Assembly (NCBI RefSeq): GCF_037392515.1
Contig: NC_090280.1
Location: 62,199,504-62,263,503, forward strand
Direction of reading: 5' to 3'
DNA: 64,000 bases
Source: Haliotis asinina
Lineage: Eukaryota; Mollusca; Gastropoda; Lepetellida; Haliotidae
Below are positions 1 to 64,000 of this stretch, piece after piece. Positions within the stretch are counted from its first letter, which is position 1; every line of letters starts with the position of its first letter. The notes under the pieces were generated by a model. It had not been told where the DNA came from, ran no database searches, and saw only the letters and a list, made by a program, of their open reading frames with translations. Made by a program: the position numbers and the translations under genes.

Positions 1-59
1 CCCTCCAATTCATATGTGAAGAATTTTATATGGACGTTGACAAAAACTATCAAACCATA

Positions 60-610
60 TTAAGTAAACTGGGGCATTTTGACTACCCCCTTGGGATGAT
101 TTGACCAAAATTCGGGGGCATTTTGACCAATTTTGCTGGGGCGATTTGACTGGCACCCGCTTTGTCATACTGGGTGATTTCTGCCCAGTGATTAACTTCA
201 TACATTTTCTGAATTTTGTAATCCTTTTCAACACCTTTGGTTAACTCTGGCGTGCACCATGTCCCAATGAAGCTATGTTCTTCATCTGTGTGCTGGATGG
301 TTCTTGGTTCTTGTTGTTCTGTTTCAGCACACGTGTGACACAATGCAAATCTGAGTTTGTCTTGAGACTTCAAAGGTAAAACGGGATGGTACAGTCAACG
401 CGGGGGTGCAGGATTTGAAGTTTGTGGTAATGATTTGAGGATGCCCAACGGGATACTGTCCATATTTGTTCACCCATGGGTACAGTGAGGTGAAATCGTA
501 ATAGAGAATGTGTCAATCAACTCCTGCCCCATAACACAACTTGGAAGCACTGGTACGTCCGCCGAAAAATGAATCTCTTGGATCTAATCGTTCCTGAAGA
601 TCTAAGGTGG
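60..610 (-). mobile_element. Fossil fragment of a family-B DNA polymerase (Polinton-like or related self-synthesising element)
   Basis: Read on the minus strand, this stretch resembles the protein-primed or viral-type DNA polymerase B family (DNA_pol_B_2) found in Polintons and related animal elements. Visible parts are a palm-domain motif of the D-x-x-S-L-Y-P type near 450-480, followed by a cysteine-bearing segment and a segment around the words TWCTPE near 250-270. Only this small piece of the polymerase is present; I see no terminal repeats and no capsid, integrase or other parts. It is broken, with a few breaks in what remains, and looks moderately old. It lies just upstream of the BCL7 gene. 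The assignment to Polintons rather than another element with the same polymerase type is uncertain. Confidence 0.62.
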
Positions 611-958
611 ACACGAACATTTTCAGCTCAGGTTTATTTTTCAGTTCTTGTGTTCCCAAATCGTCACTAGTTTGTAGCCCTTCTCTTTGGTGGTTGCGGT
701 TCTTTTCATGGTTAGAGCATACAACTCAACTGACTGCTTGGTGTGAGGCAGTACTGTTTTGTCCCTGTCATGAGGATAACATGTGGGACAGCCATGATAG
801 AGTTAACTCCCCTGGGCCCAGAAAAAGGCTGCAAACTCTATGCAGCGCGTGAATCTTTGTCGGTGTGAGGAGAAACCGTCACTTCCGCTATAAACAGCAT
901 CTAAATTTACTTTGTTTGCATGTGAATTTTACCACACTGATATAAATCACTAGCAGCT
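611..958 (+). promoter_or_regulatory. BCL7 upstream region and probable promoter/5' UTR
   Basis: No coding signal is seen here. Close to the BCL7 start there is an ETS/GABP-like site (GCGGAAGTG on the minus strand, 880-888) and a TATAAA at 889-894, 65 nt before the ATG. Both are motif-level observations; the transcription start is not known. A copy of the recurrent AGTTA-CTCCC motif (AGTTAACTCCCCTGG) begins at 801. Confidence 0.35.
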
Positions 959-3900
959 ATGCTTTCAAGGTCTGTCCGAGCTGAAACTCGAAGTCGAGCT
1001 AAAGAAGATATCAAGAGAGTTATTAATGCTATCGATAAAGTGAGAAAATGGTGAGTATATTTGAACCGGTGGTATTTTCAGATTCTCAGTCAAAAGATTG
1101 CTGTCCGACAAAAGCCACACATTTGTACAGGACAGTAGAATGCCACTTTTACTCTAGATTCAGATTCACATTTCTGTATTCCATGGAAATGATAAATAGA
1201 TACTATAATGATTTAGTTTTAAACCTCATTAAACCCATAAGTTATTGCTCGAGTGAGAAAGAGACTTGAGTCAAAATGGTAAAGATGGCCAATGTTTACA
1301 AATGAATTTGAAGATATCGACAGGATATGGGTACCTTCACCTTCCAGTGTATCTTCAGACACCTTATCTAACCGGTCATCTGCTTGTGTGAAGTTACACT
1401 ATCCCTTCTCCTCTCCTTGTGGCTATGAATTGGCATTTATTGTCTGCCAGTGTGCACTGAACTCTTAACATTACATTGATTACTCTAAAACGAAATGAAT
1501 CACTGTAAGTAATTATTATTCTACACCATTATCATAATGGCAGTGTGCATGCAGTGTACATAATGGGTCTTAGGAGATGGTAGTTTTCACTTTCATGCAC
1601 TTAGTAAAGTTGACATATTTCCTACTTATTATTTCGTCATTTATTCATTCAATGTTTCATTTCTTCTTTCTTCTACATTTCTACACCATACGGTTCTTAT
1701 CCTTCAGTACTAAAGTGGCACCATTATGCAAGTTACATGACACCAAAAAAAGACGTATTCATGATTATGTTATATAGTTATATGTATGGACACGAATCTA
1801 AGAATGTAGAGTAATGTGTAATTAGTGCTCAAATGATTCACAGTACTTGATATTATGTTTATAGACCTATATGTGTGGATGTGAAGGTATGATGTTTACG
1901 TTGTTTCGTGAAACTGTATGTGGTCTTTAAGAGACATCTTGCATGTATCATGTCCTTGCTTAACCATCTCCGGCTTGTATTTAGTGAAACATAATTAGAA
2001 ACTTTTTTTGTTGCATTAGTTTTGTCAAGTCAGTTGTTGGTTATGGCCTGGGAGGTCCTCTGTTAAATTTGAGAGAGGGGGAGTTGAAATGAATATGCTA
2101 GCATATGAAAATTTAACAAATTATTCGGGGCGAAGACTTTTTTTAGTACTACCCCAAGAGAGTCTGTCATAAAGTTTTTCTTATCTTCAAAATACATTCA
2201 GCGATTTGTTAGCTGATGCATCAGTGATGCGTAATGGATTAAACAATGTGTTTGTGTGTGTGTGTATGCGCACGCGTGCATGTGCATGTGTATGTTTAGT
2301 TCGCAAGGATCTTCATCGTACCATTCAATAACTAATGTGAATGTAAAGAGACTTCTTACATGTACCATGTTCGGGTTGACACCTTTCTGCATGCATTAAG
2401 TTGGTATTAGTAACACTATGCCTTCTTTATAATAATTCAGTATTTAATGGAGTTTACGTATGATGTGTAGTGAGACATACAGAATCTCTCTTCATGGCTG
2501 GTGTCTTCAAGCAACTTGGTACCCATGCAAATATCATTCCAAACTTGAACTCGTGTCTGAAAAAAAAACCTTTCACATTTGGATAATAAGAACACTATGC
2601 ACACCTATCCAACACCAAAAACATCTAGAAACATGTAAACCAACAGTCAAGGGGGGCATATATGTTTCAAGACTTGCCAAAAATAAAATGAGTGTATTTT
2701 ATTGGAGGTAAGTTCCGCTCAAATTTCTTGCGGAAAGGTCCGTCAAAGAAAATGCACTCGCCGTCTAAACATGAAGTAGGTTTTGGCTGGAATACAAGTT
2801 TATTCATATGAACTACCAACACAATTTACATAATATGTTTCTTTTTGTCATTTGAATATATCATGTATGTTTGTCAACAGTATGAGGAACTGATAATGCT
2901 TTTTGACTAAGTCTAACATTATTGTCTTTTTCAGGGAGAAGAAATGGGTGACAATTGGCGATACCACCATGAGGATCTATAAATGGGTACCAGGTGGGTC
3001 ATTTTGACCAAGAGATTCCTGATTCCTGTAATGTCAGAGTCATTTGTAAAATGTAGGAACTGCCTAAAAATAATTGCAAGAAGCAACATTAATGTCTGTT
3101 AATTTCTGAGCAGAGGTGCATGACTGATCAGTATGTTGCCATAAATAGAAACATCTCATTAAATGCTCAAACATTGTTTTTCATTATGACAGAGTGGTAG
3201 CATGGTGGTTAAAGTGTTTGCTTGTCATGCCAAATCCCTAGGTTTGATTCCCCACATGGGCACTATGTATGAAGCCCATTTCTCCCACTGTAGTATTGCT
3301 GCTAAAAGCAACCCAAAGCTTAACTCACTCACTCACTCACATCTGGACAGCGTAATTGCATATTTTGCTCAGTTTCAGTTAAACAAAACGCTTTTTTAAT
3401 TTTTGATTTGTCACACGTCACGCAAAATTGATATTATGTACGCAGTTTAGGACTAATTAAGTGTAAACTATGTATTTATGTTATCACCAGGAAATATGGT
3501 TAAATTTAGCATAGTTAAAAATATTACAGAAAGTTTCAATACGTGTGACTTTGAATGTTTTCTCAATAGCAACGATGTGTGAGCCTTAGAAACGATGCAT
3601 TACAGAAATGCTTGCATGTTCCGATCGAAAATGGAAGTGTAAAAGATTGTGAGGTAGTAAAAAGCTCTGTTTTCGTTAAGATTCTTACAACTCCCTACAT
3701 ACCCACATTTGAAAAGTTGATGAGTTGTATAACCCACATTTGTTTATTCTTAGATGCAACACTGCACTCACTCATTATGGCATCGGACCTGTAGACCATG
3801 AATCCTTTGAAGTCAGTGACACATGTTTCTATTGATGTTTGATGTTTTTCATCTTGAGTCTTGTGCAATAATGACATTTCTAAAACTGTGTATTATCATG

Positions 3901-6900
3901 AGATTAAACTCTTGGTTACCTTGGTTGTCATTTTTGGATGTTGTCATGGTAATTAATCAAGATGTTTTTGTTGTTTCAGTTGCCAACCAGGGATCCCCAC
4001 AAGTAAGTGTTATCAAAGTTCCTCCTGTGAAAATTCATGTTAGATGTGTCTTATCAAACCATGCTTGTCGCTAAAGGCAACTAAGGGGATTAGGTGGTGT
4101 TATGAGCGTGTATTTTCTGTATATTTTGTTATTATTTCAGTAATAATTATGATGGGTCACATTTTGTTTAATAGATGGTCAGCACTTTTAGGATTCTGGT
4201 TTTCCGGAAATTTATCTGCTCTTAGTTTTGTATGTGTTTACTTCCGGGAGACTTATTCAAGGGCATTTGGGAAATGACTGAGTATGTATAAAGGACACAC
4301 ATTCACATAACTGGAGGATATACATCACTGCCAATGCTTGATCAACTAAGGGGATTGGGTGGTCAGGCTGTCAGTCCTGGATGATGCATTACTTTGTATT
4401 CCTACTATGTACCACTTGCTTGACAACAACATTAGAATCTATGTGCAAATGTTGTTTATACAGAATAAAGAAGTTGTATATCCACAAATTGTCCTCATTC
4501 TCCGTCTCCTGAACTTCTAGAATACTAATCAGAGCAGTCGTATGTAAACAGATGTTCTTCATGTGAATCAGCAGACTGTCCAGGGCCATGATTTTCGAAG
4601 CTCTCTTAGCTCTAAGATAGTTGTAAGTGCCATACATTATCATTGACTTACCACTATCTTAGCGCTAAGAACGATTTGAAAATCTAGACCCAAGTCCACA
4701 CTTGATTTATTTACTACGCCGCTGATATAGCAGGGGTACATGTCAAAAAACACTAAGGTGATCATAAGGTAACATTAGTGCAGCGTTAAAGAATGGGAGT
4801 TAAGGTTAACCATAGTAAAGGTTGCTCCAGGATTATTGCTGACCTTATGCGATTATGAAAGTTTGGATCATTTGTCTAGTGTTCTACATGTGTTCAGATG
4901 AGCTTTAAACGGTGGCTGACAGATCATGTGACTAATTTAGAACTAACAATGAGTCATCATTATTTCCATTTTCTGGGGTGGCCTAGTGGTTGAACTGTTG
5001 GCTTGTCATGCTGAACACCTGGGTTTGGTTTCCCATATGGGTACAGTAAGTCAAGCCCATTTCTGGTGTCTCCCACCACCTTAATATTGCTGGCATGTTG
5101 CTACGAATAGCTGAAAAGTGGTATTCATCAGATATTGACCAGTTGCAACATGACTTGGGTTAATAAAATCAAGGGCTATTTACTGTTGTGTCTGCCAGAA
5201 ATAGTTACTTTTGATTTGTATACCATGACTAACCTCAGGAGAGTGAATCCTTTTTTTTTATTGTAATTATATATTTTGAACAAACTATATGGATAACAGT
5301 GCGACAGTTGTCAAGGGGGCGGTGGGGTAGTCTAGTGGTTAAAGCATTTGCTCGTCACGCCGAAGACCCGGGTTCAATTCCCCACATGGGTACAATGTGT
5401 GAGGCCCATTTTCTGGTGTTCCCCGTCGTGATATCGCTGCAATATTGCTAAAAGCGGTGTAAAACCAAACTCACTCACTCACAGTTCTCAAGCATATTTT
5501 TTATGTCCCAACTTCTAAAATGCCACTCAAACAAATTATATTATTGTGATTTGGGGGTTTGTTTTTATTTCAATGATGTAATTGGGTTGGAAAATAATGA
5601 AAGATTTTCACTGCAAAGATAACATGAGTTGTAAACAAATTGTGTGAATATTGTGTGTTTTTTTTCATGTTTTGTCACAGTCATCCCGATCAGCCCAGAA
5701 GGGTTTATACAAACAGAAAGGAGGGAAGTCTGCAGGAGATAAGGAGAACATGAAAGAATTATCTAATGGTAAAATACTGTGTGCTTCTTCTCCTTGTTTA
5801 CCTGTCATAATAAATATTTGATAGAGATATCTTCATGACAGGTCCCAACAGAGTGGTCTGATGGTTATAATGTTTCCTCCTCTTTCTGAAGACCCAGGTT
5901 TGATTCCCTACATGAGTGCAATTGTGAAACCAGTTTCTGGTGTCCTGTACTTCATTTTTACTGAAAAAAAAAGAGTAAAACCATGCATGCTTGCTCACTC
6001 ACTCACTCACGCTACTTGATGCCTAACCATTTCATTCTGTCCTTTTCAAAACAAACATTTGAAGAATATTCATACAGTACTTAATGTTAACAGGAAATTA
6101 ATATCTATTTCATTAACATAAAAATGATAAATTCAATGTTTAATAGGAAAAATGTCCATTATGATTATGTTTTTTTTAAATATTAATAAAAATGATGTTT
6201 TTGTCTTTTGGTTTCAGTAAATTGCTTTGTTCTTTTCAGATACCATTATTCATATAACTTGATTTATTTTGTACATTTTATAGGGGTGTCAGAACTCACA
6301 GACAGAGAAGTCAGTGAATTGCAGATTTATGTCTTACATTGTGATAAATCAAATGCCTTATCACCTATTGAATAATAGTTTAAATGGTTGTTGATAAGAA
6401 AAAGAATATTTTGAACATATACAAAGATGCTGAACTGTTATGCATAACATCATTTTTAGTTGTTATCAGTTGTTTTAGTTGTTATTAGGGGTGAGTATTA
6501 CACAGACTTTTCGTATTGCAATATATATTGACACAAAAGCATATGTTGCCATATGTATTGTAACATATTGCAAGAAGTTTTTTTAAATGAAAACCTACTT
6601 TCAGCTGAATTATTGCTTGATTAATAAAGCAAAAACACAATAAAATGAAAATGCTTGATTAAGATTAAATAGAAACTTTCTATCATGACAAAATAAAAAT
6701 GTAGATAATATTTGGCACAAATGGAAAAAGGAATGGAACAATTTAAAAAAACAGAAATCTCCAAAGATTTACGTGTGTTATGAAGTTTTCCAAATACATG
6801 TCAAAATACCAGTGCGTATCGCAATGTGTTTTGCTTTTATGTCTGAACCGGAAATATTGGTAAACCAGTTATATTGAGCAAACCCTGCTTATTATCCATA

Positions 6901-9900
6901 AATAATTCAGGTTATCTTTTTTGGTTTCCAAAAATAGTAATATTTACAATATCTAGTCAGACTAGTTTTTTATTTTGAAAAAATATATTTAGACTGAATA
7001 CTATGTTTTGCAACACTCTCGAAGTGAACCAGTCATTTACGTTTGACACAAACCAGGTAACGTAAATTTGGTCTTGTAATCCATTGAATGAATTTCTTCA
7101 TCTAAAACTGTTGCACATTCAACAATATTTTGTATCAAAACTGAAGTATCTTCAGTGTAGGTGCTTCTTGACACCCCTAATATTATCGTTTCACTGTTGA
7201 CATATTTTGTAAATGACACATTTTCATTATGTGCTTCATAATTATTTCTTCACCATTATCTCAGCATAAAACATAGAAAGAATCCATTCCTCAATAACTC
7301 CCCAAAGTGCCCATGTGATGCCATGATGGTCACGATGATGGTAGCTGTGTAATAGGGCTGTGTATGCTGCTAATTCTGTTTGACATGTTTCAATAATTTA
7401 TAGAATGATATTCTAGTTTAGTTTGCCTTATACCTGCCTGTTATGGCATCAGTCTGTGCTTGACCGGCCCCTGTTGTCTCTGTTTGCTAATTGGTTGCTG
7501 CCATTTTTATTTATTTCTCCCAGATTCCTCCTCTCAGTTTAGTAACCATGGTAACCACCTGCCTAAGGGCGGGACTCCATCGTCCAAGAGTCGTAGCTCT
7601 AGTAAGTCGGCTCCCGCTGTCAGTGGGCGGGGTCACCAGTTGGCTCCCACGTCATCTTCGTCCTCGTCACCTGCTGATAAACCAGTTCTCGCTAAAAGTC
7701 AATCTAGTCTAGGTTTGCTTTTCTGTTCTGCTGTTTTTGTTGCATCCGTTCTCACTGTTCTGCTTCAAGTTACACCAGTGCTCGAAAATAAGGATGATTG
7801 TCATGAGGTCCTTAATGTCCCACAAAAGTCATTGAGGTCCATAGGTTAAGCTCAGGAACCTTGCATCACCTTAGTTTCGAACACTGCACTTGTGCATTCA
7901 ATAAATCACATGGACTTGCTTGATGAACTATGCTGATGATGAGAAATCTAGGAACATCTTACAATGGAAATGTTTGGTGCAGAATGCTGTATTTACAATG
8001 GTAAACTTGGTAAAACTGGATATTCTAATGAACATATTTAATACAAATATTACACGCAGAAATAAATATTTACCAGCAGTATTTCTCATCCAGTATTTTC
8101 TTTCATCAGTATACTTGTGATTTATTGCGGATTGTGGAGAAGTATCTATCCAAGTTATTGTTTGAAACACGACTGAATTATCTTTGACTGATAGATCCTT
8201 AACCAACGTGTCCTGAGTTGAGATATAGATTTATGTCTGTTTCATAGATTTTTGTCTGATAGCTCCATGACTGATTACAAGATCCTGGTAGATAGATCCA
8301 AGACTGATCCTTGTCCGATAGATCCTTGATGGATTGATAGATCCTTGACTGTTTGACAGTCCCTGACCTGGTAGACGTATGACAGACTGATAGATCCTTG
8401 TCTGATAGATCTGAGACTGATGGATGGACCCTTGTCTAATGTATCCAAGACTGATTGATAGATCCTTGTGTGAGAGATCCAAGACTGATTGACAAACCCT
8501 TGTCTGCTGTATCCAAGACTGATTGATATATTCCTATGTGATAGATCCGAGACTGATTGAGAAACAGTTGTCTAAAAGATCCATGACTGATCAATAGATC
8601 CTTGTCTGATAGATCTGAGACTGATGGATGGACCCTTGTCTAATGTATCCAAGACTGATTGATAGATCCTTGTGTGAGAGATCCAAGACTGATTGACAAA
8701 CCCTTGTCTGCTGTATCCAAGACTGATTGATATATTCCTATGTGATAGATCCGAGACTGATTGAGAAACCCTTGTCTAAAAGATCCATGACTGATCAATA
8801 GATCCTTGTCTGATAGATCCAAGACTGATTGATAAACCCTTGTCTAATAGATACAAGACTGATCAATAAATCTTTGCCTGATAGATCTGAGACAGATTGA
8901 TAGACCCTTGTCTAATAGATCCATGACTGATGGATAGATCCTTGACTGGTTGATAGATCCTGAACAGATAGATCCTCAACTTTTTGAGACACCTAGCCTG
9001 ATAGACCCATTACTGATTGATAGATCCTTGCCTTATAGATCCAATTCTCCTCTTGCACCTGCATGTTCTTCTACCTGGTTGTTTATGTGTTGAAGTCCTG
9101 TGTTTGGTTGTTGTTGGATATAGGTCCTGTCTGTTGTGTGCTGTTTCTTCATGCAGCTTGCATGTTTGGCCTGAGGAAACTCACTGTCATATAAATCAGT
9201 TCTTCTGCTTGCAGTGCCTCTCTGCATAAAGATACAAATGCACCTCCCAAGGAAACAAAATTCTTGGTATTTTTATCTAAACATTCAGGCATGCATATCT
9301 GCCTTCTATATCCTCTGAATGAAACAAATCTGAAGTTCCCACTGCCAATGAATAAAGCAATGCCATTATATTATTTTGGATATGAAGAACTCCTTGCTTT
9401 GGAACACTGTGGCATTTACACTCAAATGGGCATACTCTTTCAGATATAGTTTTGTTCTGTGTGGATTTTCATTTGCACAAATCTGGATTTTACAATTTAA
9501 ATGGTGAAGTTAAATTGTTTTAGAAAGCTGACTTCTGATTGTCCAAGAACCCACATATGCTTCAAAAAGAAGGATATTAGTGTAGTTTCACAGTTAAAAA
9601 TAACAGCTTTAATTAATCGCATAGGTACAGAGTGTGAAACATTTCTCGTGTGTTTCCTGGAATAGTTTTATTGCAATATTGCAAAAAGTGTTGTAAGAAC
9701 CATACTCACTAACTCACTTTCAGTTAGATTGTGAAGTTACATTTCACTTATGATCCGTCAGACAGAACTTTTATGGCGCTGTCCTTAATCTTAATGCAAA
9801 GAGGTAACACATCAGGGTGAAAGATCTATTTTAATGAGTTTGATGGAGACTATCAGAGTATTAACCTCATTGCGATCAGTAGCGATTGATATGTAATTTG

Positions 9901-12900
9901 ACTGATTATCAGTGATTGTGATTAGATATACTTCAAATTTAGGCACCAAATTTTGTATGGATATTTGCCCAAACGTTTTGCTACTCAGTACCACTCTAAG
10001 ATAGACACAACTAATGTAAAGCATGGACATGCCCGTCAGTTTTGTATGGCATTTGTGACTGGAAATTTTAGGTTTTGTCTTTTTTTCAATTTTTGATTTA
10101 ATAAAAGTGGTGAGGGAGGAACACATTTTTATTTTTTTCCTCTCAGAAATACAGCTTGGAAAGTTTAGCGCATGTTAATCAGTTGTAGATTCAGCCACAC
10201 TCTTTCTTACAGACATTGATTCCTATAGTGGACAAATGGATGATCAGGACGCAGCAAAGTCAAAATTATTTTTGTAAAATGGCAATAAAAAATTGTTATG
10301 TGCACAAATAAAAATGATGCACTGATGCCCAAGAAACATTTCACTTTTTGTATTTAGCCTTATGATCTCTACAAAAGATAAATTCTGAGTTCTCTTCTTA
10401 TGTAGTGAAGCTAGAATCTGCCATATCACAAATAAAAAACCTCAGACAAACGAGAACAAATTCTTCTAACAGTAAATCAATTGCGACTAAACTTTTACCA
10501 TTAGTTATGGAACCATTTCTATATTGTTTCTTACTATGTTTACAAGTGATAATTTTGTGTAGAGAGGAATCAAATGAAAATAATTCCAGGAAAATGAATG
10601 CTTTGTTGAAGGCCAAATATGCAAGGACAGGTGGTCAAGGATTGGTGGTATTTATGTTATTTTTGGTGTGTAAGAGATAATTTAGATGTTTTCACCATCA
10701 ATGATTCAAGGGGTGTACTGGTACCTAGTACCAACCTTTGCATAAGAGCTGATGAAAATCAAGTTTGGTGTTAATATGTAACCATGGTAACCTAAGCAAT
10801 TGTGTTGTCACACTCAAACATGAACTTTTTTCTCCGTGTACTAGGCCCAGTTCCACAAATGATCTAATGATTGTAGCGCCACAACTATTGCAAGTCTGTG
10901 TTGCCCTGTGGGATTAACAATTACCTCAGTGCTAAGATTGTTTTGTGGAACAGGGCTCAAACATTGTTATATGAATTCCACTAGGATAATTGTGATTTTA
11001 TATTTAGTCTGGCATAAAATAACATTCACTTATGCACAGTGTTATATAACATGACTGGTCACAGACTAACACAACCTTCAGTCACATCCTAATGCATGTA
11101 AACAGTACTAACAAGTGTTGTCTTGTTGAACATTCCACAGTGTGTCCCACTCTTCCCAGCATGCATCACTCTCCTTAGCTTGTTGATGTGAGCACAGTTA
11201 TCTCCCTTGCCAAGGAGAGGCCATTAGTGGTACAGATAGAAATGGTTGTTACTAATATATATTTCACGGTGAGGGCTCATGAGTTAAGAAAGAGTTTCAG
11301 CATGATGTGTTGGGAATGGTTTAAAATGGTACTTTTATGATACAAAAGATTGAATCTTAATAGATACACTTATAACCATGTTTTTATTTGCAAGGTAAAT
11401 GTGGAATTTGTTAAAAAAAATTCTTTATTCTCATGGTTATTGCATTTGAGGAAACAGACTTGTTGAAGTGAAAAAGGCATTGTTTTTCATAAAAGTCAAT
11501 TTCTGTTCGTCTTTTTCTATCTATTCCCTATAAGTATTGTTTTCCGTCACCAAGTTAAATTGTTTATCTATTTTGCAGACTATATTTGCTCAACATCATT
11601 TTATCAATGTATTTTTATAATTTTGATCCAGAGTTAATTTTAGTGAAATCAGCTTACAAAACTGTGAAACTTTCAGTACTTCTTCGGTACAATTTGCAAT
11701 TATAAGAGTAGTGACAACTAGCAGAACTGAAGCTTTAGGGGGTGTTTTCTTATAACAACCTGTCAGCACTATTGTCTGGTTCACGGGTGTTCACACAAAT
11801 ATATACACATGCGTAACTCTGTTATCTGTGTATACACGGATGTTTGATACACCATGTTTGACAGTGTGTGTGTCGTTGTGGGTCATTGGCATGTTATCAA
11901 ACACCAACCCTGCTATGAGTCAGTTCAAAAGGAAGTCTAATGCTTGTTAATTATTTGCTTTAATTTGCATGATGAGATACATATACTCTTTAGTTACCAA
12001 GCTTGATTACAGTACACCATTATTTACTGATCAGATATTGCGCATGAAGTTCTAGAAATGCCTGGAGAGCTAGTGTAGGCTGAAGAATAAATGATGTCAC
12101 AAGTTCACAGAACTCCTTTCCAACCGTTCTAAATGTCTATGGATTTATCCATACCTGCACAAAGACCAATATGTAACCCATGTTTACAGCAGACGGCTGA
12201 ACAAGGTCCGATTCAAACTGATTTGCCAAATTCATTTTGTTGTACTTATGTCTGATGTTAATGCCTTTCAAAGATGACTTGTAAGATGTTATTTTTTGGA
12301 TTACACTTTTTCAGTAAAGTACAGATACTAGTACTTTTTTTAAAAGTTGAGCCCTGGTACTACAGTGCTAGAATCTGTAATTTACTGAGAAAGTGTGACG
12401 CCTAATAGGACGTGTGTTAAACCTGACCACTTTCAAACTGGGGTTGTGTACCTGGTGTTGGGTATTCAAATCTGACTTGCACATCACTGATCCCATGACC
12501 AGTAAAGAAGATGCTTAAATGCACAGTTGAATATCAATTCCTTGAATTGAATATTAAATTACAGTTTTAAATGCCTCTGAAAATAAGAAAAACTGAAATT
12601 CCAAAAAATATTTTTCCAGTTGAAACTGAAGGAGAGTTTGTTTTTGAATCTTCAATAGATCTTAGAGAAATCTAACCAATGTTTTCTCCACTTTGTAAAT
12701 AGTGAACTTGTGACAGTGCTTTGACTTATTTTATACCCTAGTGTTACACCCCTGTCTCTTCATAGTGTTAATTGTCTATAGGAACTTGGCTTTTATGGCA
12801 GTCTATTTTGTTGAATGTTTATAGGTACAGTGATGATTTAGGACGAAGGGTTTGGAGCCAGGTGAGCATTAGACAGTTGCAGGATGTTGTGTTTGTATTT

Positions 12901-14147
12901 CAGCATCAGCTATGTTTGGTGAAGACAGCACCCAGCAATCCTTCAATGATAGCGAGAACATGAACGAGGACTCAAACATGTCCTTTCCGGATCACTCTGT
13001 CCCAGACTTCTCCCAGGACAGCAATGATGTTGATCCTGATCTCAGAGTGGGATTGTGTAAGTGTGCACTTAGATCCTGATCTCAGGTTGGGGTTGTGTAA
13101 GTGTGCTCTTCGATCCAGACCTCATAGGGGGCTGTGTAACAGTGGTCTTAGATCCAGGTCTCAGAGTGGGGTTGTGTAAGTGGACCTTTGGTCTAGATCT
13201 CAGATTGGGGTGTGTAAGTGGACCTTTGGTCTAGATCTCAGATTGGGGTTGTGTGAGTGAACCTTTGGTTTAGATCTCAGATTGGGGTGTGTAAGTGGAC
13301 CTTTGGTCTAGATCTCAGATTGGGGTTGTGTGAGTGAACCTTTGGTTTAGATCTCAGGTTGGGGTGTGTAAGTGGATCTTTGGGTTTTGCTTTGTGCCGT
13401 AGGTGAGTGTCTGGCATGCTTTAACAAGCTATGAAAAGAGGAAACATACATAGCAGTGTTATGTGTAGGTACTTATACAGTAGGACAATAATTTGACAAC
13501 ATTTAGGCACAGAAGTTAAAGGTAAAATCCAGCTGGTGTCCAGAACAATGCTTAAGATAGAACGGAGACGATCTGGACTCATCAGATCACACTGGAATTT
13601 ATATTCAGTATATCATCTTGCATTTCTTTTATTGAGGCGACATTTTGAAACAGAAATGAATGGCCCATGATAGTCATAGATTTATAGTAAACCGTAAACA
13701 GTTTTAAAGTATAGATTGGTCTGAGGCTGGATGTTTGCTTCTGTGATGGATGGGAATGGTTAAATGATAATGAATGTGTCGTGGACTTCTAATCAAGTCC
13801 TGTTGTCTGGATACTGATGTTCTTCTCTTTATTGTATCAGCCATGAGTCTGGGTCGAGACGAGGACAAGTCCCTGAAAGGAGACGAAACTAATGGTAGGT
13901 TTTAGGAAACTAGTATGTTACTCCATGTTTAATTTATCAACTTTTTGCTTGGCCATAAAGTATTCATTTTCCAGGAGGCATATTCAAGTCATGAACTTTT
14001 CTTAATTGCTTGGAAGGTAATGATTGATCACTCATTCACTTACTCCGTCTTTTATATATTGCAGATTCAGAACCACCTGTCTTGGAGCCAGAGCTTGACC
14101 CACCCCCCAGCAAGCGCTCCCGCTCGGACACACCCACTACCAGCTGA
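959..14147 (+). CDS. BCL7: BCL7 family protein, SWI/SNF (BAF) complex subunit, 8 coding exons
   Basis: Exons are 959-1050, 2935-2993, 3980-4002, 5681-5768, 7524-7712, 12904-13056, 13841-13894 and 14065-14147. All introns are GT-AG, phases agree, and the sum is 741 nt (246 residues plus TGA). BCL7 proteins are small nuclear accessory subunits of SWI/SNF chromatin remodellers. The diagnostic N-terminal domain occupies residues 1-52: it opens [20 protein letters not shown] and continues through KVRKWEKKW to RIYKWVPV, nearly identical to human BCL7A/B/C. The rest is low complexity: lysine-rich (exon 4), a serine-rich block (exon 5), an acidic D/E/S/N block (exon 6), and a tail with [11 protein letters not shown]. 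Human members are about 200-230 residues, so the length fits. The start is chosen because it matches the family N-terminus. An exon 3 of only 23 nt is unusual but keeps the frame. Paralogue assignment (A, B or C) is not possible. Confidence 0.95.
1051..2934. other. BCL7 intron 1
   Basis: A 1.9-kb intron of A/T-rich unique-looking sequence. The only structure I see is a short (GT)n/(GC)n tract at about 2253-2298. No coding exon or full transposon is recognised. Confidence 0.6.
2253..2298. repeat. Alternating purine-pyrimidine (GT/GC) microsatellite
   Basis: A run of GTGTGTGT followed by GCGCACGCGTGCATGTGCATGTG. It lies inside BCL7 intron 1. Confidence 0.7.
3191..3340 (+). mobile_element. SINE family A (tRNA-derived), diverged copy
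   Basis: Family A begins with a tRNA-like head (A box around GTAGCCTAGTGGTTAAAGC, B box GGGTTCGATTCC). It continues with CACATGGGTACAATGTGTGAAGCCCATTTCTGGTGT and ends in a TATTGCTAAAAGCGGCGTAAAAC-type tail plus (ACTC)n. This copy has a recognisable head, middle and (ACTC)4 tail but several substitutions. It sits in BCL7 intron 2 in sense orientation; the rest of that intron (2994-3979) is unremarkable. Confidence 0.75.
4066..4100 (+). mobile_element. SINE family B scrap
   Basis: A short stretch (GTCGCTAAAGGCAACTAAGG, then GGATTAGGTGGT) matches the middle of SINE family B. A second scrap with the same words lies at about 4343-4382. Both are in BCL7 intron 3. Confidence 0.4.
4590..4684. mobile_element. 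Palindromic fold-back MITE
   Basis: Left arm 4590-4627 and right arm 4647-4684 are imperfect reverse complements over about 37 bp (both contain GATTTTC and CTTAGC-CTAAGATAG), with a 20-nt loop. The arms contain the TTAGCGCTAAG word common to the other palindromic MITEs here (10844, 22736, 43258, 49059, 49231). It lies in BCL7 intron 3 (4003-5680), which otherwise holds SINEs. Confidence 0.55.
4975..5116 (+). mobile_element. SINE family A, 3'-truncated copy
   Basis: The tRNA-like head (GGCCTAGTGGTTGAACTG) and the conserved middle (CCCATATGGGTACAGTAAGT, AAGCCCATTTCTGGTGTC) are clear. The copy loses similarity after the TATTGCTGG word and lacks the (ACTC)n tail. It lies in BCL7 intron 3. Confidence 0.65.
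5315..5482 (+). mobile_element. SINE family A, near-consensus full-length copy
   Basis: This is one of the best family A copies. The tRNA-like A box (GTAGTCTAGTGGTTAAAGC), the B box (GGGTTCAATTCC), the middle and the tail GCGGTGTAAAACCAAACTC with (ACTC)3 are all intact. It ends about 200 bp before BCL7 exon 4, in sense orientation. Confidence 0.88.
5848..6010 (+). mobile_element. SINE family A, diverged copy
   Basis: The head (GTGGTCTGATGGTTATAATG), the B box (AGGTTTGATTCCC) and the (ACTC)n tail are recognisable, with a degenerate centre containing a run of A. It lies in BCL7 intron 4, shortly after exon 4. Confidence 0.65.
6487..7180. mobile_element. Possible hAT-like non-autonomous DNA transposon
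   Basis: The ends TAGGGGTG (6487) and CACCCCTA (7173-7180) are inverted, as in hAT-type termini. The interior is A/T-rich with ATTGCAATATATATTG-like stretches that recur near the right side, and it has no coding capacity. I could not see a convincing 8-bp target duplication, so the assignment is weak. It fills most of BCL7 intron 4 (5769-7523). Confidence 0.3.
8240..9040. repeat. Minisatellite of GATAGATCC-TTG-CTGAT units with higher-order duplication
   Basis: The basic unit is about 34-36 bp and reads roughly GATAGATCCAAGACTGATT then GATAGATCCTTGTCT. Roughly 20 diverged copies follow one another. A block starting at 8401 recurs almost unchanged starting at 8605, giving a higher-order period of about 204 bp over some 170 bp. 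Short reading frames across it on the minus strand are a by-product of the repeat. Confidence 0.9.
9620..9718 (+). mobile_element. SINE family A, 3' fragment
   Basis: Only the 3' half is present: GGTACAGAGTGTGAAAC, then ATTGCAATATTGCAAAAAGTG and ACTCACTAACTCAC. The tRNA head is missing. It lies in BCL7 intron 5. Confidence 0.6.
10111..10375 (+). repeat. Dispersed repeat, copy 1 (second copy at 48541)
   Basis: About 265 bp that match 48541-48800 at roughly 80-85% by eye, in the same orientation. Shared words include GAGGAACACATTT, AATACAGCTT, GATGATCAGGA and AGAAACATTTCACTTTTT. There is no ORF, no terminal inverted repeat and no tRNA-like head, so the class is unknown. Confidence 0.75.
10844..10957. 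mobile_element. Palindromic MITE with GGCCC-GTTCCACAAA ends
   Basis: The left end AGGCCCAGTTCCACAAA is mirrored by TTTTGTGGAACAGGGCT on the right. The interior holds TAGCGCCACAA and CAGTGCTAAGA words in opposite orientation. The length of about 114 bp is typical of this family in the window. It lies in BCL7 intron 5. Confidence 0.75.
13032..13390 (+). repeat. Minisatellite seeded from the BCL7 exon 6 donor site
   Basis: Nine tandem units of 38-45 bp. The first unit is itself the last 25 nt of exon 6 plus the start of the intron (GATCCTGATCTCAG, AGTGGGATTGT, then GTAAGTG at 13057). Later units begin at 13072, 13112, 13151, 13196 and 13234 and continue to about 13390. Eight of nine keep a donor-like GTGTAAGTG or GTGTGAGTG; the unit at 13112 has GTGTAACAG. 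Units 5-8 form two repeats of a 77-bp dimer. The rest of intron 6 (13391-13840) and intron 7 (13895-14064) show nothing notable. Confidence 0.9.
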
Positions 14148-14429
14148 TGACGTTATCTTCTCATTGTGAATAGACATTGTCACATTATCATCAATTGCCT
14201 TGTCATTGTCTTGTTAGCATTTATGGATCAATAAGTGAACTGTTATCAGTGGTCTGTTCAGTCTTTAATGGATGAAACAGGGTTAGTTCACTACAATGAG
14301 GGCAACAAGATCATTCATTGCTAATCTCAATGGCCTGCACATTTTTATTCGTTCAATGAAGAGATTTAGTTTGTCATTGCTTACTTTAGACATTACACTG
14401 TCATTGTCTCACCTGAATGAATGGAACAG

Positions 14430-14790
14430 GTTTGTATGTACCTGAAACAGTCCAGACAGGTGTGAAGGTAGTTTTGTATGTACCTGTGACTGTCTGGACT
14501 GGTGTGAAGGTATTTTAGCATCTATCTGTGACTGTCCGAACAGGTGTAGGGGTAGTTTTGTATGTACCTGTGACTGTCTGGACAGCTATAGGGGTAGTTA
14601 CATGTGTACCTGTGACTGTCCAGACAGGTGTGGGGATAGTTTTGTATGTACCTGTGACTGTCAGGACAGGTGTGGGTGTAGTTTTGTATCTACCTGTGAC
14701 TGTCCGGACAGGTTTGGAGGTAGTTTTGTATGTACCTGAGACTCAACAGACTAAGGTAGTTTTGTACGTACATCTTACTGACATACTGGT
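14430..14790 (+). repeat. 42-bp minisatellite in BCL7 3' UTR/flank
   Basis: About eight units of roughly 42 bp, each containing GTAGTTTTGTATGTACCTGT, then GACTGTCCGGACAGGTGTG. The CTGTCCGGACAG word within the unit is itself a palindrome. Because 42 is a multiple of 3, a short open frame with a 14-residue period runs through it; this is not evidence of coding. It starts about 280 bp after the BCL7 stop codon. Confidence 0.9.
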
Positions 14791-14997
14791 TTGTTGCAGT
14801 TAATATTTTCATGCAGTAAGGGATTTTTCCACGCTATACATTTTGATAGGAAACCTACCAGGTCAGTTTATTTTTCGAAATCACTTAATGATGTCAAACA
14901 TGTATGTTCAAGTTGACATTCTGATAAATAGATGTTGAGTCACCTTATGATATGAGAAATTCAAGGAGAAGTAACTTGTAAGAACTCTGATACTTTA

Positions 14998-15332
14998 GGC
15001 CAGACCAATTTTATTTCTTGTTTTATGGATATTTGTCCTCTGAAAACCTGAAGGCAGGCGGGAAAATAAATAAAAATAAAATTTCCAGTCAAAGTAATAT
15101 TCCTTCTGAATAGTCAAAGTATTTTACTTTTGGCAATTTATGAAGTGAATAAAAAGTGAAGTGAAGTGAAGAACAACCTGAAAAGTTTGTTCTAGTGAGG
15201 TTACATTTTTAGCCAATGAAAACATTAGGATTTTATTTCTTGAGCGGGGAAAATTAATTTTTTTTTTTTTTCTGATTCTTTAAAAGATATGGCAGGCGGA
15301 TCCATAAAACAAGAAATAAAATTGGTCTGGTC
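14998..15332. mobile_element. Harbinger-like MITE with ~35-bp inverted ends and TTA target duplication
   Basis: The left end, GGCCAGACCAATTTTATTTC followed by TTGTTTTATGGAT, is reverse-complementary to the right end (15298-15332, finishing GGTCTGGTC) with one mismatch in 35 bp. TTA flanks both sides (14995-14997 and 15333-15335), which fits the 3-bp TWA targets of PIF/Harbinger elements. The 335-bp interior has no ORF. The GCAGGCGG word near both inner ends extends the inverted similarity. Confidence 0.75.
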
Positions 15333-16049
15333 TTATGAAACTTTTTCCAGATGTTTGTAAAAGCTCTACATGTGTGAAGTACATATGATGATTCTGTGGT
15401 ATATGTCCAGACTCTGCTCATACTTGTATTACATTTCGCCATATTGTCGTGTCATCTGTGGGCATTAACTTTTCAACATCTGTGTCAAATTATGAAAGGA
15501 AGGAATGCAAACACGTGAGAAAATAAAAGCTGAAATTGTAACCTGTGTTGTTGTATTTAGGAAGATAGATGGTAAATAAAATTAATGGTAGAAATATTGC
15601 TGACAGGCACCCTATTAGTAATTCAGTCATAATGGTCTAATGATGGCAAAGATGTTCCCAATCAAGTTTCAGACGTGACAGTTATGCCCTTTAGGATTGA
15701 CTCTTGATCAGAATTGGTCTCCAACAATCTATGCTGGTCACTACTGACCAGTGGGGATTGGGCATTCCAACATATGTTGATTACAGGTCACTGAAGCCTG
15801 ATGATGTGGATTGTTGTTCTTACTTAACACTATTGACAGATTGTTTGGTCCAGACTTGATTATTTATAAACTGTTGTCACATATAATGAATGGCAAAAGA
15901 AGCACAAGTTTTGAAAAAATGAAATCTGTAAAGGTAGAATTCATGTCTATGTCTTTTGCTGTTTAGTATAGTTGGAATCCCCAGTCTTAAATAAAACATG
16001 TAACAATTGATCACGTTCTAAATGGCATTGTGCATCCATAATTTCAACT

Positions 16050-16900
16050 GTGGGAGCTGTTAGTTTACAATTGTCAAAGGGGTACACCAATGTATGGCAT
16101 TGTGCACCCATATCTTCTACTGTGGGAGCTGTCAGTTTACACTTGTCAAAGGGGTACACCAATGTATGGCATTGTGCATCCATATCTTCTACTGTTGGAG
16201 CTGTCAGTTTACACTTGTCAAAGGGGTACACCAATGTATGGCATTGTGCACCCATATCTTCTACTGTTGGAGCTGTTAGTTTACACTTGTCAAAGGGGTA
16301 CACCAATGTCTGGCATTGTGCATCCACATCTTCTACAGTGGGAGCTGTCAGTTTACACTTGTCAAAGGGGTACACCAGTGTATGGTATTGTGCACCCATA
16401 TCTTCTACTGTGGGAGCTGTCAGTTTACACTTGTCAAAGGGGTACACCAGTGTATGGCATTGTGCATCCATAATTTCCATAATTTCAACTGTGGGAGCTG
16501 TCAGTTTACACTTGTCAAAGGGGTACACCAATGTATGGCATTGTGCACCTATATCTTCTACTGTGGGAGCTGTCAGTTTACACTTGTCTAAGGGGTACAC
16601 CAATGTATGGCATTGTGCACCTATATCTTCTACTGTGGGAGCTGTCAGTTTACACTTGTCAAAGGGGTACACCAGTGTATGGCATTGTGCACCTATATCT
16701 TCTACTGTGGGAGCTGTCAGTTTACACTTGTCAAAGGGGTACACCAGTGTATGGCATTGTGCACCTATATCTTCTACTGTGGGAGCTGTCAGTTTACACT
16801 TGTCAAAGGGGTACACCAGTGTATGGCATTGTGCACCCATATCTTCTACTGTGGGAGCTGTCAGTTTACACTTGTCAAAGGGGTACACCAATGTATAGCC
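16050..16900. repeat. 72-bp minisatellite, ~12 nearly identical units
   Basis: Units of exactly 72 bp (for example GGGAGCTGTCAGTTTACACT at 16052 and 16124) repeat about twelve times with very few differences; one unit near 16465 carries a 12-bp duplication. All three plus frames and one minus frame (314 residues, 15947-16891, repeating YPFDKCKLTAPTVE) are open over much of the array. A period divisible by 3 without a stop gives this automatically, so I do not call a protein. It lies between the converging BCL7 gene and the gene at 21575-30227. Confidence 0.92.
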
Positions 16901-17160
16901 TTGATTACCAGTTGTCAGACTTCTGTGTTGGGTGTTTATGGCTACGGTGGTTAAATTGCTGTGTTTGTAGCAGTTACGTGCCTTATTTTGAGGGTATGGG
17001 TTAGAATCCTGGATGGGACTCTCTGTGTTTTACTGAGAAAGTTTAATCTCAATAATAACATGTAGCTGTTTCAGTTTGGAGTATGCTGAAAGTAATCCTT
17101 TTGGTGTCCACACTCCCACTTATACAGGTTCACTGGTGATTCAGCCAATAGCAAAACCAG

Positions 17161-17445
17161 AGGCAGTGGGGTAGTGGTTACAGTGTTTGCTTACCATTCT
17201 GAAGACCCAGGTTCTATTCCCAACATGGGTACAATGTGTGAAGCCCATTTCTGGTGTCCCTCAAAGTAATATTGCTGGAATACTGAACATTTGATAGTGT
17301 TATCATGATATGGGGCTGCAAAATCTTCTCTCTGAAGACTGGGTTCATATTCCCCACATGGCAAGAAAGTAAGAGGCCCATTTCTGGTGTCCCCCGTCAT
17401 GATACAACCAGAACACTGGCATTAAACTAAACCCACTCACTCTGA
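17161..17445 (+). mobile_element. Two SINE family A copies in tandem (first 3'-truncated, second 5'-truncated)
   Basis: The first copy (17161-17282) has the head GTGGGGTAGTGGTTACAGTG, a B-box region and the middle, and stops after ATATTGCTGGAATACTG. The second (about 17290-17445) starts near its B box, repeats the CACATGG and GGCCCATTTCTGGTGTCCCC words and ends in CCCACTCACTC. The arrangement could be a duplication or an independent insertion. Confidence 0.65.
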
Positions 17446-17483
17446 GAAAACAAAAAAATCAGATGTATGTAAACAAAATGGCT

Positions 17484-17489
17484 TTATTG
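17484..17489 (-). terminator. Candidate poly(A) signal for the gene at 21575-30227
   Basis: AATAAA on the minus strand (TTTATT on plus), in the context GCAATAAAGCC. It lies 4.1 kb past the stop codon, at the far end of a stretch free of SINEs. This is compatible with a long 3' UTR but not proof of one. Confidence 0.35.
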
Positions 17490-18280
17490 CCTATTAAGCT
17501 ATGAGTGACATTACTATAACAGATCAGAAACAATAGGATTTACAGGAGAGTTGACAGCAGAGATAAGATGAAGAAACAGCAATACACTTGTTCCTTTACA
17601 CATTATTGTCATAATACTGACAGTTGTCTTGAACATGTTATGTATGTTGGAAGTGATTCACATCCTGTTTCTGCAAGCAGAATTAATAGGGCAGAGTGAT
17701 TTTTATCACTTAAAGTTATAGTGACATATAATTTGTCTATAATTTTTGATAAGATGCTTACATTTTAAAAATGCATTATCAGAATACCCAGGGACTTCCT
17801 GGTTCTCAATCAACTATAATAACATAATGTACTGGTCTAAAATGGAAAAAAGATTGAAATTCCAAACATTTGTAAACGACAATATTTGAGATTTCACGCC
17901 ATGGATATTTGACTCGAGGGTCATTACAATATTCCTTAGATGACATATTAATAATGTGACACTAACATGACAAGAACATTTTTGTCTTGTCAACTAATGT
18001 CAGGAGAAGGTGCAGTTTAACAAATTGGATAGAAAACAAAATTTTATAACCAATTATTAAAACTCTTCTCAATAAAAACTAAAACGCCTTCTGTGATGTA
18101 TAATAAGGTGCTTCATAAAAGTACTTCATAAACACAATGAAAATATAAAGGCTAGTTAATACTGCTGTCATGCAGGCAGGTTTAATACACTTTTGATACA
18201 AGCCCCTGTGAAGTATTTATCATTTTTATACATATATATATGTAAGGACCCCAATGTCCATTCAAGAGAGACATTGCTGA

Positions 18281-18339
18281 CTGCCTATCACCAGTACACT
18301 CGTAACGTCAATTCTGGTCGATGTACTTGTGATAGGCAG
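18281..18339. repeat. Stem-loop, ~20-bp stem with 16-nt loop
   Basis: Left arm CTGCCTATCACCAGTACA and right arm TGTACTTGTGATAGGCAG pair with one mismatch; adding the next few bases gives one bulge. On the minus strand it would lie in the putative 3' UTR. It could be a structural RNA element or the remnant of a fold-back repeat. Confidence 0.6.
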
Positions 18340-18742
18340 GCAACATGTTAAGTGATGATTATGTAGAACTGTAACAGGTTCCTCTGCTTCAGACTAAAAG
18401 CTTACAGAATCCGCTGTGTCAAATACTAATGGTGCTAACTCATCTGTTTCACATAAAACTGAACAACTGTATGACAGTGAAGAGATACGGACAAGACGAT
18501 GAGAACAGACGAAGAAATGCAAGCTGTACAGATGATGGTGATGGTGAAACTTTACCATCCTCGCCAGTCAAGGGAATAAGGTAGGATCAATTCTTCATCG
18601 CTATTACCCATGGAACTGTGCTCCACAAGGCTAGGATACCCTAAAAACATTTCTGGAAGCCATGTATAATATGAAAAGTACCAAGTTGCCTGATGCCTAC
18701 TGGGTTGTCTATGCATGTATACACACACACACAAACACACAG

Positions 18743-18780
18743 AGATTTAGCAGCAATATATATATATTGCTGCTAAATCT
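18743..18780. repeat. Perfect 38-bp palindrome
   Basis: AGATTTAGCAGCAATATA is followed by TA and its exact reverse complement, with an uninterrupted centre of alternating TA. It directly follows a (CA)n run at 18720-18740. No similar arms are seen elsewhere in the window. Confidence 0.95.
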
Positions 18781-21574
18781 TAGACATAGAACCAAGTATG
18801 TTTGTTCCATGATAAAGCATTTCATGCTCAGTGAAGTGTTATAAACAAATGCTATTGGTGGTCTAGCATAAAGGATGTCCTCTGAGGGTGGCTTCCCAGG
18901 GGTAATCCAAGTGTGCAAACACAGGGTGGCCAACTCCAACTTGTGTTTTTACACACAAATTTAACCAATTTTATAGCAGATGCCTGTTGTTCTCATGTTA
19001 CGTCTATCATCTGACTGGTTGTTAGGAGACCGTGGAGTCTGACAACCATTCAGACGTCACAATTCAACAAGTAGAACACTAAAATGTAGGTAAAAAAAAT
19101 TAGTATAAAAACTGATTCCTTTTCTGTCAAACGTCAAATTGTTCTTGCAGAGTTCACACACACAAAACTTATGACATGAGTTTGTTGGGTAAAGCCACCT
19201 TGAGAGCTGTATGATACTGGACTACAGTCAAACATCCTTATCTTGAACCAGATGACACCAATGACTTTCTCGAAATATTTGGTCGATCGGCTAACACAGT
19301 GATTGATCACTTATATATTGACCAAATATTGTGCCGAAATGCAACTGTTTATTGAGAGTTGAGAACAGCTAATTTTCTTGTGACAGTCATCTTGATGACA
19401 AGTAAATGCAATAATCCAGATTCATATCTGTTCATTCATTACCAGTTCCAGATACAAATCATTCCAGATAAATCAGGTTTGACTGCTGAAACTTCAGAAA
19501 TACCTTCCATTTGACACAAAGTATACACAGGGTGTCACCATGGAGGGAACTCATGAATAATTCAAGAAAGACCACTGTTAAGGACAACATGCAGGTATCT
19601 ACTACCTAACCCCTAGTGATGACCCTTGACTGGTGAGGATGGTCTAAGGTACAGGATGTCCCTGTGGGACTAGCACTAAAGCAGCACATATGAAATATAT
19701 ACATCAATGCTGAATACATCTGTAAGTATACACATGGCAGCAACTTGTGCAATAGATAGGTTACAGATAGATACACTGTGCATACAATGCACTTTCACAT
19801 TCACAATGAGAACGGTGCCTAACTTTGTACATAAGACAATGTCCAGAATTTAAGGGGTGTGGTGGTCCTTGTTTCCTAAAATATTTGAATATGGAGACTC
19901 AATAGTTACCTTTACCACAATGACAATGAAAAGTACCCCTGGACCTTCACTATTTATCATACAAAATTACAACTTTACCCCAAAACGATTCAAATATATA
20001 GGGGAATACAGAGGATCTTGCTTGAAGCAATCTGCTAAAGATAAAGTTTTGACTTTCACTCAGTCCTCATACTTAACTTATTATGCAGGTGAGAGTGGAA
20101 AAGAGTGACAAATCTTCCCTTTTTAATAGGGGAAAATATTAGAGAGAGATATTGTAAATGTGTAGCTTAAAACAAATTCTGGAAGCACAGTGGCCACATT
20201 CTGTGAAATCTACAAGCGAAGATGAACGATGATGATCAATGAAGAAATGTTATCTAAGAATATGGGTAAAATAATATACAAAGCCAGGGTTATTTGAGCT
20301 AGCTTCTAACCATAAATATATCATTTCAACACCGAATTGACATTTGACATTTTTCCTCTAATCTACTGAGCAACACGAATGGATCCCTTCTTTCATGTCA
20401 GCCTGTTCATCGTAATACTTTTAGTGTTCCAAGAAGCCACTCCTCGAATCTGTGAGCATGTTAGTCCTACATGTAAACTGGAATGAATGTAAGGCAGACT
20501 GGGCTTAACCTTCGTGGAATAGATACAATGAGCAATTGTATGCCTTAGGAACCTGACAACTAAGGTTAAGTGAATACACATTTGATGTTGTCAAACCAGA
20601 AACAGAAATTAACGTTAATCTGAGCAAATCTGCCAACACTAGTCTGTGCCAAAATCATTGTAGTCGCCTACCCAGATTCTGTCTCTAGACATTGCTTCAG
20701 CAAATCTTAGTATAAACGGACTGACTTCTATTAGCAAAGCTTAACTGACTGAAAGACATTTACTAAACCTGGTCTCTAATGGCATAAACTGAAGACGGTT
20801 AAGTCAAGTGTCAAAACAACTGATAGAATTTAAAAAAGATTTGACACATTTTCTTTATGTTTACCGTCCTAAGTTGAAAAAAAAATTTGATATCTATCCC
20901 TGTAAAAATGAGATACTGACATGTCTACCATTTCGATATTCATCAACATTCTCGCCAGGCATTACTGATATACACTTTTCCATAGATACTTGCTTATATC
21001 AGTGATATATGGATATATTTATATGTAATTAGAAAGCTTAATCCATTATTCTACCAATGTTAAAGAACACCTTATTCTTTCATATTAAGTTAATCTTTCA
21101 TTTGAGTAGTATATGTTCAGATAATGACTACGAAAAGAAAATGCATACCAACACTGTCACTTTCTTCTTATCAGCAATAACAGAAAAAGTTTAAAAAATT
21201 ATGAAATAAAATATTTCAATCGTCAGAGGCGTTAGCAAATGGTGAAAAATATAATATCACAACGTTAACAAAATGCTTAATAACAGCAAATTTTAAAAAC
21301 CCTTAGTGAAGATGAAATAAAATCATAGCTAAAGCAGTAAAACTTAAGTATTTCAAATGCCATTTAGAAAGTAAATGAATGTGTGTGAATGAAACAAACA
21401 GATCACAGGTACTATAGATACACAACTAGTGTACAATGTGTCAAACTGAAGAGACACAGCGTGACTTGTCTACAGACATGGGTAATATCATGAATACTGA
21501 TTTTCTATGATGCATCGTCATAGCAAAGGGGTCATGACACATCACAACACTACAACAGCACAAGGTTTAGCACT

Positions 21575-24500
21575 TTAGTACACGGTAGTCTCGATTCTTC
21601 TCCGTGCTTGAGTTCGAACTTTCAGGCTGCCATTTGTGATGGGTGAGGCTGGTCGCCTGGAAAATACAAGTGGTTAAATGAATGACCGATCTACAATGCG
21701 AGGTGTAGTATTTCATCCCCATCTTCAGACTCCTAAAAAGAATTGAACAAAACCATCATGGTTGGTTGTTAACACTGCACTCATCAGTATTCCAGCTATA
21801 TGGCAGCAATCTGTATTTAATCAATTCCAGACCAGACAATCCAGTCAACAGCATGAGAATGGATCTAACATTCAATTGGGATATGATGAAATGAGTCAAC
21901 CAAGTCAGCGAGCCTGACAACTTGCTCTAAAAAAGCATTATGGGATTCATTTCTAGCTCATTTTAGACCAGCTATGCAAACAAATTAACTTGACTTGTGG
22001 ATCGAAAAACTACTAAGCCAGACTCTTACTAGTCTCTGGGAATTAACAGTGAGTGAGTTTAGTTGTACATCACACTTGGCAATATTCCAGCTATATGACG
22101 GCGGTATGTAAACGATCGAGTTTGGACCAAACAATCCAGTGATCAACAACATGAGCGTCGATCTTCACAAGTGGGAACTCACAACCAAGTCAGTGAGCCT
22201 GACCACCTGATCCTGTTAGTTGCCTCTTATGGCAAGCCAGGGTTGCTGAAGGCCTATTCTACCCTGGACCTTCACATGTCCTGGTAATCAACTAGTGACC
22301 ATGCCTAGCCCAAAGCATAAATTTCCTTCATTTTAAAAATTGTATACAAATGTCACAAGTCCAAAAATCCAAGGGGATTGTGTAACCATGGTAGCTGATT
22401 TGGAACAGTGGTAATCCAAACTACGAGGGCACTCACAAATGGGCCATGATATGGTCTGTCTTTACATTTGGTCAATGCAATAATGAAACTTCTTGTGATC
22501 TGAGATCCTGAATGGCGTGTTACCTGGTTTTTGCTCGGTCTCGGAGTGTGGTGGGTGTGAGAGCAGCTAGAGCCTGCATGTTGGCTGTCAGCGCCTCCAC
22601 CTCCCGCCTCAGGCGAGTCGGAGTCTCCACCATCTGTCTGCAACACAACATACGTCTCACTGATTCACAGACATACACATCTCATGAAAACTTACTCTAG
22701 GATCCTCAAGTTTTCCCCTGCAATTTGAACCATCTGGGTCCCAATCCACAAAGTGATCGTATCATTATGACCTTTCATAATGGTATAGTTTATCAATGGC
22801 TTATGAATGACATGGCACTATACAGGTTTTGTGGATTGGTATCCTGGTGTCTTTCCAATACATGGTTGAATTTGAGCATCTGTGCACCACAAACCAGAAG
22901 ACACTGATCCATGCCTTTTGCTTTTATTGGCATCATGTGGACTATTCTTAGTTTCTCTTATAAGACCAAACAGAAAGTCACTTGGCTCCAGACTTTGGCC
23001 TAGTCGTTAAACTCAAAGACTGCACTTAGTACAAAAATTCTGATCACGACAGAGCTAGTACCAATATTTTACTACATGCTCAGAATATCTTGGGCACAAA
23101 GTGACAAATTGAGATTACCGAGAGGAGTTGTCTAGAATGTCTCGTCCAGTTCCACAAAGACCTCTAAAAGTCACCATGGTTGCCAGTGTGTTAATGCGTA
23201 TGAAAGTATTTTTTTAAAATTGCCATCACTTCAATAATCTAATGACAACTCCATACTTGAAGGGTGTGTGTTTGTTGTACAATGGCAAACTAAGAAATAT
23301 TCCATTCATGTGAGAGCTAAATATAAATAATTCTTTCTGAGAAATTCAGTGATTCAGTGTTTGCCATAAGAAATTAAGCTTTGCCTTCCTAAAACGCATA
23401 GCACCAAGAATATTGTGCTCCAGGCTGAGAGTGGTGAGGTCTCCACGACCAAGGCCTCCCATTAAGCTTTGAATTCTAGATGTCATTTGCTTGCATCATC
23501 ATTTGCAAGTCAAGTTTGCTGAGAGAAACTTTTTTTATTTTGTTGTTTCCTCGGTTTTATGGTTATTTGATTCCAGAACACAATATGCAGGTAGAGAATT
23601 TCATGCGTAAAATGTAGATTTATGTGCATGAAACACCCAGATTTTGGCAATATCGTGAACACCGTAATTGATATTATGAACAACTGCACTCCATTTCTGC
23701 CATCAAATGTCCCAAGTTCCTGCCCAGATACCCCCAATCCAGTCTAATCACAAGCACGGCCTGTGATAATTGAAACAAGGCCTACCCTTTGCCCATACGG
23801 GGTCCATTTCTGGGTGCCTTCACAAGCTCCTTAGGGGTCTCTATGTAGAAGGGGGAGTAGATCTTGGTGTTTCGGTATGGAGGGGTCTTTCCAACGGTTC
23901 TCTTCCCAGCTCGGGTGGGTGTCCGGGGTGACAGACCTTTCTTCTCCTTCAGTCTCATCTTCCTGCGGGTCGACATGCGGAATTTCTGTGAAAGATTTAA
24001 TGGATCATTACAGTGGGCACCTTTAGAATAAAAAACGTGTAGTTTCTCAAAACACAAAACCATGCAACTACATTTAACTAAATGGAGTAACGGGGAAACA
24101 GAAGTCAGAATCTGACCGAGTGAGTGGTGGTGGGGTAGCCTAGTGGTTAAAGTGTTTGCTCGTCAAATAATCAGGTTTGATTCCCAACATAGGTATAATG
24201 TGTGAAGTCCATTTCTGGTGTTCCCAGCATGATATTGCTAGAATATTGCTAAACTAAAACTAAAACCCACTAACCGAATCAGAGATAGACATGCTTCATA
24301 CAGAGCAGTCCTGATCTACAACGCGTTTGAATCATAACAACTTGTCATAACTTTATACTTTATCATATGCTTATGAATGCTGTAGCGCTAAAGATTTGTG
24401 AATTGGGCCCCAGGACCAAGATGTACAAGATGTTGGAAAAATTCTTGAATCGGAACTATATTTCATATTTTTGGACATCACACATTTTCGGATTGCTGCT

Positions 24501-27500
24501 CTTTCTCTATAATGAGGGATGTTGCCTCAGATGGACATTGTTCATTTTATAAATGAGCGTTTTATAAATTCGATGTTTTATAGTTGGAAACATAAAAGGA
24601 ATGTTTTAAGCATCTGAAAACACACACTGGGACACAATACAAGGATAATTTCCGCTTTTAATGAGCACGTTTGAGTTTGGAAAAAGGCACTTTATTTTAC
24701 AGCTGATAAAACTTTAATAATAGTTTAACACTACTATAATCATGATAATTCATGGGAATTTACGAAAATAATGATTAAAAAAAAATATGACCATTTTGCC
24801 TTAAAGGTGGATTCTGGTGGTACTTGGATGAAAATCCTGAATAAATCCCTGGCATGTTGACTTGATGTGAAATGATTGACACTGATGCATCAAGTGGCCT
24901 CTGATCACTGTCAGCATAACCCTCTTCACATATCAGGTTACCCCCCTGAGGATTTATCTAAACCATCTGCATGGCCAACAATAATAGCTCCTAAGCCTGC
25001 CACAAGTGTCAGTAAAACTTCACAAATTATGATCAAGAATCTACCAACTCATCTTTATGCTAGTTATAAATGTGATGGCATTTAAGGGGGGCTTGAAGGG
25101 GTGACTTGTATTTCACTGATATGACAAGTGAACGCCTAACAAAGAGAATTTCCTGCATAGTTTTACATTACCACATTAAAAGAAACGGTAAAACACCTTT
25201 AAACTCAAGTTCCACAAAATTCTAATTTTGAACAGGACTGCTTTACACAAACAGTTTTGAATGCTATTATGAATTTGTAAACGCATTTAGCTGCTTAGAA
25301 CCCGTTAATTTTGACCCTTGAAACTTTTGATGGATATGACGAGATATGACTCTAATGTATTTAAATATTTACTCACAGGAACATGAGAATCAGTTTTATG
25401 TACTGCCAAAGATGAAAAAATATATACGAAAAGTGTACTTTAGTTTTTCAGATCTGACATACAGGTATATATAAACAAGAGACAGGTCTATGCACTATAG
25501 ACAAATGTTAAAGAATCTTTATTAAGATTTGAGAATTACATTCCCAAGCTGGCCTGACAAGAATGCTCAGTCTGAAACACCTGATAAACCCCTGCCCTTT
25601 CTTCACAGGACAACCACATGGCCAGTGCATCAAAAATTTAACACCTTCTGATGCAACCCATCTCAAGCACTCATTACAACTTAAACAGCTCCCAGGGGGG
25701 TGTGGAGTTGGTGGAGGGAAAGAGATAGCCCCAGGGCACCAAGACAAGGACTCTGATAAAAGGGCCAGTATGGCCTTCTTAGACAAAGGATGACCTATCC
25801 TAGGGCAGTGTGGACAGTGTAATCTCCAGTCACACAGTGGGGTCAACAATCCATCTGGGTGGACCTGTCCACAGACAGGCCAGACAGACAGACCATGTGT
25901 TGCTCTGAATAGTGTGTATCTGTTTAGCATGATGTATGGACGAATAGCCAATTTAAGGATTACATCTGTGTTTATACTGGAAGTAGGGGGGGAATGTTAG
26001 TAATTAAAGTTAGGCATGAACAATGGTAGAATTGAGACCAACTTCAAAGGCTGGGCAAATATGTTTAATGTAAGTAGACATTGATAAGTGTGTCTGTTTA
26101 AGTGGAGCCAATTTGTTGCCAGACTTCTATTGTGCAAAGCGTATTTAATTTTAGACTCAAGCCATGTGCAAATATTGCTGGCTACATGTTGTGCAATTAG
26201 ATTGTCTTGGATGTAATTACATAACTCTGTGTCATAAATCTGTCAATCATTGTGAAATGGATCACTTTTAAGTACCAGGTATTGAAATTGGTTACTTCAT
26301 GAAGAGTTGGTTTAAAGAGGTCATGTAGTAAAGGCTTGTTAAAAATTAATATCATTTTTTGTTGACATCATGCACGTCAATAAATATCTCTCTTCGTTTA
26401 CCGTCACACTGGGAAAATTATCATGGAAAGAGATTTTACTTAAGCCATGGTAGTTATTTCATCTGCCAGTGACACAGAAATACTATGACAGTGGCAAATG
26501 ATAGAGTCTGAACTAAACAATCAAGTGATTAACATTAAGAACATTGATCGATGAAGTTGTCTTACTGTGACAGGCATTAATAAGTCACTGAGACTGACCA
26601 CTGGTAGTGATGGGTTCATGAAGATCAATTCTTACGAGGATCTTCCCAGTGGACATTTCAAGTGGTATTTTCAGTCATTGTACATTGTAGGATAAGACCA
26701 TGAGCTTTTTTTTTAAGCACAATAACACCTATCAATTTAAAAAAGCAGATATCTGTTAAAATAGATCAGGTTTGAGAGAGATAAACACAAAGATGGGAAT
26801 AAAAACTCTCATGGGAATATAGCTTTTCATAAAAATATAATTGAAAAAGTACTAAAAGCCCTTTCTGCAAAGAAAACACCTTTATAAATCATGCATCAAA
26901 ATGAGACAGAATACATCTAAGCCAGGATGATAGCCATCATTCTTATATAGTTAATTTGACAGTATTGTGGTTACTGGTCATTGTCCTGATAAATTAGGAC
27001 TGTCAAAATGCCAGATGACTTTTTTTGCCAAATGTTTAGCATTCATTGCCAAATATTTGTGACATGTATCACATTTTTATCATGGATTCATAGTAGCCTA
27101 GACTTGGACAAGTCTCCATTGTAATAATCAGTGGTTTAAATGAAAATTTCTGAAAAATATAAAGAACAGCTTATCTAGACTTGCCTCTTTAAAGGATAAA
27201 ATTACTGTACATACATGGCTCATTATTCAGTACATCCTAGAAGCAAGGCCAACGGCAGCTCCTATGATTATATTGCTGATTGTTTGTTCTTACTACAAGT
27301 TGCAATAACAATCACAACTACATTTGCCATATAGTTGAGCCTGTGCCACATATAATTCTTCTTACCCAAACAAATCAGCAACCAAGCAGTGGCACTTTTA
27401 TCTCAAGAATGCTTGAAATCACATTTCAAAAGTACGCTTCTCACAGCTGTGACATGCATATTTTTTTCAGGAAACCTTAAAATCACATGGCGATTGTCAT

Positions 27501-27790
27501 TTCACACCTGTTTCCATGTCAATTCTCACCTGGCCATGCTGTTACAAGCCCACCTGACCACATCGTTATCTCTTTGTTCATAGCTGATCTGTGTGCTTGG
27601 GCTTATCCTAATTAGCTGGATTAAGTCAGTGTTTACAAATGCATTAAATCTTGGAGGGTGGTTGAAGGGCTCATTTGTGTGTACAAAACAATATTTACAT
27701 GTTGTTTTCAGGGGAACACACCATCTACGTGAGTCTTCACAATCTTTGGTCTTGTGAATTCCCAGTTCTTGCTTGACCACAATAAATGTA

Positions 27791-27830
<40 letters not shown>

Positions 27831-30227
27831 TGATCTCACTAAATTAGTGATGAGGTCAGATGAGATAGAATTTTAATGATGCATCCAATATCATTGACCT
27901 AACAGTCCAAGATACATTCATACATTGTTTCTATTTGTAATACATCTAAAAGGGACTACTATCACTTTTATGTGATTGGCCAATGGTTACCGCACTAAGG
28001 TTTAATGGATATGCCACACTGTATAAAACTCACAAGCCCTTGTTTTACACTCTAATACCATAAGCACCAGGCATGGAAATAACAAGTACCATCTTTTTGC
28101 AAAGTTCTTCATTCAAAAACAATAATTTACCTTTCCAGTTATTGAATACACAATGCCACAAAGTGGTCAAATAGAACATGTACTTTCCAGTGAGTACAAA
28201 TAGTACTTGACCATGAAAAAACATTATTTGATTTATTCCACTGGTTTTGAGAAAATCTACTAGATTCTACACTGGTTCAACATCAAACATTATATCGAAC
28301 CTTTTTTTCTAAAAGGCAATAAATACAACATGATATTGGTATGACAAATATAAATTCATTTCTTTTCTGATTTTCAATCAATTCCAGCTGATGTATTTGA
28401 ACAGCAAAAACATATCAAACTAAAGTCACAATTTTCATTGCAGGTAAATAATGTTTTATTCATGAACACTCTGTTACCTCATTTCAGCCTGACCTAGTAT
28501 GAAAGCAGCTGTTACTAATTCGTAAAACATATCCCCAGGATGGTGACTCATTCAGATTAATGTGAAACTGGGTCACAGGATGCCATTTGCCTAGAGAACA
28601 AGTACATTTGGAAATCGTAACACATGTGCAGTCATCCATGAACAATAACTTCTAGCCCAAATACTGAATTCAAATTTTCAAGTGAACCTGTTTGTAAGCT
28701 GACAAAGATTTACAATAAAGTGGAAACCACTGTACATAAATATATTATAAATGAAAAATTTTCCATAACTATTCCATGCTGTCAATGAAAAGCACCAAAG
28801 TAGTCTGATTTTTTTTATATAGCATCAATACTTATACCATATTCAAAAATATCACAACATGTCCATGAGCTTTTAAATCAGAAAATACAAAGTGCTCAAT
28901 TTCAGTGTCATAGATTTATTTGCCTTAGAATCTAGCAAGAGACAGTCTTATTTTAATTAGGGTCAATCAATCATGAGCCCTGTGGGATAACCAGAATGTC
29001 CTCCTGATACAGAGGATGAAATGCAAGTTATTAAAGCAGTTTGAAAAGTGCGCCCTGGTGACAATAGCCAATTGGAATGTAATGTCAGTACATTGTTACA
29101 GCCTTAAACCTATGATGAGTTGGGATGCAAAGCTGAATGGCCCATCCTGTCTCCCAGTATACCTCAATATACCGCTATTGTCTTATTTCAGTGAGTTATT
29201 TCCCCAAACTTAACATCAAAATGAGTTTCATGCTAGAAATTCAAAAAGACAGACTTCTAGCCCACAAGTCATTTTCCAGTTTGTAAAAGAGTACTTAAAC
29301 AATAACACATCTAGTTAGTGTTATAAAGAGGCAGGATGCTAAAGGGTCATGTTACCCTGATTACAGTCACAGTGAGCCAGGAAGACCAGAGTCAAATGGC
29401 TCCTGTCATGCCTGTAAGCTTCCCATGTTTTCATAATTAATCATATCAACGGCAGTCTGTAACAATTTATTTGTTTCAAATTCAAATGTGGATGTTATTC
29501 ATCACACATAACACAAGTGAAGTGATAACTGAAAAACAGGAAGTTAAATCTTCTGTCTATAGGAGAGTATCAGCTGGTTTAAGCTGTTATTTGTTCACTT
29601 GGTTTCTAGTTCCAAACCGACCTAATGCTTCAGCCACACCCACAACATCAATATGAACGTAGGAAGGTGAAGTTGTTTCACCACAAACATGAAACTTTCC
29701 TTGAAAGTATGGATCATGTTTGAATTTTTTCACTTAGGAGCAGATTTTATTGTACTCAATTACTTATCCCATCACAGTTCTGATCTTCAAAGTAAGGTGC
29801 ATTGCTAGTGATATATAAAAATAACAATAGTCGAAGAATAGTTAACATTACAAGTCTAAATTCGTAAAAATCCCAAACAACTGAGCCAGCAGAAGGGAAT
29901 AAATACACTAGAAAATGTAGCAACGGAGATCGCAGTCAGTTAGGGCTGGTTTACACATTTCAGAAATCTGCAGTCAACAGTAATGAAAGAAATATTGCGT
30001 CTTACCTGTCTAATGTTCCCAACTGCATCTCTGACTGACTGGGTTACTTTTGATCCCCGTCTTGGGAGTCTCACTTCTCCGCGGTCATCACTGTTGGGCG
30101 AGTCACCGTCGGAGTTTCGTCGCTTTGCGTATTTTGGAGTACTGAAATAGTCTGTTTGAGTTCCATCAAGAACACTGTACCGTTTTCCACGAATCGACAT
30201 TCGCAGTGCTTTCTTAATCGTCGCCAT
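21575..30227 (-). CDS. Basic S/T-P-rich protein, probably mitotic (possible PIMREG/FAM64A-like), 4 exons
   Basis: Exons in transcript order are 30227-30006, 23985-23786, 22637-22524 and 21656-21575; introns are GT-AG and phases fit, totalling 618 nt (205 residues plus TAA). I do not recognise the protein with certainty. It starts MATIKKALRMSIRGKRYSV, is extremely rich in Arg and Lys, and has ten S/T-P sites (residues 30, 43, 93, 96, 107, 118, 124, 146, 168, 183) that could be CDK targets. Residues 59-85 form a basic helix-like stretch (VTQSVRDAVGNIRQKFR), 112-124 hold NTKIYSPFYIET, and 149-167 look helical (RLRREVEALTANMQAL). Its promoter has a CDE/CHR pair, indicating G2/M expression. PIMREG has a similar order of basic helix, SPY-type motif and C-terminal helix, but this is a weak comparison from memory. 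No transmembrane segment or signal peptide is seen. Confidence 0.85.
21775..21935 (-). mobile_element. SINE family B, 3' part
   Basis: On the minus strand it reads the family B end: TTGACTCATTTCATC, GACTGGATTGTCTGGTC, and a TATAGCTGGAATACTGATGAG tail region. It lies in the last intron of the 205-residue gene, in the gene's own orientation. The 5' half is missing. Confidence 0.7.
22050..22282 (-). mobile_element. SINE family B, nearly complete copy
   Basis: Family B has no clear tRNA head. It runs from GTGAAGGTCC-GGGTAGAATAGGCCTTCAGCAACC through AAGAGGCGACTAACGGGATC, GATCACTGGATTGTCTGGTC, and CATATAGCTGGAATATTGCT, to an (ACTC)n tail shared with family A. This minus-strand copy retains all of these parts, apart from a degenerate centre. 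It lies in the last intron of the 205-residue gene. Confidence 0.85.
22736..22844. mobile_element. Palindromic MITE with GGGTCCCAATCCACAAA ends
   Basis: The left end GGGTCCCAATCCACAAAGTG is mirrored by TTTTGTGGATTGGTATCC. The interior has the GATCGTATCATTATGA and CATAATGGTATAG words typical of the group. It lies in intron 2 of the 205-residue gene (22638-23785), which otherwise shows nothing notable. Confidence 0.7.
24126..24278 (+). mobile_element. SINE family A copy
   Basis: The head GGTGGGGTAGCCTAGTGGTT is perfect. The B box (AGGTTTGATTCCC), the middle (GGTATAATGTGTGAAGTCCA) and ATTGCTAGAATATTGCTAAA follow, with a degraded tail (CCCACTAAC). It lies in intron 1 of the minus-strand gene, in the opposite orientation. 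Confidence 0.8.
25508..25930 (-). CDS. Cys-rich single-exon ORF of unknown nature, 140 residues
   Basis: From the ATG at 25930 the frame runs MLNRYTLFRATHGLSVWPV with cysteines in pairs: CDWRLHCPHC, CLSCNEC, and CGCPVKKGQGFIRC. The spacing resembles a zinc ribbon or treble-clef domain, but I cannot name a family. The frame is open for 7 more codons upstream (25951) without an earlier ATG. It lies inside intron 1 of the gene at 21575-30227, on the same strand, so it could be a nested gene, an alternative exon, part of an unrecognised transposon, or chance. No splice evidence decides between these. Confidence 0.25.
   Translation of the reverse strand: MLNRYTLFRATHGLSVWPVCGQVHPDGLLTPLCDWRLHCPHCPRIGHPLSKKAILALLSESLSWCPGAISFPPPTPHPPGSCLSCNECLRWVASEGVKFLMHWPCGCPVKKGQGFIRCFRLSILVRPAWECNSQILIKIL
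26455..26645 (-). mobile_element. SINE family B, degenerate copy
   Basis: On the minus strand it keeps the GATCAATGTTCTTAATGTTA and GATTGTTTAGTTCAG words, corresponding to GATCGATGCTCATGTTGTTG and GATTGTCTGGTCCAG of the consensus, and part of the CATAGTATTTCTGTG tail region. It is heavily diverged. Confidence 0.5.
27788..27832. repeat. (CAT)n microsatellite
   Basis: About 13 uninterrupted CAT/ATC triplets. It lies in intron 1 of the 205-residue gene. Confidence 0.95.
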
Positions 30228-30272
30228 TTCTCTATGATCGCTGAAAACACGTCGTACAAAAATCCCACTACT

Positions 30273-30287
30273 TTCAAAACAACCGCC
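30273..30287 (-). promoter_or_regulatory. CDE/CHR cell-cycle promoter element
   Basis: On the minus strand the sequence is GGCGG-TTGT-TTTGAA. This is a CDE core, exactly four bases of spacing, and a CHR core, as described for G2/M genes such as CDC25C that bind DREAM/MuvB complexes. It lies 46-60 nt upstream of the ATG at 30227, the usual place near the transcription start. A CCAAT (NF-Y) word lies about 200 nt upstream of the ATG, another common partner. Confidence 0.6.
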
Positions 30288-31864
30288 AAGACAGTCAGGT
30301 CACTTGCACATGTATGGCGATAGGATGTTTGTCACGTGATTCTGTTATTGACGGAAGTACAGTATGCCTACGACTCCTTTTATATGTCCACGGTAGGCAA
30401 TGCGGCAGTCGTAGACTTGCTGATTGTCCAATCACACCGGATGTAATTAGCATAATGACTGTGTATTTAGAACTGTGTACATAAGTGTCAGGTGTGACGT
30501 GCTTACAAATTAATTAACGACCATGTATATATGGCAATCTGTTTAGCTCATTATACTGTTCAATCTGATTTGTGTGGTAAGGCACGTTCAAATTAACTTG
30601 TCTAAAATATTTAACCCGGCCTAAGTAGTAATGTATATTTCTTGAAACACCAATTAACGAAAGGTGTTGCATACAATGCGTTTGTGCTAATTTCACAAAT
30701 ATACATTACCATAGAGTAATGTGTCTATGTTAGATACATACAATGTAACAGACTAAAATCTAAAAGACTTGGAGATTGGTAATGTAGATAGGTTATATGT
30801 AAACACACATGCACGCACGTGCGCACAAAAAAACTCCAAGCAAACAATACCCACCCTCAACATACAAAAAAACAAACGAACAAACAAACAAAAAAAAAAA
30901 ACAACAACAAAAAACATCAAGCAAGCATGCAAAAACAAACAAACGAAAAAAGACCACCGACACTTACACATGTTTATAATTTTAACCCCTCCCGTTCAGT
31001 CGTCGATGTCACCGTAATTATTTACATTTTTGTACAGTCTTTTTTTCAACAATATTTAGAAGTGATGCACATAAAGCTGACATGCATAAAATACTTGCCT
31101 GTGTCTTTATAGTTATGCTAATAGAAGTTTCGGAAAATACTACTTGACGATATGGATCTCGGATACATAACTGTGATGAATAAATGATGATAGATTACAC
31201 AATAACGAGGATCTGACTACGTCCAGTCTAAGTATGTATATATGGCCGTCTGGCTAAACAGCGTGTGTCATGTGTGTATTTTCTGATGTCATCATCATGC
31301 TCTCACCACTAATGGCATAGAAGTACTTGAGATAATTATAATTTGATTGCTAAACCGGCTTTGTTTATTAGCTTGTACCTGCTGTTGCATAATTTAACAA
31401 GATGTCAGAAATGTGTATATTTGTTTATAAAAGTGGTTAATAGTCAAACATAATGGCGTAGTTATACCTCAATTCAAGCTACTTATTTAGATTTTTCATG
31501 GGTGATGAAGGTGTACATAATATGACATTCTCGCTTTAAAGATTTATGATACCATGAAATTACACGGGTCTTACATAGTTATTTAAATAATTTTGGTGAC
31601 TATGTTTAAGAGTTAAAATTTCAGAATGTTTCATCAGTGTAAAGGGAATGCTTTCAAAATTCTCAATGTCAATATTCATTTCACTTGATGTCTTATGTTC
31701 CACATAATATTAGTTGTTAGGAAATTTAAATATGTAACGTTTAGTGGCCCATCTATGCTAGAATGTTTTCACGATTATTAACCCTGGATGTTAATATTGA
31801 TTCAAATAGAATTATTTATTACCCATTTTAGAAGAAAATATATTGTTTGGAAAAATATTCTCGA

Positions 31865-31874
31865 TCTCGCGAGA
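31865..31874 (+). promoter_or_regulatory. TCTCGCGAGA core-promoter palindrome of GOSR1
   Basis: A perfect TCTCGCGAGA, a known 10-bp promoter element of TATA-less housekeeping genes. It lies 29-38 nt before the GOSR1 ATG, so it is probably at or within the transcription start region. Confidence 0.6.
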
Positions 31875-31902
31875 ACTTGCCAACATGACTCTTATGAGTA
31901 AC

Positions 31903-34900
31903 ATGGCCGACATGGGGAACTTGTGGGAAGGTAAACACAGACACGAACTTGACAAAATGACATACTTACAGGTTTCACACTAATCGGCGATGTTGCAGAT
32001 TGATGTGATTGAAATGTTTTAAACAGAGAAACGAATGCCATATGTAACACTCCTACGCTGATTGATATAAGTCGAAAATACTTATCTTGCTCAGATGTCA
32101 AATCCGATCGATTTTGACAAGATTTCGGTTGCTTTGGTATCAGTGAGGGTTTCGGCCAACAATACGTCATATAGCATCGAACCTGATGTTTTTTTCCATA
32201 GACGTGTGCTAGAATAAAGGGGCAGATAGACTTTTTACTCTGTTGAATAAAGAAACAAGGGGGTTCTCACTCACTTCGAAGATGTAGATGTGTACATATT
32301 TTATTTGAGGACCTTAGTCGGTAAGAGTTCCTCCCCTTCCCCCATCACAAATAATATTTGTACATTGATATATATTAGAATTATTAACAAGACCTAACAC
32401 AACAATTAGTGTCGGCTCTGTTAATCTGCGGAAGAAAGAATATGGGGGAATGAAAGGACCTCTTTCCCTGCAGTCAAAAGTACTTGCATGTCGGGGAAAC
32501 CTACCGATTGGCCCATAGACCAAACAGGATATAATAGACTATATGTTGCTATGGGCCGATCAGCCTATAATTATGATATTTATAATTATGATATTTATCA
32601 AATACAAATAAGTGGAGATCTGAAAATTGTCCATATAAATGTTTGTAGTCTAAGAGAAAAACTTGACTTAATTGAAAGTGAATTAAACGATTATGACGCT
32701 ATTTGTATTTCAGAAAGTTTGTTAAATGATTCAACAAAAAGTTCTGATTTGGAAATTCCAGGATTTCAGTTACCTTTCAGAAAAGATAGGGCAACAAGGG
32801 GTGGTGGAGTGGCAGTCTATATAAAGAAACAGCTATATGCAACATGTTTAGACTATCTAAGTCCACCCAGTCTTGAGGCGATATGGATTCAGATTAAACT
32901 AAAAAAGAAAAATTTTCTGTTGGTGACTTTTTATAGATCAGACAAAAGTGAGGAATACTGGAATCTAGTTTGTCAGTCAATTGGAAACGCTATTGACATG
33001 AATATGGATAGCATTGTTGTTGTTGATTTCAATAACGATACATTGAACAAAGTTAGTGAGAAAGTAAGTGATATCGAACAAATGTATGGTATGAAACAGC
33101 TTATTACAGAACCTGCTAGGATTACTCAAACATCTCATAGACACTGATTGATTTAATCTTTGTTACAAATTCTGATTCTGTTTTGAACTTGGGTGTACTT
33201 GATCCTGTTTGCAGTGACCATTGTCCAGTTTTCGTTACTATCCATGATGCAATGCTGAGTCAGTGATGTTTTGAAAGAAAAATATACTGTTACGACTTAG
33301 CGGACATTGATGGTTTGAATATAAGTTTTCAAAATACAGACTGTTTAAACCTCCTTTCAAATGAAATCAACATTGCAACTGAATTAGTAATGGAAAATAT
33401 TGTTCATCTTTGTGACACCTTTATTCCAAATAAGGTTGTAACTATAAGATCGCGCGACTCACCATGGATGAATAATTCGACTCGCAGACTAATAAGGCAA
33501 AGAAATTACCAACACAAAATGGCCAAATGTAGAAATAAAGATAATGATTGGGCAAAATTTAGGAAACTTAGACATAAGGTGACATCAGCAGTAAGGAAAG
33601 CTAAATGAGATTATTTTTCTAAACTTGATGGCAAATTAAATAGCAATAATAATTTAAAACTATGGTGGAAATTAGTTAACAATTACCTGAAAAAGAGAAG
33701 TAATAACAATAGAGACAATTTACCCCTCTGCATCACAATGGTATCATTTATGAAGATGCAAATGAGATAGCAAACATATTTAATGATTTTTTTATTGATC
33801 AAGCCAAAATTGACTTCCCAGACAAACAACTACCAGATATAAAATATAGAAATGAAAATTCATTGAGTGAAATTGATTTGAATCAAAATGAAGTTAAAGA
33901 TATTCTTTTATCAGTTGACATAAACAAGGCAAGTGGCCCTAACAAAATAAGTAATAAGTTTATTAAGTTGACTGCAGAATCACTTTCTTTACCCCTCACC
34001 TATATATTTAATAAGTCATTGCATGAATGTATTTTTCCTACTATATGGAAAGAAGCGTCAGTATTTCCGTTGCATAAGAAGGGTAGTGTAAATGAATGTC
34101 AAAATTACAGGCCCGTTGCACTTACTAGCTGTATTGGGAAGGTATTTGAAAAATGCGTATTCAAATATGTTTTCAATTTTCTTCGGGACAATAATGTCTT
34201 AACAAATTTGCAGTCCGGATTTATAGCGGGAGATTGCAATGCTTATCAACTTACATATCTATATGACTTTATAGCAAATGCTTTAGATCATGGAAAAGAA
34301 GTAGTCGCCGTTTTCTGTGACATTAGTAAAGCTTTTGACAAAGTATGGCACAAGGGTATACTGTTTAAATTAGGGGCCTATGGAATACGTGGCAGTTTAA
34401 ATGAATGGTATCACAGTTATCTTTGTGATAGAGTACAAAGAGTAGTCATAGATGGCCGATCATTGGACTTAAAACAAATATCGGCAGGGGTCCCCCAGGG
34501 ATCAGTCTTAGGGCCGTTACTGTTCTTAGTGTTTATAAATGATATTGTAGATGGCATCAATAGCAACATTCGACTCTTTGCTGATGACACTTCAGTATAT
34601 GTAATTGTAGAAGATCCAGACAAAGGAACAAGGATTTTTAATAATAACTTAAACCGATATGTGGCAAGTGAATTTTAATCCAACAAAAACTGAAACGATT
34701 TTATTCTCTCGCAAAGTAAATCCCTCTGTATGTTCACCCATCGAAATGAAAGGAACTCAAGTAAATGAAGTATATTTCCATAAACATTTAGGTATTTATC
34801 TTCAAAAAGATTGTTATTGGAAAAAACAAATTGAAGAGATAGTAAAAGTTGTAAGTCCTATGGTAAACTGTTTAAGAAGCTTTAAATATAGATTAATTAG

Positions 34901-37900
34901 GCATACATTAGAATGTATGTATACTTATTATATACTTTCACATTTCGATTATTGTTGCCACAAATGGGACAACTGTATGACAGAACAATCTATTATGTTA
35001 GAAAATTTACAAATAGATGCTCTAAGAACGATTTGTGGAGCCATGAGAGGAACCAGTCATGAAAAAATCTACGAGACAAACTTCGTACCATTAGTTAAAC
35101 GTAGAGAAATCAAGAAACTTACTTTATTCTACAAAATGAATAATAATCTTACTCCAGCCTACTTATCAGATTTAATTCCAGAACATGTATCAGTCTTAAG
35201 TTCCTACAATCTGAGAAATACTGATAGTTTTCGCACAATTCGTTGCCACACAGAGTTGTATGCTCGGTCCTTTTTACCAAACACCATACTCTTATGGAAC
35301 AATTTACCACTTGATATAATTAATCACAATCAGTAAATTCATTCAATAAACGATAGACCAAAGAAAGACATGTTCTCTTTGACCAAAACTTTGGATCTAG
35401 ATTTTTTGTCAAATAATTCATTCTCGTCTCGGATTGGGGTGTAGTGACTTTAACGCTCATCGCTTTGATAGACATATTTCAGATAATCCAAATTCTGCAT
35501 GTGGGTATCCATGGGAAGACTTTCTCCACTACTTCTTTTCCTGCCCTTATTACGACTCAATAAGATCAGATCAATTTTTCTACACTAATGGCTTTGACTT
35601 AAATTCAGTTCTTCAAGGTAATCAAACTTCAAGCAACAGAATTAATCAACTTATTCTTGACTCTGTTCATAAATACATACTGCTTTCAAATAGATTCAAA
35701 TTCTTCTAGACTACAACTACTATGAACCCTTTTAATGCAACTTGTGTAGACGTATTTCCCGAATGTTAATGATCTAATGCCTTTGTGGATATAACTGTTT
35801 CTTTTGCTTTTTATTTTCTGAAATAATTCATTGCCTCTGTACTGTGTAAATTTTTGATTGCATTATATTATAGTTAATGGAGAGGCACTTACATAAGCCT
35901 TTGGCTTGTTGTGCCAATCCATATTCATGTTATTTATGTTCATTAATAACAATATGTTTACAAAAAAAAAATACATCTGAAGTGGTGCATTTCTGCATGA
36001 GGATATTAATGTCATTCAAGTTTTAATGTCCGAAGTTTTTCATTCAAACCCTTTTTGACAATTTTCATCACATAATAAAGGAGTTTTGAAATCCCTGATA
36101 AAATATGTGTTTGATATTTTTGACAATTTTCACTGAAAATCAATGACATAGATATTCAGTTTTTGTTGTCAGAAGGGACATCTATGGAAAATTGTGCTCT
36201 TAATGACACATCTGTTCCTGAACATTATATACGTTTCAGTTTTGTCCAAAAACATTTTTCTTTGAAGCTGAGGAGGTCCATTGTCTTTTCATGTCTTTGA
36301 TCAAATAAAACCAATTTGACGGTTTGTGAAATAATTAGTAATAAGTCTGACTACAGTCCGATTGGCCTATAGCAAAAAAGGCAGATGAGCCTATAATATC
36401 CCTTTCGGCCTGTTATAGGCAGATCAGTAGGCTTCCCCAACCTGACTGATGTTATGGCCAGATTGTACTCTTTCACAACCTTAGAACAGTTGGGTAAGTG
36501 GAGGTACTTCACTTCATTAGTCATCAGCTCTTGTAGTCAGATCTTATTGTATATATTTCAGGGGAAATCAGTATTTTTAAGAATCTTTGGAAGTTTTGTA
36601 TTCCTGTCACACTGATTAGTGCACAGTATGTTTGTCAGATTTTATGTTTTCAGAAGTTGTAATTATTCTCGATATAACAAGGCAAGGCATTGTAAATATA
36701 TTGTGGTTTATATATGGTTTAGATATGGTTGTCTTCTGATATGTTTTCCAGTTGTTTATACAATGATTGAGCAGGCATTTTCTTAAGCATCTGAAAACCC
36801 GTAACATGAGGATGTATAAATAGCTAAATATTCCTCATTATACCTGGTCAGTACATGTTTATTCCTGATTGAATCTGGCAATTTGTCACTGTGTAAAGGT
36901 GATGGACATGCAATATAATCTGGAAGTATCAAAGATGGTTTAGGTGTCCAAGTCTGAGTGACTGAGTTTAGTTTTATGCCACCTTTAGCAATATTTTTCT
37001 CATCCTGGATGTCTAAAGGTTGGCCACTCTGACATATAAACTCATCTGCAAAGTATCACCATCAGTTTGTCAGTGTCAAGTTCATAGATTATTCGTCCAG
37101 CGATGATTTTGAATATGCATCAGCAAACAGTATCTGTTTTCAAAAACAAAGTTTGATATCAACATAAGGTTTATTCTCTACACAAGTTGACATGAGGTCA
37201 GAGCCCTGGGGGTCGAAGGAGTAATGTAGTGGTTTCATACTGAAGACCGAGGTTCAATTCCCCACATGGTTACTATGTGTGAAACACATTACGATTTTGT
37301 TATTGCTGGTATAATATGGCATAAAACTGAAATCACTCACCTAAAACATTGAATGGTATTGTGTTGAATGATTTGGACCAGTAGTATACATTTTGACACT
37401 CTTAAGTTGACAGCTTTGTTTTGCAGACAAGTTGATGTGTACCTTTTCATGGACACATTGCCTTTGAAGATCTGGGTTAGAAATTGAAACCAGCATATGC
37501 TTGTTGAGGAGGGGTAGCAGGATTAAGTTGACAGGTTTGATGACTTGTGAACGCATGTCATTGTATAGTTGAATGTTCATGACATCAATCACTGGCTTCT
37601 CTGGCTTGGACTCCTACCATAATGCTGGAATGTTGCTAGTCCTGCATTAGTTCAACAGACATTGTTGTATTGTTAACATGATTCATTAATTCTAGGCTTG
37701 TCTGACCTTTTTGAAGTTTACAAGCAGAGATAGACTGCAATATATCTTTTGAAACAAAATGCACACATTTGTTATTGCACAGATCAACAAATCAAATATT
37801 TATTCTGTGACAACATTTATGAGTGTGTATGTATTCATTATGACATATTTCTGTATATATGTTGGAAACCAAATACCTTTGATGTTCATGTGTATTACAT

Positions 37901-40900
37901 ATTCATGCTGATGTATGGAAAGATATTAATTTTTTTTATGAATACATGATCAGCTTCTGATAGCCCTTCAGTAAAGATGACACTTGTCTGAGGCAAATAC
38001 CAGCTGATTCACTAAAGCTTGATTAATGAGAGTATACAGCCAATAGTCGTCCCCAAAAGTACAGACCTTAGAAGATCTGGGTTAGAATTGATCTTCAGTA
38101 ATTCATGCTTGTCGCAACAGGTTATTAATAGGATCTGGTAGTCAGACTCACTGACTTGGTTGACTCGTGTCATGATATCTGAGTTTGCCCAGATTGATGC
38201 TCATGATGTTGATCACTGTAATGTTCGGGCCAGGCTCAGCTATTTAAATACCTCTACCATACAGCTGGAATATTGCTGAGTGTGGTGTTAAACAAACAAC
38301 CAACTAATAGGGCTGCAATGATTCCCCCAGACCTCAAGTGTATTTGATTTATCATTTTGTATTCGATTCTTCATACAAGTGAAAACACCAAGTTAATTTA
38401 GCTCTCGGAGGTCAAGCGAGTCAGCTTTTTAGCATGAAATCCTTTGTCAACTTGGCAATGTCTACCAACAACAATTCTCATTTGATAATTAGCCTGATGT
38501 CAAACCAGTCATGTTCAGCCTTATGTCAGCCTTGAAACTGCTTGAGTTGGAGTCAGAATTATGTTCTCGCTGTCTGGAAATAATTTAGATAGATATACAA
38601 AATTGAATTATCGAAAATCAAAACTGAGGTGTCAGATTTGATCATTGTGGTCCTATCAATTAACCAATACCAAATTACATTGCACTCTTCTGTAGATGAT
38701 GCATTGAATCAACTTCAGGCAGGGAGTCTTGGGGAATTCTGGATCTGATTGTGTGATAATGACACTTTTACATATAAGTGATCACTACACCAATGATATT
38801 ATGAAATGGTGTATTAATAATGGTAAACTTCATTTGCATGGAGACCCGTTAAGATCGGGGTAGAATAGGTCTTCAGCAACACCTGTTTGCCACAAAAGGT
38901 GACTGTGCTTGTCGTATGAGGCGACTAAAGGGATCGGGTACTCAGACTCTCTGACTTGGTTGACATTGCTTCCCATTTGTGCAGACAGATGCTCATACTG
39001 TACTTGGTTTTTCAGATTTACGAAAACAGGCCCGACAACTTGAAAATGAAATTGACCTTAAGCTGGTGTCTTTCAGCAAACTTGGCACCAGTTATTCCTC
39101 TCAGAGAGACTATGAAAGGTAACCTATTTTGAAGTTTCATATTATCATAATTCATTTTAGTGACATTTAAGTCTGTTCACTTCATGATTTGTTTGATAAA
39201 AGTGGGTGGGCTTTCATGAAACGTAAAATCTGAAACTGAAAAGTGAAAGTATTTTTTGCCCTGGTACTTATATTTTAATCTTGATGATGTGACATTTTAA
39301 TGTAACATTTGCCTCAAGGTCTGTTAATATATTGATGATTTGTTTAACCAGCCCACCAGCAAGTGATGAAAAGAGGTAATGTTGTTAAGTTCTATCAGGG
39401 GGAATGGATCTGGATATTTCTCTGTTGTTAGTAATATCACTGTGACATGTTTCATTGCATTGTCCTGGAGGAAGGGAGTTTACTATATATAACAGTCCAG
39501 TTTCAATCCTCTGCTAACAAGCCTAGAGTGTATGGTCCGACCACAGTGCCATAAGTGGATATTATGATTTGTGTCCATACTGCTGTCTGATCAGATTCTA
39601 TCTCTAAAATCACTTGAAAATAGCTGTTGACACCAATTTGATGGTACACTTACTTGTGAATGCTGTTCATCAACACTGATACATCGATACATAGAAATAA
39701 AGAAGTTGTGTATCCATAGAACTTTCTCTGCTTTTCAAGTGCCATGTTGTTTTGCAAACCAGCTGTAGATATTGTAACATGATTTTATCAATTCTCACGG
39801 TAGGTTTTGTACAAGTGCGTGCAGAAATAAAATGATAAATATGTAGTCCAAATCTTTTGCGTGTGAAATTTTCAGCACAATCCTAAATCATGTTAAAATT
39901 TTTTGTGTGTCTGTATGTTGTGGTTTTAAGGTACTTTTTAAAATCATGCAGATCAGAATCTATGCATCCAAAATGCATGCACAATATTTTTTTCGTGGTT
40001 TTATTATTTTTTGCGTGAAGAACGCATGTACGTCTGCGTAAAGCATAATTCCAGCCAGGTCAGCAAGAGCTGAAATTGGACTTAAGTAAAGAGTTACCTC
40101 CCTTGCCTCAGGAGGATGTTTCATGTGTCAGGATGAATCATGCTTTGCTTCATGGTGTGGGGGTTTCCATATTTTCATCTTTGGTACATTAAATGTTTCC
40201 ATGGTTATTACTTCAAGGGCTCACCTGTGACTATACACAACTACTATGTGGTCGAACATCTGGGTTAGGATCACTCTTTTGCTTCTTGTTGGAGGCGACT
40301 AATGGGATCGGGTGGTCGGACTCTCTTGCCTATTTGGTTAACACATTTGTATCCCAGATGTGTAGTTCAGTGCTCGTGCTGTTGATCACTGGATTGTCTT
40401 GTCCAGACATGATTATTTACAGACTGCTGTCATATAGTTGGAATATAGCTGAATTCTGTGTGAAACAACAGACAGACAGTTTGGATAATTTGAAATGTTT
40501 GTTATTGTTAACATTCTCTTCACCATATGTGTTGGAAAATACAAACTAGTTACCAGCTCTGTTGAAGTTCTCAGTAGAAACCTGTCATGAATATGATAAA
40601 TGACCTGTGCAGTCCATTACCTGTTTGTTGTTTGTATGTGTGCATGTTGCCATGAATATATGTTGCCATCAGTATGCAAGCATGCATGCATTTTTTTATT
40701 AATGATATCTCTGTCAGTTGCTATGGTACCTGGATACCTACAGGTCAGCTTGGTAGCTAAGATGTGATGTCCATCGATCGGTTGCAATGATATACTTGAC
40801 AGCCGAAAGTTTGTTGCCCTGCTGTATGTCTGATATCAGTCAGTCAGTTGCTATGATACATGTGAGTCTTTGTGACACCTGCATATTTGTCTGAAATCAG

Positions 40901-43900
40901 TCCACCAGTTGCTATTGTACATGTGACACCTGATTGTTTGTTTGATATCAGTCCATCATTTGCTGCAGAACATGCGACACCTGCATGTGTGTCTGATATC
41001 AGTCAGGTGCTTTGAGACATGTGACACCTGCATGTTTGTCTGATATCAGTCCACCAGTTGCCATGGTACATGTGACACCTGCATGCTAGCTTCTATGTGA
41101 TGTGTGTGATATCCATGTGTCAGTTGCTATGGTTTCAGTGACACAGCGCCCCTTTTAAACAAGACGAGCAGTGAGCACATGTTTGACACAATGGCTATGG
41201 AGATTAAGCAACTGTTGGCAAAGGTAAGTTATGAACTGGACATGTGTGATTTTAGTCATTGTCCTGAAGCCTAAGTCTACCTAGCAAACTGAAATTACTG
41301 TAAACTGTGTTACTTTTTGCAGATACTCTAAACTACCCCATTGTTATAAGCTCTTCCTAAAGACACATGGGGTGGTATAGTAACCAAAACGATAGTGTTC
41401 ACTTGTCTTGCCCAAAACTGAGTTCGAATCCCTAATCTGCAAAGCTGTTTCTTATCACTGTTGTATTTCTGGAATATTGCTAGGCTTGGCATGGAACCAT
41501 TCTTACATACTCTGTCCTCAAAAGGACATTATGAAACTTAAAAATCTGTAAAATCTTCTTCTGACAGTAACTATAATGTTGTTAATGGGGTAGTGGGGTC
41601 GCCTCTTGGTAAAAGCGTTCACTTGTCTCAGCAAAGACCCAGGTTGATTCCCAAACATGTACAATGTGTGACATCCATTTCTGCAGTCCCCTGCCATGAC
41701 ATTGCTGCAGTATTGCTAAAAGAGGCTTAAAACCATACTCACTGACTCATGTCTTCTCGGTTTCCAACTTCTGATTCTAAGATTGGATATTTCCTGCTGC
41801 AGTTATCAGGAGTGAATGAACGGATGGTGGAGTACACACAGAACATCAGCATGAGTTCGCCCAGCGCTGCCCTCCTGCACACGCTGCAGCGACATCGCGA
41901 CATCCTCCAGGACTACACACACGAGTTCCAGAAGACAGAGGCCAACATCACATCACTGCGTGAGAGGGAGGATCTGTTGGGTTCTGTACACAGAGACATC
42001 AAGTGAGGACACACTTTCTGGATGGTGTGGGGTGTCTGTAGTGGGATGTTGGTTGAGGGGAGGTGATGGTTGTGCCTGTGAGGAGGTGGTCCGTGATGAG
42101 AATGAGGTTGGGTTGGTGTTGTGTGGTCATGATGGTGGGTGGGTACTGGAAGTGAGGGTGGGACTGGATTTACTGGGATTACGGGATTGATGTAACGTTT
42201 CCAGTGGTGGTGTATTGACTGAATGAAGGTGAAGGCCATGTGTAAGTGATCAGTCAGAACGAGAATGGGTGTTGTTGGTCATGGAGGTATGTGGGCAGGT
42301 GCTGAAAGTGAGGTTAGGACTGTGGGTGTATTGAGATTATGGGATTGATGTAACGTTTCCAGTGGTGGTGTATTGACTGAATGAAGGTGAAGGCCATGTG
42401 TAAGTGATCAGTCAGAACGAGAATGGGTGTTGTTGGTCATGGAGGTATGTGGGCAGGTGCTGAAAGTGAGGGTGGGACTGGGTTTACTGGGATTATGGCA
42501 TTTATGTAGGTGAAGGAAGGTGAAGGTTAGGAGTATAGGGGATAAGTATTTATTGAGTTGGTCTAGTGGGTCTACAGAGATTATGGGGGTTAGTTGTTTC
42601 TGACAAGCCTGTGGGTTAATGTTTTCAGTCAATGTGATGGACTTTAGGTTATTCACCAGTGAGAAAGGTGGAGGGTTGGTTGCATCAGTCCAGGTCAAAA
42701 TATAGTGGGATGAGAGTTTGTACTGTCAGTGAAAATGGTTGATGCCTAAGTAAAACTGATAAACTGTAGACTGTTGGTATCTGTATGTTAAGATGAAGAG
42801 CTGTGGAAGTTGCTTCAGACCTTGATAGTGGATCAGATATACTTATAGAGTGGTTTTTATGTACACTGTGACAGCCCGCCTAAATAGGAGGTTTAGCCTT
42901 TATGTTAAATGACTGTGAAAGTGGCTTGTCTAAGGAACTGTAGGTTCTTTGGAAGGGTATTTTGTAAGACCTGCTATGAAAAAAGTAGGTCAAGAAATGT
43001 GAATATTTGAGTATTGTGGAAAGAATTTCACCTCATGTCTAGATATATGTTGCCAAATCAGCGATTTGAGTCTACTTGCAGTTCCACTGCACTCATATTT
43101 TTTTCTTCCTTTTTCAGTGCATATAAAAATTCCTCTGGTTTAAACAGAAGAACAGATCTATATTTAAAGGAAAACGACCACATAAGAAAGTAAGTGCCAA
43201 TAATTGTACAACAGTTGGGCTGAAATGTGTACTTGCTCTCAGTATGTTATGATCATAGGGCCATTTGCACAAAGCGATTTTAGCAATATGATGACCATTA
43301 GTCGCATAAACTCACGATAATCTTAGCACTAAGATCGCCATGTTCAAGCCGCTTCTGATTTGGAAGGATAAACGATGACTTTTTCCAGCCATTTACTGTT
43401 GTACAGCTCGAGTAGCTGATTGTAAAGTTCAGCTAACTAGCTATACTGTCCTTACTTGATGGCTAAAGGTTGCATCATGTCATTTTTCATCTCCTTTTGA
43501 TGAAAAACCTGATAAGCAAAAGTCTTTTGAAGCTAGTATTGATGCTGTTAGCAACTGCTTGCATAAGTAATGATTGTTTTCTTCATTTTCTCAGCTCAGA
43601 GAGATTAGTAGATGACCAGATTAGGTGAGTATTACTGCATTTCCATCCTTTATGTGTGAGTTTGTTTTTTAATTTTTGGCTTCAGACAATCAACATTGTA
43701 TGTATTTTAGATGTGAATAGGGCCCTCACATCCAATGCTAGTAGTAGTAATCAATATTGTAGATACTCTGGTTTTGAACACATCCCAAGCAACTTAGGCT
43801 AATTGCAATAGATGAAGGTGTGGGCAAGAGGAAGAGGTGTTTTCGGCTTAGGGGAGATAACTGCTGTATATCCATTCATGACAGACCGATCGATGCTCAG

Positions 43901-45325
43901 TTTTTTTTTCTGTAAAATAAATAGCTAAAACAAAAACAGCAATACAGTGTATAAGTAGTTTGGTGATATTAAGTACCATTGGAATCAAACAGTAATAGAG
44001 TTATCGTTCCTGTTTTGAAGTACTAGTAGTTCCTATGTTCCTATGTCAATATGAAATCCTTCGAGAGGGAAACTAGTTGCTATTCAGCTTGTCCTAGAAT
44101 ACCACACGTTGGTCACGAATGCTGTTGATCCAGGGGAGGTAATTGTTGATTGATCTTTTGACAGTGTTAAGTTACTGTATTGCACAGCAAGGAACCATTT
44201 TAACACAGACGTAGAATTGAGTTCCAATTGATTATCATTCTATCATATTTTCCTCATTACAGCATTGCTATTGCAACAAAGGAAAATCTTTCATCACAGA
44301 AGAAGATGTTGGGCACAATTACACAGAAAATGAACTCATTAGCGAGTATCCTTTTCAACCATTGTGTCATGTAGTATCATGTTTTATGCAACACATATAT
44401 AGTATAAAACAGTCCTTACCAGCAGCGTGGATCAGCTGTCAGTGAGACAAGCAGATAAGTTTATTCAGTAGAAGGCCACAGGCCCATCATACAGTCATGA
44501 ATATGATGCCGAAAAATACTAACATCGTTTATGATACAGTCATTATTTGTTTTAATTATGTTAATAAAATTGGCATTTGGATCAAAATAGTTAATTATTT
44601 CTGAATTTATCTTAACCCTGAATCAGAAAAAATGTTCACAATTAAGGAGGGAGGTATTGAAATTCATCTTCAGTAACATTTTTGTCTTTCAATTTACGAA
44701 CTAAGCATAATTTGCTGTTGTACTTAACTTTATTGTATCTTCATGTTTTAACTGCTAACTTAAAATTTCCCATCTAAATTTTGACAGTGCATTTTTAGAA
44801 AGTTTTGTTACTTGCCATACAGAGTTTCATCCCTCCTGTGTTTAGGATCTGCTAAACATGGGTTCAAGTCAACTGAAGCATGGTCCTTCTCGTGCATACC
44901 TGTACTCAGGGAGCTCATGAAATGATAAATGCCTTTGATAACGACTCAACGCACTTGATTACTGATAAGTTGTACTCAATTTATTGCAACAGTCTTTTTG
45001 AAATAACTGTTTCAAATGATATCTGAAGAATATATATAAAGGTCGTGAGATGTTTGCCATTAACATAGTGTTGAAAGTTTTAGATGGCTTTAAATACTAT
45101 CAGACAAACCTCCTGGATTCCAAGTCTCCTTAATTCTGTATACATTTTAATGACATAGAGTGTGAACAATTTCTCTTTGTTTGGCCTTAACCTTTACCAG
45201 ATCGCTTCCCATTGCTCAACAGCCTTATGCAGCGGATTAATCTGCGGAAACGACGAGATTCCATCATCCTTGGTGGTGTCATTGCTGTCTGCATCTTTCT
45301 GCTACTACTCTACGCCTTCCATTAG
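31903..45325 (+). CDS. GOSR1: Golgi SNAP receptor complex member 1 (GS28), Qb-SNARE, 9 exons
   Basis: Exons are 31903-31930, 39016-39118, 39352-39375 (microexon), 41139-41223, 41803-42002, 43118-43189, 43595-43624, 44263-44345 and 45201-45325; phases agree and the sum is 750 nt (249 residues plus TAG), against 250 in human. GS28 is a Golgi Qb-SNARE that drives ER-Golgi and intra-Golgi membrane fusion. Visible features are the N-terminal WEDLRKQARQLENEIDLKLV (residues 8-27), MHTLQRHRDILQDYTHEF-like text in exon 5, the SNARE helix in exons 7-9 (RINLRKRRD at its end), and a C-terminal tail anchor at 229-249 (SIILGGVIAVCIFLLLLYAF). Four in-frame ATGs lie at 31885, 31894, 31903 and 31912; 31903 has the best context (AACATGG) and gives the family's usual length. 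Exon 8 uses the donor GTATCC. The microexon adds eight residues (PPASDEK region) where vertebrate forms vary, so it may be alternative. Confidence 0.95.
32487..36444. mobile_element. Inverted-repeat element (about 80-bp ends) interrupted by a LINE
   Basis: The left end (32487-32565), starting CATGTCGGGGAAACCTAC, and the right end (36356-36444), which reads CAGGTTGGGGAAGCCTAC on the minus strand, are inverted copies at roughly 75% identity with small gaps. Each end also folds on itself: CCGATTGGCCCATAG and CTATGGGCCGATCAG occur as a subterminal inverted pair in the left end, with a similar pair in the right end. No clear target duplication is seen, so the superfamily is unknown. The interior is mostly an inserted LINE (32616-35968). 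What remains of the host element is about 35 bp on the left and about 390 bp on the right, with no transposase. Confidence 0.6.
32616..35968 (+). mobile_element. Broken LINE (CR1/Jockey-type) with endonuclease and reverse transcriptase
   Basis: An apurinic-type endonuclease starts at once (32623, KIVHINVCSLREK, ICISESLL, GGGVAVYI) and ends with a CSDHCPVF motif at about 33210 in another frame, so there is a frameshift near 33140. The reverse transcriptase (33863-34678) has KASGPNKISNKF, the FRPVAL-type NYRPVALTS, CDISKAFDKVWH, GVPQGSVLGPLLF and FADDTS (34577-34594). Frame changes near 34665 and near 35336-35434, and a stop at 33606, also break it. The C-terminal part (34659-35709) has the CGYPWEDFLHYFFSCPYY motif usual in this group. 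The 3' end is an A-run at 35962-35970. Candidate target duplications are AAATACAAATAAGTGG (32600) and AAATACATCTGAAGTGG (35969). It is 5'-truncated, with no ORF1, in GOSR1 intron 1, sense orientation. Confidence 0.88.
37207..37341 (+). mobile_element. SINE family A, diverged copy
   Basis: It shows GTAATGTAGTGGTTTCATAC, a B box (AGGTTCAATTCCCC), CACATGGTTACTATGTGTGA and a tail (GGCATAAAACTGAAATCACT). It lacks part of the head between the A and B boxes. Confidence 0.65.
38072..38303 (+). mobile_element. SINE family B, nearly full copy
   Basis: It holds GGGTTAGAATTGATCTTCAG, TCACTGACTTGGTTGACTCG, GATGCTCATGATGTTGATCA, and the end ACAGCTGGAATATTGCTGAG, then TGTGGTGTTAAACAAACAAC. The (ACTC)n tail is degraded. 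It lies in GOSR1 intron 1, sense orientation. Confidence 0.8.
38842..38996 (+). mobile_element. SINE family B, 5' part abutting the GOSR1 exon 2 acceptor
   Basis: It starts GACCCGTTAAGATCGGGGTA and continues through GAGGCGACTAAAGGGATCGG to GCAGACAGATGCTCAT, where similarity stops. Only 19 nt then remain before exon 2 (39016). The 3' half of the SINE is missing. Confidence 0.8.
40246..40470 (+). mobile_element. SINE family B copy
   Basis: It contains GAGGCGACTAATGGGATCGG, GTGGTCGGACTCTCTTGCC, GTTGATCACTGGATTGTCTT, and CATATAGTTGGAATATAGCT. The extreme 5' part and the (ACTC)n tail are degraded. It lies in the intron before GOSR1 exon 4. Confidence 0.75.
40715..41150 (+). repeat. Degenerate minisatellite seeded from the GOSR1 exon 4 acceptor
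   Basis: Six or seven diverged units of about 45-65 bp read roughly GTCTGATATCAGTCCACCAG, TTGCTATGGTACATGTGACACCTGCATG. The last unit runs into the real splice site: TGATATCCATGTGTCAGTTG, CTATGGTTTCAG, then the exon start TGACACAGC at 41139. The exonic TGACAC (encoding part of S-D-T, conserved in GOSR1) is present in the upstream copies as GTGACACC, so the array appears to derive from the exon boundary. In upstream copies the acceptor TTTCAG is replaced by TACATG. Confidence 0.8.
41366..41510 (+). mobile_element. SINE family A, very degenerate copy
   Basis: The words GGGGTGGTATAGTAACCAAA, GAGTTCGAATCCCTAATCTG, and TTTCTGGAATATTGCTAGGC appear in family A order. Identity is low. It lies in the intron before GOSR1 exon 5. 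Confidence 0.45.
41586..41750 (+). mobile_element. SINE family A copy
   Basis: It contains GGGGTCGCCTCTTGGTAAAA, ACCCAGGTTGATTCCC, ACAATGTGTGACATCCATTT, GCAGTATTGCTAAAAGAGGC and the tail ACCATACTCACTGACTCA. It ends about 50 bp before GOSR1 exon 5. Confidence 0.75.
42090..42520 (+). repeat. ~158-bp tandem repeat in GOSR1 intron after exon 5
   Basis: About three units starting near 42099, 42263 and 42421. Each contains GAATG-GGTTGTTGGTC, GGTGCTGAAAGTGAGG, GGGATTGATGTAACGTTTCC and AGGTGAAGGCCATGTGTAAG. The second and third units are nearly identical over their first part. The rest of the intron (42521-43117) shows nothing notable. Confidence 0.88.
43258..43345. mobile_element. Palindromic MITE fragment
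   Basis: GGGCCATTTGCACAAAGCGA is followed by TTTTAGCAATATGATGACC and then by the opposed words ATAATCTTAGCACTAAGATCGC. The right terminus is not clear. It lies in the intron after GOSR1 exon 6. Confidence 0.45.
43625..45200. other. Last two GOSR1 introns
   Basis: Both introns flanking exon 8 contain only A/T-rich unique-looking sequence. GGGGAGATAACT (43851) and GGGGAGGTAATT (44133), two of the recurrent AGTTAYCTCCCTT motifs, lie in the first one. Confidence 0.5.
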
Positions 45326-46372
45326 CGTCCTGCTCACATCACAGCACACGCAGATACTGTTCGACTCGTGACAAGGTTGCAGGAACAATGGCTGACACAC
45401 ATGATGGATATCAATATGTCTTCGACTCATCGTCCCTGACTGAGGACAACAGTTGTCAGTCAGTGTTGTTCCGGTCAGTCGGTCAGTGTTGTGTCAGCCA
45501 GTCTGCATCACTGAGTGGTCTAACCATCGTTCACAACTGGAGAAAATGTGTGTCGCATCTGATTTTGTTTAGTCCAGTTCATCACCCATGATCAAGTACA
45601 GTGTATGATGTAATGCTGGACACATGTAGCTTTTTGTGACTTGTTGCTGGATTCCGGAAGCTGCATATAGTGAATTGTTCAGCTTGTATTTGTACCTGTT
45701 GATCTGATTTCAAGATAATGGCTGTCACATCCAATTATGAAATACAGCTACGAAGCTGCAGCATTTTTAGATCCGAGTGATTTAAAACAGCATTGAAAAT
45801 GTTTTTTTTAAATAGATGGGAATGTATTGAAAAGATAGTAAGTATAATGTGAAATCCTTGTACATCATACCTCATCTCTGAAAGAGGTAACAAGGTTAAA
45901 CTGGGTTTATGCCAAGGGTATTGCTCTTGTATATTCTTTCAATCATTAGGTTACATACTGTGGAACGTACTGGTGGTCACTTTGGTTCATGTTTCAGAGA
46001 GTCAGACTACATCATTTCTTCTTCTGAGAATCGTTATCTGGTATTTACAACAAAAATGGTAAATAATCCACTGAAATTTGGAAAAAGGCGTCTTCTTTGT
46101 TTTACTGACCAGCAGTTAAGAAACTCACGGTCAGTAAAAAGGGGGCCTTTTCATCTAGGGCTCTGCAAATCACAGCAGAGTTGCATCCATTGTTGTGCAT
46201 GATCCTCGGCTTTCAAAGTATTCATAAATCCCATGACAATATTGTGGACAATATGGATGGTTGAATACATGTACCTGAGGAAACAGAATTTCAAGGATTG
46301 AGATAGTTATATGTGATAAGGAATTTTTCTTTTTCTGCCTGATTCACAATTAAGGTATTTTCTGATTCTAAA

Positions 46373-46529
46373 GGGGCAGTGGGACAGCCAAGGGGTTAAA
46401 GCCTTTACTCATCATGCCAAAGAACCGCGTTCAATTTCCCACATGGATCAAATATGTGAAGCCCATTTCTGTAATGATATTGCTGGAATATTGCTAAAAG
46501 CAGCTTAAAACCATACTCTCTCACTCCCA
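46373..46529 (+). mobile_element. SINE family A copy
   Basis: It contains GGGGCAGTGGGACAGCCAAG, GCGTTCAATTTCCCACATGG, AATATGTGAAGCCCATTTCT, ATTGCTGGAATATTGCTAAA, and a (TCTC)-altered tail. It lies downstream of GOSR1. Confidence 0.75.
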
Positions 46530-47497
46530 CTGATTTGGAGTCCATTGTGTTGCAAATTGTGATTTATTTCAAGCCAAATGTATGCACTATTCACATGAAA
46601 TAAGAGGATATATAACTTTCATAAGACAAGGATATTATTAATGAATTAGATATTATTATGGGAATGTGAAAAAAGAACATTTTGGCTGAGGAAAAACAAG
46701 GGAGATAACTTATGTGTGCAAAAAGGAAGATGACTGATGCGTACATCAAGGGACTTCAGTGATGGGAAACATAAGGGAGGTAACTGATGTCAGGTATCTG
46801 AGCTATGTTGTGACTGTGACTGTTAATGAGGCTGGTGACTGTTTGACTATGTGATATTTGGTGGTATATCCACCATGGTGAACTGTCCGATGTCTCCCAA
46901 CCCTGTGTGTATAGGCTATACTGTGTGATACTAGGGATGACTGAAGACATTCTTCCACGGGAGCAGACCAGGACAGTTTCCTGATGATTGGAATCACAGA
47001 CATTTGCTGTGTATATTGTGGAGGAGCTATGATAACTGAATCTCTGTCCTGCTCACTGATCATGATTCTGAGTTGTCACCACACACAGCTGTGGACTGTC
47101 CCATTGCATCCTGACGCAAACCAGTGACGTGTTGTATATAAATTGTCTGTCGTGATCTAATGACTAATGCAACACTATTCACTTCTTGTGGGGTTTGTCA
47201 TGAGTACTTATGAATCATGGAACAACATATTTATAGCAAACATTGGTTATGAGGTAATGACTTTCTTATCTGTTAATGAAGATACTGTCCATGGCCAAAT
47301 ATTGTTCCCTTTTCGATGTTTCCAACCCAAAGTACAAAATTTCATGATCAAAAGTTTCATGTATTTGAAGGCAAACATTTTTATGATGGAAAGAGTGTTG
47401 CAATGTTTATGGGATCATGATTAATATTTTTATGGCAGGATTGTGAGTTCATTATGTTCCTAATTATGGACAGCCCCAAGCTATGAGTAACAATGAG

Positions 47498-47737
47498 TAG
47501 CATCCATGAAGATGCAGGTTAGAATCAATCGTCAGTAATCTATGCTTGTCGTAAGAGGCGACTAACGCTATCAAGTGGTCTGACTCACTCACATGGTCGA
47601 CACAAGTCATCGTATCCCAGTTGTGTAGATTGATGCTGATGCAGTTGATCACTGGATTGTCTGGTCCAGACTCAATTGTTTACAGACTCATTGCCATATT
47701 GCTGAGTGTGGCATATGTTTTAATTCACTCACTGACT
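47498..47737 (+). mobile_element. SINE family B, nearly full copy
   Basis: It contains GCATCCATGAAGATGCAGGT, TGTCGTAAGAGGCGACTAAC, GATCACTGGATTGTCTGGTC, CAGACTCAATTGTTTACAGA, and ATATTGCTGAGTGTGGC, followed by TTCACTCACTGACTC. Confidence 0.82.
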
Positions 47738-48540
47738 CAATAAGTCAATTTGGAAGTAGTTTATAGGGGAGCAGCACAGAGATACAGTTACTGCAGGTGC
47801 TTGTTAAGTAAAGTATGAGGAGCTGTTACAACAGCTGAAGTATCCATGCTTGGATCTTAGCATTGGATCTTATCATTAGATCTTAGCATTGGAAGCATGT
47901 ATTTACTTGGAGTAATTTGTGATTGTTTAACTATTGTGACTGTTAATGACTTGATGCCAGCATTTTTATTGTATTTATTCATGAATATAGTTTGTAATTT
48001 TGACATTACTTAATTTTGCATAATTTTGCTTCTTCCAATTGTCAGATCATTTGTCATTCTTCTTCGGTTCCAGGGAAGGGATCTAGGTTTAATATGAAGA
48101 TAAGTTTCAGAAAGAAATGGGAAAAATAATTTTGTGTTAGAATTTGAAAATATAGCAAACATATAGTAAACAGAAGTAGAATTGTATTTTTGAGGTTTGG
48201 CACCCCTGTCACTTAACCAAGCTATCAACATCACAACAACTGTCTGTCTGAATCTATGTAAAACTTTTCACTTAGATAATTAGACTGGTTTGATTTAACA
48301 AGTTGTCTAATGGACCAAAACATGGAGATATTAAATTTATTGGTGCAGTCCAGAAGTGAATAATTTATGTAATTATAATGAACCCGGTCAATATCACAGT
48401 TCAGTCTTTATGGTTAGAGTTAACTCCCTAGTGCAGTAAAATAAGTCTTCATAAAAAAAATAAATGTTTCTCGGGCACATTTTTTTTCCAAAAGTGACGA
48501 GGGCGGTACACACATTAAACTTGTGACAGAAAAAGAGTTA

Positions 48541-48800
48541 TGTGTGAGGAACACATTTCTATTTTTTTCTCTGAGAAATACAGCTTAGGAAGTTTAGCAT
48601 GTGTTATGAGTTATAGATTCAGTCACACTCGTTCTTACAGACACTCATTCTTGTAGTGGACAAATTAGATGATCAGGATGCGGCCAAGTCAAATTTATTT
48701 TTTTCAAATAGCAATAAAAAATTATCAGGCGCACAAATAAATGTGACGCGTCGATGCCCGAGAAACATTTCACTTTTTTGTTTAGCCTAATGAGTTCACT
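48541..48800 (+). repeat. Dispersed repeat, copy 2 (first copy at 10111)
   Basis: This is the partner of 10111-10375, with the same order of words: GAGGAACACATTTCTATTT, AAATACAGCTTAGGAAGTTT, GATGATCAGGATGCGGCC, GAGAAACATTTCACTTTTT. No coding capacity is seen. Confidence 0.75.
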
Positions 48801-49058
48801 ATACAGAGCTGATACTTTTGCATTAACCACTTTGTTGTGATGGTGACAAAGGATAAACAGTAATCTTGTAACTGGAGATTTCCCCTATGGGGACATGCCC
48901 CATTATGATATGTTATTGCCCTGGTGGGATGAAATTCCTTGTATCTGCTCTGTGGGAAATGCTACAATTGCTTCCATAATTGGTTCTTGTTGTAATTACA
49001 TGGAGCTCTTAGGCAAGTACTGACCTAGGCAAGTACTGACCTTCAGCCATTTAATGTC

Positions 49059-49175
49059 AAGTTCCACAAAATGGTCGTAGCACAACATTTTAAGTCAGCA
49101 GCAGTCGTATCTCTTTGTTAAAGTATGTGATGTACAACCACCTTGGCGCTGCAACAAATTTATGGAACTGGATCA
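49059..49175. mobile_element. Palindromic MITE with AGTTCCACAAA ends
   Basis: The left end AAGTTCCACAAAATGGTCGT is mirrored by CAAATTTATGGAACTGG on the right. The inner words GTAGCACAACATTTTAAG and TTGGCGCTGCAAC are opposed. It is followed about 55 bp later by another member. Confidence 0.6.
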
Positions 49176-49230
49176 AAGAAGGGTTTTGTCCGTCAGTGTA
49201 AAGGACAATGATTTGCTCTATGATTATTAA

Positions 49231-49345
49231 CCTGGGCCCCTTGCCTCAAGATGAACATGGCACTACGACAGTCATAAGTCTGTGTTAAAATATGGGAGTT
49301 ACGACTGTTGTAGCACTACAATTGCTTTGAGGAACCGGGCCCTGG
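49231..49345. mobile_element. Palindromic MITE with CCTGGGCCC ends
   Basis: The left end CCTGGGCCCCTTGCCTCAAG is mirrored by CTTTGAGGAACCGGGCCCTGG. The inner pair GGCACTACGACAGTC and GACTGTTGTAGCACTAC completes the palindrome. It is the clearest member of the family in this window. Confidence 0.8.
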
Positions 49346-52300
49346 TTGGTTGTTTCACTTGATTATTGTCATTATATGTACGATGTTAGATCATCCTTGA
49401 GGAATAATCTCTGATTCCTTGTAGCTCCTATGTTATTGTCTGATCGGTTTCCATGAATCTTGCCAAGTTATCATACCATTTTATCATGTCTCTTTCTAAA
49501 TACCTGCTTGATTCATGGAGACATTAAGCAAGATGTAGACAGACTGTTGCCTCATTGAAATTTTCAGGCATGGTCTGAACATTACAGTTCACTCTACAGG
49601 GTTGCTTCCTTTAGTCAGGGCAGGATACATCGATCATGATGCTTGGTTTGTTGGCACTCTAATCCTGCTGATGATTTTCAACAAATATGTAAACATATGA
49701 GACCTGCCACTTTGGTGTAGGTCAGCCACATTAGTTTGACATACAGAACAGAAATATTGTTAACATGGTGTTATTTCACAAACACAATTTTGGGAGGGAG
49801 TGGGTCTCTTGGACATGTAGGAAGCCTATGATTATGTTTTGGTTTGTGAGCAACATATTTCTTCCAATACATTACCCAAAATAGTAAATGCCCATGACCT
49901 GCAATATTTTATTGTTTCCTCTTGCATCCAAGTGACACCCAGTTATGTAACCTGAATACTCTCCAAACTTGAGGCAGGTGTAACCCACATACAAAAGTGG
50001 CCAATCGTCGGAACCATATTTATGTCAGTATGTCTTCAAACTTGACTTACTTTGACTTATGCTTTTTCGCTCAAGGTAGAGCAGAGGCCACAGACTATCG
50101 ACTGCCATCTGACTTGGTTATCATGTCTTCGAAAGCTCAGGTAAAGCCTTTGATCATTGGTTTTGTTACAAGTGGGAGCATGAATTTAAGTACTGGTAAC
50201 TTGGTGAAAACTCTAGTCCCTGTACCACCAGGTGAGTTTTGTGCTACAACTGTGATGTAAGTTTTGTTTTTCACAGTGGATGTTTCAGTCTGATCAGTGT
50301 AGGAAATGAATGACAGCTTGTAAACCCGAGGCAGGTGGATTTTGTATGGGCCCTCAGTTCCAACGTTGTATGGTCTTTTCTGGCTGCTGTAAATATGCTG
50401 CAGTGATGCCCTGAAGATTTTATCAAGGGCCTGCATTGTCTGAAGTCTGAATTACCTGATGGCAGCTTGGCAATTCTTTTTATGATTTCATTTTTAGTTT
50501 GTTGACATCTTACCTCTACTAATGGGTTTCTCCAAAGATGAGTGATTTCTTTAGTATTCTAAATTATCAGAGTGGCTTCACAGGGCAATCTGGCAAAAAG
50601 ATGCTATCTTTTCCAAACTTTTCAGATCCATTTTCAACTCCAGTATTGCATTACATACAATCCAGTGCAAGTTGTATTGATTTAAGAATGTGAAGAACAA
50701 CACACTCTAGTTTCTAGTTTCATTTTATGCGGGTTCTCAGGTATTTCCTGTTTGGTTACAAATAACAAAATGCTCAGTGTCACAAGACTTATGCTACTAT
50801 AAATGAGTCGAGGTCCTGACTTGACCCTTAACATCAGTATGGAAAAGGTATGTTCTCTAGATAAGCTGACCCTTCAACCTTCGCTTATGTTTTCCTTATG
50901 ATCAGTGACTGGAAGTAGTGTCAACAACTCCATATTGAGTTACAAAAGTTTATCCTCCAATGTTTGTAACTTAGGTCAAAATTAATTGTAGTTGACAGAA
51001 ATTGAATACATGTTCATATTTTGTTGCTATGTGTCCTGTCTGAAATTTGGAGACAAATTATTCAAGGTTACTATTCACTTGCAAAAAGGGAGAGAATATG
51101 AACTTTGGAGTTCAAAATATTGTATAGGGTTATGAATCATATTGTGTGCTTATTATCGGGCTGTGTATCATATTGCGGTCTAACCACATCATTACGCCTC
51201 TAGTCAACATGGACACTTCAGCAGTCAGAGTAGAGGGACGGTCAGGTGGAGGAATCTCTCAGGCTACTACTGATGGTGAGGTCTTCACTCTGCTTCATTT
51301 CACATCTTGGAGGTGTAGTAGATGATATACCCTCCACACATATAATAACGCAGCCAGTTAGAGTTGTTGTTGAAAGGGAGTATGAATATGGAGAAATAGA
51401 CATATTTTGATGTATGCTTTATTCTTGAATCAGTCACTGATTGACATCTTAGAGGTGTATTGGAAGATGTAACCTCTTCACATGAATAAACAAAGGACAG
51501 ACAGAATTACCATTAATTTGAAAGGGAGTATAAATATTGAGAAAGAGGCTAAAATATTTTGACATGTGTTATGTATTAGAATCAATTTTTGATACGAAAG
51601 AAGGAAAGTTACTCAACTCTGATTGTGGCAAACATATTTTCAGTGGGCAAGATAGTGTTTAGATTTCATGGTTAACAATACTGTTATGTAATATGTCAGA
51701 ATATTTCAACCCCTTATCATACATATTTCCCAATCTGATTAAAATGTAACAAGATGTGAGACTTGATTTCAATGAGATTTAGATACTCCCATTTTAATGA
51801 GCAGGACAGTGTTGTGACAAAATCAGTCAGTTTGTCGAAAAATTTTCATTGACATATATAATGGTTTGTAATGAAGGGACACCAAGGAGCAAGGTACTAA
51901 ATTAATCAGCATCTGGTGATATCTTCAGAATGGTTCCAGCATGACAGATGCAGCTTGCTTGTAATCCAAGTGGCTGTCATCTTGGATCAGGCCAAGGGAA
52001 ACAACTCTTGACTGTTAATGGTTAAATACTTTCAAGCTTAACTGTAATTATTGGGTTTTATTTATGAACATTGTGTGGTTGAATCTGTGGGTTGTACAAA
52101 TGTAAATGTTTGTGAATACAAGATGTACATATGAAGAAATGGAAATAAACTGTTATATCACAAAACGCCTGGTTTCATGTGAATCTTACACCATTGTATA
52201 TTGGTACCAAATAAGTGACCACAAGAAAGCCTGAGAAGTTCTCATCCTTTTTGAACAATTATTGATGTGTTAGACAGTTGACATTTGCATCACATTTGGC

Positions 52301-52632
52301 TTTCTTTTTACAGAAAGCTAATGCAGAAATAATTTGAGCAGCACTAAAGTAAACTTTCTTTTCTTACAAACACTATGCACCAAACTAACGCTTTTTCTCG
52401 GAACATATTGTAACAGAAACAAATACTCTTAAATTTAAAAAATAGCCAGTGATGAAGTAGATTCAGAACCTGGGGAAATCTTGACTTGCTTCATGTAGGC
52501 CTCAGATTTTCAGAATGGACTTGACAGGGGAAACTAAAGTTGTTCATGGACTATGGGCAAAATTACAATGTGAGTAAGGACTTATCTGTTATGGACAATT
52601 GTGGTTACTATGGCGCTTTATTATTACTTTAG

Positions 52633-53072
52633 GGGCGGTGGGGTAGCCTAGTGGTAGAAGCCTTGGCTGTCACGCTCAAGGACAGGGTTCCATTCCCCAG
52701 GAACCCGTGAAGGTCCCGGGGTAGAATAGGCCTTCAGCAACCCATGCTTGCCATAAAAGGCGACTCAGCTTGTCGTAAGAGGCGACTAACGGGATCGGGT
52801 GGTCAGGCTCGCTGACTTGGTTGACGCATGTCATCGGTTCCCAATTGCGCAGATCGATGCTCATGTTGTTGATCACTGGATTGTCTGGTCCAGACTCGAT
52901 TGTTTACAGACCGCCGCCATATAGCTGTAATATTGCTGAGTGCGGCGTAAAACTCAACTCACTCACTCACTCCATTCCCCAGGTGGGTACGATGTGCTAA
53001 GTCCATTTTCTGGTGTTCCCTGCCCTGATATTGCTGGAACATTGCTAAAAGCTAAAATCCAACTCGTGCTCT
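52633..53072 (+). mobile_element. SINE family A copy split by a SINE family B insertion
   Basis: The 5' part (52633-52701) has GGGGCGGTGGGGTAGCCTAG and the B-box region. The 3' part (52984-53072) resumes with TGGGTACGATGTGCTAAGTC and ends with GGAACATTGCTAAAAGCTAA and CTCTCAC. Between them sits the family B element 52702-52970. Confidence 0.9.
52702..52970 (+). mobile_element. SINE family B, full-length, with 13-bp target duplication
   Basis: TCCATTCCCCAGG occurs exactly at 52689-52701 and 52971-52983, flanking the element. This fixes family B at 269 bp, from GAACCCGTGAAGGTCCCGGG to CTCAACTCACTCACTCAC. There is no obvious A or B box, so its promoter type is unclear. The exact duplication shows a relatively recent insertion into an older family A copy. 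Confidence 0.93.
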
Positions 53073-53608
53073 CACTGGTCTGGGCAATGGTGGTTACTAG
53101 GGCGCTTTAATTATGACTCATATGCCCTATACAACTAGGTCATCGTGACCCAACCATGTTATCTAATTTGAGAAGAATATAAGCTGAAAATATTGTTTAA
53201 CCCGTTTAATCATCAGAAGCGGCTCAATGTACTGAACGAATTTTCCAGATTATAAACGGTTGATGCGTCCTGTTCCATCATTGTGTATACTACTCGCGTT
53301 GGTACGGGTTGTCCAATATTTGGGAACGAGCACGCCAAAGCAGTCTGGCTACAAATTTCCGGCTGTCTGGATTGTCCAGAAAATATCAGCAATTTCATAC
53401 TGAAATCCAGACCCACCACCCACCCCGATGAAATTGACCGTAAACAAAACACATACTAAATAGGTTACAAGTTATGGAAGAGGGACGAGGAGGGTGATGA
53501 CGACCATGAAGATATTTACACAAAACGTGTACAGTGGGTTAGGAATTATGAAAAACATAATGATAATAATGACAACTATATTTTCCAAAGCGAAATGCAC
53601 ATTAGATA

Positions 53609-53740
53609 TAGGTGGATCCAGTGTGCATGTGCGCGCGCTCGTGCGTGCGTGCAAGATTGCGCACCCACCTTTAGTCCTGAAATTGTCGCGGAAACATGAA
53701 AATGAACTGAGCACACCCTTTCCTCAAAATATATCCGCCC
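53609..53740. mobile_element. MITE with AGGYGGATCCAG end and (GC/GT)n interior, copy 1
   Basis: It starts AGGTGGATCCAGTG, holds an alternating GTGCGCGCGCTCGTGCGTGC tract, then GCGCACCCACC, and finishes CACACCCTTTCCTCAAAATA, TATCCGCCCC. The ends are roughly inverted (AGGTGGAT and ATCCGCC). It shares the same order of words with 59229-59468. Confidence 0.55.
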
Positions 53741-53771
53741 CTAGCTAGGGTACGATTTTCAAAGAATAAGT

Positions 53772-53772
53772 G

Positions 53773-53805
<33 letters not shown>
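53772..53805. repeat. (GCT)n microsatellite
   Basis: About eleven GCT/CTG triplets. Open frames over it give poly-Q on the minus strand, but nothing else suggests coding. Confidence 0.95.
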
Positions 53806-54401
53806 GCTGATCTGACACATTCCAAGTCTTGTTCGAGCCTCCTGTCTGATAACAACGGCCATCTATCGGGGCACTGTAGAGTTATTCCAGAGGATTGCCT
53901 GAAGGAAGAACATATCATCTGTTAGGACCCTCTGGTGAGTGTCATGTCCACGCTCAGATACCATGAAGCGACGTTGACTAAATGCTATACTCACGAGCAA
54001 AAGAAACTAAACATCTTGATTTTATCTTGTTTTAGATTTTCAGCTGATAATATCAAACGTTAGTGATGTTGTACAAAACGTGCTGTAGTATCACTTTGCC
54101 AGTAATCAAAGAATGATTTCGCATTTGTCTTAAGAAAAGATAATTGATATGAATATTAAATAAATGATGTGTTTTGTAGACAGATCTTGGCAAATCAGGA
54201 AATTTCTTTCTTCGGATCAATATTTCAGACATGGCAAGGGCCATGGGATGCCAAATTCTGCTTTCATCCTAGCATCAACTGAAACAGTAGAATTTTTTTT
54301 TTATCAAAAGTATCACTCAAAGATACACATTAGCCAGTCAAGCTTTCGCGAGACCGGTTTTGAAAGCATGACACGATCATGGTAATTTCCGTTAATACAA
54401 G

Positions 54402-54407
54402 TTTATT
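54402..54407 (-). terminator. Poly(A) signal of the GPCR gene
   Basis: AATAAA on the minus strand, about 200 nt past the stop codon at 54605. It is the first good signal downstream. Confidence 0.5.
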
Positions 54408-54604
54408 AAGGTAAGAAAACAAAATCAGACACAAATACGAGAATACAATATCTGGACTCATATTTTTCCCCTACTACAATTATTTTGATTCCTAAAGACT
54501 TCTATTGCAGTAAACAGAAATAATAGTACCTAAATATTGCGTTACATAAGTTAATTTTATCACGAGTGTGTTTAGGCCAACGTGCTATAAGTTTCTGAGT
54601 CTGT

Positions 54605-55840
54605 TCATCTCTTCCTTACTATCATATCCCTGGCAGCTCGACGGAAGTTGACGCTGCAGAAGCTGTAGATAATAGGGTTGGAGGCGCTGTTGATAAAGTA
54701 GGATCTCTGGCAGATGTTGTATGCGGCGATCTGGGCTCCGTGGAGATTATCGTACAGGTGCTTATTGATAACGGTGGCCGTCATGATGCCTAGATGAGGC
54801 AGGAAGCTGAGGATGAAAACGAGGCTGATGAGGAACAGCATTAATGTAGTCTTCCGTACCTGTATTTCACGTTGTGACCTTGACGTGTCTTTCATCTTCA
54901 TTGTGCCTGTTTCGTCAGACTGAGATTGCTGCCGTGCGTTTTCAAGGTTTGTGTGTCGTTGTAAAGCTGTAACCTGGTCCTTCCCAGAAAAGGTCGAGTC
55001 ATCTGACTTGCTGATTATTGAGATACCTTTACCCTGTTCGCTGTCATTTGAGGACGAAATATACAGATGTCCCGTTGACATTGACGTGTCCTCGTCCTCG
55101 CTGCTGCGGGCAACGTGAACCCCAGTGGCTCGTCCAGGATTTGTGCTCGTGGTTACCGTGCTGACGTATTTTTGCTGTCTTGTTATCCGACACCATATTA
55201 ATACATACAGCACGACGATAGTCACTGTAGCAACGACAAACTCGAGAAACTGAACTCCGTTGTAAACAACAGGGAACACACCCCCTTCAAAGGATTCCGA
55301 TACGCCGCATTCGGATCCGTTAACGTCTCCCCCAAGTACGACCGTCCTTGGCCCGAATAGAAACACACTCGGTGCGGACATACAGGCAGCCAATAAACAA
55401 CAAACCAGAATAGCTAACTTTGCTGTCGAATTCGTCAACTGTTTGCTAAACGCATGACACACCTTCCGGTACCTGTCCACTGCAACGGCTATCAAAACAA
55501 TTCCTGACGCAAGAGATACAAAGGTCACGGTCACCGGCATAATCCTGCAGACGACTGACGTTCCGAGCGTGAAATTGTGTCTGAGGTCGACGATTTCAAA
55601 GGGGATGTTTGTGATGCAGTTCAAGAGATCTAGCACTGCCAGTGCCACTACGAAATATGATGTGGTTGTGACACTTTGAAACTTGAAAAGATAGATATAG
55701 CAGACAATCGAGTTGCCGACAAAGCCAAGAATCATCAGTATGGCGAGGTACAAGATGGCGGGTAAAGTTTGTATGGCGTAGGCGTTGTCGTGACGCCGTA
55801 GGACATCCGAAATGTCGTTTTCCGTTAAGTTGAGGGGCAT
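54605..55840 (-). CDS. Class A (rhodopsin-type) G protein-coupled receptor, peptide-receptor-like, 411 residues
   Basis: A single coding exon encodes seven membrane helices with class A signatures: N43 in TM1 (GNSIVCYI), D71 in TM2 (LAVLDLLNC), C98 at the top of TM3 paired with C178 in ECL2, DRY at 122-124, P348 in TM6 (SFLPHL, a variant of CWxP), and NPIIY at 388-392 in TM7. N-glycosylation sites occur early (NLT at 4-6). The third cytoplasmic loop is long (about 220-329), rich in Ser, Thr and charged residues. The C-terminus is very short. The ligand is unknown; the overall look recalls the cholecystokinin/orexin-type receptors expanded in molluscs, but that is an impression. The ATG is supported by a TGA six nt upstream in frame. 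A likely 79-bp 5' UTR intron (55853-55931, GTAAGT to TTCCAG) precedes it. Confidence 0.93.
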   Translation of the reverse strand: MPLNLTENDISDVLRRHDNAYAIQTLPAILYLAILMILGFVGNSIVCYIYLFKFQSVTTTSYFVVALAVLDLLNCITNIPFEIVDLRHNFTLGTSVVCRIMPVTVTFVSLASGIVLIAVAVDRYRKVCHAFSKQLTNSTAKLAILVCCLLAACMSAPSVFLFGPRTVVLGGDVNGSECGVSESFEGGVFPVVYNGVQFLEFVVATVTIVVLYVLIWCRITRQQKYVSTVTTSTNPGRATGVHVARSSEDEDTSMSTGHLYISSSNDSEQGKGISIISKSDDSTFSGKDQVTALQRHTNLENARQQSQSDETGTMKMKDTSRSQREIQVRKTTLMLFLISLVFILSFLPHLGIMTATVINKHLYDNLHGAQIAAYNICQRSYFINSASNPIIYSFCSVNFRRAARDMIVRKR

Positions 55841-55852
55841 TGTTCAAGGCGT

Positions 55853-55931
55853 CTGGAACAAGAATCATTGTTTGTTTACTTTACAGTTTATTGACAAGAA
55901 ATAGAATTGGACAAACACTGCTGGGACTTAC
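55853..55931 (-). other. Probable short intron in the GPCR 5' UTR
   Basis: On the minus strand CATCGA|GTAAGTCC at 55931 and TTGTTCCAG|ACGCC at 55853 make a good donor and acceptor 79 bp apart, 12 nt before the ATG. The upstream exon has stops in all frames near its end, so it is noncoding. Confidence 0.5.
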
Positions 55932-56080
55932 TCGATGCTATCCTTTGAAAAGAACGAGCAGACTAATTAGGAGTTAAATATCGGGTCGCCTTCAGTAGTT
56001 TCATTACTCTCTAAAGAATCTGACTGGTGTGCAATCGCCCTTTGAAAGCATACAGGTCGGGTGGCAAGTCTGTACACAGT

Positions 56081-56335
56081 TGACCGTCTCCGTGGTGTAC
56101 TGGTTAGAACATCCACGGGAGTGCGGAAGGTTGCAGGTTCGGTCCTCGGGCGCGTCACATCGAAAGACGTGAAAATATGGTACTTGTTGATCCCTGTTGT
56201 TCCCTGCCTGGCGCTCGGCATTAGTGGGTACAAGGACTGGTCGACTCGGAGTCAGTATAATGTTTGACTGGGGCAATCATGCTTAACTGCGGCATGGTAT
56301 CTCGGTGTACTAGCACTATAAAACCAGCTAAAGTC
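56081..56335 (+). mobile_element. tRNA-derived SINE, third family
   Basis: The head has an A-box-like GTCTCCGTGGTGTACTGGTT and a B-box-like GCAGGTTCGGTCCTCGG. The body contains TTGTTCCCTGCCTGGCGCTC, GGGTACAAGGACTGGTCGAC and AATCATGCTTAACTGCGGCA. It has no (ACTC)n tail and no similarity to families A or B. It lies upstream of the GPCR gene. Confidence 0.65.
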
Positions 56336-57116
56336 TGATTTACATTACGCTGAAAATGATCGGATATTTGCAGTTATGGAAAGTGACGATGTCGGTCGAA
56401 TGTTACCATAATGAATGTCTTGCGGCAAATACTAAATCTAACTGCCGACGTATTGCTTTCAATTCCAAACGATAAAACTGATTGGCGTCACAGTTTGATA
56501 CACTGTCCATAAGACTGGAATATGAAGAAAGTCTAATCATAATTATTATATGATCTGATCCGAGTTCACATCTATAGGATCCTGACATCCACAAGGGAGG
56601 AAAATCTCAAAAGTAAGTAGAGGTAATTTTGTATTTAGCAGCGACCACCTTCCAACGCACATTGAGGCTGCATAACTATTTTCTCAAGCACATTTTAGTT
56701 ATGCTTGTGAAGAGGCGACTAACAGAATCGAGTGGTTTGGCTCGCTGACTTGGGTGACACATGCCATCTTATCCCAGTTGTACAGGTCGATGCTCATGTT
56801 ATTGATCACTGTATGGTTTATTTACAGGCCACTGCCGTGTGTGGGCCCGTTGTCTAAAACTGTAGAGGTCGAGTGTGGGTGTTATTTCTGAAAAGCTTCT
56901 ATTTGGCAATAAGATTGGTCTGTAAGTCAATTGCATTATGTTTAACGTTTCGTTGAAGATTTGTTTCTGTGTTTTTTACCCGAAACTTTCCACAAACAGT
57001 ATATCCAATTTTTCAACAACGGTCTAAAGCGTAGAGATCAGTTGCACCCCTTGAGCATTCAAAGATCTAAATCTGTATTCACCCGCCACTACCATGCCCA
57101 CGATGTCGGCATCTAT
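56336..57116. other. Stretch without a recognised gene
   Basis: Apart from the SINE B piece at 56699-56850, nothing is recognised. Confidence 0.4.
56699..56850 (+). mobile_element. SINE family B, truncated copy
   Basis: It contains GAAGAGGCGACTAACAGAAT, TCGCTGACTTGGGTGACACA, CAGGTCGATGCTCATGTTAT, and ends after ACAGGCCACTGCCGTGTGTG. The 5' part and the tail are missing. Confidence 0.7.
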
Positions 57117-57270
57117 TGGGCCAGTGGGTTAGCCTAGCGGTAAAGCGTTGGCGCGTCACGTGTTCGATTCTCCACATGGGCACAAAGTGTGAAGCCCATA
57201 TCTAGTGTTCAACACCGAGATAGTACAGGGATATTGCTGACAGTAGCGTAGAACTAAGCTCATTCACTAT
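57117..57270 (+). mobile_element. SINE family A copy
   Basis: It contains GGGCCAGTGGGTTAGCCTAG, GTGTTCGATTCTCCACATGG, GCACAAAGTGTGAAGCCCAT, GATATTGCTGACAGTAGCGT and a short tail (CTCATTCACT). The segment between the A and B boxes is shortened. Confidence 0.75.
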
Positions 57271-57383
57271 CATCCGTATCACTTGGGGCGTCTCCATATA
57301 AAATGATTTACAGGCACAATCAGCAAATTTAATTCCCGTCCCTCATTTTGACTCATTTTTTGTGCGTCAGACTAAAAAACTAT

Positions 57384-57556
57384 CCCCCCACCCAAACAAA
57401 GCAAACAAAACAACCCCCACAAAAAAAACAAAACAAAAAACCCAACAAAAACAAACAAACAAACAACCCCAAAAACAAACAAACAAACAAACAAAAACAA
57501 AAACAAACAACAACAACAAAAACAAAAAAACAAAAACAAAACAAAAACAAACTAAA
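57384..57556. repeat. (CAAA)n-type low-complexity tract
   Basis: A 170-bp run of A with regularly spaced C. It yields long K/Q/N/T frames on plus and F/C/V frames on minus that are not genes. A similar shorter tract lies at 30860-30960. Confidence 0.9.
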
Positions 57557-57643
57557 CTCGGGAATGAACAAATTTACAAAAAGACAGACAGAAATGTATT
57601 TCAGGTAGGGAAACATGATAACAGGAAAATGTATTAGACTCAC

Positions 57644-57785
57644 TCGTGATAGTTGCTCTGTCGCTAATGTGTGGTCTCCGGGCCACTGCAGAGATGTAAG
57701 CGTCTGCCGCAGGATGGCTATTATCATAGTAACCAGGATATGGATTGTCAGTGTCACAACCTTGGGTGTTTTGGGGGAATCTAGT
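57644..57785 (-). other. Candidate isolated exon, 142 bp
   Basis: On the minus strand an acceptor TTGTTATAG at 57786 and a donor CACGA|GTGAGT at 57643 bound 142 bp that is open in two frames. One reads RFPQNTQGCDTDNPYPGYYD, the other a hydrophobic stretch. No partner exon is found nearby, so this may be chance. The region 57786-58980 otherwise shows nothing I recognise. Confidence 0.18.
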
Positions 57786-58979
57786 CTATAACAATGAATG
57801 AAACACGGACGGAACTGACTCCTTGCAGAAGAACTAATTGTCATTTAACGATGTATTCCGTTTTGATTTATGGAGAAATTGTATGTACGTATGTACGTTT
57901 TACTGGTAACATCTGTGTTGATATCTTTTTTGATAACGCCATCCGTGTCTTATTGTGTCTATGTGTGTCTCTCTGTGCGCAGGTGAGCGAGAGAGAGTGT
58001 GTAAATGTAGATTTGGTTTCGACTCAAATAATGCCGTTGTGTCGTAAAATGTTAACTCACACACTTCTTGCGTGACAAGGGCTTGGGCAGGCGAACAAAA
58101 TGTTTTCACAACGTTATTTTTATGACATCTCAAAAATCGATCATTTAGTATCAGTCTTTAAATTATTTTATGATGTTAATCGATTTGCTCGGTCTGTTTA
58201 GCAATTGCATTCCAGTAGTGTTTCTTGCACTGCTTGCTCCTTCATCAGCTGACTTCTTTACTGTGAATAATACGACATTTTGGAGTGAATGCTTCCCTAG
58301 TGAAGTCGCAAGCAAATACTCTAAAACGTTGTATTATCCACAACCAGGAAGTTGACATTCATAAATCTTGCTTTTTACTAACGATTTGATTGACGATGTA
58401 GCTGAGGTCTGTGTTGGGAAGACACACCAATGGAATAGCGTCACTGACAAAACGATTCATGGTTAGGAGTCAAGGTTCCTGTGGTTGCATGTGGCGCAAG
58501 ATGATATTTGTTGTGAGATTTAGATGTTTGATTTGTGAGCAGTTCAAAATGAAAACACTGTGGGTCAGTGAAGGAACTACAATCCAGAAATCGACAATCA
58601 GATCCCCAAACGTTGAAAAAATGTCCCCCAACGTCCCTGTGACGGTATTAAAACCATGCCATCTGTGAAATGCTTTTGGTATTTAGTAGTTTACTCATAA
58701 ATTTCATTTAAAGGAATAAAATACCCCGGAGGAAAATTATCCCCGGAGTCCTGATAAAAAAAACCAGTACTTTTTTTTGTTCCTATTCTATTTGTATTGA
58801 AGATTCTGTGGTATTAAGATATAATGGATGAGTGTTTAAATGGATAATGTTGTTTGATTTCCCTTTATCAGAAACTGTTCCTGTGTTTCTTATTGTATAC
58901 TGCATTGTCTGTTTAGCATAAAAATGGTATTTCTTCATACTGAACATGTCGGTATAAAATATTTTACCAATGTTAGATA

Positions 58980-59095
58980 CACATGCTTGTCAGAATGATG
59001 TTCATGATGTCAATCACGGTATTGTCTGGTCTGGACCCCCATTATTTACGGGATCGCTCGTACATGGGCTGAATATTGCCCAATTCGTCACTAAA
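58980..59095 (+). mobile_element. SINE family B, degenerate 3' part
   Basis: It contains CACATGCTTGTCAGAATGAT, GATGTCAATCACGGTATTGT, and GGGCTGAATATTGCCCAATT. The tail is not recognisable. Confidence 0.5.
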
Positions 59096-59228
59096 AAAGA
59101 GTAAAAGAAAAAAAGAATATACATTCATGATCGCCAATGGCTGTGCGTCATAACCTCTGTTTGCCACATGTAACAGATTTGTTTTGGACCTTACTCATAC
59201 TGATTCTTAAAATGCAGAATGTATGCAT

Positions 59229-59468
59229 AGGCGGATCCAGAGGGAGGGGGAGGTGTGAGTGAGTGCGTGCGTGCGTGCGTGCGTGCGCGTGTGTGTGTGT
59301 GCGTGTGCGTTCGCGTGCGTGTTCGCGTGCGTGCGTGTGTGTTTTGCAGGGCTGCGCATCTCCCCACCCCGACTGTCTCAATTTAAAGAAAGATATTGAA
59401 ACTCGCGTGATGAAAGGTGAAAATGAAGTGTGCACCCCATTCTTCTCAAAAAGCTGTACCCGCCCTTG
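59229..59468. mobile_element. MITE with GGCGGATCCAG end and long (GT/GC)n interior, copy 2
   Basis: It starts AGGCGGATCCAGAGGGAGGG, holds a 90-bp alternating purine-pyrimidine tract (59254-59343), then GCGCATCTCCCCACC, AAAATGAAGTGTGCACCCCA, TTCTTCTCAAAA, and ends CTGTACCCGCC. The ends are roughly inverted. It matches the element at 53609-53740 in order and wording. Confidence 0.6.
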
Positions 59469-59514
59469 TATTTGTAGCTAAAACACTATTAAAGTCAGTA
59501 TAATATAGTACATA

Positions 59515-59660
59515 GAGGATACTAAACGACCTTCCGTGTAATACCATTTTCATTCAACGAGTGAATTATTTGGTATCAGACGAGCGAAAACGAATTTGAT
59601 ACTAAATCTTTCTCGAGTTTAATGAAAATGGTATTTTACGGAAGCGAGTTTAGCATTCTG
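59515..59660. mobile_element. Fold-back element
   Basis: Left arm 59515-59561 and right arm 59613-59660 are inverted copies. Both contain AATACCATTTTCATT and the CTAAAC-CTTCCGT words when read in the same sense, with a loop of about 50 bp. There is no ORF. Confidence 0.65.
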
Positions 59661-60041
59661 TTTATTATTTCCAACACAAATTGGTAGAAACTGCGACTGC
59701 AATGTGAGGACTCCCAGTTTTCCTCAAGTCAAACAAGGTCCAGTACCTCTGCGACTGCGGCACTAGCATTGTGACGTCATAATATTGACGTAAAAATATT
59801 AGACTGCAGTATCTTCCACGGGCGAGTAATAGTGTGATATATTTAGGAGATAAACATCATGTGTTGGCCAATTTCCAGGTGTTATTGAGTATTTGAAGCA
59901 CGGGAATGCATTTGGAACCGACGGCGTCAACTTCGACAAATACCTTATGATACTATACAGGGCCTTTCTGGACCGTTAAAAAGGAATTATCGAAATGTTT
60001 ATGCCACGACGGGCATTGTGTAGAAAGAACTCCTAGATACA

Positions 60042-60120
60042 GTCGAACTCCGTTTATCCGGACGCTTTGGTTTCACTCGAAACTCGTCCGGATAGCGAGA
60101 CATCCGGTTAACTGGATCAA
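60042..60120 (+). mobile_element. pogo/Tigger-like terminal fragment
   Basis: CAGTCGAACTCCGTTTATCC, GGACGCTT closely resembles the terminal repeats of pogo/Tigger transposons, and the internal CGTCCGGATAGCGAGACATC word fits their subterminal region. No opposite end was found in the window. Confidence 0.6.
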
Positions 60121-60659
60121 ACAAGCAAAACGTGAAAGTTAAGTGAAAAAAAAGTTATTGTTTTTCATGTACGTATATCAATAAATCAACAGTCAATAGT
60201 AATAACAGTGAATCATCATAACATATAAGTGTACCGATAATACATGGAAGGTAAATCTATTTTTGTACCCTTAAATAATCTTTAAGAGTATCAAGAGATC
60301 TAAGCATTCATCAAACATTTGTTGACGTCACACCATACCTTGAGGTAGATGTCTCGGTTGTTCGATAAATCACCATCCTGGGCTTGCTGTACGGGCTGAT
60401 CACGTGACTGAAATTGACATATTAGAGGTACATGGCCGGGAGAAGATGTTGAAGTGTTGACAAACACTGAAGACAGCGGGGGATGCAATAATGCAGTCAA
60501 CAACGCTTTTACACGATGGCTTATGAAGTCGTCCAAGCCAGCGTCGAGTCCACATCGACCATTCATGATAAATAGGTTTAATACGGCAAAACAATGTAAC
60601 AATTTACCACCAGTCTTTGATTTTCAGTAACTCATGCTTGTCTTAAGACAAGTGCGACA

Positions 60660-60803
60660 ATGGAAAGTAAGGGAACGGCCAGAGTCCTTTTCACAGACGA
60701 GAGCAGATTGTGTGTTTTTGGTAGGAATGGTAGAATCCGGGTGTACAGACGACACGGTAATGGACATTTGAAACATGTGAAGTCAATCATATATTCATTC
60801 TGA
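60660..60803 (+). pseudogene. Tc1/mariner transposase fragment
   Basis: The 47-codon frame MESKGTARVLFTDESRLCVF, then GRNGRIRVYRRHGNG, matches the segment around the second catalytic Asp of Tc1/mariner transposases (VLFTDESRF, then V-W/Y-R-R). Nothing of the N-terminal DNA-binding domain or the C-terminal part is present. It lies in a TE-rich stretch with the pogo-like end at 60042. Confidence 0.65.
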
Positions 60804-62185
60804 GAAGTAATTAACCATTTTTGTCTAATTAGCTATTACTGTGTATTAATGTTCAAGTTTTAAATATAGTGTAATTTATCATAACAAAATGACCGTATTA
60901 CCCATATTTACTAACATTCGTAAATGTACGTGCCATCCGGCAGCTATATAAAGAACGTTTGAAATTTACGTATCATCTGGCTGTCAGATTTACACACGTT
61001 CAAAGCGGTGTTAAAATACAAGAACGATCAACTCTGCATTTACATTATCATCCAAAACACTGTTCCACAGGAGATATCGCTTATCTGAGATCAGACGATA
61101 GCTTAATTGCAATTAGAAGATATCGTTTTGACAGTAGATTTTATCTTACCTCACTCATTAATGACGTTTTCTGATTGGCTAAGCGCTCGTCTTACATTTT
61201 CAATGTACCCATGTTAAAAGCGGCTGTCAATTGCAACTCATTCGGTACTTCGTGGTAGTACGTCGTTATCTCAAATAACAGTGAATCACGCATGATGCAC
61301 GGAAATTATCGATATTTTGCGAATGCTAATCGATAGAAGGGAGGTAACTCTAAATTTGTTTTTGTTGTGTCGACTGCAAAATCTAGCGATGGCTACAAAA
61401 AGATTTGTCTCGCATTCTAGTAAATAAATTTTCACAAGACGTTCAAATGTAGTCCCGGTGTATATTAAGAAGTGGGACAATGCCTTCGGGGAAACCAGCA
61501 AGATGCAAGATTCGAGTCATTTGAATCACACAGGTTGGCTAAAGTGTACGGTCCGACACCCATGCTCCAAACAGCTTAAAATTAACAAATAGGTGTTCGG
61601 TAAGATAAATTCGTTGTTCACTGGTCCCTCGGAGCCCCGGGGTTGATGTACCCTCGATGTTTGCGTATGTTCTCCTCGCCGTTCGGCCTTCATACATGAG
61701 CTTGCAGTTTTGCTTTTTGCTGTCTGATTTGTTATACGTTATATATTTATGTTAATCATTTTGACATTCCAATATCATGGAATATAATCTGTGCTTTTTA
61801 AACTATCAAAGTAGGGAAACTTTTTGTGTGTGTGCTTTACTGTTCAGACTTGAATGTGTAATAAATGTGTAAAGTTTTGATGTACTTTGAATGTTTAGGG
61901 ACTTACGTACCCTCTCACGAGGACAATAATTTTACAGTACTTTAACCCCTGCGAGGATACAACCACCAACAATTGAAGTTTACTGTCGATTGAATTGGGC
62001 TCTGCTCCCCTGTGTTGTCTTAAAGTTATCTGGCTTCTTGTGCTGTTTTCAGTATCAAACATACCAACAGCAACACAATGTCCTGTATTCCATATTCACT
62101 AGCATCGCCCAGTAACTTCGATACCTTCTTGGGGTTCTTTTCTAGTTAGCAGGAAATGCTTGAATTTGGTGGTTAGAGATCATAA
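60804..62185. other. Stretch without a recognised gene
   Basis: I see no gene or full element here. One GAAGGGAGGTAACT motif lies at 61336-61349. Short frames at 60959-61174 and 61286-61501 have no recognisable content. Confidence 0.4.
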
Positions 62186-62347
62186 GTGATTGAGTGAGTA
62201 GTTTTACGCCGCTTTTATCAATACTCCACCGATACTACAGAGACACTAGAAATTGGCTTCACTCATTGTGTCCGTATTGGGAATCGAACCCGGGACTTCT
62301 GCGTGATGAGTTAACGCTTTTACCACTAGGCTACCCCACCTCCCCAC
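62186..62347 (-). mobile_element. SINE family A, near-consensus copy
   Basis: On the minus strand it has GGTGGGGTAGCCTAGTGGTA, CCCGGGTTCGATTCCC, a shortened middle, GTATTGATAAAAGCGGCGTA and AAACTACTCACTCAATCAC. It is one of the better-preserved heads in the window. Confidence 0.85.
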
Positions 62348-62621
62348 AACGCTTTATGCGCGTGTTGGCATGCTGCTGAAATTCATTGTGAGTTGGTGAA
62401 CATGGAGACTTAATCAATATGGTATCTGAACATACAACGCTACCACAAGCATTGTACATTGTCTCTGTGCGGCACCCTGTAATCCTACAAAGTAGGATAT
62501 CTGCTTGATTATGCCTGTACTGTTTCTGTTGTTATGGAATAAAATTGGAACTTGTGGAGTTTCCTCGAATATCGATGCACTCTGATATAACTGAAAGACG
62601 CTACAGAGGTTGTAAAATAGT

Positions 62622-62692
62622 TAGTGGGTGAGTGAGTGAAACGAGTCTCAGCAATATTCCAGCAACATCACTGCCCGAGACTAGCGAGAAGA
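62622..62692 (-). mobile_element. SINE 3' tail fragment
   Basis: On the minus strand it has GATGTTGCTGGAATATTGCT, then GAGACTCGTTTCACTCACTC and ACCCACTAAC. Only the shared A/B tail region is left. The following stretch 62693-63313 shows nothing I recognise. Confidence 0.6.
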
Positions 62693-63313
62693 GCGAACGC
62701 TTTAAGCATGATTGTTTTCTTCAGAGAGTATCTCTTTCAATACCGTTTAATAATTCTTAAATTTTGGTATTGAGTTGGTTTTTTTTTGCAGAGATAGAGA
62801 TTTGATTTTTTAATAAATTATCATGTAATGAACCAAACCAAATCAAATATTTAATAATGTTATTTTTTATGGAAAATAGTCGTTAATCCATATTTCTAGA
62901 TTATTCCAAATGGCCATGACAAATGCTCTCAGAAACGGCGTCTTCCCAAAGTGCCTGCAGTCCCAATCTGACTACAGTTTAAAAGAACATGATATGGTCC
63001 TGTGGTCAGGACGTGTGGTTAATGGGCTGACCTGTTCTACCCCTGTTAAAAAGGAGTTGACTACTTAGTTGCTGAATGAACCTACCCGTGTAACTTCTTG
63101 GGCATACTCCAACTCTGCCTACAAAGGTCCAACAAATGACAAAGTTTTTTTAGTGTTCAGAGAATTTCATGTGTTTACAGACATGGAAACAGTGATAATA
63201 CATATTAAAAATGATATAAATAATAATGATGTAGTATAGCAATTTTCACTCTTTCATTTTTAACACTGGTCAATAGCTGTTACACTGGTTTCAGAGTTCA
63301 CTAGGATAGTACT

Positions 63314-63800
63314 TCAAATAGCCAACTTCATAAGACGTCCTGCAGCATCCAGATATTGCAGAGGTGATTTTCTGCCGCTCTGGGGGTATTCCTTAAGTCG
63401 CAGGAGTCCAGCATTGAGTTCTCTATAAACACGCTTCCGAGACTTAGGAAGGGCATCACAGTCAAGTTGGGCATGCTTGGCTTTGTATTCTGCTTCTATC
63501 CTCTTTATGTTTGTGATAAAGAGGTAGATGTGTGGGCGGGCTTTGGTGATGAGGTTCTTCAGTTTCAGGTGCCATCCTTCTAAGTGGTTGTTTGTCCTTT
63601 GTCCTATGTTTTCACACTGCGTCCAGATCCGTACGGGAAAGCGCACTTGGTAGTCAGCTCATGTACTCGTGACACAGTCATTGAAGTTCCTGACCTTGTC
63701 TGACTCTGGGTGTTCTTCCATGGCAGCAATCCAAGTGTCCTGCACCATGTCTCGAGGAAGTAATGGAAGGGTGGCTGCTCTCCTTGTGGGTTGTCCTTGT
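63314..63800 (-). pseudogene. MULE-type transposase, C-terminal fragment (copy 1)
   Basis: In one frame on the minus strand the fragment runs MVQDTWIAAMEEHPESDKVR, a short link, then GQRTNNHLEGWHLKLKNLI and KARPHIYLFITNIKRIEAEY, to a stop at 63314. The R-T-N-N-H-L-E-G-W-H motif is the typical C-terminal signature of MULE transposases (and FLYWCH-linked relatives). One TGA near 63656 interrupts the frame where a Trp codon would be expected. The N-terminal part and the catalytic core are missing, cut by the start of the second copy. Confidence 0.75.
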
Positions 63801-63837
63801 AGTCTTTTGCCAGTCCCTTCTCAGCCTTGTTTCTCCC

Positions 63838-64000
63838 CTGGTCAATAACTGTTACACTGGTTTCTGAGTTCACTTTAATGACAACTTGATAAGATGTCCT
63901 GCAACATCTAGATATTGAAGAGGTGATTTTCTGCCTCTCTGGAGGTGTTTCGAAGGTCGCAGGAGTCTAACATCGAGGGTGGCTGCACTCCAGACATGAG
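63838..64000 (-). pseudogene. MULE-type transposase 3' end (copy 2, runs off the window)
   Basis: From 63838 the sequence repeats the 3' end of copy 1 (63267 onward) at about 85% identity, including flank TGGTCAATAACTGTTACACT and the coding end GRKSPLQYLDVAGHLIKL, with a stop at 63870. Copy 2 continues past the right edge. The tandem unit is about 571 bp. Confidence 0.75.

Follow-up and report, generated by a model that had tools for sequence, protein, structure and literature searches.

Can a minisatellite that lies across an exon/intron junction, and repeats the splice donor downstream of its exon, be carried by a gene as a passive passenger? The question is raised by a BCL7 gene of Haliotis asinina, found in a window of 64,000 nucleotides (the whole stretch of DNA analysed here), in which a tandem array covers the end of the penultimate coding exon and places copies of its donor in the following intron. 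The array is real but probably passive, and the account that we favour, with more confidence than doubt but well short of certainty, is that of a locus-specific, fairly young minisatellite whose decoy donors are passengers and at most latent, while the donor at 13057 is the one in use.

A tandem array across the end of a BCL7 exon

By its sequence, the plus-strand gene is a member of the BCL7 family. Two of its exons match the BCL_N domain (PF04714) with 56.1 and 37.2 bits (cut-off 25), the peptide of exons 1 and 2 matches human BCL7A at 6.5e-23, and among the matches listed there was no second BCL_N locus in the genome searched (1.14 Gb, 159 contigs). The penultimate coding exon follows the acceptor TTTCAG, keeps an open frame ending in ...DPDLRVGL and passes this frame on to the last exon, which begins directly after TATATTGCAG and encodes (Y) plus 26 residues, a conserved-looking tail that includes a PPPSKR stretch. 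Human BCL7 proteins have a C-terminal acidic/PP-x-KR tail, which the PPPSKR stretch may resemble. The C-terminal half of the protein gave no match to PDB chains up to E = 10. Because exon 4 is tentative and exon 5 was not identified in the gene model, the exon that the sequence-only reading had numbered 6 is named here by its penultimate position. An alternative last exon within the intron was considered and is disfavoured by the absence of AATAAA and ATTAAA from 13057-14064.

Features of the BCL7 gene and its array (positions within the window)
Feature	Position	Strand	Remarks
BCL_N exons of BCL7	965-1054 and 2936-2992	+	profile matches
Tentative BCL7 exon 4	about 10566-10630	+	phase 1 at both ends, poor acceptor, 22-residue peptide
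Penultimate coding exon	12904-13056	+	153 nt, phase 1 at both ends
Repeat unit 1	13030-13069	+	unit alignment; first 27 nt (13030-13056) exonic
Likely authentic donor TGT/GTAAGTG	13057-13063	+	one of two GTs among 56 with in-frame join
Predicted RNA hairpin	13058-13110	+	-20 kcal/mol, z -4.24; 3' stem includes decoy donor 2
Repeat units 2-9	13070-13383	+	units 5-9 alternate 38/39 bp, 77-bp dimer pattern
In-frame TGA	13077-13079	+	stop common to all decoy donors and intron retention
Decoy donor 2	13097-13103	+	nine-base core same as real donor; stop 17 nt before junction
Donor-like TAG/GTGAGTG outside repeat	13403-13409	+	top score in 12981-13450
Last BCL7 exon, coding part	14065-14147	+	stop TGA 14145-14147

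Tandem Repeats Finder reported the array at 13038-13383 (period 39, 8.9 copies, 84% matches), with a 77-bp dimer of 4.4 copies as an alternative for the same interval, and at 13032-13254 (period 40, 5.7 copies). Counted from the donor motif, it comprises nine units of 38-40 bp between 13030 and 13383, spaced in order by 40, 39, 40, 38, 39, 38, 39 and 38 bp, with the donor positions at 13057, 13097, 13136, 13176, 13214, 13253, 13291, 13330 and 13368. GTAAGTG is present in six units (1, 2, 4, 5, 7 and 9) and GTGAGTG in units 6 and 8, so that seven of the eight downstream units carry one or the other; at the donor position of unit 3 the bases are GTAACAG. Five of the eight copies repeat the real donor's nine-base core, TGT/GTAAGT, without change, and two more have TGT/GTGAGT. 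On inspection, a GGGG run stands in eight of the nine units, and unit 1 has GGG. Likeness to the unit ends abruptly on both sides, with nothing above shuffles either in the exon upstream of 13030 or in the 117 bases past 13383, and a repeat reaching deeper into exon or intron is thereby rejected. The observations in the sequence-only reading are borne out by these analyses: the exon and its donor belong to a BCL7 gene, as the BCL_N matches and the in-frame join indicate; the nine-unit array starts inside the exon according to both Tandem Repeats Finder and the unit alignment; its first unit unites the last 25 coding nt with the donor (25 when counted from 13032, 27 from 13030); and the alignment recovers a row of donor copies, with a donor-like motif in eight of the nine units.

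Other arrays lie nearby, and together with this one four lie within 8.6 kb (8381-8948, 13030-13383, 14431-14743 and 16022-16903). The array at 14431-14743 (42-bp units, 7.5 copies) starts about 285 bases past the BCL7 stop codon and is possibly part of the 3' untranslated region, and that at 16022-16903 (72-bp units, 12.1 copies, 93% matches) is open on both strands for 295 aa (+) and 360 aa (-), repeating TLVYPFDKCKLTAPTVEDMGAQCH.

Donor choice and the consequence of using a decoy

All 56 GT dinucleotides from 12930 to 13410 were tested as donors, and from two of them, at 13057 and 13063, the spliced frame runs on to the normal stop. The only in-frame rival, 13063 (AGT/GTGCAC), is a poor site that falls under the listing score of 2 on the donor matrix used, and 13057 is therefore likely the donor in use, judging from frame and site score. 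On that same matrix 13057 scores 5.14 (U1 pairing -7.3 kcal/mol), which is intermediate among the donors of this gene (10.33 for exon 1, 9.93 for exon 2 and 2.86 for exon 3). Twenty bases past the end of the array, and not part of the repeat, the site at 13403 is a near-perfect donor (10.87 on this matrix, -12.5 kcal/mol), and its use would likewise meet the stop at 13077. The weakness of 13057 beside the far higher score of 13403 speaks against a wholly passive array, and leaky use of decoys is possible, since 13057 is weak on this matrix and five decoys share its core.

The sequence-only reading had expected a frame shift from the 40-bp spacing of the early units, an expectation that fails because the in-frame TGA lies in unit 2 upstream of the donor of that unit, so that the use of any decoy, however the units are spaced, would end the protein at one shared codon. 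At each of nine later sites (the eight downstream units and 13403) the protein ends there and the tail encoded by the last exon is lost. This stop lies 17 nt short of the junction if decoy 2 is used and 56 nt short of it at the broken site of unit 3, and in units 4-9 the distance is 96-288 nt, which leaves decoy 2 as the only one with the stop within 50 nt of its junction. Under the general 50-55 nt rule for nonsense-mediated decay, if it applies in this animal, the mRNA from decoy 2 would be truncated but stable, and those from units 4-9 would be targets of decay. On the passive account that we prefer, the 5'-most donor at 13057 would be used because it closes a normal-sized exon of 153 nt, and the decoys would be latent donors at most, rarely used; rare use of decoy 2 would then give one truncated protein, and rare use of the later ones would give mRNAs whose premature stop lies farther from the junction.

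The same arrangement could be read as a functional one, in which the decoys are actually used, decoy 2 for a truncated BCL7 without the basic SKRSRS tail and decoys 4-9 for poison-exon mRNAs, with array length tuning the dosage of BCL7. The donor core kept in eight of nine units is consistent with such a role, as are the single stop that serves all decoys, near the junction for decoy 2 and 56-288 nt away for the later ones, and the precedent of human IFI6, which employs two downstream repeat units as donors (PMC4526556). We nevertheless regard it as unlikely, because the exon would have to lengthen to 464 nt if the donor of unit 9 were used and because the donor columns of the alignment show no special conservation. 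In a comparison of nine related units, which has little power, the majority base makes up 93% on average over the six donor columns, which rank 11 of 33 six-column windows, and CTCAG and its neighbouring columns are conserved as well or better. Arrays with a triple GTAAGTG are likewise not in excess genome-wide, at 5,715 matches versus 8,919 for the reversed control pattern (overlapping matches within one array being counted more than once). Selection keeping the decoy donors thus found no support in either comparison. Tandem duplication would copy the donor along with the remainder of the unit, and we infer that the decoys are passengers of this process.

RNA folding offers a further candidate for a role. 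The predicted hairpin has its 3' stem over 13098-13106, paired with 13063-13071 and covering decoy 2 except for its first base, and the donor at 13057 stands at its base. None of 200 shuffles folded as well, and among 1,500 random 53-nt stretches of the window none had a z as low and two had an energy as low; of seven local stretches folded it alone stood out, the other six having z between -0.18 and +1.09. The hairpin might act as a shield that buries decoy 2, the nearest competitor of the real donor and the predicted source of a stable truncated mRNA, and in an 80-nt folding window the openness is indeed 0.13 at 13057 versus 0.018 at decoy 2. In longer folding windows, however, this difference disappears or reverses (0.010 and 0.003 for 13057 versus 0.011 and 0.018 for decoy 2), and the stretch was chosen after a global fold that was itself less striking (z -1.68, 7 of 100 shuffles as good), which makes a shielding function rather improbable. 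Pure passenger status leaves the predicted hairpin over decoy 2 unexplained, and it may be due to chance. The most elaborate combination, a length-variable splicing rheostat in which the row of donors competes, the hairpin between units 1 and 2 shields decoy 2, leakage to later donors supplies mRNAs for decay and the repeat number sets how much of a chromatin regulator is made, strikes us as very improbable.

Origin and genomic background of the array

Similarity among the units suggests serial tandem growth, because identity to unit 1 falls along the array in pairwise comparison (85% for unit 2 and 61-78% for the others, the lowest being unit 9, which was scored with an overhanging end) and because units 5-9 form near-identical dimers, with no difference between units 6 and 8 and 97% identity between units 5 and 7. 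These near-identical units and the 77-bp dimer period point to recent growth of the 3' half of the array.

Two origins can be proposed, seeding of the array by the exon or acquisition of the exon's tail from the array, and either can be combined with the passive account of function. In the alternative to seeding, the exon once ended upstream of 13030 and then captured the donor in the leading unit of an array already present, which would have added about ten codons and would make the repeat older than the exon tail. The base at -1 fits this proposal, being T in the donor at 13057 and G in the four other modelled BCL7 donors (exons 1, 2, 3 and tentative 4), and on inspection the protein join is smooth and its phase unchanged (G + AT) when the repeat codons are left out. 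The sharp repeat edge within the exon also agrees with capture, but an edge of this kind would result whichever of the two came first, and no relic donor is found at the upstream edge, where the bases are ATGTTG and not GT. Derivation of the exon tail from the repeat is plausible on these sequence grounds, and capture is a serious contender that we nonetheless hold to be somewhat less probable than its contrary. In favour of seeding by the exon, a genome search at up to three mismatches located the unit at no second place.

That search returned five matches, all of them inside the array (13038, 13078, 13157, 13234 and 13311), with one chance match for the reversed control; it recovers only five of the nine array units, and copies as diverged as the remaining four would escape it. 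With the whole array as the query, only the array itself was found. No other copy appeared at this threshold, and one outcome named as refuting the sequence-only reading, a repeat unit without similarity to the exon, thus did not arise within this genome. A dispersed repeat family likewise received no support, the matches at up to three mismatches lying at a single locus. A viral contig collection scanned for relatives gave three pattern matches, none of which was confirmed.

Arrays as such are plentiful in this genome. When defined by a period of 15-100 and at least four copies, 29 arrays occupy 6.1% of the bases in a 200-kb sample of contig C1, taken as 20 pieces of 10 kb at even intervals, and two of the 29 have GTRAGT in their unit; in the window, eight arrays occupy 4.1% of the bases, and GTRAGT occurs in the unit of one, the BCL7 array itself. 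The latter is far beyond chance as an array. Free placement of arrays would put a few per cent of donors inside one, and with arrays this plentiful an array over a donor is an expected accident, though selection should remove many.

Comparison with known repeats and splice sites

Minisatellites that engulf a splice junction are of interest because they show how splice sites that compete with one another can arise in rows through tandem duplication, bringing a gene closer to new isoforms or to a change in exon length. Five decoys in one intron whose nine-base core equals that of the real donor would make a natural test of position versus sequence in donor choice, and if the array is inert, a row of identical donors can be tolerated. 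In the titles and abstract openings covered by our search of the literature on minisatellites and splicing and on mollusc BCL7, there was no record of the BCL7 array, and three of the items returned (PMC1559703, PMC3045353, PMC12783039) are, in the parts available, unrelated to it.

The closest precedent, by analogy, is human IFI6, to whose kind the BCL7 array belongs. IFI6 units are short and in frame, and use of a downstream unit keeps the frame. Turri, Cuin and Porter reportedly described the IFI6 (6-16) minisatellite with its multiple splice donors in 1995. Two downstream minisatellite units of IFI6 (6-16, G1P3) serve as donors (PMC4526556). As in IFI6, the minisatellite in BCL7 lies over an exon/intron junction, and copies of the donor recur in its units past the end of the exon; unlike IFI6, whose isoforms are in frame, BCL7 has units of 38-40 bp and an in-frame stop before decoy 2, and use of downstream units would consequently not keep the frame.

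Other systems share single aspects with the BCL7 array. VNTR6-1 in intron 6 of TERT is likewise an intronic array of similar unit length (38 bp) that affects splicing; it works through an expandable G-quadruplex and is polymorphic at 24-66.5 repeats (PMC11830802), whereas the BCL7 array has nine units and the TERT abstract describes no donor-array mechanism. CeRep25B of C. elegans is another invertebrate minisatellite adjoining splice decisions, located near alternative splicing regions and carrying regulatory heptamers (PMC4039745); it is dispersed, whereas the BCL7 unit was found at one locus only (at up to three mismatches). Latent 5' splice sites, which are described as scattered in human introns (PMC8890436), resemble the BCL7 decoys in being donor-like intronic sites whose use would yield nonsense mRNAs, and the BCL7 row differs from them in its regularity and in its derivation from duplication of a real donor.
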